Part shown: piece by piece, positions 1 to 64,000 of the stretch
Numbering within the stretch: position 1 is the stretch's first letter
How the letters are laid out: each line of letters starts with the position of its first letter
From: Actinomycetes bacterium
GTDB taxonomy: Bacteria; Actinomycetota; Thermoleophilia; Gaiellales; F1-60-MAGs149
NCBI GenBank assembly: GCA_025360225.1
Contig: JANYCN010000013.1
Coordinates: 1-64,000, forward strand
DNA length: 64,000 nt
Direction: 5' to 3'
Notes under the pieces: generated by a model
The model's input: the letters and a program-made list of their open reading frames with translations, nothing else
Database searches by the model: none
Told to the model about the DNA's origin: nothing
Program-made: the position numbers and the translations under genes

Positions 1-204
1 CGCACGCGTGTCAAGGCGAAGGCCTTGACACGCTAAGCGCAAGCGGCGCGCGGCGTTCCCGCGAAGCCCACGATCGGGCACGCAGAGCGGGCCGGATCGT
101 GGTCGCCGCAGCTCGCTGGTAGAGCCACCCGACGGGTGGCAGAGCCGGCAAGCGCAGGACGATCCAGGCAGTCGGATGACCACGCCATCTCACAATCAGA
201 CCAC
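1..204 (-). repeat. Partial copy (A) of a dispersed hairpin-rich repeat, truncated by the window edge
   Basis: Reverse complement (GTGGTCTGATTGTGAGATGGCGTGGTCATCCGACTGCCTGGATCGTCCTGCG...GCGTGTCAAGGCCTTCGCCTTGACACGCGTGCG) aligns along its length with 30906-31105. Confidence 0.9.
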
Positions 205-394
205 TAGGAGCCCCGTCAATTCAGTTCCGTGCTGTCGCACCGCGTGCGGTCGTCGCGGGGACGGCGGCCGCCCTTTGCACGTGCCCGAGCAAGCGCTTCA
301 GGTCGCCCGCCACCCCCGCTCGATGCCATCCACGCGCCATCGCCGACCCTTTCTTGACGGGCTCCCAGCGGCGACGCCGCGCCCGCGCGCAGCT

Positions 395-412
395 GCTGCA
401 TGAATATGCAGC
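395..412. promoter_or_regulatory. Perfect palindrome GCTGCAT-GAAT-ATGCAGC upstream of argC, candidate arginine-repressor operator
   Basis: 7-bp perfect inverted arms, followed by TATAGT (419-424) immediately before the argC start. Confidence 0.45.
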
Positions 413-425
413 CATTGGTATAGTC

Positions 426-1334
426 ATGCGTCAGATGACGGCTCGCCTTCTCACCGCCGGGATTGCCGGCGCGTCCGGTTACGCGGGGCTCGAGCTCCAG
501 CGGTTGCTCGCTGGACACGCGACCTTGAGGGCGTCGGTCGTGCAGGCTCGCTCGGCAGGCTACGACGACATCGACGTCGTCCGGCTTGCGTCGTGTGACG
601 TCGTCTTCCTCTGCCTGCCCCACGGCGCCTCGCGTGCGATCGGAGAGGAGCTCGCCGACGCCGGCGTCCGCGTCGTCGATCTTGGATCGGACTTTCGCGT
701 CGGCGGTTGGGAGTACGGTCTCCCCGAGCTGCACCGCGCGAAGATCGCCGGTGCGCGCCTTGTCGCGAACCCCGGGTGCTACGCGACGGCGGCCATCTTG
801 GCGCTCGCGCCGCTCGCACGGCGCGGCCTGATCGACGGTCCGGTGGTGATCGACGGCAAGTCTGGAGTCTCCGGCGCGGGGAAGGAGCCAAGCGGTAAGA
901 CACACCTCCCGGACGTCCACGGAGGCGTGACGCCGTACAGCCCGACCGGTCATCGGCACGTCGCGGAGATCGAGCAGGAGCTCGCCGTGTCGGTGACGTT
1001 CACGCCGCATCTGCTGCCGTCCAGCCGCGGGCTTCTCGTGACGGCGTTCGCCCGGCTCAGCGACCCGCGTGCCGATCTTCTCGCGCTGTACGACGACGCC
1101 TACCGCGACGAGCCCTTCGTGCTGCTCGGCGGGAGCCCTTCGCCGCAGCGCCTTGCCGGGTCGAACGTCGTGCACGTCGCCGTGACGGTGGACGAGCGTA
1201 CAGGCATCGCGATCTGCCACGGCGCGCTCGACAACCTCGTGAAGGGCGCGGCCGGCCAGGCGATCCAGAACGCGAACCTGATGCTCGGAATGGACGAGGC
1301 TGTCGGGCTGACGACCTGGGGGATCTGGCCATGA
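426..1334 (+). CDS. argC: N-acetyl-gamma-glutamyl-phosphate reductase
   Basis: GIAGASGYAGLELQRLL N-terminus, NPGCYATAAILALAPL active-site region; followed by argJ-argB-argD. Confidence 0.95.
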   Translation: MRQMTARLLTAGIAGASGYAGLELQRLLAGHATLRASVVQARSAGYDDIDVVRLASCDVVFLCLPHGASRAIGEELADAGVRVVDLGSDFRVGGWEYGLPELHRAKIAGARLVANPGCYATAAILALAPLARRGLIDGPVVIDGKSGVSGAGKEPSGKTHLPDVHGGVTPYSPTGHRHVAEIEQELAVSVTFTPHLLPSSRGLLVTAFARLSDPRADLLALYDDAYRDEPFVLLGGSPSPQRLAGSNVVHVAVTVDERTGIAICHGALDNLVKGAAGQAIQNANLMLGMDEAVGLTTWGIWP

Positions 1335-2518
1335 TCGGTGTCACGTTCCCGCGCGGCTTTCGGGCAGCTGGGGCGACAGGCGGCATCAAGGCGTCGGGGC
1401 GACCGGACGTCGCCCTCGTCGTCGCCGACGGGCTTGCCAACGCCGCGGGCGTGTTCACCAGGAGCCGGACGGCGGGGCACCCGGTGACGCTCTCCCGTGC
1501 ACATCTCGCGGTGATGGGTGGGCGTGCGCGGGCCGTGGTGGTGTCGTCGGGCAACGCGAACGTCGCAACCGGCGCGCAGGGTCGCCACGACGCCGAGGAG
1601 ATGGCGAGCGAGGTTGCCGCGGGTCTGGGCGCCGACGCCGTCGAGGTGCTCGTCTGCTCGACGGGGGTGATCGGTGTGCCGCTGCCGATGAACGCCGTCC
1701 GCACCGGGATCACCGCCTGCCTCGCCTCGCTCGCGTCCGACGGTGGGGCGGCCGTCGCCGAGGCGATCCTGACGACGGACAACGGTCCGAAGGTCGCGCA
1801 GCGCGTGGTCGATCTCGCGGGCGGGCAGGCACGGATCGGTGGCGTCGCGAAGGGCGCCGGGATGATCCGCCCCGACCTCGGCACGATGATCGCGATCGTC
1901 ACCACCGATGCGATGATCGGTCCCGAGCAGCTCGCCGAAGCGACCCTCGGCGCGGCGCGTCGGTCGTTCAACCGGATCACGGTCGACGGGTGCCAGTCCA
2001 CCTCCGACAGCCTGATCGTTCTCGCCGGCGGCGCGTCAGGCGTGCCAGTCACGAACGGTGATCGGCCGGCGTTCGACGGAGCGCTCGCCGCGGTCTGCCT
2101 CGAGCTCGCGCTCGCGATCGTGCGTGACGGCGAGGGTGCCAGGCGGATCGGCCGCTACGACGTCACGGGCGCTGCCTCGTTCGAGGACGCGGATCGCGCG
2201 GCACGGGCCGTCGCCGAGGCGCAGCTCGTGCGCTGTGCCCTGCACGGTGGCGATCCGAACTGGGGGAGGATCGTCGCCGCGCTAGGGGTCTGCGGCGCCG
2301 CGGTGAATGTCGACCGGATCGCGATTGCGATCGGCGACGTCGCGATCGTCTCTGGGGGCGTCTTCGTCGAAGGTGCCACCGATCGGTGCGTTGAACAGGC
2401 CGCTGCTGATGAGGTGCGCTTCTCGATCGACCTCGGCATCGGTGACGGCAGCGCAACGGTCTGGGGATCAGACCTCTCGCCCGCGTACGTCGCCTGCAAC
2501 GCGGAGTACACGACGTGA
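1331..2518 (+). CDS. argJ: Bifunctional glutamate N-acetyltransferase/amino-acid acetyltransferase
   Basis: ArgJ-like sequence with MIAIVTTDA cleavage-site motif; overlaps argC and argB. Confidence 0.95.
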   Translation: MIGVTFPRGFRAAGATGGIKASGRPDVALVVADGLANAAGVFTRSRTAGHPVTLSRAHLAVMGGRARAVVVSSGNANVATGAQGRHDAEEMASEVAAGLGADAVEVLVCSTGVIGVPLPMNAVRTGITACLASLASDGGAAVAEAILTTDNGPKVAQRVVDLAGGQARIGGVAKGAGMIRPDLGTMIAIVTTDAMIGPEQLAEATLGAARRSFNRITVDGCQSTSDSLIVLAGGASGVPVTNGDRPAFDGALAAVCLELALAIVRDGEGARRIGRYDVTGAASFEDADRAARAVAEAQLVRCALHGGDPNWGRIVAALGVCGAAVNVDRIAIAIGDVAIVSGGVFVEGATDRCVEQAAADEVRFSIDLGIGDGSATVWGSDLSPAYVACNAEYTT

Positions 2519-3180
2519 GGGTGGTCAAGCTTGGTGGGAACGCGGTCGGGGCGCTTGGCGCGTCGCTTGCCCAGGGCGACCCTGCTGACCTCGTTGTGGT
2601 TCACGGCGGAGGGGCGCAGATCAGCGACCTGATGCGTCGACGCGGGATAGCTCCACGCTTCGTCGCCGGTCGCCGTGTCACCGACCTGCCGACGCTGGCC
2701 TGCGTGCGGGCGGCGCTCGCGAACGTCTCCGACGAGCTCGTCCAGGCTGCGACCGCCGCGGGCCATGAGGCGGTTGGTCTTTCCCGGGGCGAGGTGATCG
2801 CCGCGCGGCGCATCGAGGCCCTCGGCCTCGTTGGCGAGGTCGCGGCGATCGACGTCGGCCCACTCCACGCTGCGCTGCGCCGCGGTGTCGTGCCGATCGT
2901 CGCGCCCCTCGGACGCGACCCAGACGGGCGGTTCCTCAACGTCAACGCGGACGACGCTGCCGCCGCGATCGCGGTCGCCCTCGGCGCAACGATGCTGACG
3001 TTCCTCTCCGACGTGCCGGGCGTGCTCGACCTGGACGGCGCGGTGATCCCGTACATCTCCGCCTCCGCGCCTCCGGCCGTGACGGGCGGGATGGTGCCCA
3101 AGCTCGCGGCGTGCGCGAGCGCACTCGCGGGCGGCGTCGGTCTCGTTCGGATCGGCAGCGGGACGGCGGTGCTAGCGTGA
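2515..3180 (+). CDS. argB: Acetylglutamate kinase
   Basis: VKLGGNAV, VVHGGGAQI, NVNADDAAAAIA, TGGMVPKL motifs; operon context. Confidence 0.93.
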   Translation: MRVVKLGGNAVGALGASLAQGDPADLVVVHGGGAQISDLMRRRGIAPRFVAGRRVTDLPTLACVRAALANVSDELVQAATAAGHEAVGLSRGEVIAARRIEALGLVGEVAAIDVGPLHAALRRGVVPIVAPLGRDPDGRFLNVNADDAAAAIAVALGATMLTFLSDVPGVLDLDGAVIPYISASAPPAVTGGMVPKLAACASALAGGVGLVRIGSGTAVLA

Positions 3181-4361
3181 CGACTATCGATGAGCGAGGG
3201 GACGCCACGATCCTTGCGACCTACCCGCGGCGCCGGCTCGCGTTCGTCCGTGGCGAGGGATGCACGCTATGGGACACCGACGGCGTCGCGTACCTCGACC
3301 TGGTTGCCGGGATCGCCGTCGTCGCGCTCGGGCACGCACATCCCGCGCCGATCACCGCCTTCACTGAACAGGCGGCGCTGCTCGGGCACGTCTCCAACCT
3401 GTACTGGAGCGAGCCGGCCGTCGCGCTCGCTGAGCGGCTCGCCGCGCTCTCAGGGCTGCGTGGCGGCTCGTTCTTCTGCAGCTCCGGCGCGGAGGCGAAC
3501 GAGGCCCTGATCAAGCTCGCGCGACGTCGTGGCCAGGCCCGCGGTGGCGTGTCGAAGCACGAGATCGTCTGCCTCGAGGACGCCTTCCACGGGCGCACGA
3601 TGGGTGCCCTTGCGGCGACCTGGGCGCGGTCGAAGAAGGATCCGTTCGAGCCGCTTCCGAAGGGCTTCCTGCACGTTCCGCGCAACGACCTCGCGGCGCT
3701 CGAACGCGCGGTCACTGACGCGACAGCCGGGCTCCTGCTCGAGCCAATCCAGGGCGAGACAGGCGTGCATCCCCTCGACGAGTCGTTCCTTCTGCGCGCA
3801 CGCGAGCTTGCCGACCGCCACGACGCGCTCCTGTTGCTCGACGAGGTGCAGACAGGCGTCGGACGTTGCGGTAGCTGGTTTGCGTTCCAGCAGACAGGCG
3901 TCGTGCCCGACGCGATCTCGCTCGCAAAGGGCCTTGGCTCGGGCATCCCGATCGGCGCGATCGTCGTCGGCGACGGCGTGGAGGATGGGTTCCGTCCTGG
4001 TGACCACGGCACCACGTTCGGCGGTAGCCCTCCGGTTGCGGCGGCCGCGCTCGCGGTGCTCGACGCTATCAGCGAGCTCGACCTCGTGACGAACGCGGCG
4101 CTCGTCGGCGCGCACCTGATCGCACGCCTGAGCGCGATTGACGGCGTCGCGTCGGTCCGCGGACGCGGGCTGCTCCTCGCCGTGGAGCTCGAACGGGGAG
4201 CTGCCGCGAGCGTCGCCGACCGGCTGCTCGTCGACCACCGGATCATCGTCAACGCTGTCACGGCGTCCGCGCTCCGGATCTGCCCGCCGCTCGTGCTTGG
4301 CATCGGCGAAGGTGACCGGTTCGTGGAGTCTCTCGCAGCGGTGCTCGCGACCTCCGGATAG
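3177..4361 (+). CDS. argD: Acetylornithine aminotransferase (class III)
   Basis: FFCSSGAEANEALIKLAR, LLLDEVQTGVGRCG, SLAKGLGSGIPIGA; GTG start overlapping the argB stop. Confidence 0.93.
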   Translation: MTTIDERGDATILATYPRRRLAFVRGEGCTLWDTDGVAYLDLVAGIAVVALGHAHPAPITAFTEQAALLGHVSNLYWSEPAVALAERLAALSGLRGGSFFCSSGAEANEALIKLARRRGQARGGVSKHEIVCLEDAFHGRTMGALAATWARSKKDPFEPLPKGFLHVPRNDLAALERAVTDATAGLLLEPIQGETGVHPLDESFLLRARELADRHDALLLLDEVQTGVGRCGSWFAFQQTGVVPDAISLAKGLGSGIPIGAIVVGDGVEDGFRPGDHGTTFGGSPPVAAAALAVLDAISELDLVTNAALVGAHLIARLSAIDGVASVRGRGLLLAVELERGAAASVADRLLVDHRIIVNAVTASALRICPPLVLGIGEGDRFVESLAAVLATSG

Positions 4362-4411
4362 GCCGTTCCGCAGTCCTGCAGGAGAGAGGCGGTGGTGCCG
4401 ATACGGGGGAG

Positions 4412-5314
4412 GTGCGCCGCCTGCTCGCCCGAAAACGCCGCCGCGATCTCGTCGCCGCCCTCGAGCGCGTCTCGGTCGTGAACGGCGCGCACGCCTTCTC
4501 TGCCACCGTCCTGCCTGACGGGGCCCTCGTCGAGACCTTCTCGGGCCCGAACGCGGAACGATTCCTCGACGGGACGTCCTCCTCACGCTGGCGCGAGCTG
4601 ATTCACGCGGAGGATCGGGAACGCTTTCATGAGACCTTCTCCTACGACCGTCTGTCGACCCTTCAGCCGGCCGAGCTCGAGTACCGGATGGTGTGCACCG
4701 ACGGCGTCACCCGCCGGGTCTGGGAGCGTCTGACACCGCGGCGCTCGCGCGGCCGGTTGGTGGTCGATGGCGTGGCGTTGGACATCAGCCCCTCCCACGC
4801 CCGGTGTGAGGAGCTCGGGGAGTCGCTCGTCGCGGTGCTCGGCGACGAGCGAGTGCACGCGTATCTTGGGCGCATCACCGCCGATGGCTCCTGGGTGGAG
4901 GAGTTCGCCGGTCCCGGGCAGGATCAGATTCTCGGCGTCGTCGACGGGACGACGACCGGCGACGCGGACGTCTGGATGAACAGGATTCACCCAGATGACG
5001 CGCCTGACGTGTCGTTCGGCGCGCTGCTGCGGCTGGCGGAGGGGCGGTACGACCACACGTACCGTCTCATAGGGTTTGACGGCATCACGCGGGTCGTACG
5101 TGACCGCGGCCACGCGATGCCGCTTCCCGACGGCTCCGTGCTGATGCGCGGGATCGCCTCCGATGTGAGCGAGCAGGCTCGGGCTGAGGTCGCGTTGGCG
5201 ACGGCGCACGCGCAGATCGAGGCCGCTCTGGTCGGCTCTCGCGCTCACCTCTTCCAGGCTGAGATCGACGCGGCTGGCGTCTACACGACGACCTACGTCG
5301 GCCCCGGGGTCTAA
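4412..5314 (+). pseudogene. N-terminal part (PAS1, PAS2, half of PAS3) of a PAS/GGDEF/HD-GYP protein, ending at in-frame TAA 5312-5314
   Basis: Same reading frame as 5318-7447, separated only by TAA CAC; ends in the middle of a PAS repeat. Confidence 0.7.
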
Positions 5315-5317
5315 CAC

Positions 5318-7447
5318 GTGCTGGGAGGCTCAATCCCCACCGCGGACGGCGACGATCCGGGCGTCTTCTGGCGGTCACGCGTGCATCCGGACGACGTCGA
5401 GGCGTACGACCTCGCCAGCGCCGAACAGGTTGCCGGCCGACCGACAGAGGTCGAGTACCGCCTCACCGGCGTCGACGGTGTCGACCGCTGGGCGTCTGAG
5501 CGCACCGAGGCAGCGCCACGGCTCGGGGGCGGCATCCTGATCACCGGCTTCGTCCGCGACGTCTCCGCCGGACGGGCTGCCCGCGACGACCTCGCTGCGG
5601 CGGAGGCCTACCTGCGTCGGATCCTTGAGAGCTCCGGCCAGGCCGTGTTCATCCTTGACCTCGACACCCGAGAGGTCGTCTACCACGCCGGGGCGTGGCA
5701 GCAGATCGTTGGCAACGAGGGGATCGCGCGGTTCTTCACCGACCCTGGCACCGTCGTGCACCCCGATGATCACGACACCTTCTTCGCCGCGTGGCAAGCG
5801 CTCGATCGGATGGAGCCCTGGACGGCGGAGTGGCGCGTGCGCTCGCCCGACGGCGCCGTCGTGCAGATCCGCGAGGTCGCGTACCCGCGACGGACGAGCG
5901 ATGGCCGGCGCTTGGTGGACGGAGTGATGGTCGACGTGACCGCCGAGCGGGTGGCGCAGAGCCGTCTCAACGAGGCACGTGACCGGCTTGCACGCGTCGC
6001 CGAGTCGGTCGAGGAGTTCCTCTTCACGCTCGTCGCGCTGCCGGACGGCGGCTACGGCGCTGACTACATCGGACCCGGGTTTCACCGCATCGTCGGCGGC
6101 TCACCGCCGGACGGGCTTGACGCCCACACGGCGTGGGCGCAGCGCTTGCACCGCGACGACGCGCCGAGGTTTCTCGAGTTCCTCGATCACGTTGTTTCCG
6201 AGAGCGAGGCGCAGATCGAGGTGCGCGTGGTCGGCTACGACCGGGTCGTCCGCTGGACGTGGATCCGCGCGCGCTGCCGACGACATGGTGCGACCGTGCT
6301 GATCGACGGCATCATCTCCGACGTGACGGAGCGAAAGGCGGCGGCAGAGCGGCTCGAGCGGGCTGCGCGGGTTGATCACCTGACGGGCGTATGGAGCCGC
6401 GGCCACTTCGTAGACGTCGCCCGAGGCGTGGTCGCGGGCGCCGGGGCCGGGCTGATCCTGCTCGATGTCGACCACTTCAAGCGCGTCAACGACGTCTACG
6501 GACACGCGGTGGGCGATGCCGTCCTCGTTGAGGCGGTTCGTCGGCTGGAGAGCGCGCTCCACGAGGGTGAGTCGGTCGCCCGTTGGGGCGGTGAGGAGTT
6601 CGCGGTCCTCGTTGCCGCTGTCGACGACAACGCCCTGCGCGATCGGGCTGAGATCATCTGCGCCGCGTTGCGCGCGACGACGCTCGCCGTCGGGTCGACC
6701 GCGGTGCGGATCAGCGTCTCCTGTGGTGCCGTGCTCGGCGGCGGCGGGCGGTCGCTCGAGGAGCTGGCCGCGGTCGCCGACAGCGCCCTCTACGCGGCGA
6801 AGCGGCGGGGTCGCGACCGGGCGTGCCTTGAAGCCGACCTCGTCGACGAGGATCGCGTGCCCGAGGCACCGGAGTCAATCCGCGTCGCGGAGGCGATGGC
6901 ACGCGCGACGGCCTTCCGCGAGGGCGTGCCCGAACAACACTGCACGCAGGTCGCGGAGCTCGCGTCGCTCGTCGCGACCCGGCTCGGGCTTCCGCCGGAG
7001 ACGGTGTTGCGCACGCGCATGGGCGGCTACCTCCACGACGTCGGTAAGATCGCGATTCCCGACCGGATCCTCTCCAAGCCGGGGGCGCTCGATGACGCGG
7101 AGTGGTCGGTGATGAAGACGCACACGACGATCGGTCGCGACATCGTCCTCGCGACGCCGGGTCTCGAGATCGCCGCTCCGGCCGTCACCCACCATCACGA
7201 ACGCTGGGCCGGTGGTGGCTACCCGGATGGGCTCGTCGGCACGACGATCCCGATCGAGGCACGGATCGTCGCGGCCGCCGACGCCTGGTCGGCGATGACC
7301 GAGGACCGCGTCTACCGCCCGGGCATGCACCCGGAGGACGCGATCGCGGAGCTGCGCCGCTCCGCTGGCTCGCACCTCGATCCGGACGTGGTGGTCGCGA
7401 TCTGCGACGTGCTCGCGACGTTCACGCAGGAGCATCTCGCGGCCTGA
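5318..7447 (+). CDS. PAS-PAS-GGDEF-HD-GYP c-di-GMP turnover protein (C-terminal part of the split frame)
   Basis: RWGGEEF (GGDEF site), YLHDVGKIAIPDRIL, HHERWAGGGYPDGL (HD-GYP). Confidence 0.9.
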   Translation: MLGGSIPTADGDDPGVFWRSRVHPDDVEAYDLASAEQVAGRPTEVEYRLTGVDGVDRWASERTEAAPRLGGGILITGFVRDVSAGRAARDDLAAAEAYLRRILESSGQAVFILDLDTREVVYHAGAWQQIVGNEGIARFFTDPGTVVHPDDHDTFFAAWQALDRMEPWTAEWRVRSPDGAVVQIREVAYPRRTSDGRRLVDGVMVDVTAERVAQSRLNEARDRLARVAESVEEFLFTLVALPDGGYGADYIGPGFHRIVGGSPPDGLDAHTAWAQRLHRDDAPRFLEFLDHVVSESEAQIEVRVVGYDRVVRWTWIRARCRRHGATVLIDGIISDVTERKAAAERLERAARVDHLTGVWSRGHFVDVARGVVAGAGAGLILLDVDHFKRVNDVYGHAVGDAVLVEAVRRLESALHEGESVARWGGEEFAVLVAAVDDNALRDRAEIICAALRATTLAVGSTAVRISVSCGAVLGGGGRSLEELAAVADSALYAAKRRGRDRACLEADLVDEDRVPEAPESIRVAEAMARATAFREGVPEQHCTQVAELASLVATRLGLPPETVLRTRMGGYLHDVGKIAIPDRILSKPGALDDAEWSVMKTHTTIGRDIVLATPGLEIAAPAVTHHHERWAGGGYPDGLVGTTIPIEARIVAAADAWSAMTEDRVYRPGMHPEDAIAELRRSAGSHLDPDVVVAICDVLATFTQEHLAA

Positions 7448-7475
7448 GGTCGCGAGGCGCGGCTACCCTTCTGAC

Positions 7476-7649
7476 GTGGACCGGCTCCTCGCTCTCGCGC
7501 CGCGGTTTGGCTACGCGCTGTTCCTGACGATGGGGCTCTTGACGATCACGAACCGTTTCCTTGGCGTCCCCCGCGGCTTCCCGATCGCCGTCGCGGTCGC
7601 GCTCGCCGGTGGCGTCCTGGGCGCTGCCACGGCGCGCCCGCGCGCCTGA
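7476..7649 (+). CDS. Small hydrophobic protein (57 aa)
   Basis: Open frame VDRLLALAPRFGYALFLTMGLLTITNRF..., stop overlaps the next start. Confidence 0.45.
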   Translation: MDRLLALAPRFGYALFLTMGLLTITNRFLGVPRGFPIAVAVALAGGVLGAATARPRA

Positions 7650-8935
7650 TGCGGGTCCTCTACATCGCCTTCTACTTCCCGCCGACGACCGGCGGCGGCG
7701 TCGAGCGGACGCTCCGGTTCCTCGAGCACCTGCCGTCGTTCGGCGTCGACGTCGAGGTGCTCGTGCCGGACGATGCGCGCTGGCTCGACAGCGACCCGTC
7801 CTCGCTCGCCCGCATCCCGTCGGCCCTCGTCGTCCATCGCTGTCGCTATCGCGGGCCATCGACTCGGGTGTTGCCGGGCAACCAGATCGCTAGGGCGCGC
7901 GGTGGGCGACGGTTGCTGGTGCGGGCCACCCTGGCACCGCGGCGACTGCTCATCCCGGACGTCAACGTCGGCTGGCTCCTCGACGTCGTGCCTGCCGCGC
8001 TCAGGCTCCTTCGCAGCGGCCGTTTCGACGCGATCGTGACGACCGCGCCACCGCACTCGGTTGCGGTGGCGGGAGCGATCCTCGCTCGCCGCAGCGGGCT
8101 CCCCTGGGTCGCGGACTGGCGCGACGGATGGCTCGACAACCCGGACGTCCCCGTCGAACGTGCGATCGTTGCGCTCAAGCAGCGACTGATCGCTCCGCTC
8201 GCCCGCTGGTCTGCCAGTAGAATGAATGGAGCTTCGTGCGTGAACGAGGCGATTGCCGATGAAGTACGGCGACTTCAGCCTCGGGCCGTCGTCGCCGTGG
8301 TACCGAACGGCGCGGACGTCGAGCGAATAATGACAATCTCATCTGTCGCGAACGCCGAGATGACGTTCGTCTACACGGGCTACTTCTTCGGTGACCGGGG
8401 TCCGGACACGGTCCTCGACGGGCTCGCCGCCCTGCTCCACGATCGTCCCGACCTGGCGCCTCGTGTCCGGTTTCGATTCATCGGTGGACTTCCTCAGCGA
8501 AGCCTTGATCGGGTGAAGTCGCTCGGTCTCACCGAGGTCGTCGAAGCTCTTGAATCCGTCGGGTTTCGTGATGCACTGATCGAGCAGCGTCGAGCCGACG
8601 TCCTTCTCCTCTTCATGCAGGACCGTGCCGGAAGCGAGGCGGTTGTCCCTGCAAAGACCTGGGAATATCTCGCAGCCGAACGGCCTGTCCTCGCGGTCGT
8701 GCCGCCGCACGGCGCAGCAGCGGCCCTCGTGCGAACGTACGGCGTCGGCGAGGTCGTCGCTCCCGGCGACGCGCCCGCCGCACGACGCGTGCTCGAGACC
8801 CTGTTCGATCGCTGGCGGGAGGGCACCCTCGTGTGTCCGCCGCTCGATCCGAGCGCGCTCACGGGCATCTCCCGCCGTGGTCGAGCCGAGCAGCTCGCTC
8901 GTCTGATCGAAACGGTTATCACCGCGAAACGGTGA
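7649..8935 (+). CDS. Glycosyltransferase, GT4-like
   Basis: MRVLYIAFYFPPTTGGGVERTLRFLEHL N-terminus; VVPNGADVERI; C-terminal PAKTWEYLAAERPVLAVVPP. Confidence 0.85.
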   Translation: MRVLYIAFYFPPTTGGGVERTLRFLEHLPSFGVDVEVLVPDDARWLDSDPSSLARIPSALVVHRCRYRGPSTRVLPGNQIARARGGRRLLVRATLAPRRLLIPDVNVGWLLDVVPAALRLLRSGRFDAIVTTAPPHSVAVAGAILARRSGLPWVADWRDGWLDNPDVPVERAIVALKQRLIAPLARWSASRMNGASCVNEAIADEVRRLQPRAVVAVVPNGADVERIMTISSVANAEMTFVYTGYFFGDRGPDTVLDGLAALLHDRPDLAPRVRFRFIGGLPQRSLDRVKSLGLTEVVEALESVGFRDALIEQRRADVLLLFMQDRAGSEAVVPAKTWEYLAAERPVLAVVPPHGAAAALVRTYGVGEVVAPGDAPAARRVLETLFDRWREGTLVCPPLDPSALTGISRRGRAEQLARLIETVITAKR

Positions 8936-8943
8936 TCGTTCGT

Positions 8944-8976
8944 AACCGGTTGATGACAGTTCCGTCATCAACGGTT
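8944..8976. promoter_or_regulatory. Long inverted repeat in the gap before the oxidase cluster (terminator stem or operator)
   Basis: AACCGGTTGATGAC-AGTTCC-GTCATCAACGGTT: 13 pairs with a single bulged G. Confidence 0.5.
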
Positions 8977-8998
8977 GCACGTCTGGCACGGATCCCTG

Positions 8999-9679
8999 AT
9001 GGTGGTCGTCGTGAGCAACTTCGGGAAGAAGCTGGCGGCGACCGGGCTGGTGCTCGGCCTGTTCAGCGCAGGGTTAGCGTGGTACATCGGCGGGTACCTG
9101 ATGGTCACCCCCGACTCGGTCGCCAGCGCTGCGACGAGCGCTCCGGCAACGAGCGAGCTGACGCTGCAGACCGTCGCCGGACTCGGCGACGCGTACAGCC
9201 AGCCGACGTGGGTCGCCTACCTGGTGAAGGACGCCCATGGCGTCTGGCGGCAGTCGACGAACTTCACCGTGCCGGCGAACAGCACCGTACGCGTGACGGT
9301 GCTGCAGTACGACGGTGCGAGCGGGCTTCGTAACCCGTTCCTCGCGCGGCCGGAGGGCGTCGTCGGCAACACCATCGAGGTGGACGGCAAGGCGGTGCAG
9401 GCGATCGATCCGGCGCTTGCCTCCCACACCTTCGCGATTCCCGGCATGCATCTCGTCGTGCCGCTCGAGGGCGTCGCAGACGACGCGCCCGACCAGTGCG
9501 AGGCCGCGCCGTGCGGCCTGGAGAAGGCGCACCGAACGATCACCTTCAGCTTCCACACCGGCTCCCGTGGGCGTTTCCGCTGGCAGTGCTTCGTGCCGTG
9601 CGCCGCCGGTTTCATCCACGGTTTCGGCGGCCCGATGCAGACGATCGGCTACATGGACGGGTTCCTCGATGTCGTCTAG
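8999..9679 (+). CDS. Membrane-anchored cupredoxin-like protein with a CuA-like Cys pair
   Basis: N-terminal TM; ASHTFAIPGMHLVVPL and WQCFVPCAAGFIHGFGGPM; overlaps coxB. Confidence 0.75.
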   Translation: MVVVVSNFGKKLAATGLVLGLFSAGLAWYIGGYLMVTPDSVASAATSAPATSELTLQTVAGLGDAYSQPTWVAYLVKDAHGVWRQSTNFTVPANSTVRVTVLQYDGASGLRNPFLARPEGVVGNTIEVDGKAVQAIDPALASHTFAIPGMHLVVPLEGVADDAPDQCEAAPCGLEKAHRTITFSFHTGSRGRFRWQCFVPCAAGFIHGFGGPMQTIGYMDGFLDVV

Positions 9680-10502
9680 CCCGCCACGCCACGGGCGCCG
9701 GATCGCGCTCTACACGATCATCGCGAGCCTGATCACGACGCCGCTCGCGGCGCTCGTCCTCGGCCCGCACCTGCCGCCCGGACACGGCAGCCGCGAGGCT
9801 GCCGCCCAGGTCACGGACAACACCGTCCTCACCGTCGTGATGACACCGATCGCCTGTCTCGTGCTCGTCTACTTCGCCTACGCTGCGATCGTCTTCCGCC
9901 AGCGCGGAACGGAGATCGAGGAGGGCGCGACGACGCGTGGGCACGCCGGGATCCAGACAGCGTGGATCGTCTCGACGACGGCGATCGTGCTCTTCCTCGC
10001 CGGCTACGGCACGTGGGCGTTGCTGCAGACGGGTTCTGGCAGCGGTCAGGGACCGGTACCGATGGCCTCGGCGGACGGCGCGGTCCTTCCCGTCCAGGTG
10101 ATCGGGCAGCAGTGGGAGTTCACCTACCGCTACCCGACGTACGGCGGCCTCGAGACGTCGACGCTCGTGCTTCCGGCCCACACGCAGGTCGAGTTCCACG
10201 TCACGTCCCTTGACGCGATCCACTCCTTCTGGGCGTACGACCTCGGCGTCAAGGCCGACGCGAACCCGGGCGCGGACAACGTCGCGATCGTGCGCACCGG
10301 TGATGCGCGCAGCTTCGACGTTCGCTGCGCTGAGGTCTGTGGCCTGTGGCACGGCTACATGGCCGACACCGGCCAGGTCGTCGACAGCGCCTCGTTTGCT
10401 ACCTGGGTCGCGGGCCAGCGCAAGGCGTTCGCGCCGATCGCTGGGTCGATGCCGCCGTACCGCCCGACCTACCAGCCTGATCCCCAGAGGAGGGCGGGAT
10501 GA
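9669..10502 (+). CDS. coxB: Cytochrome c oxidase subunit II
   Basis: Two TMs, IHSFWAYDLGVKADANPG and CuA motif CAEVCGLWHGYM. Confidence 0.92.
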   Translation: MSSSPPRHGRRIALYTIIASLITTPLAALVLGPHLPPGHGSREAAAQVTDNTVLTVVMTPIACLVLVYFAYAAIVFRQRGTEIEEGATTRGHAGIQTAWIVSTTAIVLFLAGYGTWALLQTGSGSGQGPVPMASADGAVLPVQVIGQQWEFTYRYPTYGGLETSTLVLPAHTQVEFHVTSLDAIHSFWAYDLGVKADANPGADNVAIVRTGDARSFDVRCAEVCGLWHGYMADTGQVVDSASFATWVAGQRKAFAPIAGSMPPYRPTYQPDPQRRAG

Positions 10503-12388
10503 CCATCGCTGCAATGCCACGCCGCACGTCGCCGCTGCTTCGCCGGCTCGTCGGCTTCAACCTGATCACCGCGGTGGTCCTCGGCGCCATTGGGTACTAC
10601 CTCGGCTGGTGGCTCGGTCACCAGGTCTCCGTCGCCGCGACCGACCACTACGCCGACACGAACCAGAACGACGTCGCTCTCTTCCTCGCGTACGGCCTTG
10701 CCGTCGTTGGGTTCCTTACCGGTCTGGGGTTCCTCAACTACCCCGTCAGCCGCATGCTCGGTCGGCCGGCGTCGGTTGCCGCGAAGGACGAGGCCGACGG
10801 CTGGAAGCGGTACGTCTCGCTCTGCACCGACCACAAGGTCGTCGGCCTGCAATACCTGATCGGAATTGGCTTCTTTCTCCTCGTCGGCGGCGTCAACGCC
10901 ATGCTGATCCGCGTCGAGCTGTTGCGTCCCACGCCGAACATCTGGCCCGCCGGCCAGTACCTGACGCTCGTCGGTCTGCACGGCTCGATGATGATGGGGA
11001 TGATGACGAGCGGGATCCTCGGCCCGTTCGCGAACTACGTCGTTCCGTTGATGATCGGTGCGCGCCGGATGGCCTTTCCGCGGATCGAGGCGCTCACCTT
11101 CTGGCTTCTGATGGCTGCGGGCGTGATCCTCACGTCGGCCGTGTTCTACGGCGGCTTCCCGACCGGTTGGACGGGGTACGAGCCCCTTGCCGATCAGGCG
11201 AACATGGGGATGGACTCCTACATCGTCTTCTTCGCCCTCGTGGGCCTCTCGATGACGCTGCTCGGGTTCAACATGCTCGCGACCGTGTTCAGCATGCGCG
11301 CGCCGGGAATGGGGTGGGGGCGGCTTCCGATCTTCGTCTGGAGCGTCGTCGCGACCTCTGCACTGAACGTGCTTGCCGCGCCGGTGCTGGTGACGACGCT
11401 GACGATGGTCGCCCTCGATCGCACCCTCCAGACGACGTTCTTCCTCTCGAGCTCTGGCGGGAGCCCGTTCCTCTACGAGAACCTGTTCTGGGTGTTCGGG
11501 CATCCCGAGGTGTACATCCTGGCGATCCCGGGGTTCGGCATCGTCCTCGAGCTCCTCCCGGTCTTCGCCCGCAAACCGCTGTGGGGCTACCGGCTCGCCG
11601 TCTCCGGGATGGTCGGCGTCGCTCTGCTCAGCTTCTTCGTCTGGCAGCACCACCTCTTCATGAGCGGCCTGAACGCCAACCTTCGCCCCTTCTACATGCT
11701 CTCGACCGAGCTGATCTCGCTTCCGACCGGCTTCACCTTCCTCTGCGCCATGGGGACGGTCTGGCGGGGGCGGATCCGGTACGACGTGCCGATGCTCTTC
11801 TGCCTCGGGTGGGTCTTCAACTTCTTCATCGGCGGGCTGTCCGGCGTCTTCCTCTCGGACGTGCCGAGCGACACGACGACCCACGGCAGCTTCTTCACCA
11901 TGGCGCACTTCCACTACACGATCATGGGCGGCCTGATCTTCACGTTCTTCGCGGCGATCTACTACTGGCTGCCGAAGATGGCGGGCGTCCAGCTCAACCA
12001 GCGGCTCGGGAAGGTGCACTTCTGGCTCATGTTCGTGTCCTTCAACTCGACCTTCGCACCGCTGTTCGTGATCGGCGCTCTTGGCCAGCCGCGTCGCGTC
12101 GTCTCGTACCCGAAGGACCTGCAGTTCCTCAACCAGTGGGTGTCCGTCTCGGCGTTCGTCCTCGGCATCTCGATGGTCGTCTTCCTCGCGAACTTCGTCT
12201 GGTCACTGGTGTTCGCCCGGATCCCGGCCGACCCGAACCCCTGGCACTCCTCGTCGCTCGAGTGGCAGGTGCCGACGCCCGTGCCCGTGCACAACTTCGA
12301 CCGGATCCCGGTGATCACCGCCGAGCTGTACCCGTACGGGGCGGAGACGACGGCGCCCGCGGCCGAGCCGCTGACGGTGGGATCATGA
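10499..12388 (+). CDS. coxA: Heme-copper oxidase subunit I
   Basis: GHPEVYILAIPGFG, FVWQHHLF, MAHFHYTIMGG, PFANYVVPLMIGARRMAFPR. Confidence 0.95.
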   Translation: MTIAAMPRRTSPLLRRLVGFNLITAVVLGAIGYYLGWWLGHQVSVAATDHYADTNQNDVALFLAYGLAVVGFLTGLGFLNYPVSRMLGRPASVAAKDEADGWKRYVSLCTDHKVVGLQYLIGIGFFLLVGGVNAMLIRVELLRPTPNIWPAGQYLTLVGLHGSMMMGMMTSGILGPFANYVVPLMIGARRMAFPRIEALTFWLLMAAGVILTSAVFYGGFPTGWTGYEPLADQANMGMDSYIVFFALVGLSMTLLGFNMLATVFSMRAPGMGWGRLPIFVWSVVATSALNVLAAPVLVTTLTMVALDRTLQTTFFLSSSGGSPFLYENLFWVFGHPEVYILAIPGFGIVLELLPVFARKPLWGYRLAVSGMVGVALLSFFVWQHHLFMSGLNANLRPFYMLSTELISLPTGFTFLCAMGTVWRGRIRYDVPMLFCLGWVFNFFIGGLSGVFLSDVPSDTTTHGSFFTMAHFHYTIMGGLIFTFFAAIYYWLPKMAGVQLNQRLGKVHFWLMFVSFNSTFAPLFVIGALGQPRRVVSYPKDLQFLNQWVSVSAFVLGISMVVFLANFVWSLVFARIPADPNPWHSSSLEWQVPTPVPVHNFDRIPVITAELYPYGAETTAPAAEPLTVGS

Positions 12389-13017
12389 TCGAGGGTGAGT
12401 TCGAGCTCGCACCGACGGGCGAGGTGTCGCTCGTCGTCCCGATCGCCGCGCACGTCTCGATCGGCGTCCATGAGCGTAACCTCTGGGTCGGCGCGCGGAT
12501 GCTTGCAGCCGCAACGGCCTTCCTGTTCCTGCCCTTCATCTTCGGCTACCTCTACCTCGGCTCGCTCAACACCTCCGGGATGTGGCGACCGCATCACATG
12601 ACGGCACCTATCGGCTGGGGCCTCGCGATCGTTGCCTCGCTGCTCGCCAGCGCCGGCCTGCTCGCGGTCGCCCGGCAGGCTCTGGCGCACCAGCGTGTGC
12701 GAGGTGCATGGCAGGCGTCGCTCGCCTCGCTTGTGCTCGGCCTGGCGGCGGTCGTGCTGCAGGGCGCCGAGTTCGAGGAGCTGCCGTTCGAGCCGACCGA
12801 CGGTGGCTACGCGAGCGTCTTCATTGGCTGGACGGGCGCCTTCGCCCTCCTCGTCCTCGCGACGATGGTGTGGCTCGAGATCGTCGTTGCCGGCATCGTG
12901 AGCCGACGCGCGACGCCTGCCCTGATCAACGCGTCCGAGCTCGACGCGGTGGGCTTCTTCACGGCGTTCGTCGCCGGGCTCGGCGTGGTCACCTTCACGT
13001 TCCTCTACCTGCTCTGA
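12385..13017 (+). CDS. coxC: Cytochrome c oxidase subunit III-like protein
   Basis: Multi-TM; LQGAEFEELPFEPTDGGYASVFIGWTG; overlaps coxA by ATGA. Confidence 0.75.
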   Translation: MIEGEFELAPTGEVSLVVPIAAHVSIGVHERNLWVGARMLAAATAFLFLPFIFGYLYLGSLNTSGMWRPHHMTAPIGWGLAIVASLLASAGLLAVARQALAHQRVRGAWQASLASLVLGLAAVVLQGAEFEELPFEPTDGGYASVFIGWTGAFALLVLATMVWLEIVVAGIVSRRATPALINASELDAVGFFTAFVAGLGVVTFTFLYLL

Positions 13018-13880
13018 TGTTTCCGAACGCGAACCTCTCGGTCGGCGTCGTCGTCGACCGTGCGCCGCTCATCGTCGCGATCGTTGCCGCCATGCTGTAT
13101 GCGATCGGCGGCAGGAGCACGGTGCGTCGTCGGCGGGTCGGGATCGACCGTTGGCGTCCCGCGTGCTTCGTGGGTGGTCTCCTCACGCTGGTCGTTGTCA
13201 CCTCTGAACCGTTCGATCAGGCCGCCGGCGTGCTCTTCTGGGCGCACATGACGCAACACGTCGCGCTGATGGAGATCGCGGCACCGTTGGTGGTGCTCGG
13301 ACGCCCGTGGACGCGCGTTGGACGCCCGTTCCCGCTGGCGCTGCGCCGGACGGTGGCTCGCACGCTCGCACGGTCGCGGTGGACGCTTGCGCTGCGTGTC
13401 GTCGCGCGCACCGCAGCGACGCCCTCCTTGGCGTTCGTGCTGATGAACGCGGGGCTCGTGGCCTGGCACGTGCCGGCCGCCTACGACGCCGCCCTCGCTT
13501 CTCCGGTGATCCACGGCGTCGAACACCTCGTGTTCTTCGCCACGGCCGCGGTGTTCTGGGCCCACCTTCTCGGTCGCGGCCCGTTCAGACGACGCCTCGT
13601 CGCCACGACGGTCGTCGTCTACGCGGCGGGAGCGATGGTGGTCGGATGGATGCTCGCCCTCGTCCTCGCCGAGGCGGCGCGACCGTTGTACGCGCACTAC
13701 GACCGGCTCGTCGCGCGCCCTGGCGGGATCTCCGCGCTCGCCGACCAGCAGCTCGCTGCGGGAGTGATGTGGGTTCCAGCATCCGTCCCCTGGACGATGG
13801 CGCTCCTCGCTGCCGTGTACGCCTGGCTCAGGCTCGGCCCAACGCCCTTTCACCGAGAGAACGAGGTGTCGTCCCGATGA
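13017..13880 (+). CDS. Cytochrome c oxidase assembly protein, CtaG/caa3_CtaG-like
   Basis: Multi-TM; FWAHMTQHVALMEIAAPLVVLGRP, HGVEHLVFFATAAVFWAHL; operon context. Confidence 0.8.
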   Translation: MFPNANLSVGVVVDRAPLIVAIVAAMLYAIGGRSTVRRRRVGIDRWRPACFVGGLLTLVVVTSEPFDQAAGVLFWAHMTQHVALMEIAAPLVVLGRPWTRVGRPFPLALRRTVARTLARSRWTLALRVVARTAATPSLAFVLMNAGLVAWHVPAAYDAALASPVIHGVEHLVFFATAAVFWAHLLGRGPFRRRLVATTVVVYAAGAMVVGWMLALVLAEAARPLYAHYDRLVARPGGISALADQQLAAGVMWVPASVPWTMALLAAVYAWLRLGPTPFHRENEVSSR

Positions 13881-14020
13881 TCATCCTGGAGTCCAGCAAC
13901 TTCCTGACGAGCGGGATCATCTCCTGGGCCGTCCCGATCGGGCTCGTGCTGAGCGTCGGCGCCTGGTGGGGCGTCGTGCTCACGCGGCGCGCGTTCGCCG
14001 CGGCACGTGATGAACGCTAA
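13877..14020 (+). CDS. Small single-TM protein (47 aa) in the oxidase operon
   Basis: MIILESSNFLTSGIISWAVPIGLVLSVGAWWGVVLTRRAFAAARDER; overlaps neighbours. Confidence 0.55.
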   Translation: MIILESSNFLTSGIISWAVPIGLVLSVGAWWGVVLTRRAFAAARDER

Positions 14021-14684
14021 CGCGTTCGACGCGCCGCGGATTCCCGGGACGCCTCGACGTCGGCTCGCCTGGATCTCGTTGACGGTCGCGGTAGCGATCG
14101 GCGCTGGCGTCGGCGCAGCAGGCCTGACGAGGCTGGTGCTGGCGCGATCAACGTCGCCCGCCATCGTCTTGCCCGAGCTTCACGGTCAGGCGAGCTGGGC
14201 CGCCGGTGCACGCCCGGCGCCTGCGATCTCCCTCAACCTCGTCGGTGGCGGACACCTGACGCTCGCCTCGCTGAAAGGCGGGCCGGTGCTCGTGACGTTC
14301 CTCGACTCGACCTGCAAGTCCCTCTGCCCGCTCGTTGCTTCCGCGATCGCGTCCGCCGATCGCAAGGTGCCGGCAGCCCAGCGCGCGACGGTCGTCGTCG
14401 TGAGCGTCAATCCGGCCGGCGATACGCCCCAGAGCGTCAGCGCGGCGATCAGGGAGTGGGGGCTGCCGCAATCGACGAGGTGGGTCTCCGGCACCCCAGC
14501 GCAGCTCGCCGAGGTCTGGCGGGGCTATGGCGTTGAGGTGAGACCGTCCACAGCTGACATCGTCCACGGCGCCCTCGTGTACCTGATCAACCGGCATGGC
14601 GACGAGCGTGCGGGGTATCTTGCACCTGTGCTCCCGAGCTTCCTCGCGCTCGACCTTTCCCGCGTCGCGAAGGACCGCGCGTGA
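14007..14684 (+). CDS. SCO1/SenC-type copper chaperone
   Basis: FLDSTCKSLCPL (CxxxC), distal His in ADIVHGALVYLI; oxidase operon. Confidence 0.85.
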   Translation: MMNANAFDAPRIPGTPRRRLAWISLTVAVAIGAGVGAAGLTRLVLARSTSPAIVLPELHGQASWAAGARPAPAISLNLVGGGHLTLASLKGGPVLVTFLDSTCKSLCPLVASAIASADRKVPAAQRATVVVVSVNPAGDTPQSVSAAIREWGLPQSTRWVSGTPAQLAEVWRGYGVEVRPSTADIVHGALVYLINRHGDERAGYLAPVLPSFLALDLSRVAKDRA

Positions 14685-15862
14685 CCCCGGCAGGTCCGTG
14701 GCTGCGGGGCACGGCCGTCGCCGGCGCGGGTGCGTCGGCGCTCGTCATCGTCGGCGGCTCGCTCGGGTTTGACATCGCCCACCGGGTGCTCGCGGCGACG
14801 GCAGCGCCGCTGCTCCTCACGGTCGTCGTCGCGGCGTACCTCGAGCACCGACGCCTCCTCCCATCGTCGTCGGTCGCGCTCATCGCGTTCCTCGCGACGA
14901 CGCTCGTGACGGCACCGGGGCTGCACCTCGCGCTCGCGGCGGTCGCGCTCGCGAGCTCCCTCGCCGCCGCGGCGCTCGCGTTCCGCAGTGGACCGATGCC
15001 ACGCGGATCGCTCGCTGACCACATCACGCTGACCAAGCCGCGGATCATGTCGCTCCTGATCGTCACCGGTGCCTGCGGCATGTTCGTCGGTGCGCACGGC
15101 GTCCCGCCGCTCGGACGGTTCGTCGCTGCGATGGTCGGCCTGGCGCTGTCGTGTGGCGGCGCGAGCGCGATCAACCACGTGCTTGACGCGGACATCGACC
15201 GGCTCATGGGGGCGCGTACCGAGCGTCGTCCGGTCGCCGCGGGGCGGATCACGCCAGCCCTCGGTCTGGAGTTCGGGCTGGTGCTCTCCGCGCTCTCCTT
15301 CACGCTGCTTGCCGGGCTCGTCGACGTCGTCACCGCGCTGCTCGCGCTCTTCGGCAACCTCTTCTACGTCCTCGTTTACACGCGCTGGCTGAAGCGCTCC
15401 ACGCGTCACAACATCGTCATCGGCGGCGCCGCCGGAGCCGTACCGCCGGTTGTCGGGTATGCCGCTGCGTCGGGCAACGTTGGCGTTGCTGCTGGCCTTC
15501 TGTTCCTGATCGTGTTCGTCTGGACGCCGCCACACTTCTGGGCGCTCGCGCTGTTGATCCAGGAGAACTACGCACGCGCGAACATCCCGATGCTGCCGGT
15601 GGAGCGTGGCGAGCGCGAGACCGTTCGCCAGATCCTCGGGTACTCCATCGTTCTCGTCGCCGTCACCGCAGTGCCGGTGTTGACGGGAACGTTCGGGCTC
15701 GTGTACCTGCTCTCCGCGCTCGCCCTTGGCGGGGTCTTCTGCGTCCTCGCGCTCCGGCTCTACCGCGCAGTGACACGCCGGCGCGCCGGCGCGCTCTTCC
15801 ACTACTCGCTGCTCTACCTGGCGCTCCTGTTCATCGCCATGGCGGTCGACGTCTCCGTCTAG
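14681..15862 (+). CDS. ctaB: Protoheme IX farnesyltransferase (heme O synthase) with an N-terminal ~4-TM extension
   Basis: LTKPRIMSLLIVTG, NHVLDADIDRLMGARTERRPVAAGRI, TPPHFWALAL. Confidence 0.93.
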   Translation: MTPAGPWLRGTAVAGAGASALVIVGGSLGFDIAHRVLAATAAPLLLTVVVAAYLEHRRLLPSSSVALIAFLATTLVTAPGLHLALAAVALASSLAAAALAFRSGPMPRGSLADHITLTKPRIMSLLIVTGACGMFVGAHGVPPLGRFVAAMVGLALSCGGASAINHVLDADIDRLMGARTERRPVAAGRITPALGLEFGLVLSALSFTLLAGLVDVVTALLALFGNLFYVLVYTRWLKRSTRHNIVIGGAAGAVPPVVGYAAASGNVGVAAGLLFLIVFVWTPPHFWALALLIQENYARANIPMLPVERGERETVRQILGYSIVLVAVTAVPVLTGTFGLVYLLSALALGGVFCVLALRLYRAVTRRRAGALFHYSLLYLALLFIAMAVDVSV

Positions 15863-15871
15863 GAGGCCCAG

Positions 15872-16615
15872 TCAAGAGAGGTCGGGGAACGGCGCCATGG
15901 CGGCGCGCCAGCGCAGCGCGCGACCAGCAAGCGGCCAGGCGATCGCGAGCGCGGCGACGCCGCCGGCGACGTCGAGGAACCAGTGGTTGCCGGTCGCGAC
16001 CGTCGACCAGATAACGAGCACCGGGTAGAGCCCCCAGACGACGCGTGTAAGGAGGTGCCGGCCGACCATCACGCCCGTCGCTCCGAGCAGGATCGCGTAG
16101 GCGCTATGCAGGCTCGGCACGGCCGCGTAGAGGTTGGTAAGCGGCCCGAACAGGGATGAACGCAGGTTGGCGTGCGTCGGATCGAGCGTGTCAACGAACC
16201 CGTACGCCGTCGTCAGCCGTGGCGGCGCCGTCGGGTAGAGCAGGTCGCCGAGGACACCGATGATGTCCAGCACGATGATCGTGTTGCGCACACGGGGGAA
16301 CGCCGTAGGGCGGCGGAACAGGAGCCAGAGGATGAAGGACCAGGAGATCAGGCGCATGCAGTTGTGGTACGTCCAGTTCGTCAGCTCGACGATCCATCGC
16401 GGCAGGCCGTCGCCGAACACCTGCCAGTCGCGCTCGTGAAAGATCCCGAGCGCCTGCTCGAGCGAGACGATGTTCCGCGCGTGGGCGAAGGCGATCGTCG
16501 CGTCACCCTCGACGAGCGCGCGTGTCGTCTCGTAGATCGCGTCGACGCCGATCAGGACCAGGATCTGGAGGAGCCACCATCGCCATCGACCTGGAAGCCA
16601 TCGTCGCATGGGCAT
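15872..16615 (-). CDS. PAP2-superfamily membrane phosphatase/inositolphosphotransferase-like
   Basis: AVPSLHSAYAILLG and TGNHWFLDVAGG motifs, multi-TM. Confidence 0.8.
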   Translation of the reverse strand: MPMRRWLPGRWRWWLLQILVLIGVDAIYETTRALVEGDATIAFAHARNIVSLEQALGIFHERDWQVFGDGLPRWIVELTNWTYHNCMRLISWSFILWLLFRRPTAFPRVRNTIIVLDIIGVLGDLLYPTAPPRLTTAYGFVDTLDPTHANLRSSLFGPLTNLYAAVPSLHSAYAILLGATGVMVGRHLLTRVVWGLYPVLVIWSTVATGNHWFLDVAGGVAALAIAWPLAGRALRWRAAMAPFPDLS

Positions 16616-16631
16616 AGTATCCTCGGGCGAG

Positions 16632-17720
16632 ATGACGACCCCGCCGCGCGAGACACCGCTGCACGACCGCCACGTCGCGCTCGCTGCGCGCATGATCGAC
16701 TTCGGCGGGTGGGACATGCCCGTCTACTACGCCGGAATCAACGAGGAGCACCGCGTCGTCCGGACGACCTGCGGCGTGTTCGACGTGTCGCACATGGGCC
16801 AGCTTGTCGTCCGCGGCCCGGGCGCGTTCGGGTACCTCCAGAGCGTGCTCTCGAACGACCTCGGACGGATCCCGGTCGGCCGGGCCCAGTACACGCTCCT
16901 GCCGAACGAGCAAGGCGGCATCATCGATGATCTGATCGCCTACCGCGTGACCGAGGAGAACGTGCTCCTCGTCGTCAACGCGGGTAACGTCGCCGAGGAC
17001 CGCGAGTGGTTGCAGGCGCACCTTCCGGCCGTCGGCGTGTCGCTCGTCGACCGCTCCGACGAGTACGGGATGCTCGCCGTCCAGGGGCCGACGAGCGATG
17101 CGATCCTCGCGGCGGTCGAGGGTGGTGGCGCGCTCGTGGACGTACCGCCGTTCGGGTTCGCGACCGTGACGCTCGCCGGCGTCAGCTGCCTCGCTGTGCG
17201 AACCGGGTACACGGGCGAGCACGGGGTCGAGATCCTCGTCCCGGCGGCCGAGAGCGGCGTGGTGTGGGACGCGATCATCGCTGCCGGCGCCGAACCATGC
17301 GGCCTAGGTGCGCGCGACACGCTGCGCCTCGAGGTCTGCTTCCCGCTCCACGGCAACGACATCTCCGCGGCGACGAACGCGATCGAGGCCGGCCTCGGCT
17401 GGGTGTGTGCCAAGGACAAGGTCTACATCGGCTCGGATGCTCACGCGGCGACCCGCGACGCAGGACCGCGACGTCGGCTCGTTGCGTTCCGGATGGCGGA
17501 GCGCGCGATCCCTCGGGCGGGGATGGTCGTTCGCGACGGGTCGGGCGAGGAGATCGGTCTGGTGACGAGCGGCACGCTCTCGCCAAGCCTCGACGAGGGG
17601 ATCGGCATGGCGTACGTTCGGGCCGAGGGGAGCGCCGAAGGCTCCTCGATCACGGTTGACGTGCGTGGCAAGCTGCGGGAGGCGACGGTCGCCGCGAAGC
17701 CGCTCTACCGTCGCGGATGA
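16632..17720 (+). CDS. gcvT: Aminomethyltransferase (glycine cleavage T protein)
   Basis: TPLHDRHVALAARMIDFGGWDMPVYY, FDVSHMGQ, GYTGEHGVEIL, GLGARDTLRLE. Confidence 0.95.
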   Translation: MTTPPRETPLHDRHVALAARMIDFGGWDMPVYYAGINEEHRVVRTTCGVFDVSHMGQLVVRGPGAFGYLQSVLSNDLGRIPVGRAQYTLLPNEQGGIIDDLIAYRVTEENVLLVVNAGNVAEDREWLQAHLPAVGVSLVDRSDEYGMLAVQGPTSDAILAAVEGGGALVDVPPFGFATVTLAGVSCLAVRTGYTGEHGVEILVPAAESGVVWDAIIAAGAEPCGLGARDTLRLEVCFPLHGNDISAATNAIEAGLGWVCAKDKVYIGSDAHAATRDAGPRRRLVAFRMAERAIPRAGMVVRDGSGEEIGLVTSGTLSPSLDEGIGMAYVRAEGSAEGSSITVDVRGKLREATVAAKPLYRRG

Positions 17721-17734
17721 TCGCGCGGTAGAGT

Positions 17735-18259
17735 GTGACGGTGCGCAGAGCCGCCCTTCTTGGAACGCTCCTCGCAGTCGGCGCGTCTCTGCTGACGGGT
17801 GGCGTCGCTGACGCCGGAGGCGTCGCAGCCGGGCTGCGGGCGACTGCGAGCTGCCCGACGCGTTCCGTCCCTGTGCGTCTCGTCGGCGGTGGCGTCGCGA
17901 CCGTCCGGCATGCGCGGCCGGGCCGGACGATCACGACGATCACCGGGTCGACCTCGAACCTCTTCCTCGTCGTCCGGCTGCACGCCGCGTGGCGCGCCGT
18001 CCAGGGGGGCGCGGGATCGACCGTCGAGCTGACGGCGGCGGGACCGGATGGCGAGGCGTGGCTCTGGTCGTTCAGGTTGCGGAGCGCCCAGCCGCTCGCT
18101 GACCCGACGGACTACACCGTCTGCCTGCATCCGACGGTGGGACGTGCATCGTTTGTCTCCCACCTGCACGGCGCGACCGGGGCATGGACGTTCACGGCGT
18201 CGGTTACGACCGGTCGGGTCGCCGGGACGACTGCTCAGCTTTCCCTCGTGTCGTCCTGA
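17735..18259 (+). CDS. Secreted hypothetical protein
   Basis: Signal-peptide-like N-terminus VRRAALLGTLLAVGASLLTGGVADAG; coding-like composition. Confidence 0.6.
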   Translation: MTVRRAALLGTLLAVGASLLTGGVADAGGVAAGLRATASCPTRSVPVRLVGGGVATVRHARPGRTITTITGSTSNLFLVVRLHAAWRAVQGGAGSTVELTAAGPDGEAWLWSFRLRSAQPLADPTDYTVCLHPTVGRASFVSHLHGATGAWTFTASVTTGRVAGTTAQLSLVSS

Positions 18260-18264
18260 CCACG

Positions 18265-18624
18265 GTGGGCGAGGGGTCGTGCAGGTACTGCCGGGTCTAC
18301 TGCGACTGGGTGATCGACCCGGCCGGGTGTGAGGACACCGGCTGCGCGAACCTCTACGGCTACGACGACAGCGAGGGCAACCGCGTGCTCGGCTGCCTCG
18401 CGGGCGTGTTTCGTGCCGAGCTCGACCAGCGAACGCTCGCGCAGGTGCGCGCCGAGAACGGTGGTCGCTTCGGGGCGCTGCGCGCCGTCCGGCGTCCGCT
18501 GCCGATCTGCCGCGCCGTCGTCGAACGTGCGTACCCGGCAAGGCTAGAAGCGGTCGGCTGCCTCAACCCGGAGTTCGCCGAGGCACATGCCGGACCGGCA
18601 TTCCGGGTCACGCGAGGCGAGTGA
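18265..18624 (+). CDS. Small Cys-rich hypothetical protein (119 aa)
   Basis: GSCRYCRVYCDWVIDPAGCEDTGCANLYGYDD; stop codon lies in the repeat tip. Confidence 0.6.
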   Translation: MGEGSCRYCRVYCDWVIDPAGCEDTGCANLYGYDDSEGNRVLGCLAGVFRAELDQRTLAQVRAENGGRFGALRAVRRPLPICRAVVERAYPARLEAVGCLNPEFAEAHAGPAFRVTRGE

Positions 18625-18670
18625 TGTGATTGCGTAATGGCATGGTCATTGGGTGTCTGGAGCGAGCGGG
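18621..18670 (-). repeat. End fragment (F) of the dispersed repeat (right-end type)
   Basis: GTGATGTGATTGCGTAATGGCATGGTCATTGGGTGTCTGGAGCGAGCGGG vs reverse complement of the 30906-31216 right end ...CGGGTGTCTGGAGCGAGCGGG. Confidence 0.85.
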
Positions 18671-18724
18671 GGGTGGTCGCGACCACGGACTGAACCGCGC
18701 GTCTGCGGTCACGCGCGCCATCGC

Positions 18725-19612
18725 TCATCGTTCGTCGGACTCGTCGCGCGCCCCGTTCAGCTGTCGGGCGGAGGCGCCGTTCGCGTGGGTCGCGCGCAGC
18801 CGCCTCACCTCCTCGGCGTCCGATCCCTTCCCCTCTGGGCCCGGCGTCTCGAGGATCGCCGGCAGGTGGGCGAGCGCCGGGTGGGAGAGCAGAACGCCCA
18901 TCCGCTCGCCGATCTCGCCCTCGAGCATGTTCGCGTGACGGTCGCGGTTCGAACCGAGCTTCGCGGCGGCGTCGTTCACGTGGAGCGCGCGCAGTCGATG
19001 GAGCCCGACGCGCCGGTCGACGTCATCGAGCAGGGAGTCGACGATCGCCGCCTCGCGGATGTCGACGCCGGAGACGAAGATGTGGCAGGTATCGATGCAG
19101 AGCCCAACACGCGGGTGGTCGACGGCGGCCACCACGCGAGCGAGCTCGTCGATGTCCCGGCCGATCGTGTCGCCTGCGCCGGCGGAGTTCTCGAGCAGCA
19201 GCCACTCGTCGTCGCCGAGCGCGTCAAGCGCCGGTGAGATGCCGTCGACGATGTTCGCGAGCGTTGCATCGAGCCCGGCGCCGAGATGCGAGCCGACGTG
19301 GAAACAGGTGTCGGCGCCGATCCGCGCCGCGACTCCGACGGTCGTCGCCAGCGCGAGTCGCGACTTCGCTGCGACATCGGGGTCGGTGGATGCCAGGTTG
19401 ATGAAGTAGATCGCGTGGCAGAGCGAGTAGGCGATCCCGGCCGCCGCCGCCTCGCTCCGGTACGCCGCCAGCAACTCCTCGGGGTGGTTGGTCGCCCGCC
19501 ACTGGCGCGAGCTCTGCGTGAAGATCTGCAGCGCCTCGCAGCCGAGATCGGCGGCGCGCCCGATCGCGTTCGTGATCCCGCCACCGCTCGAGACGTGCGC
19601 GCCGAAGAGCAT
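18725..19612 (-). CDS. nfo: Deoxyribonuclease IV (AP endonuclease)
   Basis: MLFGAHVSSGGGITNAI, CHAIYFINLAS, CIDTCHIFVSG, HVNDAAAKLGSNRDRH. Confidence 0.93.
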   Translation of the reverse strand: MLFGAHVSSGGGITNAIGRAADLGCEALQIFTQSSRQWRATNHPEELLAAYRSEAAAAGIAYSLCHAIYFINLASTDPDVAAKSRLALATTVGVAARIGADTCFHVGSHLGAGLDATLANIVDGISPALDALGDDEWLLLENSAGAGDTIGRDIDELARVVAAVDHPRVGLCIDTCHIFVSGVDIREAAIVDSLLDDVDRRVGLHRLRALHVNDAAAKLGSNRDRHANMLEGEIGERMGVLLSHPALAHLPAILETPGPEGKGSDAEEVRRLRATHANGASARQLNGARDESDER

Positions 19613-19633
19613 CAGCGGGGTATCGTAGTCGAC

Positions 19634-21073
19634 GTGTCCGTTCGCGTCCGTTTCTGCCCGTCTCCGACCGGCTACCTCCACGTCGGTGGCGTGCGCACCG
19701 CCCTCTTCAACTGGCTGTTCGCACGACATGCGGGCGGCGTGGCGGTGCTCAGGATCGAGGACACCGACCTCACGCGAGAGGCGGATGGTGCGATCGAGCA
19801 GATCCAGCGCTCGCTTGACTGGCTCGGCCTAGAGTTCGACGAGTCGCCCGCGAAGGGCGGGCCGAACTCGCCGTACCTGCAGTCAGAGCGCCTCGCGTTC
19901 TATCGCGAGACCGCCCTCGATCTCGTCGAGCGTGGTCTCGCCTACCGTTGCTACCAGACCGCAGACGAGCTCGCCGCGGCGCGCACCGTGGCACGGGAGA
20001 CGGACGACCCTGCGTCGGCGACTCGACTGCACCGCGACCTCGCGACGGCCGAGGTTCGCGCCTTCGAGGCCGAAGGGCGCCCGGCCGTGATCCGCCTCCG
20101 CGTCCCGCTTGAGGGCGCGGTGACGATCACCGACCTCGTCCGCGGCGAGATCACGTGGGAGAACCGGCTCCTCGGCGACCACGTCATCTGCCGGGCCGAC
20201 GGCGTCGCCACCTACCAGCTCGCCAACCCGCTCGACGACGTCCTGCACGGCATGACGCACGTCATCCGCGGTGAGGACCTGCTCCCCTCGACTCCGCGCC
20301 AGGTGCTCTTGCTCGAGGCCCTCGGGCACCGCTACCCGATCACCGCGCACCTGCCGATGATCCTCGGCCCGGACCGGAAGCGCCTCTCAAAACGCCATGG
20401 CGCAGCCTCGGTGGAGGAGTTCCGCGACGCCGGGTACGTACCGGAGTCGGTGATCAACTACCTCGCGCTCGTCGGCTGGAGCTTCGACGATGCGACCGAG
20501 ATCATGACGGTCGACGAGCTGGTCGAGCGCTTCTCGATCGAGCGCGTTAACCCCGCGCCGGGCGTTTTCGACCACCAGAAGCTCGCCTGGATGAACGGCG
20601 TGCACCTGCGTGGCCTCGCGCCGGCGCGTTACGAGCAGGCGCTGCGTGGCTACCTGATAACGAGCCTGTCGGCGCTCGCGACCGAGCCGCGGCTCGGTGA
20701 GGCCGTGGCTCTCGTGCAGGAGAAGGTCGCGACGCTCGGCGAGTTCGAGGGATTCGCCGGGTTCCTGTTTCGCGGTGTCGCGGATGACCCGGAGGCTCTC
20801 GCGAAGGTCGCTGCAACCGAGCGGGTCGCGGAGATCCTCGCCGCCTGCGCGGACGCCATCGCCTCGCTCGAGCCGTTCACGGTCGAGGGTGTCGAGTTGG
20901 CGCTCCGGAACGTCTGCGAGGAGCTCGGCGTGAAGCCGCGCGTCGGCCTGCTTCCGCCACGCGTCGCCGTCTCCGGTCGCACGGTGTCGCCCGGCCTGTT
21001 CGAGTCGATCGTCTTCCTCGGCCGCGAGGAGACGATCGCCCGGCTCGTCGCTCTGAGCCGGGCGATCGTCTGA
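19634..21073 (+). CDS. gltX: Glutamyl-tRNA synthetase
   Basis: RFCPSPTGYLHVGGVRTALFNWLFAR, RIEDTD, KRLSKRHGA. Confidence 0.96.
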   Translation: MSVRVRFCPSPTGYLHVGGVRTALFNWLFARHAGGVAVLRIEDTDLTREADGAIEQIQRSLDWLGLEFDESPAKGGPNSPYLQSERLAFYRETALDLVERGLAYRCYQTADELAAARTVARETDDPASATRLHRDLATAEVRAFEAEGRPAVIRLRVPLEGAVTITDLVRGEITWENRLLGDHVICRADGVATYQLANPLDDVLHGMTHVIRGEDLLPSTPRQVLLLEALGHRYPITAHLPMILGPDRKRLSKRHGAASVEEFRDAGYVPESVINYLALVGWSFDDATEIMTVDELVERFSIERVNPAPGVFDHQKLAWMNGVHLRGLAPARYEQALRGYLITSLSALATEPRLGEAVALVQEKVATLGEFEGFAGFLFRGVADDPEALAKVAATERVAEILAACADAIASLEPFTVEGVELALRNVCEELGVKPRVGLLPPRVAVSGRTVSPGLFESIVFLGREETIARLVALSRAIV

Positions 21074-21322
21074 TCGCAGGGGGGCTGTTAGAGCCCGAGG
21101 AGCGGCGAGACCGGCCGGCCGCCGATCGCATCGCGGACGGGGATCGACCAAGGGCGGGAGAGCGCTCGGTGCGCCGACGACCGCCACGAGCGCGATTGCT
21201 GGTCTCACGGGTTTGGGCAGGTGACATCATCGTGGCGACTGGTGGAGGCCGGCCCGACATGGAGCGTGCTCCGTGCACGCAAGGGACGCTTCGCTGCCAG
21301 CACGGATCTACCATGGGCGGCG

Positions 21323-22783
21323 ATGAGCCTCGGGCAGGTCTACACACCAGCCGTCGAGGTGGAGCTCGCGACGCGGATCGCGCTCGAACACTGGGGCGGC
21401 GACCTCGCCTCGGCGGCGGTGTGCGATCCCGCCTGCGGCACGGGTGACTTCCTGCTCGGCGCGGCGCGAGACGCCCGCATGCTCGTCGGCGTCGACGTCG
21501 ATCCTACCGCCGTCGCGGTCGCCCGCGAGAGGCTTCCGCGGGCCGCGATCCACCACGGCGACGCCTTGGTCGTCGACCCGGCACGCTTCGCCTGGGGCGT
21601 CCACGCGCCGGCCCAGTATGACCTGGTCCTCGGGAACCCGCCGTACGTCCGTCACCAGCAGCTGCGGGACGGTCTCGGACGAGCGGAGCCGTACGCGCCG
21701 CGCGTGGCGGCGGCCGTGGCCGGGCTCGCGCCGGGGCTGCGGCTCTCCCGCCGCGCCGACCTCTCGGCAGGCTTTCTCGCGCTCGGCGTGTCCCTGCTCG
21801 CGGACGACGGTGTCCTCGCCTTCGTCACGACCAGCGCCTGGCTCGACGCCAGCTACGGCGAGCCGCTCGGGCGCTTCCTGCTCGACGCGGGCCTCGTCGA
21901 GCTCGTCGACCGGCCGGCACAGCGCACCTTCGAGGCTGCTGCGGTCGGGTCGGTGATCGTCGTCGTTCGTCGCGGGCACACCGGCACGGTGCGGCTCAGA
22001 CGCGTCGATCGCGACGTCCGCGACGTCGCTGCGGACGAGCTACGGACGCGGGGGAAGTGGGGCGGGCGACTTCTCCGCGCACCCGCCGCCGTGGCGATGC
22101 TGGAGGCGGCGCTCGTGGGGTACGGAACGCTCGGTGAGGCGTGCCCGGTCGGCGGCTACCTGATCACCGGGAACGACCGGCAGCACTACCGTCTCGTCGA
22201 GGAGGGTGGCGCGGTGCCGGTCGTGAAGTCGACGCGGGACGAGCGCCGGATCGTCCTCGACGGCGCGCCGCGCCGGTTCCTCGTCGACGTGCCGGCGCAG
22301 GAGCCCGGCGACGTGCTCTGCGTCCGCACGGCCCGCGACCGGCACATGGTCTACCTGAACCCCCGGGGCTGGGCGTCCGGCGAGCTGTACCGCGTCCGTG
22401 CTCCGCCGGGCGTGTCGCCCACCGCGCTCGCGGCCTTCCTCAGCTCGGCCGTCGTCGGGCTCCAGCTCGAGACGCTCGGGCGGGCCTACGGCGGCGGGGG
22501 AGGGCCGCTGAAGGTCGAGCGTCAGGACCTCGTGCAGGTACGGATGCCCCCTGTCGCGGTGCTGGCATCGCGTGGCGCGGAGCTCGAGGCTGCCCTCGCG
22601 CCACTGCTGACGCGTGCGATCGGCACCGTGCCGCAGGAGGCGCTCGCCGTCGATCGGCTCGCGCTCGAGCGGCTCTGCGGTGCGCTCGTCGGTCTGTCGG
22701 CCACCGAGTCCGACCTGGTTCGGGACGCCCACGCCGCAGCCGTCTGCGCCCGCGTCGCCCGCTCACAGCGGGTGCTTGTTTGA
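21323..22783 (+). CDS. N6-adenine DNA methyltransferase (TaqI/Eco57I-like, orphan); ORF could start at 21221
   Basis: GQVYTP, VCDPACGTGDFL, DLVLGNPPYVRHQQL (NPPY), C-terminal TRD-like region. Confidence 0.88.
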   Translation: MSLGQVYTPAVEVELATRIALEHWGGDLASAAVCDPACGTGDFLLGAARDARMLVGVDVDPTAVAVARERLPRAAIHHGDALVVDPARFAWGVHAPAQYDLVLGNPPYVRHQQLRDGLGRAEPYAPRVAAAVAGLAPGLRLSRRADLSAGFLALGVSLLADDGVLAFVTTSAWLDASYGEPLGRFLLDAGLVELVDRPAQRTFEAAAVGSVIVVVRRGHTGTVRLRRVDRDVRDVAADELRTRGKWGGRLLRAPAAVAMLEAALVGYGTLGEACPVGGYLITGNDRQHYRLVEEGGAVPVVKSTRDERRIVLDGAPRRFLVDVPAQEPGDVLCVRTARDRHMVYLNPRGWASGELYRVRAPPGVSPTALAAFLSSAVVGLQLETLGRAYGGGGGPLKVERQDLVQVRMPPVAVLASRGAELEAALAPLLTRAIGTVPQEALAVDRLALERLCGALVGLSATESDLVRDAHAAAVCARVARSQRVLV

Positions 22784-22793
22784 CGGGCTCCTC

Positions 22794-22824
22794 GTGGTCT
22801 GATTGTGAGATGGCGTGGTCATCC
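22794..22824 (+). repeat. End fragment (C) of the dispersed repeat (left-end type)
   Basis: GTGGTCTGATTGTGAGATGGCGTGGTCATCC identical to the reverse complement of the copy A tip. Confidence 0.9.
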
Positions 22825-23157
22825 TGTCCTGAACGCCACGTCGCAGGTCCTCAATGTGGCGAACAGCCAGACGGACGTACTCGTTGATAGTCGTTCTCTT
22901 CCCTCCGGGACAGCTGGGACGACCCAGTGCATGAGCACCGCCGGAGTCGGTGGTCCGGACGAGTGCCAGCAGTTCCAGATGCTCTTCAGCACGATCGGTA
23001 CACCACTCCAGAGCGTCGGATGTCACGAGATTGGTCACTCGGTAGGATTGCGCACGACAACGACATGGGCTACAACGGGTGCATGCGATCCACCATTTCG
23101 GGTACGACAGCGGTCTGGGGAAGTGACCAGGTCAGCCACGTGAACGGGAGGTACTGA
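22825..23157 (+). pseudogene. 5'-truncated, frameshifted metzincin-like zinc metalloprotease
   Basis: GCHEIGHSVGLR in one frame, then HDNDMGYNGCMRSTISG...VSHVNGRY in another; one inserted base restores HExxHxxGLRH. Confidence 0.7.
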
Positions 23158-23912
23158 TGCGGTTCGTTTTCAAATCCGTCGCCTGTACGGCCATCGTGTC
23201 GGTCCTGGTGATCGGCGCGATCCTCGTCGACCGATACCGCGGCACGACCGTCGTCGGTCAACCATCACTACCAGGCACGACCGCGTCACCAGTCGTGCAC
23301 GCTGCGCTCTGGAGCGTCGTGCGGGCCCATGCCGGTGAGAGCTCGGAGCGGTTCATTCCCCGTTCGCTTGGTGACCTTGCCTCCGTCGCCGACACGGTGG
23401 TCATCGGAACGGTCGTCGCGAATCACGGCGTGATGGCGATCACCGCGCCGGACGGCACGCCCGGCGACCCGCGGGGCGCGAGCATGCTCTTCCTTGACAT
23501 GGCTGTCACCCGGGTGGTGACCGGCACCGTCGACACGAGCCATCCCATCCCGATCGCCGTCCTCGTCTTCCCGGGCCCCCGCTCGTCGCCTGACGGCTCC
23601 GACGCAGCGGCGTTCACGTCCGCGACGCTGCCCAGCGGTCAAACGCTCTTCTCGTTGATCCGAAACACCGACCCATCGACGAAGATCGCCGGGTTCTACA
23701 ACACGTACTCGCCGTCGTCACACCGCGGCATCATCGAAGCCGGGGGCGCCGGCCCAGTGCTCGCCCTCGGCGATAGCACCAGCGACGACACGACATGGAC
23801 CGCGCAAACGCTCGCCAACGCCGGCTCCCTCGACAGCCTCGGCAACGCGATCGCAACCGCGGCGGCTGCCTGCACGGTGAACACCTGCCTCACCCGTGCG
23901 GGCGTCGGCTAG
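23157..23912 (+). CDS. Secreted/membrane-anchored hypothetical protein
   Basis: N-terminal TM; start overlaps the metalloprotease remnant stop. Confidence 0.55.
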   Translation: MRFVFKSVACTAIVSVLVIGAILVDRYRGTTVVGQPSLPGTTASPVVHAALWSVVRAHAGESSERFIPRSLGDLASVADTVVIGTVVANHGVMAITAPDGTPGDPRGASMLFLDMAVTRVVTGTVDTSHPIPIAVLVFPGPRSSPDGSDAAAFTSATLPSGQTLFSLIRNTDPSTKIAGFYNTYSPSSHRGIIEAGGAGPVLALGDSTSDDTTWTAQTLANAGSLDSLGNAIATAAAACTVNTCLTRAGVG

Positions 23913-23992
23913 TGGTCGCCGCACGCGAACGACCGGCGCGGCTTCAGGCGACATGTAGAGGAGACACAGATGCACCCGGGGTGCTGGTCTAC

Positions 23993-24445
23993 CTATATAG
24001 ACGCCGGCGCCGCGGCGTCGAGCTGGGTGGAGCGGTAGGCGGCCTGGACCGTTGAGACCGGCCAGCGGGTGTCGCCGCGGACTGTCGGGACGCTATCGCG
24101 GTTCAGGCTCTGCGCGATCCGTGGCCACGAGGTGCCGGCCAGACGTTCGGAGACGATCCGACGGCGGATCGTGTCCGGGATCGTTACAGGGCGTCCGAGG
24201 CGGGCTCCGGCCTGTTTTTTCGCGGCGAGCACGTCCCGGGTGCGTTGCCCGATCGGTCGCCGCTCGAACTGCGCGAACGTCGCCAGCACGTTCGCCATCA
24301 TCTCCCCGGACGGCGTCGCGGTTTCAACGCCGAGATCGAGCGCGACGAGCTGCCAGCCGCCCTGCCGTGCGCGCTCCGTCAACGCCGCGAAGTCGAGGAG
24401 GCTCCGCGAGAGCCGGTCGAGCTTCGCGACGACAAGCGCCTCCGC
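23993..24445 (-). pseudogene. 5'-truncated serine recombinase (resolvase/invertase)
   Basis: AEALVVAKLDRLSRSLLDFAALTERARQGGW...TPSGEMMANVLATFAQFERRPIGQRTRDVLAAKKQAGARLGRP plus HTH; N-terminal catalytic-Ser region absent. Confidence 0.75.
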
Positions 24446-24564
24446 AGAACGCTCACGCTGCTCGTGCCGCCGACGCGGCCTCGCGTTCCGACTGACAACG
24501 CGGCTGTTCGACCTGGTGCGCGAGCTCGACGGACAGCTGGCGTTGCCGATCACTCGCTCGTCGT

Positions 24565-24628
24565 GGGGTGCAGCCCTTGCACCCCAGATCGCGTCGGAGG
24601 GCCCTCGTGGGGTGCAAGGGCTGCACCC
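24565..24628. repeat. Inverted repeat, 20-bp perfect arms
   Basis: GGGGTGCAGCCCTTGCACCCC (24565-24585) / GGGGTGCAAGGGCTGCACCC (24609-24628). Confidence 0.9.
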
Positions 24629-24828
24629 GCGAGCGACACGCCGTAGAGCACGATCGCCTGCCACGTTGCACGAGCACGTCGACGTAGCGTCGGTCTCACT
24701 CCGACCAGCAGGAAGACGGCGGCGAGGGCGAACCGCATCGCTGAGACACCGGTCGCTCCGAGCCGGTCGAACAGGCCGATCGCGAGCGAGCCAGAGACCT
24801 GGATCGTCACGGACGTGCCGACGATCAT
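24629..24828 (-). pseudogene. N-terminal fragment of a DMT/RhtA-like transporter, broken at the inverted repeat
   Basis: QVSGSLAIGLFDRLGATGVSAMRFALAAVFLLVGVRPTLRRRARATWQAIVLYGVSLAG then non-homologous. Confidence 0.6.
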
Positions 24829-24854
24829 CGCGGCGCCGCTGGCCGCGCGGCCGT

Positions 24855-26084
24855 TCACGCCTGGCCGTACCAGCGTGCGAGGACGGACACCATCGTCGCC
24901 GTCACGTTCCTCATCGAGGTGATGTCGACCCACTCGTCGATGCCGTGGATGTCGCCCGCCTGCGGTCCGTAGCAGTAGGTGGGGCCGGCGACGTACCGGG
25001 CATCGGTCGTGGCGGTGGAGAGGCTCGCGCCGATGGCAAAGCCTGCAGCGTCCGCGTGCGCCGCGCAGACCAGGTGCGCGAGCGTCGTGTCAGGATCGTG
25101 ACGGTAGCCGTGTGCGCGGAACCCCTCGAATGCGACCTCCACGGTGGGCGCAGCCGCCGCGACGCGCTCGAACAGGATCCGCTGGGCCTCGACCGGCTCG
25201 AGGTCGCGTCCGAACCCGAGGCGCACCCGAAGGTACGCCTCCGCGGGCACGTTCGACGGCCACGCGCCGCCGCCGACCTCACCGAGGTTGAGGTTGTAGG
25301 GGTGCGCGAAGGCGTCCGAGAAGGCGGGGTCGCCGCCGGCAGCGTTCAGGTCTTCCTCGAGCACGCGCAGCGCGCCGACAGCGTCGACGAGCGCCTGGAT
25401 CGGCGGCGTCGTCGCCGCCTGATCAGCGTAGGCTGCATGTTTCCCCGATCCGCGAGCTGTGAGGCGCGCCCAGATCACCCCGACGCCACCGTGGCTGACG
25501 TGCGTGTAGTGCGGCTCGGCGATCAGCGTGCCGTCACCGTCGTAGCCGGCGGCGAGGACCGCGCGCATGCCGTTTCCGCCGCACTCCTCCTCGATCACGC
25601 TCGTGAACATCAGGTCGCCGGTCGGGGGTCCGTAGAGCGAGAGGAACACGTCGACCGCGACGAGGTAGCAAGCGATCCCCGCCTTCATGTCGCCCGCTCC
25701 GCGACCCCAGAGGCGCCCATCGGCGATCTCGGCACCCCACGGGTCGCGCGTCCACCGCTCGAGCGCTTCGACCGGAACGACGTCGGTGTGGCCCGAGAGG
25801 TGCAGCGTCGGTGCCCCGGGTGTCGTGCCGCGCATCCTCCCGGCGACGTTTGTTCGTCCGGCGTAGGGGAGGAGCGGGATGCCGGCACGCGGGTTGCCGA
25901 GCGCCTCCTCAGCGTCGACTGCGACCCTCTCGACGGTGAAGCCAAGCTGCTCCAGCCGCTCGTGTACGACACGCTGCGCTCCCTCCTCGAAGCCGAGGAG
26001 GGAGCGCTCGCGCACGAGCTGTGCTGTGAGCTCGAGAGCGTCCTCGAGCCGGTCGTCGACCGCCGCGCGAACGGCCTCGGTCAC
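24855..26084 (-). CDS. M20-family peptidase/deacylase (ArgE/DapE-like)
   Basis: LHLSGHTDVVPV, GRGAGDMKAGIACYL, IEEECGGNG. Confidence 0.9.
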   Translation of the reverse strand: MTEAVRAAVDDRLEDALELTAQLVRERSLLGFEEGAQRVVHERLEQLGFTVERVAVDAEEALGNPRAGIPLLPYAGRTNVAGRMRGTTPGAPTLHLSGHTDVVPVEALERWTRDPWGAEIADGRLWGRGAGDMKAGIACYLVAVDVFLSLYGPPTGDLMFTSVIEEECGGNGMRAVLAAGYDGDGTLIAEPHYTHVSHGGVGVIWARLTARGSGKHAAYADQAATTPPIQALVDAVGALRVLEEDLNAAGGDPAFSDAFAHPYNLNLGEVGGGAWPSNVPAEAYLRVRLGFGRDLEPVEAQRILFERVAAAAPTVEVAFEGFRAHGYRHDPDTTLAHLVCAAHADAAGFAIGASLSTATTDARYVAGPTYCYGPQAGDIHGIDEWVDITSMRNVTATMVSVLARWYGQA

Positions 26085-27466
26085 GAGGTCAGGTCGCGGG
26101 CCATCTCGTCGAAGACCCGGATGAACTGGTCGCAGTCCTCGAGGGTGTGGGTGATCGAGAGCGTCCACTCCTCCTCGCGACCCGGGGTCATGAAGATGCC
26201 GCGGTTCATGTTGTACAGCCACGCGAGGTCGGAGACCTCGCCGTCCTGGTTCGCCTTGAACGACTCGTAGTCGACGACCTTCGATGGCGAGAACGTGACG
26301 CAGCCCTTCGAGCCGATGCCGACGGCGTAGCCGGGCAGGTTGTACCTCGCGATCACGGCCTCGCAGCCCTTCAGCAGGTGCTCGTTGAGCGCGTCCAGGT
26401 GGGCGTACGCGTCCGCGGTCATCACCTCGAGCAGGTTCGCGCGGGCGGCAGCCATCACGAGCGGGTTGCCGTTGTACGTGCCGACCTGGTAGACCTTGCC
26501 GTTGGTGACCGTCGAGAGCGCCTCCTCGGTGCCGCCGATCGCGCCGGACGGCAGGCCGCCGCCGAGCGCCTTTGCGAGCGTCACCAGGTCGGGCTCGAGG
26601 CCGTACTTCGAGGTCGCGCCGCCCGGGGCGATGCAGATGCCGGTCTTCACCTCGTCGACGATCAGGAGGATCCCGTGCTGGCGTGTCAGCTCGCGCACGG
26701 CCTCGAGGTAGCCGGGCTCCGGGAGGATCACGCCGAGGTTCATCATCGCCGCCTCCATGATCACGCAGGCCGGCTTGCGGTCCTCGCGGATCAGACGCAG
26801 GATGCGGCTCTCCATCGCGTCGATGTCGTTGAACGGCACCGGCACGGTCATGTTCGCGACGGACTGCGGGATGCCCTCGCCGTACGGCAGCGAGGCGAGG
26901 TTGTCGCGATCACCGATCTGGCCGTAGGGCACGCCGATCGAGACCATGACGTAGTCATGATGGCCGTGGTAGGAGCCGAAGATCTTCATGATCGTGTCGC
27001 GACCGGTGTGCGCGCGGGCGATCCGGATCGCGTCCATCGTCGCCTCGGAGCCCGAGTTGACGTAGCGCCACAATGGCAGGCCCCAACGCCGCTGCAGCTC
27101 CTCGGCGACGACGACGGCGTCCTCGGTGGGCGCGGCGAAGTGCGTGCCCTTGCTGATGCGCTCGGTCACGGCCTTCGTGATCGCCGGGTGCGCGTGGCCC
27201 TGCACCATCGATCCGAACCCGTTGTGGTAGTCGATCATACGGTTGCCGTCGACGTCCCAGACGTAGGCGCCCTCACCGCGCTCGAGGTAGATCGGCCAGG
27301 GGTCGCGCAGCTGGTAGGAGGACGCGACGCCGGAGGAGAGCGACTTCTGGGCCCGCTCGAACATGCGGCCCGAGCCCTTCGTCTCCGCGTTCAGGTGGGT
27401 CTCCTCGCGGGCCGTCAGCTCGGCGAGCCGGCTGCGGTCGATGGTGGCGTAGCTCGTGGCGGACAT
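26081..27466 (-). CDS. Class III aminotransferase (glutamate-1-semialdehyde aminomutase-like)
   Basis: YVNSGSEATMDAIRIARAHTGR, LIVDEVKTG, TLAKALGGGLPSGAIGG. Confidence 0.9.
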   Translation of the reverse strand: MSATSYATIDRSRLAELTAREETHLNAETKGSGRMFERAQKSLSSGVASSYQLRDPWPIYLERGEGAYVWDVDGNRMIDYHNGFGSMVQGHAHPAITKAVTERISKGTHFAAPTEDAVVVAEELQRRWGLPLWRYVNSGSEATMDAIRIARAHTGRDTIMKIFGSYHGHHDYVMVSIGVPYGQIGDRDNLASLPYGEGIPQSVANMTVPVPFNDIDAMESRILRLIREDRKPACVIMEAAMMNLGVILPEPGYLEAVRELTRQHGILLIVDEVKTGICIAPGGATSKYGLEPDLVTLAKALGGGLPSGAIGGTEEALSTVTNGKVYQVGTYNGNPLVMAAARANLLEVMTADAYAHLDALNEHLLKGCEAVIARYNLPGYAVGIGSKGCVTFSPSKVVDYESFKANQDGEVSDLAWLYNMNRGIFMTPGREEEWTLSITHTLEDCDQFIRVFDEMARDLTS

Positions 27467-27534
27467 CGGGTCTCCCGGCGGTTCCGCGCGTCCAGCGACG
27501 CGCGTTGGTGGAGGACAGGATAGAGCCTGAGCGG

Positions 27535-28197
27535 TCAGTCAGGCAAGCGAGAGGCGTCTGCCTGGCGCGCCCCAATCAGGGCAACGACCGCCGCCTCGTC
27601 TCCCGCACGTAGGAGGGCGATCGGGTCGGGAGCGCCGTTCACGAGGTCCTCGAAGAAGATCTTCCGCTCCTCGTACGTCGCGAACGTGTCCTTCGCCCAG
27701 CCGCGAATGCCGTTCAGCAGCTCGGCGAGCCTTGCGTGGGGCGCGCCGAACTGCTCGGCGATCTCCCGCTTCAAGCGTTTGGCAAGTGCCGGGCTCGCAC
27801 CGGAGGTCGAGATCGCGATCGCGATCGGTCCCGTGCGAACGATCGCCGGGAGGATGAAGTTGCAGAGCGGCGGGACGTCGACGACGTTCACCAGCATGTG
27901 ACGAGCTTCCGCGGCGCGGTAGATCTTCACGTTCAGGTCGGTGTCGCTCGTCGCCGCCACGGCAAGGAACGCGAGCTGAAGGTCAGCCGGTTCGAACTGC
28001 CGCAGCTCGAGCGTGATCGCACCCTCCGCCGCGAGCGTGCGAACGTCCTCGACCGCGTCCAGCGCGACGACGGTCACGCTGGCACCGGCGGCAAGCAAAC
28101 CCTCGACCTTCTCTAACCCGACGGGGCCGGCGCCGACGACGAGGCACGGGCGCCCTGTCAGGTCGAGGCACGCCATGTAGAACGTCTTCTCTAGCAT
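27535..28197 (-). CDS. Precorrin-2 dehydrogenase / sirohydrochlorin ferrochelatase-type protein
   Basis: RPCLVVGAGPVGLEKVEGLLAAGASVTVVA, VNVVDVPPLCNFILPAIV, ISTSGASPALAKRLKREI. Confidence 0.88.
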   Translation of the reverse strand: MLEKTFYMACLDLTGRPCLVVGAGPVGLEKVEGLLAAGASVTVVALDAVEDVRTLAAEGAITLELRQFEPADLQLAFLAVAATSDTDLNVKIYRAAEARHMLVNVVDVPPLCNFILPAIVRTGPIAIAISTSGASPALAKRLKREIAEQFGAPHARLAELLNGIRGWAKDTFATYEERKIFFEDLVNGAPDPIALLRAGDEAAVVALIGARQADASRLPD

Positions 28198-28294
28198 TCG
28201 CCGGTTGCACGATGCGTCGCAGCGCGCGAGCGCGAGGTCGCAGACGCAGGGGCGTGGCGGTCGGGAGGCCATGCCCGGATGCTACCGGCACACT

Positions 28295-29410
28295 ATGACC
28301 GTGGCTCCCGTGCGACACCTCTACGTCCACGTCCCCTTCTGTGGGCATCGCTGCGGCTACTGCGACTTCGTCACGGTCACGGGAAACGCGCACCGCCACG
28401 CCGACTACGTCGCCGCGCTCGTTGGTGAGGCTCGACGCTGGCAGCGCCAAGGGACGCTTGGAGACGGCGTCGACACCCTCTACGTCGGTGGTGGCACGCC
28501 GTCTGAGCTGGCTCCGACGCTGCTCGCGGCGTTGCTCGACGCCCTTCCGCCCGCCACCGTCGAGCTGACGGTCGAGTGCAACCCGGAGACGGTGTCCGAA
28601 CAGCTCGCGCGAGCTCTCGCCGAGCGTGCCGCCCGGGTCTCGCTGGGCGTGCAGTCGTTCAACCAGCGCCACCTCGTCACGCTCGAGCGGCTGACGACGC
28701 CCGATGGCGTGCGTGAGGCGGTCGCGGTGCTCCGCGCGGCCGGCGTCGCCAACCTCTCCCTCGACCTGATCTACGGCATCCCCGGTCAGAGCGAGGAGGA
28801 TCTCGAGCGCGACCTCGACGAGCTCGTTGCGCTCGCTCCCGACCACTGCTCAGCGTACGAGCTTGAGGCGAAGCCGGGGACCCGCTTTGCGGTGCACCAC
28901 GGCGGGGCGCTGGCGGCCGAGGCGGAGGCCGTCGAGGGGCACTACGACCGCGTGATCGATCGGCTGACGGCCGCTGGATACGACTGGTACGAGACGGCAA
29001 GCTTTGCCCGAGACGGGCGGCGCGGCGTGCACAACACCGCCTACTGGTCGGGGGTTGACTACCTTGGCCTCGGGATCGGCGCCGTGTCGACGCTCGGCGA
29101 TGAGCGACGCCGCAACGGCCCGCGCCTCGCGCGCTACATCGATGACGTCAACGGCGACCGTGTCCCGCCCTTCGCGCTCGAGCCCGTCGACGCGGACGTG
29201 CGACGCCGCGAACGGCTGATCCTCGGGCTTCGGCTGCGCGAGGGCGTAGAGCTCGGCGAGGTGCTGGGCGTGGTTGATGTCGAGGCGCTCGACCGTCTCG
29301 TGGCGCACGGGATCGCCGTCGTCGAGAACGGTAGACTTCGTCTTGAGCGGCGGGGACGGTTGCTGTACAACGACGTGATCGCGCGCCTGCTCGTCAGCGA
29401 GCAGCAATGA
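28295..29410 (+). CDS. hemW: Radical SAM heme chaperone HemW
   Basis: LYVHVPFCGHRCGYCDFVTV, YVGGGTPSEL, LGVQSFNQRHL. Confidence 0.92.
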   Translation: MTVAPVRHLYVHVPFCGHRCGYCDFVTVTGNAHRHADYVAALVGEARRWQRQGTLGDGVDTLYVGGGTPSELAPTLLAALLDALPPATVELTVECNPETVSEQLARALAERAARVSLGVQSFNQRHLVTLERLTTPDGVREAVAVLRAAGVANLSLDLIYGIPGQSEEDLERDLDELVALAPDHCSAYELEAKPGTRFAVHHGGALAAEAEAVEGHYDRVIDRLTAAGYDWYETASFARDGRRGVHNTAYWSGVDYLGLGIGAVSTLGDERRRNGPRLARYIDDVNGDRVPPFALEPVDADVRRRERLILGLRLREGVELGEVLGVVDVEALDRLVAHGIAVVENGRLRLERRGRLLYNDVIARLLVSEQQ

Positions 29411-30441
29411 CCGAGCATGGACACGACCTGACACCGCGCCGCGCGCGCATCCTGCGCCTCGTCGTCGAGGAGCACATCGCCACGGGCGCACCGGTCGGGT
29501 CGCGCACGCTGGTTGCGATCGGCGAGCTTGGCTACTCGCCGTCAACGATCCGTTACGAGCTCGCGCGGCTCGAAAACGTCGGGCTGCTGGACCACCCGCA
29601 CACGTCGTCGGGGCGCGTCCCGACGGAGGCTGGCTACCGGTTCTACGCCGACGAGGTCGCTGCCCAGCGGCTCCCTGGACGCCCGCTCGCGATCGAGCTC
29701 GAGCCTGCGCGTCACGAGGTCGACGTCGCGTTGCAGGCGACGACCGAGGCGCTCAGCCAGGTCTCGAGCCTGCTCGCGCTCGTCTCAGCGCCCTCCGTTA
29801 CGGCGACCGTGATCCGCCACGTCGAGGTGCTGCTGCTCCAGCCACAGGTGGTGATGGTCGTCGTGATCACGGCGTCAGGCTCGATCGCAAAACGGGTGTT
29901 CGCGTTCGACGCTGCGGTGGACGCGCGCCTCGTCGACTGGGCGCGAACCTACCTGAACGAGACCGTCACGGGCACCGGGATCGGCACGAGCGCGCTGCGG
30001 CGCAAGCTCGCCAACCCCGAGCTCTCGCTGCGTGAGACGGCATTTCTGCACGCGATTGGCGGGGCGTTCTTGGAGGTGGTGGAGGATGCGGCCGACCGCG
30101 TCTACGTGGGTGGCGCGAGCCGGCTGATGTCCGAGCTGCGCGCTCGTGAGGTGAGCGATCTGGGGCTGATCGCGGCCGCGCTCGAGGAGCGCGCAACGAT
30201 GCTCGGGATGCTGCGCGAGGTGCTTGCGACCGATCGTGTCCTGATCCGGATCGGCGGCGAGCACGACGACCCGCGCGTCCGCCCGCTAGCGCTTGTCGCT
30301 GCAAGCTACGGGATCGGGTCGCGGAACCTCGGCGTCGTGTCGCTCCTTGGCCCGGTCCGGATGGACTACGCCGGCGCCGTCGCCACCGTGCGTGGCGCCG
30401 CGGCGGCCCTCTCCGACTACGTGGAGTCGCTCTACTCGTAG
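29407..30441 (+). CDS. hrcA: Heat-inducible transcription repressor
   Basis: LTPRRARILRLVVEEHIATGAPVGSRTL, STIRYELARLENVGLLDHPHTSSGRVPTEAGYRFY. Confidence 0.95.
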   Translation: MTEHGHDLTPRRARILRLVVEEHIATGAPVGSRTLVAIGELGYSPSTIRYELARLENVGLLDHPHTSSGRVPTEAGYRFYADEVAAQRLPGRPLAIELEPARHEVDVALQATTEALSQVSSLLALVSAPSVTATVIRHVEVLLLQPQVVMVVVITASGSIAKRVFAFDAAVDARLVDWARTYLNETVTGTGIGTSALRRKLANPELSLRETAFLHAIGGAFLEVVEDAADRVYVGGASRLMSELRAREVSDLGLIAAALEERATMLGMLREVLATDRVLIRIGGEHDDPRVRPLALVAASYGIGSRNLGVVSLLGPVRMDYAGAVATVRGAAAALSDYVESLYS

Positions 30442-30543
30442 CGCGCTCCCGGCGAAACATGGGCAGAAGCGCCGATGTTCCTGCGCCAACGCCGGGCTAC
30501 GGTGGGTCAGGCACGATGACCCACGACGAACGGGGCAAGGAAC

Positions 30544-30834
30544 ATGGACACGTACGTGATCCTCAGGCGCGATGGCTGGCGCGACGGCGACGAGCTACGC
30601 GCTGCCGCCGAACGCTCGACGATTGAAGGAGACCGCGTTCCCGACGACATCCGCTGGATCCGCAGCTACGTGCTCGGAGAGGCAGCAGGAGGGCTCGGCA
30701 CGGTGTGCATCTACCAGGCCTCCTCCCCCGAGGCGATCCGCAAGCACGCGGCGGCTGCTGGCCTGCCAGTCGATGAGATCATCAAGGTCGCCGATACGGT
30801 CGTCGTGCGCCCTGACCCCGTGGCCGTGGTGTAG
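30544..30834 (+). CDS. DUF4242-like small protein
   Basis: RWIRSYVLGEAAGGLGTVCIYQASSPEAIRKHAAAAGLPVDEIIKV. Confidence 0.75.
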   Translation: MDTYVILRRDGWRDGDELRAAAERSTIEGDRVPDDIRWIRSYVLGEAAGGLGTVCIYQASSPEAIRKHAAAAGLPVDEIIKVADTVVVRPDPVAVV

Positions 30835-30905
30835 CGCCGGCGCAGACCTGGTCTGCGCGGCGTGGCGCACCGCGGAGACCGCTCACCAATCCCGGGCCCT
30901 GTCTC

Positions 30906-31216
30906 GTGGTCTGATTGTCAAATGGCGTGGTCATCCGACTGCCTGGATCGTCCTGCGCTGGCCGGCTGCGCCACCCTGCGGGTGGCTACGTCGCCGAGCT
31001 CCGGCGACCTGCCCCGGCCCGCTGTGCGTGCCCGATCGTGGGCTTCGCGGGAGCGTCGCGCGCCGCTTGCGCTTAGCGTGTCAAGGCCTTCGCCTTGGCA
31101 CGCGTGCGAGCGGGCGTGCTATCCAGCACGCCCGCGATCGGCAAGCCCTGCGCGACGCGCAACGCTCCCGCTCGCTCCAGACACCCGACGACGCCGCTCT
31201 TTGACAATCAGACCAC
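30906..31216 (+). repeat. Full-length copy (B, 311 bp) of the dispersed hairpin-rich repeat with perfect 17-bp TIRs; MITE-like
   Basis: GTGGTCTGATTGTCAAA at 30906-30922 and TTTGACAATCAGACCAC at 31200-31216; internal hairpins; no conserved ORF. Confidence 0.92.
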
Positions 31217-33789
31217 TAGCGCGCCGGCACGCCGATGCCGAGCCGGGTCGCCTCGATCCCCGCCCGCGCTCGCGTCGGCACGTCCAGCTTGCGCAGCACG
31301 GCAGACACGTGGTGGTCGACGGTTCGGGGCGAGACGACGAGCCGCTCGGCGATCGCCGCGTTCGTCAACCCCTCGCCGAGCAGCGCGAGGACGTCGAGCT
31401 CGCGGGCGGTGAGGTTCGCGGGGTTCTCGCGTGCACGCTGGCGCGGCCCGGTCGCGAGGCCGCGTACACCGAGCGCCCGTGCCTGTCGCGCCACGACCGC
31501 CCCCGCTCCGTCGGCGCCGATCGCCCGGAGCCGCTCGTACGCCTCTCGCAAGGAGTCACCGTCACCGGCCGCCGCGATCGCGAGCGCAGCCTCGTACCGG
31601 CAGCCGAGCGCATCCCATGCATCTGCCGCGTCCTGGAACCGGCCGGCGAGCTCGAGCGCGCACGGCTCGGCCGTGAGCCTCGCCGCACGAACGGGCGACC
31701 CCGTGCGCGCACGCCAGCACGACAGGACCCCGGCCTCCCACGGCGCCCACGAGGTGCAGGAAAGCGAGTACGCCGGCTCGCTAAGCTGTTCGACCAGCTC
31801 CGGTTGCCCGTGCAACCAGGCGATCTCTGCTCGTGCGCGTGAGAGCGGGCCCGACCAGGAGAGCGGCGTCATGTCACCTGCGGTCGCGTCCGCGAGCGCT
31901 AACGCGTCGTCGGCCCCCGGGTCACCCCGCCTGGCCCTCGTGAGCGCGAGGACGATGAGCCCGTAGAACCGCGCCGCTGGCGAGTCGAGCCCGCTATCGG
32001 CGAGGTAGGAGCCGGTCTCGGCTGCTGCGTCCCACTCGCAGCGGTCGAGGGCCACGAATGCCCGCGCTATCAGGATGCTCAGCCGCCACAGGTCGAGGTC
32101 CTGGTGCTCGCAGGCGGCCAGGCCACGCTCGATCTCGCGATCGGCGAGGTCGTGGACGTGGTGGTCCGCGGCGCTGATCGCGAGGTTGTTGTGGAGCTTC
32201 AGCGACAGCCCCCGATCACCTCGGGAGAGAGCGGCGTCCAGGACGGCCTCCATTGCCGCGAACGCAGCTGGTCCGTCTCGCTGAACGAGCACCGTTACCA
32301 ACCCGGACTCGATGTCCAACGCGAGCTCGGTGGCCTGCCCATCAAGGGTTGCAAGGACGTGCGCCTCCTCGAGCGCGGCAGACGCCGCGTCGAGCTGGCC
32401 GTCGGCGAACAGCACGCTCGCGCTCGCCCGGCGAGCTCTGGCGATCGACGAGCGGGCGCCGGACGCCTCAGCGAGCGCGAGCGCTCGAGCAGCGGACGCA
32501 CCCGCGTCCTCCGTCAGCCCGCGGCAGAGCTGGTGGGAGACGAGCCCGCAGAGCGCCGAGGACTCGCGCAGCGGCTCATCAATCTCGCGGTACAGCGCCG
32601 TCGCCTCGGCCAGGTCCGCCATCGACGCCACCTGCTCGTCCGTGTGGAAGAGCGCCTCAGCGCGCGCCTCAAGCAGCTCGGCACGCTGATCGGGTGGCAG
32701 GATCGACGCAAAGCGCAGCGCCCGGGCGTACTGTGAGGCAGCCTCACGGTGCGCGCCGAGCCGCGCGGCCTCGCGTGCCGCCTCCGGCGCGTAGCGCATC
32801 ACCGCCGGACCGTCAGCCGCCTCGTCAGCATGCGTAGCGAGACGTGACACGTCGAGCGGGAGATCGTCGCTCAGCGTACGGAGGATCGCCTGGTGGACGG
32901 CCCGACGGCGCGCTGGGTCGACATCATTGGCGACGACGAGCCGGGCGAGCTCGTGACGGAACGCGACACCGCCCGGCGCCGCTACCAGAAGCCCGGCGTC
33001 GAAGCAGGCGCGGACAGAGGGCTCCGCGCCCGGACACACGCCCTCGAGAAGGCGGGGCCCCGCGCCCTGCGCGGCCAGCGCGACCACCTCGAGCACGCCC
33101 ACGGCAACGCCGTCAAGCCGGGCGACACGGGCAAGCACCGCATCGCGAACGGTGGGCGGAACGTGCTCGCTGTTGGCGGCAAGGACCTCGGCGACGTAGA
33201 ACGCGTTCCCGCTCGAGAGGCGGTACAGCTCGTCCGTGTCGACGGCTCGATCGCCCGCAAGCGCGGCTACGCCCGCGCGTGAGAGGCGTCCGACGGGCAA
33301 CCGTGTCACGCCTGCAGGCGACGCGATGTCCCCGAGCGCGAGCCAGAGCGGGTGTCGACGGTCGAGCTCGTCGTCGCGGTAGGTGGCAACGATCAGGCCT
33401 CGCCATGACCCGATCCGTCGCCCGAGCAGGCGGAGCACCGAGAGCGTTGCCTCGTCGGCCCAGTGGACGTCCTCGAGGACCAGCACCGACCCATCGGTGA
33501 GGGTGTCTCGCAGCTGCTCGAAGACCCGGTAGGCGCCGTCCATCTCGTCACCATTGATCCGAAGGCCGTCGAGATCGGCGAACGCTCCGAGCGGACGCGG
33601 CACCGCAACTGGGTCGCACCGCCCCCAGCGGGCGACGGTTGGGGCGATCGCGACGCCGAGCGCCTCAAGAAGCGTCGTCTTTCCGACGCCGGCCTCACCT
33701 GAGACCAGGACGAGCTGCCCGGTTCCCAGCGCAGCCTTGGCCCGGGCGCCCGCGAGGGCGTCGAGGTGATCGCTCCGTTCGACGAGCAT
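31216..33789 (-). CDS. LuxR-family regulator with N-terminal AAA/ATPase domain
   Basis: LVSGEAGVGKTTLLEAL (Walker A), VLVLEDVHWADEATL, C-terminal LTARELDVLALLGEGLTNAAIAERLVVSPRTVDHHVSAVLRKL. Confidence 0.92.
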   Translation of the reverse strand: MLVERSDHLDALAGARAKAALGTGQLVLVSGEAGVGKTTLLEALGVAIAPTVARWGRCDPVAVPRPLGAFADLDGLRINGDEMDGAYRVFEQLRDTLTDGSVLVLEDVHWADEATLSVLRLLGRRIGSWRGLIVATYRDDELDRRHPLWLALGDIASPAGVTRLPVGRLSRAGVAALAGDRAVDTDELYRLSSGNAFYVAEVLAANSEHVPPTVRDAVLARVARLDGVAVGVLEVVALAAQGAGPRLLEGVCPGAEPSVRACFDAGLLVAAPGGVAFRHELARLVVANDVDPARRRAVHQAILRTLSDDLPLDVSRLATHADEAADGPAVMRYAPEAAREAARLGAHREAASQYARALRFASILPPDQRAELLEARAEALFHTDEQVASMADLAEATALYREIDEPLRESSALCGLVSHQLCRGLTEDAGASAARALALAEASGARSSIARARRASASVLFADGQLDAASAALEEAHVLATLDGQATELALDIESGLVTVLVQRDGPAAFAAMEAVLDAALSRGDRGLSLKLHNNLAISAADHHVHDLADREIERGLAACEHQDLDLWRLSILIARAFVALDRCEWDAAAETGSYLADSGLDSPAARFYGLIVLALTRARRGDPGADDALALADATAGDMTPLSWSGPLSRARAEIAWLHGQPELVEQLSEPAYSLSCTSWAPWEAGVLSCWRARTGSPVRAARLTAEPCALELAGRFQDAADAWDALGCRYEAALAIAAAGDGDSLREAYERLRAIGADGAGAVVARQARALGVRGLATGPRQRARENPANLTARELDVLALLGEGLTNAAIAERLVVSPRTVDHHVSAVLRKLDVPTRARAGIEATRLGIGVPAR

Positions 33790-33873
33790 CCCCCCATGAT
33801 CCCACCGATGGCGGTCTGACGCAACCCCTCTGGCGACAGGCCGGCGGCGCCCTCCGGCTACGATCCGGTGCGA

Positions 33874-35013
33874 ATGGCGGGCCCGCGCGACTACTACGAG
33901 ACGCTGGGCGTCGCTCGCGACGCGGACGAGGGCGAGATCAAGAAGGCCTTCCGCCAGCTTGCTCGCAAGCTGCATCCCGACGTCAACAAGGATGACCCGA
34001 CAGCGGCCGACCAGTTCCGCGCGGTCGCGGAGGCCTACGAGGTGCTGTCGGTCTCCGAGACGCGCGCGACGTACGACCGCTACGGGCACGCCGGCGTCTC
34101 CGGCAACCATCGTCGCACCGACAACGCCGCGCAGGCGGGGAACTTCGGCGACCTGTTCTCGATGCTCTTCGGCGAGGACCTCTTCGGCGGCGGTCGGCGT
34201 GGCGGGAGAGGGGGCCCGGTCGCCGGCGCCGACGCGGCGACGCAGGTCGAGATCACGCTCAAGGACGCCGCGTTTGGCGTCCCCGTCGACCTGCTGATCC
34301 AGACCGAGGTTGGCTGCGAGCGCTGCGAGCGCAGCGGTGCCGAGCCTGGCTCAAACCCGCGCACCTGTGCGACCTGCGGTGGCCAGGGGCAGGTGCGACA
34401 GCTGATGCGTACCGTGCTCGGGCAGGTTGAGCGGATCGGGCCATGCCCGACGTGTAACGGGCGTGGGAAGCAGGTCGACGACCCATGCCGGCGCTGCCGC
34501 GGCGTCGGACGGGTTACGGAGGAACGTACCGTGTCGGTCGCGATCCCCGCAGGGATCGAGCACGGCCAGCAGGTCCTCGTCCGGGGTCAGGGCCACGCCG
34601 GCGATCCCGGCGCTCCGGACGGCGACCTGTACGTCGCCGTCGCCATCGCCGACGATCCTCGTTTCCAGCGCGAGGGCGTTGACCTGGTGACGGTCGTCGA
34701 GCTGACGATGACGCAGGCCGCGCTCGGCGCGACGCTTGACGTCGAGACCCTTGACGGCTCGGCGTCGGTCGAGTTCAAGACGGGGACGCAGGCCGGCGAG
34801 GTGCGCACGCTCCGTGGTCAGGGCATGCCGAACGTCCGCTCAGGCCGTCGCGGCAACCTGCGGATCCTCGTCAACGTGCTCGTGCCGCGTGCCCTCTCCG
34901 GCGAACAACGCCGCCTGGTCGAGCAGCTCGACAAGGCGCTAGCAGAGAAGAACTACGCCGACGGCGGCGACGGGATCCTCGGGCGCTTCCGCAGGCATCG
35001 CGATGGTGGCTGA
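33874..35013 (+). CDS. dnaJ: Chaperone DnaJ
   Basis: [33 protein letters not shown]; Cys-rich zinc repeats ([32 protein letters not shown]). Confidence 0.96.
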
Positions 35014-35782
35014 ACCGGAGCCGCAGCTCGTCCGCTGGTCTGTCGCCGTGTCGTCGGACGCCGCCGAGCTCGCCGTCTACGAGCTCCTCGAGGCGTTTCC
35101 CGGTGGCATGGAGGAGGAGCGCGTTGACGCGGGAGTGCTCCTGCATGGCTACCTCGTTGCGGGGATCTCGCCGGACATTCCTGCCGGCTACGTCGCGCGG
35201 TCAGAGCCGGTCGACCCGGGCTGGAGGGAGGCCTGGCGCACGTTTCACCGGCCGGTGCGGATCGGCCCGTTCTGGGTTGGCCCGCCGTGGCTCGACCCTG
35301 ATCCTGGCAGCGACCCGATCGTGATCGAGCCGGCCCTGGCGTTCGGCACCGGGGCACACGGGTCGACGCGGGGCGCCGCCGAGGTCCTGCGACGCACGCC
35401 GGTGGGCGGCGCGATCGGCGACGTGGGGTGTGGGTCTGGCGTTCTCTCGATCATCGCCGGACGCCTCGGTTGGGGCCCGATCGAGGCGACCGACATCGAT
35501 CGCAACGCGGTCGTCGCGACGACCGAGAACGCGGCGTTGAACGGCGTCGACGTTCGTGCGTGGCATGCCGACGCCCTCATCGATCCGCTCCCCACGGGTG
35601 AGGTCCTGATCGCGAACCTGCAGCTCGAGATCCTCGAGCCGCTGTTTTGCCGTGTCGACCTGCCGGCGACGGTGATCGTCTCAGGGCTCCTCGAGCGCGA
35701 GCGGTTCCGGCCCGCCGGCTGGCGCGTCGACGATGAGGAGCTGTGCGACGGCTGGCGTTCGCTCCGGCTGGTGCGAGGGTGA
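35003..35782 (+). CDS. prmA: Ribosomal protein L11 methyltransferase
   Basis: [36 protein letters not shown]; follows dnaJ. Confidence 0.9.
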
Positions 35783-37035
35783 CGTTCACCGCCGCGATCC
35801 TCGTCACGGGCTCCGAGATCCTGATGGGGCGGACGACGGACACCAACTCCTCATTCCTCGCGCGCGCGCTCGACGATCATGGCGTGCGCGTCGTCCGCAC
35901 CCTCGCGGTCGACGACGGCGAGGAGGCGATCGTTAACGGGTTGCGATCGCTGCTCGCTCTCGGTGTCGACCTGGTGATCACGTCTGGCGGGCTCGGGCCG
36001 ACCCACGACGATCGCACCTTCGCGGCCGTCGCTGCCGTGGTCGGCCACCCGCTCACCCTCGACCGCGAGGCGTTTGGCGTGATCGACGGGATCGTCGCGG
36101 CATTCGCGGCTGCTCGGGGACTCGACCCGGCGCAGTTTGCGGCGGGGAACCGCAAGCAGGCGACGCTTCCGTGGGGTGCAGCGGTGCTACGGCCGGTTGG
36201 CACCGCCCCGGGTGCGATCGTTGCGCACGGCTCGTCGTCGATCGTCGTGCTGCCAGGGCCGCCGGTCGAGCTGACGCGGATGTGGGCCGATGCCTCGCGC
36301 CACCCGCTGCTCGCGACGATCCTTGCCGCCGGTGCACAGCCGCGGCGCCTCGTGCGCATCTACGGCGTCCCTGAGTCTCGTGTCGGCGACGTCTTCGCGG
36401 AGCTGGGTGGCGACAGGGCCGGGACGGAGACGACGATCTGTGCATCGCGCTCCGAGGTGGAGGTCGTGATCCGCCACGGCCACGCGGACGGCGGGGCCGC
36501 AACGTCCCTCGTCGACGGCCTCCGCGCGGCGTTCGGGTCAGCGGTGTTCTCCGAGGGGCCGGCGCCGCTCGAGGAGATCGTTCTCGACGCGCTGCGCACC
36601 CACGGCTGGACGATCGCCACGGCCGAGTCCTGCACCGCCGGCCTCGTCGCTGCGCGACTCGCCGACGTCCCCGGTTGCTCGGACGTTCTGGTCGGTGGCG
36701 TCGTCGCCTACGCGAACGGTGTGAAGGAGGGGTTGCTCGGGGTCTCCGCAGGCCTCATCGAGCGGGAGGGGGCCGTGTCAGCCTCCTGCGCCGAGGCGAT
36801 GGCGATCGGTGTTCGCGACCGTCTCGGTGCCGATGTCGGCGTGTCGGTGACGGGCATCGCCGGCCCTGATGGTGGCAGCGACGCGAAGCCGGTCGGACTC
36901 GTCTACCTCCACGTGGTCACGCCGACCGGGTCGCGCGGCATCGAGCGCCGCTTCCACGGCCCCCGCGAGAACGTGCGGTCGTGGTCCGTTACCGCCGCAC
37001 TGCATCTCGTGCGGCTCCTTGCACGCCCCGAGTAG
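35779..37035 (+). CDS. cinA: CinA family protein
   Basis: [63 protein letters not shown]. Confidence 0.94.
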
Positions 37036-37063
37036 ACGCGCGCGCAAGCCGCGCGGTCCGATA

Positions 37064-37077
37064 CGAACATCTGTCCG
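37064..37077. promoter_or_regulatory. Candidate LexA/SOS box upstream of recA
   Basis: CGAACATCTGTCCG, one mismatch from CGAAC-N4-GTTCG; TATACT-like element at 37088. Confidence 0.6.
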
Positions 37078-37162
37078 GTGTCCTTCCTATACTGGGCTTC
37101 CGGTCGTGACCAGCGACCGGCTCGTTTCGTACACGTGGACGCGGATGGCAGGAGGACGACAG

Positions 37163-38253
<1,091 letters not shown>

Positions 38254-38257
<4 letters not shown>

Positions 38258-38682
38258 GCGAGGTCGAGGGGCGGAGCGAGCGGTCAGAGCGCGCGCGGGC
38301 GCTCGCCCGGGCGGGCGGGATGCTCGCGCGCCGATCGCACTCGCGGCTCGAGGTGGAGCGCGCGCTCTCCCGGTCGGTCGACGTCGAGATCGCGCGCCTC
38401 GTCGTCGCCGAGCTGGAAGCCGCTTCGCTGCTCGACGACGACCGCTACGCGGCCGAGCTCGTCGCCTATCGCCTGAGGAAGGGCTGGGGGCCGCACCGGA
38501 TCCGCTTCGACCTCGAGCAGGCCGGCATCGAACGGGCCTTGGCCCGTGAGCTCGTCGACGCGATCGACGCCGATGATCTTCGCCGCGCCGGCGTGGTTGC
38601 CGTCGGCGCCCGCGAGGGAGCGGCGGCGGTGCGGCGGCTGAGCGCGCGCGGGTTTGAGGGTGGGGCTGCGACCAGTCACTGA
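38254..38682 (+). CDS. recX: Regulatory protein RecX
   Basis: [34 protein letters not shown]; directly after recA. Confidence 0.88.
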
Positions 38683-38887
38683 TGTCCGTCAGCGTGAACC
38701 GGCGGTCGCAGACGTGCGGCGCAAGGCGCGCTACGCTTTACGCCTGCAAGGATGATCTTCCGCCGGAGCGAACTCCCGGAGCGAACGACCCAGGTTCTTT
38801 CCCAGACGATCCGTTGTCGCGACGCCTTCCGTCGCGCTTCTGGTCGAGACACATACCCGCTCCGTGCGGGGAAGAAGGAGTGCCATC

Positions 38888-40429
38888 GTGGACACGTTGT
38901 CCGTCGCGATCGCTGCCGTGGCCTCGCTGATCGTTGGCGGGGCGCTCGGTCTGCTTCTGCAGAAGAAGCTCTCAGGGGCGCGCGCCGAGGCTGAGTCGAT
39001 CAAGGCCGAGGCCGTGCTCGCCGACGCCCAGCGTGACGCGGACGCCGTCCGAAAGGAGGCCGAGCTGTCGGCGAAGGAGCTCGCGCTGCGGATCCGTGAG
39101 GAGACCGACGCGCAGCTTGAGGGGCGCAGAACCGAGCTGACGAAGATCGAGGAGCGCGCCGCGACCCGGGAGCACGTCGCTGAGGAGAAGGTCGCGGAGA
39201 TCACGCGGCGCGAGCAGGGCATCACCGATCGCGAGACCAACGTCAAGACGCTGCAGGATGAGGCGCGGAAGGCGAAGGAGGATGCGATCCGCACGGTCGA
39301 ACGCGCTGCGGGCATGAGCCAGGAACAGGCACGCCAGGAGCTGTTAAAGGAGACCGAGGACGCGGTGCGCCACGACATGGCGAAGCTCGTGCGTCGGGTC
39401 GAGGAAGAGGCGAAGGCAGAGGCGGAGCGTCGCGCGCGGACGATCATCTCGACGAGCATCGGTCGGCTCGCGTCGAGCCACGCCGCCGCCACGACGGTGT
39501 CGATGGTCGAGCTGCCATCGGACGACATGAAGGGTCGGATCATCGGCCGGGAGGGTCGTAACATCCGCTCGCTCGAGACGATCACCGGCGTGGACGTCAT
39601 CATCGACGACACGCCGGGAGCGGTGATCATCTCCGGCTTTGACGGCGTGCGTCGCGAGATCGGGCGGCTGACGCTCGAGAAGCTGATCGCCGATGGCCGC
39701 ATTCACCCGGCGCGGATCGAGGAGATGTACTACCAGGCGAAGGCGGAGATCGAGGAGAAGATCGTTCAGGCCGGCGAGCAAGCCTCCTTCGAGGCGAACG
39801 TCCCAGGCCTGCATCCCGAGCTGATCAAGATCCTCGGCCGGCTCAACTACCGCACCTCGTACGGCCAGAACGTGCTCAAGCACTCGCTGGAGTGCGCCCA
39901 TCTTGCCTCGATGATGGCCGCCGAGCTTGGCGCGAGCCAGAAGGTCGCACGGCGCGCTGCCCTGCTGCACGACATCGGCAAGGCCGTCTCGCACGAGGTC
40001 GAAGGCTCGCACGCCTTGATCTCGGGCCAGTTCTGCAAGAAGCACGGCGAGTCAGCAGCGGTGATCCACGCCGTCGAGGCGCACCACAACGACGTCGAGC
40101 CGACGACGGTCGAGGCGATCCTGATCCAGGCCGCCGACGCGATCTCCGCCGCCCGACCAGGTGCACGCGGTGAGAAGCTCGAGGACTACATGAAGCGCCT
40201 CGAGGCGCTTGAGGCGATCGCTACCTCAAAGCCTGGAGTGGAGAAGTGCTTCGCGATGCAGGCGGGCCGCGATATCCGCGTGATGGTCAAGCCCGACCAG
40301 GTCGACGACGCGGCGGCGGTGCTCCTGGTGCGCGAGATCGCACGCGAGATCGAGGAGTCGCTCGAGTACCCCGGCCAGATCAAGGTCACCGTTATCCGCG
40401 AGTCGCGGGCGACGGAGTTCGCGAAGTAG
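38888..40429 (+). CDS. rny: Ribonuclease Y
   Basis: N-terminal TM and coiled coil; [28 protein letters not shown] (KH); [19 protein letters not shown] (HD). Confidence 0.95.
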
Positions 40430-40432
40430 CCG

Positions 40433-41752
40433 ATGCGCCGGTACCACGTCACGACGTTCGGCTGCCAGATGAACGATCACGACTCTGAGCGAATCCGTGG
40501 GTTGCTCGAGTCGTCCGGGCTGGGGGAGGCGTCCAGCCCGGCGGATGCCGACGTGATCGTCTTCAACACCTGCACGATTCGCGAGAAGGCTGACGGGCGT
40601 TTCCTGCAGCACCTGATGCACGCGCGTGCGCTGAAGCAGCGTGACCCGTCGAAGCGGATCGTCGTTGGCGGCTGCTGGTCAGAGTCGATGAAGGACACGC
40701 TGTTCGAGGAGCACCCGTTCGTCGACTTCGCGTTCGGGCCGGGGTCGATCTCGCGTCTCGGCGACTACCTACAGGCTGGCGGGACGCTGCCGGAGGGACA
40801 CTTCTCGACCTTTGACGAGTTTGCCGGCGACCTACCGGCGAACCGCGAGCGTCCGCACCAAGGCTGGCTGCAGATCTCGCAGGGCTGCAACTCCGTCTGC
40901 TCGTACTGCATCGTGCCGAGCGTACGGGGGCGCGAGCAGTCGCGGCCGTGGCAGGTCCTCATCGACGAGGCCGAACGGCTCGTCGCCGACGGCGTGTGTG
41001 AGCTGACGCTGCTCGGCCAGAACGTCAACTCGTATGGCCGCGATCTTCCGGTGAGCGATCGTCGATCGTTCGCCGAGCTGATCACGCGCCTTGACGCGAT
41101 CGAACGCCTCGCGCGGGTGCGCTACACGAGCCCGCACCCGAAGGACATGCGTGGCGACGTGATCGAGGCGCTCGCGGCGAGCCGCACCGCCTGCGCGCAC
41201 ATGCACCTGCCGCTGCAGTCGGGGTCAAGCACGGTGCTGAAGCGCATGCGCCGCACCTACGACGCTGCGCGCTACCTCGCGCTCGTCGAACGGATCCGAG
41301 CGGCGATGCCCCGTATCGCCCTGACGACGGACATCATCGTCGGCTTTCCCGGCGAGACGGACGCTGACTTCGCCGACACCCTCGCCGTCTACGAGGCGGT
41401 TGGATACGACCACGCGTTCACGTTCATCTACTCGCCGCGTCGCGGCACCGAGGCGGCGACGATGGCTGAACAGGTGCCAGACGATGTCAAGCACGCCCGC
41501 CTTGAAGCGCTCGTCGCGGTCGTTCAGCGCCACGCGCGCGAGCGCAACGCTGCGCTCGTCGGCAGCCATCAGCAGGTCCTCGTCGAGGGGCCGAGCCGCA
41601 CCGACCCGTCGACCGCCCGCGGTCGTTCTGACGGCAACAAGACCGTGATCTTCTCGCCGCCTCGGCCCGCCGGATCGCTCGTCGACGTCGTCATCGAGTC
41701 TGCCACGTCGCAGACGCTCCGCGGTACCGTCGCCGCGACGATCCTCGCCTGA
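40433..41752 (+). CDS. miaB: tRNA-2-methylthio-N6-dimethylallyladenosine synthase
   Basis: TFGCQMNDHDSE, QGCNSVCSYCIVPSVRGREQSRP; followed by miaA. Confidence 0.95.
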   Translation: MRRYHVTTFGCQMNDHDSERIRGLLESSGLGEASSPADADVIVFNTCTIREKADGRFLQHLMHARALKQRDPSKRIVVGGCWSESMKDTLFEEHPFVDFAFGPGSISRLGDYLQAGGTLPEGHFSTFDEFAGDLPANRERPHQGWLQISQGCNSVCSYCIVPSVRGREQSRPWQVLIDEAERLVADGVCELTLLGQNVNSYGRDLPVSDRRSFAELITRLDAIERLARVRYTSPHPKDMRGDVIEALAASRTACAHMHLPLQSGSSTVLKRMRRTYDAARYLALVERIRAAMPRIALTTDIIVGFPGETDADFADTLAVYEAVGYDHAFTFIYSPRRGTEAATMAEQVPDDVKHARLEALVAVVQRHARERNAALVGSHQQVLVEGPSRTDPSTARGRSDGNKTVIFSPPRPAGSLVDVVIESATSQTLRGTVAATILA

Positions 41753-41754
41753 CG

Positions 41755-42638
41755 ATGGTGATCGCGATCTTCGGCGCGACCGCGTCGGGGAAGAGCGCCG
41801 TGGCGCTGCGCGTCGCCGCAGCGGTCGGCGGCGAGCTCGTCAACTGCGATGCGCTGCAGCTCTACCGCGGCTTACCGATCCTCTCCAACCAGCCGACCGT
41901 CGCCGACCATGCGGCGGTTCCGCACCACCTCTTCGGCTGCTGGCAGCTGACGGAGAACGGCGACCTTGCACGGTACGCAGCGCTCGCACACGCGGCGATC
42001 GACCGCGTCCTCGAGCGTGGTCGAACGCCGATCGTTGTCGGCGGCACCGGGCTCTATCTCCGCGCGGCGCTCTCGGCCCTCGCGCTCCCGCCGCAGGTCG
42101 ACGACGCTGAAAGGGCTCGCGTCACGGCTAACGTCGACCGGGACGGGCTCGCGTCAAGCTACGCCCGGCTCGTGTCCGATGACCCTGCCGCCGCCGCGCG
42201 CATTCACCCACATGACCGTCGCCGGGTGATCCGGGCGCTCGAGCTGCACGCAGCCAACAGCTCGCTCGCGCCCGCGACCGACGAGCTGTGGACGACGACG
42301 ACCCGGCACCCGACGTCGCTCTTTGGCATCACCGTCGACCGTCCCGCGCTGCACGCGCGGATCGAGGCCAGGGTCGACGCGATGCTCGCCGCCGGGGCGC
42401 TGGGCGAGGTTCGCGCGGCGCTGGCGGCGGGCGATATCGCGAGGAACGCGTCGTACACGGTCGGCCTCGCAGAGCTCCGCGCGGTGATCGACGGCAGCGG
42501 TGACCTCGCGACCGCACGCCGCCGGATGGTCGAGCGCACCCGCCAGTACGCGCGTCGGCAGGAGATCTGGCTGCGGAAGGTGCCGGCGCTCGTCCATGTC
42601 GCGTCGGCCGATGAGATCATCGCTACCCTCCCGCCTCG

Positions 42639-42642
<4 letters not shown>
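41755..42642 (+). CDS. miaA: tRNA dimethylallyltransferase
   Basis: IFGATASGKSAVALRVA, NCDALQLYRGLPILSNQP, IVVGGTGLYLRA. Confidence 0.95.
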
Positions 42643-43425
<783 letters not shown>

Positions 43426-43439
<14 letters not shown>

Positions 43440-44487
43440 CGGCAGCGTCGCCGAGGTCTGCTTCGCGCTCGTCGCGACCGCCTCGGAGTATGGCGAGGAG
43501 GCGCACCTGGCCGATCTGGTCGAGGAGCGGTGTCGCGAGCTCGGGGTCGAACACGAGCGGATCGCGAACGCCGTCGTCGCGCGCACGGGTGCCGGCGATG
43601 GTGCCGTGATCGCGCTCGTCGGCCACCTCGACACGGTGCCGAACTGGGACGGCGGCATGACCCGTGTTGCGGGTAATCGAATCATCGGGCGCGGCACGGC
43701 CGACATGAAGGGAGGAGTCGCCGTGATGTTGCGCCTTCTCGCCCGGTTTGCGCAGCGGTCAGAGCGTGTCGTGTTCGTGTTCTACGACCGCGAGGAAGGG
43801 CCGAACCACCTGAACGGCATCCACGCCGTCCTCGCAACGTCGAGGCTTCTCGCCGAGACCCCCGCCTTCGCGATCGTCCTCGAGCCGACCGGCAACACGG
43901 TTCACGCCGGGGCCGTGGGGACGCTGAACTGCGACGTCGTCTTCCGCGGCCAGCTTGCGCACGCGGCGCGCCCGTGGCAGGGCGTGAACGCGATCACTTC
44001 CGCCGCCACGGCGCTCGTTCGCTTCGCGGAGCGGCGGGAGGAGCCGGTCGAGGTCGAGGGGTTGCGCTTTCACGACACCGTTGCCGTCACGCTCGCGCAC
44101 GGTGGCGCGGCGCGGAACGTCGTCCCGGACGAGTTCCGGCTTGGCGTGAACGTTCGCGTGGCGCCGGGCCGGTCGCTCGATGACGCCCGCGCCGCCGTCG
44201 AGGCGCTCGCCGGTGAGGGTGCGGAGGTGACCTGGCTCGACGAGTCGCCGCCCGCCATGCCGTCGGTCACGCAGCCCGCAATCGCCGCGTTCATCGCCGC
44301 GACCCGGCTCCCCGTGCATCCGAAGCAGGCGTGGACCGATGTTGCCACGCTGATCGCGGCGGGCATCCCTGCGCTCAACTACGGGCCTGGCGAGAGCGCA
44401 CAGGCCCACCAGCGCGACGAGTGGGTGTCGATCACCGCGCTCGAGGAGAGCGAGGCAACGCTCGCGGCCTACCTGGAGCGCCAGTGA
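43426..44487 (+). CDS. dapE: Succinyl-diaminopimelate desuccinylase
   Basis: VGHLDTVPNW, GRGTADMKGGVAVML, YDREEGPNHLNG; between dapD and dapF. Confidence 0.9.
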
Positions 44488-45284
44488 TGGTCGGGGTAGA
44501 GAAGTGGCAGGCCGCTGGCAACGCGTACCTCCTCGTGCGCGCGGAGGATCTGCCTGGGCCGGTCGGGCCACGTCAGGCCGAGCTTCTCTGTGATCGCCGA
44601 CGCGGGCTCGGTGCCGACGGCATCCTCGTGCTCGAGCGATCGAGCGTCGCGACGACGAGGTTGACGATCATCAACCCGGACGGGTCGCGCTCGGAGGCGT
44701 GTGGGAACGGCACGAGGATGGTCGCCCGGTTCATCGCCCGGGGCCCGGGCGAGGTGACGGTCGAGACGGACGCCGGCGTGCTGCCGGCGACGGTGCACGC
44801 TGACGGGTCGGTGACCGTGCAGATGGCGTCGGCACGGCTCGACGGACCGCAGTATGCGCCGAACGCCGAGCCGTTCCCGTTCCCGCACCGCTTCGTGTCC
44901 GTTGGCAACCCGCACGTGACGATCGAGGTCGACGATGTCGACGCCTTTCCGCTTGCCGTCGAAGGCCCGGCGCTCGAGCATCACCCGTGGCTGCCTCAGC
45001 GCGCGAACGTCGAGGTCTGGCGCCGGCTGTCGCCCGACTCGATCGAGATGCGGGTCTGGGAGCGCGGCGTGGGTGAGACGGACGCGTGCGGCAGCGGCGC
45101 GTGCGCGGTGGCCGTCGCCGCGGTGCTCGACGCGGCCGGCAGCGGCACCGTCGAGGTGCGTTCGCCTGGGGGCGCGCTGCGGATCGCCGTTGGCAAGGAC
45201 CGGTCGATCGCGATGAGCGGGCCCGCTGACCGTGTGGCAACGATCGAGCTGTCTGACCACCTCGTCAGCCAGGTGTGGCCGTGA
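44487..45284 (+). CDS. dapF: Diaminopimelate epimerase
   Basis: NPDGSRSEACGNGTRMVARF and GETDACGSGACAVAVAAV catalytic Cys motifs. Confidence 0.94.
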   Translation: MVGVEKWQAAGNAYLLVRAEDLPGPVGPRQAELLCDRRRGLGADGILVLERSSVATTRLTIINPDGSRSEACGNGTRMVARFIARGPGEVTVETDAGVLPATVHADGSVTVQMASARLDGPQYAPNAEPFPFPHRFVSVGNPHVTIEVDDVDAFPLAVEGPALEHHPWLPQRANVEVWRRLSPDSIEMRVWERGVGETDACGSGACAVAVAAVLDAAGSGTVEVRSPGGALRIAVGKDRSIAMSGPADRVATIELSDHLVSQVWP

Positions 45285-46438
45285 GGTTCTCTCGCCGGCT
45301 CGATCCGCTCCCTGAGTACCTGACGGCGCGGCTGAACCGGCTCGTCGCCGAGCGCCGCGCTGCCGGTCGCGACGTGATCGCCCTCGGCGTTGGCGATCCA
45401 GACGTTCCGCCGACGGCCGCTGCGCGGGCCGCGCTCGCCGCGCTCGTGCAGCGCGAGGACGTGGCGCGGTATCCGACGAACGCCGGCCTACCGATGCTCC
45501 GTGAGGCGGTGGCGCGCTTCTACGCTGTCCGGTTCGGCGTCGCGATCGACCCCGACCGCGAGGTGATGCCGCTCCTCGGCGCGAAGGAAGGCCTCGCACA
45601 CCTTGCCATGGCGCAGCTCGATCCCGGTGACGTGTCGTTGATCGCTGACCCTGGTTACCCGGTCTACGCGGGTGGGCCGATCCTCGCCGGCGCGACGCCG
45701 GTCGCCATGCCGCTCCGTCCGGAGCTCGCCTTCCAGCCCGATCTCGATGCCGTCCCTGCCCGGGATCGGGATCGGGCGAACCTGCTCGTGCTCGGCTACC
45801 CGAACAACCCGACGGGCGCGGTGATGGCGGACGACCTGTTCGAGCGCCTGGTCAGGTTCTCCCACGACCACGACGTGCCGGTGTGCCACGACAACGCGTA
45901 CTCGGAGATCACGTTCGACGGGCACGTTGCGCCGAGCTACCTCGCGACGCCCGGTGCGCGGGAGAACGGCATCGAGATCCTCTCGCTGTCGAAGGCGTTC
46001 TCCGTCCCCGGCTGGCGGATCGCGTTCGCCGTCGGCAACGCGGCGATCATCGCGAACCTCGCGAAGCTGAAGACCAACGTCGACAGCGGGATGTTTCTCG
46101 CGATGCAGCACGTGGCGATCGAGCTGCTCGACAGCGACCCGGCCGAGCGGCGGGCGCTCTCGGCGATGTACCAGGGACGACGTGACGTCGTCTGCGACCT
46201 GCTCGAGCACGCTGGTGTGACCGTGAAGCGGCCCGGTGGCACCCTCTATCTCTGGCTCGCCGTCCCGACTGCCGAGACGTCGCTTGGCTTCTCCGAGCGA
46301 ATTCTCGAGGAGTGCGACGTCGTCCTCTCACCCGGTTCGGCGTACGGCGCCGCCGGTGAGGGGTACGTGCGTCTCTCGCTGACGGAGAGCGAGGACCGCC
46401 TGCGAGAGGCCATCGGGCGTCTGACCGCCGCCCTCTAG
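45275..46438 (+). CDS. Class I/II aminotransferase, DapC/DapL-like
   Basis: LGVGDPDVPP, GYPNNPTGAVM, SLSKAFSVPGWRIAFAVGN; dap cluster. Confidence 0.88.
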   Translation: MAVRFSRRLDPLPEYLTARLNRLVAERRAAGRDVIALGVGDPDVPPTAAARAALAALVQREDVARYPTNAGLPMLREAVARFYAVRFGVAIDPDREVMPLLGAKEGLAHLAMAQLDPGDVSLIADPGYPVYAGGPILAGATPVAMPLRPELAFQPDLDAVPARDRDRANLLVLGYPNNPTGAVMADDLFERLVRFSHDHDVPVCHDNAYSEITFDGHVAPSYLATPGARENGIEILSLSKAFSVPGWRIAFAVGNAAIIANLAKLKTNVDSGMFLAMQHVAIELLDSDPAERRALSAMYQGRRDVVCDLLEHAGVTVKRPGGTLYLWLAVPTAETSLGFSERILEECDVVLSPGSAYGAAGEGYVRLSLTESEDRLREAIGRLTAAL

Positions 46439-46483
46439 CGAGCTCGCTGACGGTCTAGGAGCGTGCGGTCGTACACTGCAGCG

Positions 46484-47764
46484 ATGAGCGACCATCACGT
46501 GATCCGCGACGCGGAACCGGAGCGCGCGATCGTGATCGCCGTCTGGGGTCAGGGCGTCGACGGCGAGGCGGAGCTCGACGAGATGGGCGAGCTTCTGCGA
46601 ACCGCCCACGCCGTCCCGGTTGGACGTGTCGTCCAGCGCCGGACGAACCCGCACCCGCGCACCTACCTCGGGCCCGGAAAGCTCGACGAGGTGCGCGCGT
46701 TGCTCGCCCAACGATCGGCGGAGGTCGTGGTCTGCGATGACGAGCTGTCGCCTCAGCAGCAGCGCCAGCTGGAGAACCTCCTCGACGTACGCGTCGTCGA
46801 CCGCACCGCGGTGATCCTCGACATCTTCGCCGCGCACGCCCACAGCGCCGAGGGAAAGCTGCAGGTCGAGCTCGCACAGCTCGAGTACGCCCTGCCTCGC
46901 ATGCGCGGCATGTGGAAGCACCTCGAGCGTCTGGGCGGTGGCGTCGGCACACGCGGCCCGGGCGAGTCGCAGCTCGAGACCGACCGGCGCCTCGCGCGCG
47001 GCCGTGTCGCGCTCCTCCGTCGTCGAATCGCGGAGACGTCGAAGCATCGTGCGACGATGCGCAAGCGCCGAGCAGCGTCGGAGACGCCGTCCGTCGCGCT
47101 GGCGGGTTACACGAACGTCGGCAAGTCCTCCCTGCTGAACGCCCTCACCGGCTCAGATGTGTCGGCGGCGAACCGCCTCTTCGAGACGCTTGACCCGACG
47201 ACCCGTGCCTACGTCTTCGCAGGCCGGGCGTACACCATGACCGACACCGTCGGGTTCATCAGGAAGCTGCCGCACGGGCTCGTCGAGGCGTTCTCCTCGA
47301 CGCTTGAGGAGACGATCGCTGGCGACCTGATCCTCCACGTCGCCGACGCGTCGGCGAGCGAGGAGGACCGGCTTGCGCAGGAGCGCGCGGTCGAGACGGT
47401 GCTGGACGAGATCGGTGCGGCGTCGATCCCCCGCATCCTGGTGTTGAACAAGGTGGACCTGCTCGACCCGCTGACGCGCCGACGGCTCGCAAACGCGTAC
47501 CCGGACGCCGTCCTGACGGCGGCGCGCACGGGAGACGGTCTCGAGGAGCTCGAGGCGCAGATCGCTGCCTTCTTCGCCACCCGGTTCGAGGCGGTCGAGC
47601 TTCTCGTGCCGCACACCGACGGTGGTGCGCTCGCCTCCCTCTACGCGCTCGGCGCTCCGATTGAGCGAGATGACACGCCGGATGGCGTCGTGATCCGGGC
47701 GCACCTGCCGGAGGCCGAGGCACGCCGGTACGCGGCCTTTCGGACCGATCGCGGGGGGCCGTGA
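46484..47764 (+). CDS. hflX: GTPase HflX
   Basis: RTYLGPGKLDEV, GGGVGTRGPGESQLETDRR, VALAGYTNVGKSSLLNALTGSDV. Confidence 0.95.
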   Translation: MSDHHVIRDAEPERAIVIAVWGQGVDGEAELDEMGELLRTAHAVPVGRVVQRRTNPHPRTYLGPGKLDEVRALLAQRSAEVVVCDDELSPQQQRQLENLLDVRVVDRTAVILDIFAAHAHSAEGKLQVELAQLEYALPRMRGMWKHLERLGGGVGTRGPGESQLETDRRLARGRVALLRRRIAETSKHRATMRKRRAASETPSVALAGYTNVGKSSLLNALTGSDVSAANRLFETLDPTTRAYVFAGRAYTMTDTVGFIRKLPHGLVEAFSSTLEETIAGDLILHVADASASEEDRLAQERAVETVLDEIGAASIPRILVLNKVDLLDPLTRRRLANAYPDAVLTAARTGDGLEELEAQIAAFFATRFEAVELLVPHTDGGALASLYALGAPIERDDTPDGVVIRAHLPEAEARRYAAFRTDRGGP

Positions 47765-48198
47765 TCGACCTCCCGTTCCTCGCGCTGCACCCCGACGCCC
47801 GCGTGCCGGTCTCGGCGTACGAGCACGATGCCGGGCTCGACCTCTGCAGCGTCGGTGGCTACACGATCGAGCCGGGCCGTCGCGCGATCGTCCACGTCGG
47901 CCTCGCGATCGAGATCCCGACGGGTCACGCCGGGCTCGTGATCCCTCGCTCGGGTCTCGCGGCACGACATGGGATCACGATCCTGAACGCGCCTGGCCTC
48001 GTCGACGCCGGCTACCGCGGCGAGCTGATGGTGGCGTTGCACAACACGGACCTTGACGAGTCGTTCGTGGTCGTTCCCGGTGACCGGATCGCCCAGCTCG
48101 TGATCATCGCGCTCCCGGCCGTGCGCCCTGTCGAGGTCGCTGCGCTGTCACTCTCGGCGCGCGGCGTTGCCGGGTTCGGCTCTTCCGGGCGCCGTTGA
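47761..48198 (+). CDS. dut: dUTP diphosphatase
   Basis: AYEHDAGLDLCS, PRSGLAARHGITILNAPGLVDAGYRGEL, GDRIAQLVI, GVAGFGSSGR. Confidence 0.93.
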   Translation: MIDLPFLALHPDARVPVSAYEHDAGLDLCSVGGYTIEPGRRAIVHVGLAIEIPTGHAGLVIPRSGLAARHGITILNAPGLVDAGYRGELMVALHNTDLDESFVVVPGDRIAQLVIIALPAVRPVEVAALSLSARGVAGFGSSGRR

Positions 48199-48653
48199 GG
48201 GTGCACAGCGATGTGCGGATCCGCGTCGGTGCAGTGATCCGCTCCGGCGAGCAGCTGCTCGTCGTGCGGCACGAGAAGGACGGGCGCCCGTACTGGCTGC
48301 TGCCAGGCGGCGGTGTTGAGCCGGGGGAGACGCTTGAGGCGGCGCTGCGGCGCGAGCTGCGTGAGGAGTGCCGCCTCGCGTCCGTTGCCGTGTCCGGCCC
48401 GATCGCGATCGCCGAGTCGATCGCACCGGCGGGCCACGGAGGGCGGCACGTGGTGCAGATCTTGTTTGACGTGCGGGTGCCACGCGGCGCGCTTGCGCAC
48501 GTGTCATCGGGCGACGCCGCCGTGCTCAACCACCGCCTCATCACACCGGCTGAGCTTGCCGACATCGACCTGCGTCCACCGATTGCTCGCTTCCTCGCGC
48601 GCTACCAGCCTGGCGACCCGTTCGTGGCCCTCGGGCGGGTCTGGTCTGCCTGA
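48195..48653 (+). CDS. NUDIX hydrolase
   Basis: LLPGGGVEPGETLEAALRRELREEC Nudix box. Confidence 0.9.
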   Translation: MRVHSDVRIRVGAVIRSGEQLLVVRHEKDGRPYWLLPGGGVEPGETLEAALRRELREECRLASVAVSGPIAIAESIAPAGHGGRHVVQILFDVRVPRGALAHVSSGDAAVLNHRLITPAELADIDLRPPIARFLARYQPGDPFVALGRVWSA

Positions 48654-49379
48654 CTACCTGCGCGCCAGATCGGCGGCGCGGGCGGCGGCAAGGTGCGCGA
48701 GCCGGTCGTCGAGGGGCTCGAGCGACGTCGTGACGCCGTGGCGGTCCAGCGCCCAGGCGAGCAGCTGATCGGCCAGCCACGGGTTCTTCGGCAGCAACGG
48801 CCCGTGGATGTAGGTGCCGACGACTCGTCCGTCCAGGCAGCCTTCGAGCCCGTCGAGGCCGTTGTTCCCGCCGCCGGCGATGACGCGCCCAAGCGGAGCC
48901 ACGTTGCTGCCGAGCGTCGTGCGCCCCGCGTGGTTCTCGAAGCCGACCAGGTCATGCCGCATCCCATTCACCGTGGCCTCGACGAGGACGTTGCCGATCA
49001 GCCGCCCGTCGCCGGCCTCGGTCTCGAGGTCGACAAGGCCGGTGCCGATCATCTCGTCGCCCTGGTGGCCGCGATAGCGATGGCCAAGCAGCTGGAAGCC
49101 GCCACAGACCGCGAGCAGCGCCGCGCCATCGGCGATTGCTGACCGCAACGCCGGCGTCTGCCGGCGCAACTCGTCCGCGACTAACGCCTGGTCTCGATCC
49201 TGACCGCCACCGATCAGGATGATGTCTGCGTTCGCGGCATCAAGGTCGTCACCCACGGCGATCGGGTGTACCGCGACGTCGATCTCGCGCCAACGAGCGC
49301 GCTGCTCGAGGACGATCACGTTGCCACGGTCGGCGTAGATCGACAGCAGCTGCGGGTACACCGGGACGATCGTGATCAT
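48654..49379 (-). CDS. gatD: Lipid II isoglutaminyl synthase glutaminase subunit (GatD)
   Basis: VYPQLLSIYADRGN, LLAVCGGFQLLGHRY, YIHGPLLPKNPWLAD; adjacent to murT. Confidence 0.9.
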   Translation of the reverse strand: MITIVPVYPQLLSIYADRGNVIVLEQRARWREIDVAVHPIAVGDDLDAANADIILIGGGQDRDQALVADELRRQTPALRSAIADGAALLAVCGGFQLLGHRYRGHQGDEMIGTGLVDLETEAGDGRLIGNVLVEATVNGMRHDLVGFENHAGRTTLGSNVAPLGRVIAGGGNNGLDGLEGCLDGRVVGTYIHGPLLPKNPWLADQLLAWALDRHGVTTSLEPLDDRLAHLAAARAADLARR

Positions 49380-50740
49380 CGCCCGGTATCCCAGAACGGT
49401 GTGACGAGGCCGCGTTCGGCGACGATCGCGCGCAGGTCGAGCATCGCCGTGTACGTCGGCAACACGACGGCGTTGCCGTCGGTCCCGGCGGCGTCGACCG
49501 CGGCGTCGAAGGCCGCGGCGAGGTCGTCGTGCACGACGATGGAAGCTGCCGGGACGCCGGCGTAGCGGGCTCGCAAGGCGATGTCGGCGGCTCGCGTGCC
49601 GGCGCAGTGGACGACGCTCGCCAGCGTCAGGTACGGCTCGAAGTCGACGTCCCAGATCCACGACACGTCGCGTCCGTCGGCGATCCGGTCGTTGAGGGCG
49701 AGAAGGAGAGGTGACCCGGCCAGCCGGGGCGCAACGGTACGCAGCGCCTCGTTCGCGCCGGCGGGGTTCTTCACGAGCACGAGCAGCGCCGTGCGGTCGC
49801 CGATCGCGATCCGTTCGTAGCGCCCGAACGCCGCTGCGAAGGTGCAAAGACGCGCCGCCGCGACGTCGGGAGCCGACCCGATCGATCCCGCGAGCGCCAC
49901 CGCCGCGATCGCGTTGTACACGTTGTAGATGCCGGGAACGGCGAGCGTGACGGCGTTCGCGCCGTCGACGCGGCCGACGGTGAACGACACGGCGTCGGCC
50001 TGGGTAACGTCGATCGAGCGTGCGGCGACGTCGAGCTCTGGGCGTGCGAACCCGCACGACGGACAGCGGTAGGCGCCGAGGTGACCGAGGTAGATCGCGG
50101 TGTACGAGAGGTGGGTCGAGCATCGCGGGCACGACGTCGAGTCGGCCGCGTGATCAAGCGCGCTGCGACCGACTGACGCGTCGTCGATCCCGTACCAGAC
50201 GACGTGCGCGCGCCCGGCGACGAGGCCGGCGAGCAACGGGTCGTCAGCGCACACGACGATCCGCGTGTCGGCGGCCAGGTCGTCGAGCATCGCGCGCCAC
50301 CGACCGGCGAGGAGCTCGAGCTCGCCGTAGCGATCGAGCTGGTCGCGGAACAGGTTCCCGAGAAGGATTGCCCGAGGCGCTACGCGACGCACGACCTCGG
50401 GTAGGGCGGCCTCGTCGACCTCGAGCACGCCAATCGTCGCGGCGGCCGGTGTCGCGAGCAGCGCGCTCGCGATACCGGTCAGGAGGTTTGCGCCGGCGGC
50501 GTTCGTGCACACCGCCCGGTCAGCGAGGATCGTGGTCGTCATCGCGGTCGTCGTCGTCTTTCCGTTCGTCGCCGAGAGCAGGACGACGCCCTCTGGGAGG
50601 CGGGACGACAAGCGCTCGATCGCGTCCGGAGCCAGGCGAAGGATCGTCCGGCCGGGAACCGTCGTTCCGCCACCCCGGCCAGCACGGCGCGAGAGCCTCC
50701 CCGCCGCTCGCGCCACCGCCGTTTTCAGCCGGAACACCAC
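49376..50740 (-). CDS. murT: Lipid II isoglutaminyl synthase Mur-ligase subunit (MurT)
   Basis: LLSATNGKTTTTAMT, CPRCSTHLSYTAIYLGHLGAYRCPSCGFARP zinc ribbon, VKNPAGANEALR. Confidence 0.92.
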   Translation of the reverse strand: MVFRLKTAVARAAGRLSRRAGRGGGTTVPGRTILRLAPDAIERLSSRLPEGVVLLSATNGKTTTTAMTTTILADRAVCTNAAGANLLTGIASALLATPAAATIGVLEVDEAALPEVVRRVAPRAILLGNLFRDQLDRYGELELLAGRWRAMLDDLAADTRIVVCADDPLLAGLVAGRAHVVWYGIDDASVGRSALDHAADSTSCPRCSTHLSYTAIYLGHLGAYRCPSCGFARPELDVAARSIDVTQADAVSFTVGRVDGANAVTLAVPGIYNVYNAIAAVALAGSIGSAPDVAAARLCTFAAAFGRYERIAIGDRTALLVLVKNPAGANEALRTVAPRLAGSPLLLALNDRIADGRDVSWIWDVDFEPYLTLASVVHCAGTRAADIALRARYAGVPAASIVVHDDLAAAFDAAVDAAGTDGNAVVLPTYTAMLDLRAIVAERGLVTPFWDTGR

Positions 50741-50908
50741 TACGTCATCGCGTTCAGGTTGCGAGTGATGGGCGACATCTGTACGCGCATCATATGAGGG
50801 CTTGCAGATCTTGGAGAGTGGTATATGGTGTGAGAAGAACGTGATCGTATGCTCGCCGGGGACTGGCGTTCGTCCGGCGCGCAGCCAGCCACGACCCAGG
50901 CGGGACGG

Positions 50909-51592
50909 ATGCGAACCAAGACGGTCTTCACAGCGCTCTCCGGCATCGACCATGAGCGCCTCGCCGCGTTCCAGGCCGGGATGCGCAAGCGCTACAGCGA
51001 CACGCAGATCCTTGAGGAGCTGCGCGGTTGTGCTGAGCGCCTCGGGAGGTCGCCGACGATGCGCGAGTTCGAGCGCGACACGACGACGACCGTGCACCCG
51101 CAGACGGTGATCGAGCACTTCGGCACCTGGAACGCCGCAAAGCGCCAGGCGGGGCTCGTGCCACGACGGTTCGCGACGCGCGAGGAGCTCGTCGCCCTCC
51201 TCCGCGATCTCGGCGCGGAGATCGGCCGTACGCCGACCGCGAAGGACATCGAGGCCCGACGCGGGTCGATGCCGTCGAAGTCGCTGTACTGGCACACGTT
51301 CGGCTCGCTCACGAACGCGCTGCGTGAGGCTGGCTTCGACGTTGCCGTCGGCGAGGAGCGGCTCGAGCGCGCCCTCGATCAGGGCGTCCTGCTCGCCGCC
51401 CAGCTTGGCCGGTTGCCGAAGTTCGCCGACTGGGCGGAGGCACGTCGCTCAGACATCAACCTCCTCACCGAGTGGCAGGTCTACCGCATGTTCGAGGCGC
51501 GACGGGGCGCCTGGTCAACGTTCCAGTTTCTCCTGCGGGAGCGGCTCATCGGACAGGGCGTTGCGGTCTCGGAGGACGGCACGCTCGTCTGA
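50909..51592 (+). CDS. Protein of homing-endonuclease-associated (HNH_repeat-type) DNA-binding repeats
   Basis: YSDTQILEELRGCAERLGRSPTMREFERD...FGTWNAAKRQAGL repeated about three times. Confidence 0.7.
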   Translation: MRTKTVFTALSGIDHERLAAFQAGMRKRYSDTQILEELRGCAERLGRSPTMREFERDTTTTVHPQTVIEHFGTWNAAKRQAGLVPRRFATREELVALLRDLGAEIGRTPTAKDIEARRGSMPSKSLYWHTFGSLTNALREAGFDVAVGEERLERALDQGVLLAAQLGRLPKFADWAEARRSDINLLTEWQVYRMFEARRGAWSTFQFLLRERLIGQGVAVSEDGTLV

Positions 51593-51616
51593 TCGGCGAC
51601 GCGCAGGCAGGCCGGT

Positions 51617-51694
51617 CTCGTGGTGTGATTGTCAAATGGCATGGTCATCGGGTGGCAGTCGGATGACCACGCCATCTCCCAATCAGACCACGAG
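51617..51694. repeat. 78-bp palindromic copy (E) of the dispersed repeat: 33-bp imperfect arms around a 12-nt spacer
   Basis: CTCGTGGTGTGATTGTCAAATGGCATGGTCATC-GGGTGGCAGTCG-GATGACCACGCCATCTCCCAATCAGACCACGAG. Confidence 0.92.
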
Positions 51695-51719
51695 TAGCGC
51701 ACGTCCTGAAGACGGACCC

Positions 51720-53420
51720 TTAGGCCGCAGCGGCGGTGCGCGCGACCACGAGTCGGACGTCGTCCTCGACGGTCGTCACGCGCCGCTTGCCCTCTGGTAG
51801 CTCGAGCATCACGCCCGGTCCGATCGTCCGCGCGCTCAGGGTCGAGCCGGGAGCGAGCGAGACGGTCAGGCCCGAACCGGCTCCGGCGACGAGCTCGTTT
51901 ATCACCGCGGCGCCGTCTACCGCGAGGCGTCCACCGCGGATGATCGCGCCTGGCCCGGAGACGTCGATGGTTCCGACGACGCGCACGTCTGACTCAATGA
52001 TCCCCTTCCCGGTCACGACGATCGCGCCGTAGACGTCGACCTGACACTTCTGCAGGAAGGCCGCCGAGAGCTCGGGTCGGTTCCGCGTGAGCGTGACGAG
52101 CCGCGCGGTCTGTTCCTCGAACGCGTCAGCGACGAGCGCGAGGTTGTCGATCGGTGCTCGACCGCCGCGGACCGCATCGAGCTCCTCCTGGCCACCACGG
52201 AGCGCCGCGAGGATCTCGTACGGCACTGCGCCCCGATGGCGATCGGCCTCGGCGAGCGCCGCTTTGATCTTCCGCTCCAGCTCGGGCTCCACCCGCTCGA
52301 GGACCATCGCGAGCGCTCGGATCGGGTGCATCGTCGTCCCGGACTGTCTGGTTGCGGCGATCAGCTGACCGACGCCGTTCGCGACGCGCGCAACGTCCCG
52401 GGCGAGCGGAGCCGTCGTGCGGCGGAGACGGTCGAGCGCGGCCCAGGTGTGACCGGCGCGGAGCGTCGAGTCGAACGCCGCGCCGCCAAGGGTGATCGAA
52501 CCTCCGGCGTCGACCGTCGCCCGTCGCACGGCGTCGCCGATCATCACGTTGTGCTTTGCGCGGACGACGCCGCCGTCATCGACCGATCCCTGCACGTCGA
52601 CCGAGCCTGGGCTCGAGACCTCGCCGCGGGTTGAGCGGACGTCTCCGTCGATCACGAGCGCTGGCGTCACGACGATCGTGCCGTTGGCGACCGATGCGTG
52701 ACCGTCCCCGGTCGCGACGATCCGGCCGTCGCTCTCCACGACGGCGCCGTCGCCGACCGCCAGCTCGATCGGACGGGGCGGATCGACACCGAGCAGCTCG
52801 CCGCGAACGGTGCGACCCGGCGTTCCCTCGAGAGCATCGGCCACGCGCGCAAGCACCGTTCCGGCGCGGACGTAGCGCTCTGCTCCGCGCTCGTCGAGCG
52901 CCTGGTATGCGACGGAGCCATCCTGGGCGCGGATCGCGCCCTTCCCCTTCGCGACGGGCTCTGGCCCGAACCCTCCGGCAACGATCCGAGCGATCGCCGC
53001 CTCGTTGACGCCATACGTCACCCCGTGCACCGTGAGCTGCGCGAGCAGGTCGTCCGCCGTCGGATCGGGACACGGAAGCCGCTCAGCAACGAGGCGGCGC
53101 AGAACGATGCTGTGGTTCGGCGGTTGGTCCTCGAGGCGGTAGCGCGCGCCGGGGATCCGCTCGACACGCATCGTCGCGAGAAGCTCGTCGCGGGACACCT
53201 CAACGTGGACGTCCACGCGCGGCGCCTCGGTCCGCAGGTTGATCGCGAGCTCGGAGCTGGCGAGCACGTCAAACGGCCCCGTCCCCTCAGGTTCGCCCGC
53301 CACGCGCAGCACGATCCCATCCTCGGCGCGCACGACCGCGCGCCGACCGTCGCCCGAAGGAGGCCCGATGACGAGCGCCCCGTGGACAACAGCGGCAGTC
53401 CCGTCGCGGTTCGTCTGCAC
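51720..53420 (-). CDS. FapA/DUF342 family protein
   Basis: Beta-helix-like repeats: KHNVMIGDAVRRATVDAGGSITLGGAAFDSTLRAG, coiled-coil insertion; beside flagellar genes. Confidence 0.8.
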   Translation of the reverse strand: MQTNRDGTAAVVHGALVIGPPSGDGRRAVVRAEDGIVLRVAGEPEGTGPFDVLASSELAINLRTEAPRVDVHVEVSRDELLATMRVERIPGARYRLEDQPPNHSIVLRRLVAERLPCPDPTADDLLAQLTVHGVTYGVNEAAIARIVAGGFGPEPVAKGKGAIRAQDGSVAYQALDERGAERYVRAGTVLARVADALEGTPGRTVRGELLGVDPPRPIELAVGDGAVVESDGRIVATGDGHASVANGTIVVTPALVIDGDVRSTRGEVSSPGSVDVQGSVDDGGVVRAKHNVMIGDAVRRATVDAGGSITLGGAAFDSTLRAGHTWAALDRLRRTTAPLARDVARVANGVGQLIAATRQSGTTMHPIRALAMVLERVEPELERKIKAALAEADRHRGAVPYEILAALRGGQEELDAVRGGRAPIDNLALVADAFEEQTARLVTLTRNRPELSAAFLQKCQVDVYGAIVVTGKGIIESDVRVVGTIDVSGPGAIIRGGRLAVDGAAVINELVAGAGSGLTVSLAPGSTLSARTIGPGVMLELPEGKRRVTTVEDDVRLVVARTAAAA

Positions 53421-53538
53421 CGCACCGATATCGGCGGTGAGGTGGCCAAGGTTGAGCGATCACCCCTCATGCTCGCGGGCGCTCCTGCCGAACTTCCAAA
53501 GTACGGTGTGCCACGGATGGCCCCGTAGGGAGGAAGCG

Positions 53539-53802
53539 ATGCCCGACCGGCGCACGATCAGCGACGTGGACGAGTGGTTTGCGGTGCGCATGGCCGACGT
53601 GGCCGCGCGCGAGCGCACGTGCTGGGAGGAGTACCTCGTGACGATCCGAGGTGCTAACACCGCTGCCTACGAGCAAGCGGAGCAGCTCGCGTGGCGGCGT
53701 CTTCGTCGTTCGACGGCGCAGCTCGCCCACGACCGTCGACGCGATGCGTTCGAGCGCGATCGAGCGGTTGCCGAGATTCGCGGGCTCCGGTTGGCCGGCT
53801 GA
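53539..53802 (+). CDS. Small charged helical protein, unknown
   Basis: 87-aa ORF after a GGGAGG RBS-like site, overlaps the next gene. Confidence 0.55.
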   Translation: MPDRRTISDVDEWFAVRMADVAARERTCWEEYLVTIRGANTAAYEQAEQLAWRRLRRSTAQLAHDRRRDAFERDRAVAEIRGLRLAG

Positions 53803-54272
53803 TGGAGCTTCGTCTCCTCGAGATCGACGAGCGCCCGGGCACGACCCTTGCCGATGGACGGAGCGGCGAGCTAGCCGACCGCTGCCAGCACGTCGCCGTC
53901 GACGGGCGTCTGACGACGCTTGGCTACCGCTTCTACGCGACCGGTGGCGACGTGCCGTCGTTCTTCTGCAAGCGGTTCGCCGTCGGAACACGGACTGGTG
54001 CGATCACGCTGCTCGCCGGTATCGACGCTCGTACCGGCGACGCGATCCTCGATCGGTGCCGGTCAGCGCGAGAGGCGGCACGAACGATCAACGTCGGTAG
54101 TGGCGGCTGGTGGGTGCTGCGACTAAGCTACGGAGCGCGGATGATGACCTTCCCGGAGCTTGTCGGTGCGTTCGCTGAACGCGACCCAGCGGCGTATGGC
54201 GCGTTCGTTGCGGAGCTCGACGCGCTCGGCGTGCATGCGGCTGACGACTGCCCGATCTGCGCGATGGGGTAG
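53802..54272 (+). CDS. Hypothetical protein
   Basis: Open frame overlapping the upstream stop; C-terminal DDCPICAMG. Confidence 0.55.
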   Translation: MELRLLEIDERPGTTLADGRSGELADRCQHVAVDGRLTTLGYRFYATGGDVPSFFCKRFAVGTRTGAITLLAGIDARTGDAILDRCRSAREAARTINVGSGGWWVLRLSYGARMMTFPELVGAFAERDPAAYGAFVAELDALGVHAADDCPICAMG

Positions 54273-54275
54273 CTG

Positions 54276-55670
54276 GTGAGCGCCCTCCCGCTGTCCGGGC
54301 GTCACACCCCCGTCCGTGGGCGGCCCCTTGGGCGTCAGCGTGTGCTGCGGCTCCGCGTTGGGCACGTGGTTCTTCCGCTGATCTGGTTCCTCACGCACGA
54401 GCTCTCGCGCGGCGTTTCCTCCGAGCGGCTGTTCGCGGCGTTGCTGTCTGCCGGCGTCTGGTACCTGTCGATCCGATCGACGCTCCTGCGCCAGTCTCGC
54501 GCCGCGCCGTCATGGTCACTGATGGTCGTCCGTTCCCTTGAGGGAGCGATCGTCGCGTCGGTCGTGATCCTCGCCGGCGAGTCCGTCCTGGGGTCGGGCG
54601 ACCCGGTCGGCGTCGAGCTTGGGGCGATCGCAGCGATGTGGATGATCACGGGGCTCTGGCAGGCGGCCGTCGCGGGACACCACACGCTCGGAGAGCCGTT
54701 GCGCGTTGCTGTCGTCGGCTCCGACGCGATGGTTCGAACGATCGAGCGCGAGCACGTCGCGCCGGGAGCGCATCCGTTCGTGCTCGTCGGTTGGATCGAC
54801 GACGGGACGCCGGTCGACGCCGACGCCCCCCATGCCCGACGGCTTGGCTCGGTTGTGGAGATCGAGGCGATCGCCGCTGGCGGCGGGATCGACCTGCTCG
54901 TCGTCGGCATGCGCGTCGGGCGTCCGTCGCTGTACGCGCGACTGCTGGAGCTAGGGCACGTCGAGTTCTCGGTGATCGAGTACGCGCCGTTCTTCGAGCG
55001 GACGTTCGGGCGTGTGCCGCTCGACGAGCTGACGGCTCCGTGGTTCCTCCACACCCTGCACCTGAACCGACGCGACGAGTGGGGGCTCACGCGTCGCGCC
55101 TTCGATGTCGCAGTCGCGCTGCTCGGGCTGCTGCTGGTCTCGCCGGTGCTGCTGGCCGCCGCGATCGCGATCCGCCTCGGTGGCGGCCCTGGCCCGGTGC
55201 TCTTCCGTCAGGTGCGCACCGGCGAAGGCGGGCGCGAGTTCACGATGGTGAAGTTTCGGACGATGCGCGTCGACGCGCCGAGCATCGCCGGTGTGTGGAC
55301 GGAGACCGACGACCCACGGATCACGCGCGCCGGACGGTTGCTCCGAGCGACGCACCTCGACGAGCTGCCCCAGCTCCTGAACATCCTGCGCGGTGAGATG
55401 ACGTTCGTCGGCCCCCGTCCCGAGGCCGCGGACGTTCGCTGGCTCGCCGATGAGATCCCGTTCTACAAGCCACGGCACTTTGCCCGACCTGGCATCACGG
55501 GCTGGGCGCAGGTCTGCTCCGGGTACGCGTCGTCGCTTGACGAGACGCGGCGCAAGCTCTCCTATGACCTGTACTACCTTCGTCACCGCTCGCCGGCGCT
55601 CGATCTGGCGATCGTGCTGCGCACGGCAGCGATGCTCGTCGGTTCGTTCGTTCGGCGTCGGCCGGCCTGA
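54276..55670 (+). CDS. Polyprenyl-phosphate sugar phosphotransferase (bacterial sugar transferase)
   Basis: VLFRQVRTGEGGREFTMVKFRTM, DELPQLLNILRGEMTFVGPRPE, RPGITGWAQV. Confidence 0.92.
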   Translation: MSALPLSGRHTPVRGRPLGRQRVLRLRVGHVVLPLIWFLTHELSRGVSSERLFAALLSAGVWYLSIRSTLLRQSRAAPSWSLMVVRSLEGAIVASVVILAGESVLGSGDPVGVELGAIAAMWMITGLWQAAVAGHHTLGEPLRVAVVGSDAMVRTIEREHVAPGAHPFVLVGWIDDGTPVDADAPHARRLGSVVEIEAIAAGGGIDLLVVGMRVGRPSLYARLLELGHVEFSVIEYAPFFERTFGRVPLDELTAPWFLHTLHLNRRDEWGLTRRAFDVAVALLGLLLVSPVLLAAAIAIRLGGGPGPVLFRQVRTGEGGREFTMVKFRTMRVDAPSIAGVWTETDDPRITRAGRLLRATHLDELPQLLNILRGEMTFVGPRPEAADVRWLADEIPFYKPRHFARPGITGWAQVCSGYASSLDETRRKLSYDLYYLRHRSPALDLAIVLRTAAMLVGSFVRRRPA

Positions 55671-55685
55671 CAGGAAAATATGCTC

Positions 55686-55713
55686 TAAAGAAGGTATGAA
55701 CAGCATCCGATAC
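55686..55713 (+). promoter_or_regulatory. Candidate sigma-28 (FliA/SigD-like) promoter upstream of flgB
   Basis: TAAA-N16-TCCGATAC. Confidence 0.55.
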
Positions 55714-55756
55714 TGGTAAGGCTCGCACGGTTGTGAGCGTTGCTCGTGTCCAGGAA

Positions 55757-55788
55757 GGACGCCTCCGCGAAGCGGTCAGGCGTCCTTT
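55757..55788 (+). terminator. Rho-independent-terminator-like hairpin in the flgB leader
   Basis: GGACGCCT-CCGCGAAGCGGTC-AGGCGTCC-TTT with nested CCGC-GAA-GCGG. Confidence 0.65.
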
Positions 55789-55809
55789 GTCGTTTCAGGG
55801 AGGTGTTCG

Positions 55810-56178
55810 GTGGAGCTGTTCGACGTCACGGAGCGTGCCCTCGAGGTCGCCCTGCACGGCACCGAGCTGCGTCAGCAGGTGATCTCGAACAACCTGGCGA
55901 ACGTCAACACCCCGGGCTTCAAGCGCAGCGACGTCGACTTCGGCAAGCGCCTCTCCGAGGCGTTGCAGTTCTCCGGCGGGTCGGCTGACGCCCTCGACGG
56001 TGTGACGCCGGTCGTCAAGACGGACACGCTCTCGGCGATGCGACAGGACGGCAACAACGTCGACGTCGACCGCGAGTCGACGTACCTCGCCGAGACGCAG
56101 CTTCACTTCCAGACCCTCATGGCGGTCGTCACGAAGAACATGCAGACGATGTCATCGATCATCACCGGAGCGCGCTAA
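55810..56178 (+). CDS. flgB: Flagellar basal body rod protein FlgB
   Basis: QQVISNNLANVNTPGFKRSDVDF; flagellar cluster. Confidence 0.93.
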   Translation: MELFDVTERALEVALHGTELRQQVISNNLANVNTPGFKRSDVDFGKRLSEALQFSGGSADALDGVTPVVKTDTLSAMRQDGNNVDVDRESTYLAETQLHFQTLMAVVTKNMQTMSSIITGAR

Positions 56179-56636
56179 TGGGTCTGTTCGACACGATGAA
56201 CGTCGCGGCGAGCGGCCTCACGGCGGAGCGCCTGCGGATGGACACGATCGCCGCGAACCTCGCGAACGCGAACTCGGTGGTGCGTGCCGACGGCAAGCCC
56301 GGTCCGTATCTGCGTCGCGTGGTGGTGCTGGGGGAGCAGGGCACATCACCGGCTGGTCCCCTGCCGAGCTTCTCGAGCTTCGGTGACTTCGCCGGGGGCG
56401 GGAGCGCCGGCGGCGTCCAGGTGACGTCGATCGAGGAGATCGCCACCGGCACGGGGTTGATCCACGACCCGACGAACCCGGCGGCGGACAAGGACGGCAA
56501 CGTCCGCACGCCGAACGTGAACCCCGTCATCGAGATGACCGACCTGATCACTGCGACGCGGGCGTACGAGGCGAACACCACCTCGCTGAACGCCATCAAG
56601 CAGGAGTTCAGCCGGGCAATCGACGTGCTGCGCTGA
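56178..56636 (+). CDS. flgC: Flagellar basal body rod protein FlgC
   Basis: MNVAASGLTAERLRMDTIAANLANANSV, NPVIEMTDLITATRAYEANTTSLNAIKQ. Confidence 0.95.
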   Translation: MGLFDTMNVAASGLTAERLRMDTIAANLANANSVVRADGKPGPYLRRVVVLGEQGTSPAGPLPSFSSFGDFAGGGSAGGVQVTSIEEIATGTGLIHDPTNPAADKDGNVRTPNVNPVIEMTDLITATRAYEANTTSLNAIKQEFSRAIDVLR

Positions 56637-56971
56637 TGGCTGCGTTCCCGATCACCGGCGTCGGCATCGACGCGATCTCGCTGTACCGCTCGCTCGGAGC
56701 AGCGGGCGCTGGACCCGCGACGGGTGCTGCTGGTGCTGCGACGCCCGGATCGCCGAGCTTCGCGCAGATGATCTCGAGCCAGATCTCGGGTGCCGTCGAC
56801 CTGCAGAACCAGGGAGCGCAAGCCAGCCAGGCGCTTGCCACCGGCACCGCGTCGGACGTGTCCGCGGCGACGATCGCCGTTGAGAAGGCGGCGGTATCGC
56901 TGCAGCTCGTCGGTGCGTTCCGCAACAAGGCGCTCGAGGCCTACCAGGACGTCATGAGGATGCAGATCTGA
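56636..56971 (+). CDS. fliE: Flagellar hook-basal body complex protein FliE
   Basis: VEKAAVSLQLVGAFRNKALEAYQDVMRMQI. Confidence 0.92.
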   Translation: MAAFPITGVGIDAISLYRSLGAAGAGPATGAAGAATPGSPSFAQMISSQISGAVDLQNQGAQASQALATGTASDVSAATIAVEKAAVSLQLVGAFRNKALEAYQDVMRMQI

Positions 56972-56993
56972 TGCGAAGCGAGAGGAAGTAGCG

Positions 56994-58613
56994 ATGGGCG
57001 CACTGGGAACGGCGATCGACCGCCTTGGCTCGACCGCGCGCATCGTCGTCGGGTTGATCGCGCTCGCAACCGTCGGCGTGATCATCTACATCGTCATGTC
57101 GGCGGGTGGCGCGGCGTACACGCCGGCGTTCACCAACCTCGACGCGCGGTCCGCAGGTGACGTTCAGGCGGCGCTCGCCGGAGCGAACATCCCGTCCCAG
57201 CTCGCCGATGGTGGTCGCACCGTGCTGGTGCCATCGAGCCAGGTTGACGCCGCGCTCGTCGCGGCAGGCGGCACCGGTGCCGGCTCAGGCAACCCGAGCT
57301 ACGCGCTGCTCGACCACATGGGGCTCTCGACGACGGACGGGCAGTGGGACATGGCGGTCCTGCGTGCGCGATCCGGCGTGCTCGCGACGACGCTTGAGGG
57401 GATCGCCGGCGTTCGCAAGGCGACCGTCAACCTGGCGGTGCCCGCGAGGGCGGTGTTCTCGATTGACCAGTCGCCCGTCACCGCGTCGATCCTGATCGAC
57501 ACCGGCGGCGCGTCCCTGCCCGACACGACCGTGCGCGGCATGGTCGCCCTCGTTGCCGGCGGCGTACCCGGGCTCACGGCCCAGCACGTCACGATCACCG
57601 ATGAGCGCGGCACGCCCCTGAACTCCGCGATGTCCGCGATCGGTCTCGAGACCGCTGACCATTTCAGCGCTCAACACGCCTGGGAGGCACAGAAGACGGC
57701 GATCGCACAGGCACAGCTCGACCGGATGCTCGGTCCGGGAAACGGCAGCGTCGTCGTCGCAGGCACCTTGAACTTCAACGAGGTGAAGACGCGGACGCAG
57801 CAGTTCGGCACGTCGAAGGGGCCGCTCACCGGGTCGACGGAGAAGGAGAACCTCGCGACGAGGGGCGCGACGGCGAACGGTGCCGCTGGCGCCACCTCGA
57901 ACCTCCCCGGCGCCGCGCAGACGAGCGGTGCGAGCTCCTCGACCTACGTTCACAACAAGGACGCGGCGACCAACGCGATCGACACGACACAGACCGACAC
58001 GACGATCGCGGCGGGTGACCCGACGAAGATGTCGATCTCGCTCGTCGTCTCGAAGAAGGCGCTCGAGTCGGTGCTGAAGGGAGCGTCGAAGGCCCCCGCC
58101 GCGCAGGCTCAAGCGCTGAACATCCTGCAGGGGGCCGTCGAGAACGCCGTTGGCTTTGACCCCGCGAACAAGACGAACGTCATCTCAGCCTCTGCGGTCG
58201 AGGCGTTGCCGAACCCGATCACGGCGCTCCAGGCAGCAGGGCTGAACCTGACGACAGGCGGCGCCGCGGCGGCCGACGGCTCGGCGCTCGGCGGCCTCGT
58301 CCCCGCCCCCTTCGGCGCGCTCCTCCAGCCGGTTGGCGCGGGCCTCGGCCTGCTCGTGATGCTGTTCCTCGTGCGCAAGTCGCTCGCGAAGCGCCAGGCG
58401 CTGCTCGGGTCGACCGACGCCTCCTGGATGCCGGCCCTCGAGGCGCCGCCGATCAAGATCGAGGACCTCATGCCATCCCTGTCGGGTCCGTCGTCTGCCG
58501 AGCTGCAAGCGGTGGAGAAGCGCGCGCTGCAGGGGCGCGTCGAGGACATCGCAACGAGCCGCCCCTCCGACGTGGCAGCACAGCTTCGCGGCTGGCTTTC
58601 GGCTGAGAGCTGA
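56994..58613 (+). CDS. fliF: Flagellar M-ring protein FliF
   Basis: N- and C-terminal TMs, YTPAFTNLDARSAGDVQAAL, GVRKATVNLAVP; position before fliG. Confidence 0.94.
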   Translation: MGALGTAIDRLGSTARIVVGLIALATVGVIIYIVMSAGGAAYTPAFTNLDARSAGDVQAALAGANIPSQLADGGRTVLVPSSQVDAALVAAGGTGAGSGNPSYALLDHMGLSTTDGQWDMAVLRARSGVLATTLEGIAGVRKATVNLAVPARAVFSIDQSPVTASILIDTGGASLPDTTVRGMVALVAGGVPGLTAQHVTITDERGTPLNSAMSAIGLETADHFSAQHAWEAQKTAIAQAQLDRMLGPGNGSVVVAGTLNFNEVKTRTQQFGTSKGPLTGSTEKENLATRGATANGAAGATSNLPGAAQTSGASSSTYVHNKDAATNAIDTTQTDTTIAAGDPTKMSISLVVSKKALESVLKGASKAPAAQAQALNILQGAVENAVGFDPANKTNVISASAVEALPNPITALQAAGLNLTTGGAAAADGSALGGLVPAPFGALLQPVGAGLGLLVMLFLVRKSLAKRQALLGSTDASWMPALEAPPIKIEDLMPSLSGPSSAELQAVEKRALQGRVEDIATSRPSDVAAQLRGWLSAES

Positions 58614-59662
58614 TGACTGAGAAGGCTGCAGAGGAGGGCGGGACCGCCACCAAGGCTGGACGCTCGCCGAAACGTAAGGCAGCGATCATGGCGATCGCCC
58701 TTGGACCGAACCTCTCCGCCGAGGTCTTCAAGCACCTCTCGCAAGAGGAGATCGATGAGCTGGTGCTCGAGATCGCCTCGCTCGACAAGGTCACCGCGGA
58801 CGAGCGCATGGAGGTGATGGAGGAGTTCTACGAGGCCTCCCTCGCCCAGGACTTCGTCGCCCAGGGCGGCATCGGCTACGCGAAGGACATCCTCGAACGT
58901 GCGCTGGGCGACACGAAGGCGCTCGAGATCATGGGGCGACTTTCGACCTTCATCCGGGTCTCGCCGTTCGAGTTCCTCCGCAAGATCGACCCCGTGCAGA
59001 TCTTCAACTTCCTGCAGCACGAGCACGGGCAGACGATCGCCCTCGTCCTCGCCTACCTGCCGTCCGACGCTGCTGCTGGCGTCCTCGGCATGTTCACCCA
59101 GGACGTCCAGACCGAGGTTGCGATGCGGATCGCCGCGATGGACCGCACCGCTCCCGAGGTGCTGCGTGAGGTCGAGACGGTGATGGAGCGCAAGCTCTCG
59201 AACCTGATCAACCAGGACCTCGAGGCGGCCGGCGGCGTGAAGGCCCTCGTCGACATCATGAACTACTCCGATCGAGCGACGGAACGCAACGTCCTCGAGT
59301 ACCTCGACGAGAAGGACGCCGAGCTCGCCGACGAGGTGCGCAAGCTGATGTTCGTCTTTGAGGACCTCGTCCTCCTCGACGCGAAGGCGATCCAGCAGCT
59401 GCTCAAGGAGGTCGACATGAAGGACATCGGCCTCGCCCTGAAGGGCGGCAACGATGACGTGAAGACCCTGATCTTCTCGAACATGTCGAGCCGCGCGGCG
59501 CAGATGTTGCAGGAGGACATGGAGTTCATGGGCGCCGTCAAGCGGCGTTCCGTCGAGGAGGCGCAGGGACGGATCGTCGCGATCGTGCGCAGGCTCGAGG
59601 AGACGGGCAAGATCCAGATCGCGCGTGGTGGAGCCGGCCAGGAGGACGAGCTCGTCGCGTAA
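58613..59662 (+). CDS. fliG: Flagellar motor switch protein FliG
   Basis: LGPNLSAEVFKHLSQEEIDELVLEIA, EHGQTIALVLAYL, MFVFEDLVLLDAKAIQQLL. Confidence 0.96.
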   Translation: MTEKAAEEGGTATKAGRSPKRKAAIMAIALGPNLSAEVFKHLSQEEIDELVLEIASLDKVTADERMEVMEEFYEASLAQDFVAQGGIGYAKDILERALGDTKALEIMGRLSTFIRVSPFEFLRKIDPVQIFNFLQHEHGQTIALVLAYLPSDAAAGVLGMFTQDVQTEVAMRIAAMDRTAPEVLREVETVMERKLSNLINQDLEAAGGVKALVDIMNYSDRATERNVLEYLDEKDAELADEVRKLMFVFEDLVLLDAKAIQQLLKEVDMKDIGLALKGGNDDVKTLIFSNMSSRAAQMLQEDMEFMGAVKRRSVEEAQGRIVAIVRRLEETGKIQIARGGAGQEDELVA

Positions 59663-59677
59663 GCGCGAGCGATAGCA

Positions 59678-60394
59678 ATGCCGGAAGATCGGATCATCGC
59701 GCGTGCCACGGCGGGCGTCACACGTCAGCTGGTCGCCGTGCCGCTCGACGGCGAGCTCGCCCTCGACGAGAGGCGAGCGGTTCCCGCGTTCACGCCGACG
59801 GCGCCCGCGGCTACCGGACTGAACGCGTTCCTTGCGTCTGCCCAGAGGCAGGGCGCCGAGATCGTCGCCGTCGCGCGTGAACAGGCCGATCGGATCGCCG
59901 CGGAGGCGCGCGAGTCAGGCCAGGAGGAGGGTTACCGCCTGGGCGTCGAGCAGGCGCACCGCGAGACGGCGGAGCTGTTGGCGTTTGCCGAGCGTGCCGT
60001 TCGCGAGGTGGCCGACACACGGTCGCGGCTGATCGCCGAGTCGGAGACCGAGCTCGTCCAGCTAGCGCTTCAGGTCGCGGAGAAGATCTTGCAGGCGAAG
60101 CTCGGTCTCGAACCCGAGCGCGTCGCTGACGTGCTGCGCGGAGCGTTGCGTAAGGCGTACGTCCGCGACCGTCTCCAGGTCGTCTGCAACCCCGCAGACC
60201 TCGCTCTGCTTACGACGGCGTCGGAGGAGCTCGAGACGCAGGTCGGGACGCTGAAGGACCTCGAGCTGGTTGGCGACCGCCGGATCACGCGCGGCGGCGT
60301 GATCGTTCGGACGTCGGGTGGCGACGTTGACGCGACGCTCGACTCGCAGCTCGACCGCCTTCGCGACGTGATGCTGGGCGCGAAGGATGGCTGA
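59678..60394 (+). CDS. fliH: Flagellar assembly protein FliH
   Basis: LVQLALQVAEKILQAKLGLEPERVADVLRGAL; between fliG and fliI. Confidence 0.88.
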   Translation: MPEDRIIARATAGVTRQLVAVPLDGELALDERRAVPAFTPTAPAATGLNAFLASAQRQGAEIVAVAREQADRIAAEARESGQEEGYRLGVEQAHRETAELLAFAERAVREVADTRSRLIAESETELVQLALQVAEKILQAKLGLEPERVADVLRGALRKAYVRDRLQVVCNPADLALLTTASEELETQVGTLKDLELVGDRRITRGGVIVRTSGGDVDATLDSQLDRLRDVMLGAKDG

Positions 60395-61724
60395 GCCGGT
60401 GCCAGGGGTCCTTGGCGCCTACGCGGAGCGCCTTCGCATGGCCGATCCGTACCGCACTCTCGGACGGGTCTCGGAGGTGATCGGGCTCGTTGTCGAGTCA
60501 TCGGGACCCGATGCGGAGGTCGGCGAGATCTGCCTGATCGGCTCTGAACGCCGCGCTCGCGTGATGGCCGAGGTCGTCGGGTTTCGTGACGGTCGAACGC
60601 TTCTCATGCCGCTCGGCGAGATCACCGGCATCCGGCCCGGCGATCAGGTTGTCGGCGTCGGCAGGCCGCTCATGGCGCCCGTCGGCGACGCCGTGCTCGG
60701 GCGTGTGTTGGACGGGCTCGGCAACCCGATCGATGGCGGCGAGCCGCTCGACGCGGGCGGACGACACGTCGAACGGCGGGTGCTTGACGCGCGGCCACCA
60801 TCGCCGATGCTGCGCGCTCCGATCGACCGACGGTTGGCGCTCGGCGTGCGCGCGATGGACGTCCTCGTCCCCTGCGGGCGTGGGCAGCGGCTCGGAATCT
60901 TTGCCGGTTCCGGCGTCGGCAAGTCGACGATGCTCGGGATGATCGCGCGCAACACGCACGCCGACGTCACGGTGATCGGGCTCGTCGGGGAGCGTGGGCG
61001 AGAGGTGCGCGAGTTCGTCGACCACGACCTTGGTGAGGCGGGCCTCGCCCGGTCGGTGGTATGTGTCGCGACGAGCGACCAGCCGGCCCTCGCGCGCGTT
61101 CGCTGCGCCGAGACGGCGATGACGATCGCAGAGGCGTTCCGGGATGAGGGCAAGGACGTGCTCTTGCTGCTCGACTCGGTGACGCGGTTCGCGATGGCGC
61201 AACGCGAGATTGGGCTGGCCGTCGGCGAGCCGCCGGCGAGCCGAGGCTACACGCCGAGCGTGTTTGCCGCGCTCCCGCGGCTGCTCGAACGGGCCGGCAC
61301 CGGTCGACGCGGCTCGATCACGGCGTTGATCACCGTCCTCGTCGAAGGCGACGACATGAACGAGCCCGTCGCAGACGCCGTTCGGGGCATCCTCGACGGT
61401 CACGTCGTCCTCGATCGGCGTCTCGCGCACCGCAACCACTATCCCGCGATCGACGTGCTCGCGAGCGTGTCGCGGCTCACGTCTGCGATCACGACGCCCG
61501 CCGCACGCGAGGCAGCCGGCCGGGCGCGGGAGATCCTCGCGACCTACCGGGCGAAGGAGGACCTGATCTCGATCGGCGCCTACGCCCGTGGCACCGACCC
61601 GCGGGTCGACGAGGCCGTCGACCTGGTTGGTCCGATCGAGCAGTTCCTGCGCCAGGGGCCGAACGAGCTCGAGGAGCCGGAGTTCGCCGAGCGGCGGCTG
61701 GCCCACCTCGTCGGGGAGGCATAG
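60387..61724 (+). CDS. fliI: Flagellum-specific ATP synthase FliI
   Basis: GQRLGIFAGSGVGKSTMLGMIARNTHADVTVIGLVGERGREVREF, LLLLDSVTRFAMAQREIGLAVGEPPASRGYTPSVF. Confidence 0.96.
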   Translation: MAEPVPGVLGAYAERLRMADPYRTLGRVSEVIGLVVESSGPDAEVGEICLIGSERRARVMAEVVGFRDGRTLLMPLGEITGIRPGDQVVGVGRPLMAPVGDAVLGRVLDGLGNPIDGGEPLDAGGRHVERRVLDARPPSPMLRAPIDRRLALGVRAMDVLVPCGRGQRLGIFAGSGVGKSTMLGMIARNTHADVTVIGLVGERGREVREFVDHDLGEAGLARSVVCVATSDQPALARVRCAETAMTIAEAFRDEGKDVLLLLDSVTRFAMAQREIGLAVGEPPASRGYTPSVFAALPRLLERAGTGRRGSITALITVLVEGDDMNEPVADAVRGILDGHVVLDRRLAHRNHYPAIDVLASVSRLTSAITTPAAREAAGRAREILATYRAKEDLISIGAYARGTDPRVDEAVDLVGPIEQFLRQGPNELEEPEFAERRLAHLVGEA

Positions 61725-61769
61725 GCGTCGTGGCCGAGGTGCTGGAGCGTTCGACGGTCATGGGAACGC

Positions 61770-61796
61770 TCAACCTTTACCCGTTTCAACCGATAC
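61770..61796 (+). promoter_or_regulatory. Candidate sigma-28 (FliA/SigD-like) promoter upstream of fliJ
   Basis: TCAA-N15-ACCGATAC. Confidence 0.5.
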
Positions 61797-61836
61797 AGAT
61801 AGTGGCTACGGATGGCCTGGTTCCGATCGTTGCTCC

Positions 61837-62316
61837 ATGAAGCGATTCCGTTTCCCACTCGAGTCCGTCCGTGACCTCCGCGAGGAGCGTCAGACGTCGG
61901 CGATGGTCGTCCTCGCCGGCCGTGTTCGGGCACACCAGGCCGCGCAGGCTGCTGCAGAGGCGCGCCTTGATCGGCACCGGCGCTCCGAGGTCGCTCTTGC
62001 GAAAGCGGTGTCCGCTGGTCCGGTCAGGGCTCAGGCGCTCGTGCAGGCCGACGCAGACCGACGGGGCGCGAGGCTGACCCTCGAGGGCGCTGCCGCCACC
62101 CTCGCTGACTCGTCGTTCGCCGTCGAGAGCGCCCGCCGTGATCTCGTCGAGGCCGAGCGAGCGGTGGAGATGCTACGACGCCTAGAGGATCGCCAGAGAG
62201 AGGCGCATCGGGTCGAGCTGGCACGAGCGGAGGAGCGCGATCTCGCGGACGTGATCGAGGCGCGGGCCGCTCGAGCGATAACGGCTGAGCGCCGGCGCGT
62301 GCGGAGGTCGCAGTGA
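61837..62316 (+). CDS. fliJ: Flagellar export protein FliJ-like
   Basis: MKRFRFPLESVRDLREERQ coiled-coil protein directly after fliI. Confidence 0.8.
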   Translation: MKRFRFPLESVRDLREERQTSAMVVLAGRVRAHQAAQAAAEARLDRHRRSEVALAKAVSAGPVRAQALVQADADRRGARLTLEGAAATLADSSFAVESARRDLVEAERAVEMLRRLEDRQREAHRVELARAEERDLADVIEARAARAITAERRRVRRSQ

Positions 62317-63287
62317 GCGTCACCGATGTCCTGTCGCGGATCTCTGCGATCGAGGCGCAGATCCAGTCGTTCGCCGCGCCGCCGACCACCTCCGCCGCAG
62401 CGTTTGGCGATGCCCTTGCAGCGGCTGGTACGCCGACGACCTCGTCGGGTGATCTCGGCACGCCGACGCAGTACGACGACATGATCCGCCAGGCCGCAGC
62501 GGAGGCGGGGGTGTCGCCGGCCCTCGTCAAGGCCGTTGCCCGTGCCGAGTCGGGGTTCGACCCGCACAGCGGCTCGGCTGCGGGCGCCCAGGGTCTGATG
62601 CAGCTGATGCCGGCCACCGCTCGCGGGCTCGGTGTTAGCGACCCGTACGACCCGTTGCAGTCGTTGCGTGGCGGCGCGCGCTACCTCCGTCAGATGCTCG
62701 ACCGGTTCAACGGTGACGTGACGAAGGCGTTGGCTGCCTACAACGCCGGACCGAACGCCGTCGCCCGCTACGGGGGCATCCCGCCGTACGCGGAGACGCA
62801 GGCCTACGTCCCGCGCGTGCTCGGCTACTTCCAGGAGTACGGTGGTGGCAGCGCGACGACCGCCGCTGCTGGCGACCTCGCGGCGCTCAACTTCACCGGC
62901 GCGCGCCCGCTCGCGCCACAGGGCACCGGTGGCAAGGTGGCGACCAGCGGCCTCCAGTTCCTCGGCACCCCGTACGTCTGGGGCGGGACGACGCCGGCCG
63001 GGTTCGACTGCTCCGGTCTCGCGCAGTACCTCTACACGAACGCGGGCGTACCGATCCCGCGAACCTCCGAGGAGCAGTTCAAGGCCGGTACGCCTGTCGC
63101 GACGAACCAGCTGCGACCGGGCGACCTCGTCTTCTTTCGCAAGAACGGTGACGTCCACCACGTCGGCATCTACCTCGGGAGCGGCCGGTTTCTCCAGGCT
63201 CCGCACACCGGTGATGTCGTGAAGATCTCATCGCTCACCGACCCCGCCTACGCGTCCGAGTACTGCGGCGCTCGGCGGTACGCGTGA
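62313..63287 (+). CDS. Lytic transglycosylase (SLT) fused to an NlpC/P60 peptidase domain
   Basis: SPALVKAVARAESGFDPHSGSAAGAQGLMQLMPATA plus FLGTPYVWGGTTPAGFDCSGLAQYLY / GDLVFFRKNGDVHHVGIYLG. Confidence 0.92.
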   Translation: MSVTDVLSRISAIEAQIQSFAAPPTTSAAAFGDALAAAGTPTTSSGDLGTPTQYDDMIRQAAAEAGVSPALVKAVARAESGFDPHSGSAAGAQGLMQLMPATARGLGVSDPYDPLQSLRGGARYLRQMLDRFNGDVTKALAAYNAGPNAVARYGGIPPYAETQAYVPRVLGYFQEYGGGSATTAAAGDLAALNFTGARPLAPQGTGGKVATSGLQFLGTPYVWGGTTPAGFDCSGLAQYLYTNAGVPIPRTSEEQFKAGTPVATNQLRPGDLVFFRKNGDVHHVGIYLGSGRFLQAPHTGDVVKISSLTDPAYASEYCGARRYA

Positions 63288-63317
63288 GCGTCAGGGAGGG
63301 AAGGAGGTGAGACACCC

Positions 63318-64000
63318 ATGAACACACCACCCGCAGCAACAGCCGTGGCGGCCCCCGCTCAAGGGAAGGCCACGGCGAGCACGAAAGGCGAGCCAGCCGT
63401 TCCGGCGGCGGGAATCGCCGCGGCGTTCGCCGTGGCGCTCGGCGAGGCCACGCCAGGCGGCGAGGCGCTCCCGGCTCGGCCGACCAGGACCGCGAAGGAG
63501 CAGGAGACAACTCCCGACGGCTCAGCAGGGGCGGCGGCGTTGCTCGCGACGCTGATCGTTCCGGTCGTATCGGCTCAGGCGCCGGTGCCAACGACCGTCG
63601 CGTTGGCCCCGGCGAGCGTCGTCGCAGCGAACGCTCCGAGATCAGCCGGCCGCCAACCAGCGGCACCGCTCGTCGCCGAACCGGCGACACCGGTGACCGT
63701 GTCCGACGCAGGTGAATTAACCGTCACCGCAGGGTCGACCGTCGTACCGTCCTCTGACCTTCAGCGGCCGGCGGCGACGTCCGCTGCCACCTTGCCGATC
63801 ACGCCAGCACCGGCCGTCGCTGTCGCACCGCTGGCACCGGCGGTAACGGCCGAAACGGCGACCGCCGTCGAAGGCTCACCGGCGCTCCCGGCGACGAGCG
63901 CCCCCACGGCGGCGGCGACCCCGCCGCTACCCTGTCGGTCAGGTCGCATCGCGGAGCCTCAACACGGACCGAGCGTCGCAGCATCAGATCGACAGGACGC
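63318..64000 (+). CDS. FliK-like hook-length control protein N-terminal region (runs off the window)
   Basis: No stop from ATG 63318 to the edge; AAGGAGGTGA RBS at 63301-63310; Ala/Pro/Thr-rich, flagellar operon position. Confidence 0.55.
   Translation, partial: MNTPPAATAVAAPAQGKATASTKGEPAVPAAGIAAAFAVALGEATPGGEALPARPTRTAKEQETTPDGSAGAAALLATLIVPVVSAQAPVPTTVALAPASVVAANAPRSAGRQPAAPLVAEPATPVTVSDAGELTVTAGSTVVPSSDLQRPAATSAATLPITPAPAVAVAPLAPAVTAETATAVEGSPALPATSAPTAAATPPLPCRSGRIAEPQHGPSVAASDRQD

What the first reader, a model, noticed from the sequence alone, without database searches (positions are those of the whole stretch)
30906..31216. Undescribed-looking 311-bp MITE-like hairpin repeat with perfect 17-bp terminal inverted repeats
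Seen directly: GTGGTCTGATTGTCAAA at 30906-30922 is mirrored exactly by TTTGACAATCAGACCAC at 31200-31216. Related sequence recurs at 1-204, 18621-18670, 22794-22824 and 51617-51694. The short ORFs inside copies A and B differ in frame (e.g. MRWRGHPTAWIVLRLPALPPVGWLYQRAAATTI vs MKWRGHPTAWIVLRWPAAPPCGWLRRRAPATC), so it looks non-coding. I recognise no IS family from these termini. Inference: a non-autonomous mobile element or a structured intergenic repeat family.
Basis: seen in the sequence. Interest (0 to 1): 0.82.

Follow-up and report, generated by a model that had tools for sequence, protein, structure and literature searches.

The report
Stop-codon-seeking bacterial hairpin mobile repeat
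A short non-coding DNA element, copied about 165 times around the genome of an uncultured actinobacterium, repeatedly sits exactly on the stop codon of ordinary genes without changing the protein, and folds into a hairpin shape that has been kept by matching changes across three genera.

Summary
The repeat is real. The focal copy (30903-31219) has the perfect 17-bp inverted termini described. Half of the genome (1.62 Mb) holds 82 copies, about 165 genome-wide, from full-length (308-313 bp) down to 72-bp derivatives. The most similar copies share no flanking homology. Homologous families occur in three more order members (two further genera); the other 125 order genomes searched are negative. 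The interior is conserved; the termini differ between genera.

The unexpected part is placement. Copies lie against gene 3' ends (40/82; 7.8% expected). 23 are flush on a CTAG stop, so the element's edge is the gene's TAG. They occupy 23 of 109 CTAG stops and none of 1,369 other stops. Proteins checked keep normal C-termini. Two genes carrying an element at the stop in one genus end at the same residue, without an element, in another. A third genus repeats this with TAA/TAG. A branched fold shows compensatory changes at 40 of 70 pairs.

Best reading: a MITE-like non-autonomous DNA element moved in trans by a DDE transposase with a TA-centred target (CTAG/TAA; IS5- or IS630-like). No autonomous partner with the same termini was found; mobilisation and any RNA role are inferred.

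The parts
30903..31219 (+). focal full-length element including its edges (left edge CTC, right edge TAG)
30906..30922 (+). left 17-bp terminal inverted repeat GTGGTCTGATTGTCAAA (the arm continues imperfectly to about 30941)
31200..31216 (-). right 17-bp terminal inverted repeat, exact inverse of the left
31216..31219 (.). CTAG edge; its minus-strand TAG (31216-31218) is the stop codon of the neighbouring LuxR-type gene
31216..34110 (-). AAA/LuxR-type regulator (PF13191, PF00196); its stop codon is the element edge and its C-terminus is natural
30544..30834 (+). SCO4226-like gene (PF14026), convergent neighbour ending 68 bp before the element
1..207 (-). partial copy cut by the contig start
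18620..18671 (-). one-arm fragment of a copy
22791..22826 (+). one-arm fragment, 7 bp after a gene stop codon
51617..51694 (-). complete minimal 72-bp element (two arms only) with CTC/GAG edges

Best explanation
A high-copy, non-coding, MITE-like mobile DNA element. Two imperfect inverted arms (about 34-36 bp) enclose a GC-rich multi-hairpin core. It is most likely mobilised in trans by a DDE-type transposase whose target is a TA-centred motif: CTAG in this genome and in the sister genus, TAA/TTAG-like in the third genus. Insertion duplicates or preserves the target, so an insertion into a CTAG (or TAA) that is a gene's stop codon leaves a TAG (or TAA) at the element's edge and the protein unchanged. 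Because such motifs are rare inside genes of this GC-rich genome and coding insertions are removed by selection, surviving copies accumulate on and just after stop codons. Shown: copy number, ends, size variants, stop-codon placement, empty sites, homologous families in two further genera, conserved fold. Inferred: transposition by a DDE enzyme, the target duplication in this genome, the identity of the enzyme, and purifying selection as the cause of the distribution.
For: 255 terminus matches vs 0 control. 82 copies in 1.62 Mb, with arms facing each other. Best full-length pairs 97% identical with no similarity in 200-bp flanks. 23/109 CTAG stops occupied, 0/1,369 other stops, Fisher p about 9e-28. 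40/82 copies within -5..+10 of a gene 3' end vs 7.8% null, p about 7e-23; only 2 of 63 in divergent gaps that hold 29% of intergenic bases. Natural C-termini: IF-2 aligned to profile 585/587, PntB 459/460, LuxR 208/209. Empty sites: the CheY-like and one other gene carry the element at the stop in G003, while their G000 orthologues end at the same residue with TGA or TAA and no element. No gene-orientation bias (10:11), as expected for a symmetric inserter. G072/G073 family: about 250-bp elements flanked by direct TAA/TAA at 4 sites, edges again used as stops. IS5 target is Py-T-A-Pu, most often CTAG (PMC5493358); IS630 inserts at TA with preference for CTAG (PMC2170065).
Against: No autonomous element with these termini was found: no transposase between facing arms in half the genome; DDE_3 absent from G000; the one DDE_5/IS701-type element has other ends; the IS5 transposase seen is nested in a copy and has other ends. 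No target duplication is provable in G000: direct repeats beyond the edge are at chance, and CTAG is palindromic. The third edge base is C at 21 of 113 ends, mirrored rather than directly repeated, which a simple CTAG duplication does not explain. Compensatory changes in the core are more than a MITE needs.
Confidence: 0.74

Rival explanations
1. A host-maintained 3'-end RNA module: copies are kept because the hairpin after the stop codon ends transcription, protects the mRNA or blocks translational re-initiation.
For: Placement at gene 3' ends and excess in convergent gaps. Branched fold with compensatory changes in 40 of 70 pairs, 93% of cells paired vs 32-39% in slid controls. One strand folds better as RNA in 38 of 40 copies. 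Structures just after stop codons are known to insulate re-initiation (PMC7518266).
Against: Element orientation relative to the flush gene is balanced (10:11). Positions are not conserved between genera. No T-tail terminator in 30500-31500. 72-bp copies lacking the core persist. Compensation can also arise from hairpin template switching.
Confidence: 0.14
2. A REP/BIME-like single-stranded hairpin element mobilised by the genome's RAYT-like Y1 (HUH) transposase, which leaves no target duplication.
For: G000 has one Y1 protein of REP-associated type (NF047646 E=9e-15 but below its cut-off). No provable target duplication in G000. Strand asymmetry of folding.
Against: Y1 genes are also present in relatives that lack the repeat. 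The Y1 gene is not flanked by the termini. Genes use both ends equally as stop (10:11), unlike the one-sided target of Y1 elements. G07x copies show direct TAA repeats. Length and long arms differ from REPs.
Confidence: 0.07
3. The element itself supplies the stop: it inserts near gene ends without CTAG preference and survives where its TAG falls in frame.
For: Edges CT[A/C]G look like part of the inverted repeat because the variant base is mirrored.
Against: Flush reading frames are 23 (TAG at the edge) against 4 (TGA at -12) and almost none in the third frame, although +0 and +3 residues should be about equally tolerated. Protein lengths equal those of element-free orthologues.
Confidence: 0.05

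Closest known systems
MITEs of IS630/Tc1-mariner type (RUP of pneumococcus, Correia/NEMIS of Neisseria)
   Same: Short, non-coding, terminal inverted repeats, TA at the ends, high copy, hairpin-forming, intergenic (PMC2229807)
   Different: Those are described as AT-rich, this is GC-rich; no IS630 (DDE_3) transposase in this genome; exact stop-codon placement is not reported in the two reviews consulted
MITEs of IS5-family elements (target Py-T-A-Pu, most often CTAG)
   Same: CTAG edges here; TAA in G072/G073; their terminus variant GAGCTCGTTTCAG resembles the end GAGTCCGTTTCAG of an IS5-family element in G000
   Different: The G000 repeat's own terminus (GTGGTSTGATTGT) matches no IS5 end seen
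ERIC and REP/BIME palindromes
   Same: Palindromic, multi-copy, at gene 3' ends; G000 carries a RAYT-like Y1 gene
   Different: Much longer arms and core; no REP tetranucleotide architecture shown; not linked to the Y1 gene
IS701-type element in the same two genomes (DDE_5)
   Same: Flanked by CTAG; present in G000 and G003 only among 11 tested genomes
   Different: Ends TAGTGCTTTGTTGG, nearly the same in both genomes, whereas the repeat's termini differ

Membership tests
MITE (non-autonomous DNA transposon derivative) | Short, no transposase, terminal inverted repeats | tested here: met
   72-313 bp, arms 34-36 bp, no long conserved reading frame
MITE (non-autonomous DNA transposon derivative) | Many dispersed copies with unrelated flanks | tested here: met
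MITE (non-autonomous DNA transposon derivative) | Target-site duplication | tested here: inconclusive
   CTAG at both edges but palindromic in G000; direct TAA at 4 sites in G072/G073
MITE (non-autonomous DNA transposon derivative) | Empty orthologous sites | tested here: met
   two genes, between genera only
MITE (non-autonomous DNA transposon derivative) | Termini shared with an autonomous element | tested here: inconclusive
   none found in half the genome or next to the IS630, IS701, PF01609 and Y1 genes examined; the assembly breaks at copies and only half was read
IS630/Tc1-mariner MITE | TA at both edges | tested here: inconclusive
   CTA at 72 of 113 ends, CTC at 21
IS630/Tc1-mariner MITE | Cognate DDE_3 transposase in the genome | tested here: not met
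   no PF13358 match in G000; three in G003 with other ends
IS5-family MITE | Py-T-A-Pu target | tested here: met
   CTAG / TAA edges; target rule from PMC5493358
IS5-family MITE | Cognate IS5-family transposase with the same ends | tested here: inconclusive
   IS5 transposase present in G000; its end differs from the G000 repeat and resembles the G07x repeat
REP/RAYT system | RAYT gene flanked by the palindromes | tested here: not met
   no termini within about 1.5 kb of the Y1 gene
Known RNA family (Rfam) | Match above gathering score | tested here: not met

The most novel reading that the evidence does not exclude
The conserved unit is the folded core, not the termini: one structured nucleic-acid module, kept by selection on its fold, has spread in several genera under different terminal repeats and target motifs (CTAG, TAA), and lodges on stop codons, where it acts as a portable 3'-end element.
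Probability: 0.2. Interest if true: 0.78.

Novelty: new variant of a known kind. Interest (0 to 1): 0.58.

Why it matters
It shows how a mobile element can enter essential genes (for example those for IF-2 and nucleoside diphosphate kinase) at the one place where it does no harm, by reusing the stop codon as its target. It gives a natural test set of copies against matched empty stop codons for asking whether hairpins placed directly after a stop codon change transcript ends or re-initiation. A conserved fold under changing termini would also separate what is selected in such elements from what the transposase requires.

Tried and rejected
Segmental duplication: rejected, no flank similarity between the most similar copies. 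Coding repeat: rejected, no conserved frame. Known RNA family: none. IS630 as partner: no DDE_3 gene in G000; in G003 one IS630 lies flush against a copy and shares its CTAG but has other ends. IS701 as partner: shares CTAG and co-occurs, but its ends are different and nearly the same in both genomes. IS5 near copies: nested or adjacent insertions, not the autonomous form. Exact terminus search in 84,980 named genomes: no match (the source genome itself may be left out there). Weak DNA hits in other order members look like chance matches. Covariation inside one genome: too little variation, no support, hence the cross-genus test.

Full report
Observation. The focal sequence is as described: exact 17-bp inverse termini at 30906-30922 and 31200-31216, and a very stable fold (-191.8 kcal/mol, z = -7.8). 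The window is contig 60 of an 89-contig, 3.24-Mb genome, called G000 here. HrcA relatives are Solirubrobacterales/Thermoleophilia and other actinobacterial metagenome-assembled genomes. No Rfam family matches.

Copy number and anatomy. A 21-bp terminus pattern matches 255 times in the genome at up to 2 mismatches and never in the reversed control. In 1.62 Mb (half the genome, taken as stretches) a profile finds 82 copies, about 51 per Mb. That implies about 165 genome-wide, a linear extrapolation. Arms face each other. Length classes are 72, 143-149, 211-214, 247-273 and 308-313 bp. The 72-bp form is just the two arms, so the core is dispensable for persistence. Full-length copies are 86-97% identical (median 91%), and the three most similar pairs share no flank similarity. 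No direct repeat beyond the edge exceeds chance.

Placement. Genes were called with a home-made hexamer model, so start positions are rough but stops are exact. CTAG is depleted about tenfold (241 against 2,295 expected in 0.83 Mb). 40 of 82 copies have a gene 3' end within -5..+10 bases of an edge, against 7.8% for random intergenic positions. Only 3 have a 5' end there, and only 2 of 63 lie in divergent gaps. Without the flush cases the excess remains (18/60, p about 4e-7). In 23 cases the edge CTAG is the gene's own CTAG stop; these are 23 of 109 such stops, against 0 of 1,369 other stops. Neighbour genes include IF-2, nucleoside diphosphate kinase and PntB with normal C-termini. Sense and antisense element orientation relative to the flush gene is 10:11.

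Relatives. A DNA search of 60 relatives found a homologous 261-bp family only in G003 (same family, other genus), with termini CTAGTGGTTCGACACGGAAATGGCG. There again the edge TAG is the stop of a citrate synthase-like gene, a CheY-like gene and others (gene names are my reading of the translations). The CheY-like protein is 92% identical to its G000 orthologue and ends at the same residue, but with TGA and no element in G000; a second gene behaves the same with TAA. These are empty sites across genera, so the intergenic DNA itself cannot be aligned. A covariance model of the core, run on 129 genomes of the order, found the family in G000, G003, G072 and G073 only. In G072/G073 (another family of the order) the elements are about 250 bp, with termini GAGCTCGAATCAGAATGAGC and direct TAA at both sides in four clear cases. 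Their edges serve as TAA or TAG stops of an SDR-type gene and others (same caveat on names). The interiors of all three families align with shared boxes, while the termini do not.

Fold. Within one genome variation is too low to test. Across genera, 35 of 68 pairs change on both sides while staying paired. With 12 sequences on the other strand it is 40 of 70, with 93% of cells paired against 32-39% when the pairing is slid, and 0 of 500 shuffles as high for the covariation score. About half of these pairs (21 of 40) lie inside the terminal stem's core rather than the stem itself. The structure was derived from the same alignment and the sequences form only three lineages, so the counts are not independent events. 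One strand folds better as RNA in 38 of 40 copies and in all cross-genus representatives; shared ancestry may contribute.

Mechanism. Symmetric use of both ends, facing arms, TA-centred edges, direct TAA in G07x and empty sites fit a DDE transposase acting in trans. IS5 elements use Py-T-A-Pu, mostly CTAG (PMC5493358), and IS630 prefers TA in CTAG (title of a reference in PMC2170065). In G000, one PF01609 match is an IS5-family element nested in a copy, whose end GAGTCCGTTTCAG resembles the G07x terminus variant GAGCTCGTTTCAG at 11 of 13 bases. The G000 repeat's own partner was not found. IS630 is absent from G000, IS701 has other ends, and the single Y1 gene is not linked. The excess on stop codons follows simply if CTAG is the target and coding insertions are lost; the excess just after stops that are not CTAG, and the mirrored CTC edges, remain unexplained.

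Verdict. The element is a new family of MITE-like repeats. What is unusual is the exact use of stop codons as insertion sites in three genera and a conserved fold under changing termini. In two prokaryotic MITE reviews searched by term, stop-codon insertion does not appear as a target preference (PMC2229807, PMC10969869), and my paper searches found no report of it; the library is partial.

Noticed in passing
G000 contigs C1, C2, C3, C5, C20, C22, C61, C62: Many contigs begin about 141 bases inside a copy, as expected if a de Bruijn assembly with k near 141 broke at this repeat; the family is a likely main cause of the fragmented assembly.
   Followed up: partly
G000, 0.83 Mb sample: CTAG is about tenfold under-represented (241 vs 2,295 expected) and about a quarter of the CTAGs that remain are gene stop codons.
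   Followed up: partly
L214 1-640 (G000 C26): An IS5-family transposase gene (NF033580) ends inside a repeat copy at its internal CTTAG: a nested insertion.
   Followed up: partly
L143 1030-2330 (G003 C34): An IS630-type element sits flush against a repeat copy and shares its CTAG; the transposase's own stop TAG is formed at that edge.
   Followed up: partly
L195 1205-1399 (G072 C392): A second hairpin element with termini GAGGCTTGATGTG lies in tandem with a family member and shares its CTAA edge.
   Followed up: no
element edges genome-wide: 21 of 113 edges read CTC instead of CTA, far more than CTG (4) or CTT (1), and independently at the two ends; unexplained.
   Followed up: partly
L129 1462-2166 (G000 C16): Single-copy RAYT-like Y1 transposase gene without the repeat's termini nearby.
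   Followed up: partly
window 29407-34110: In two related genomes hrcA is followed closely by dnaJ; in the window hrcA is followed by an SCO4226-like gene, the element and a LuxR-type gene.
   Followed up: no
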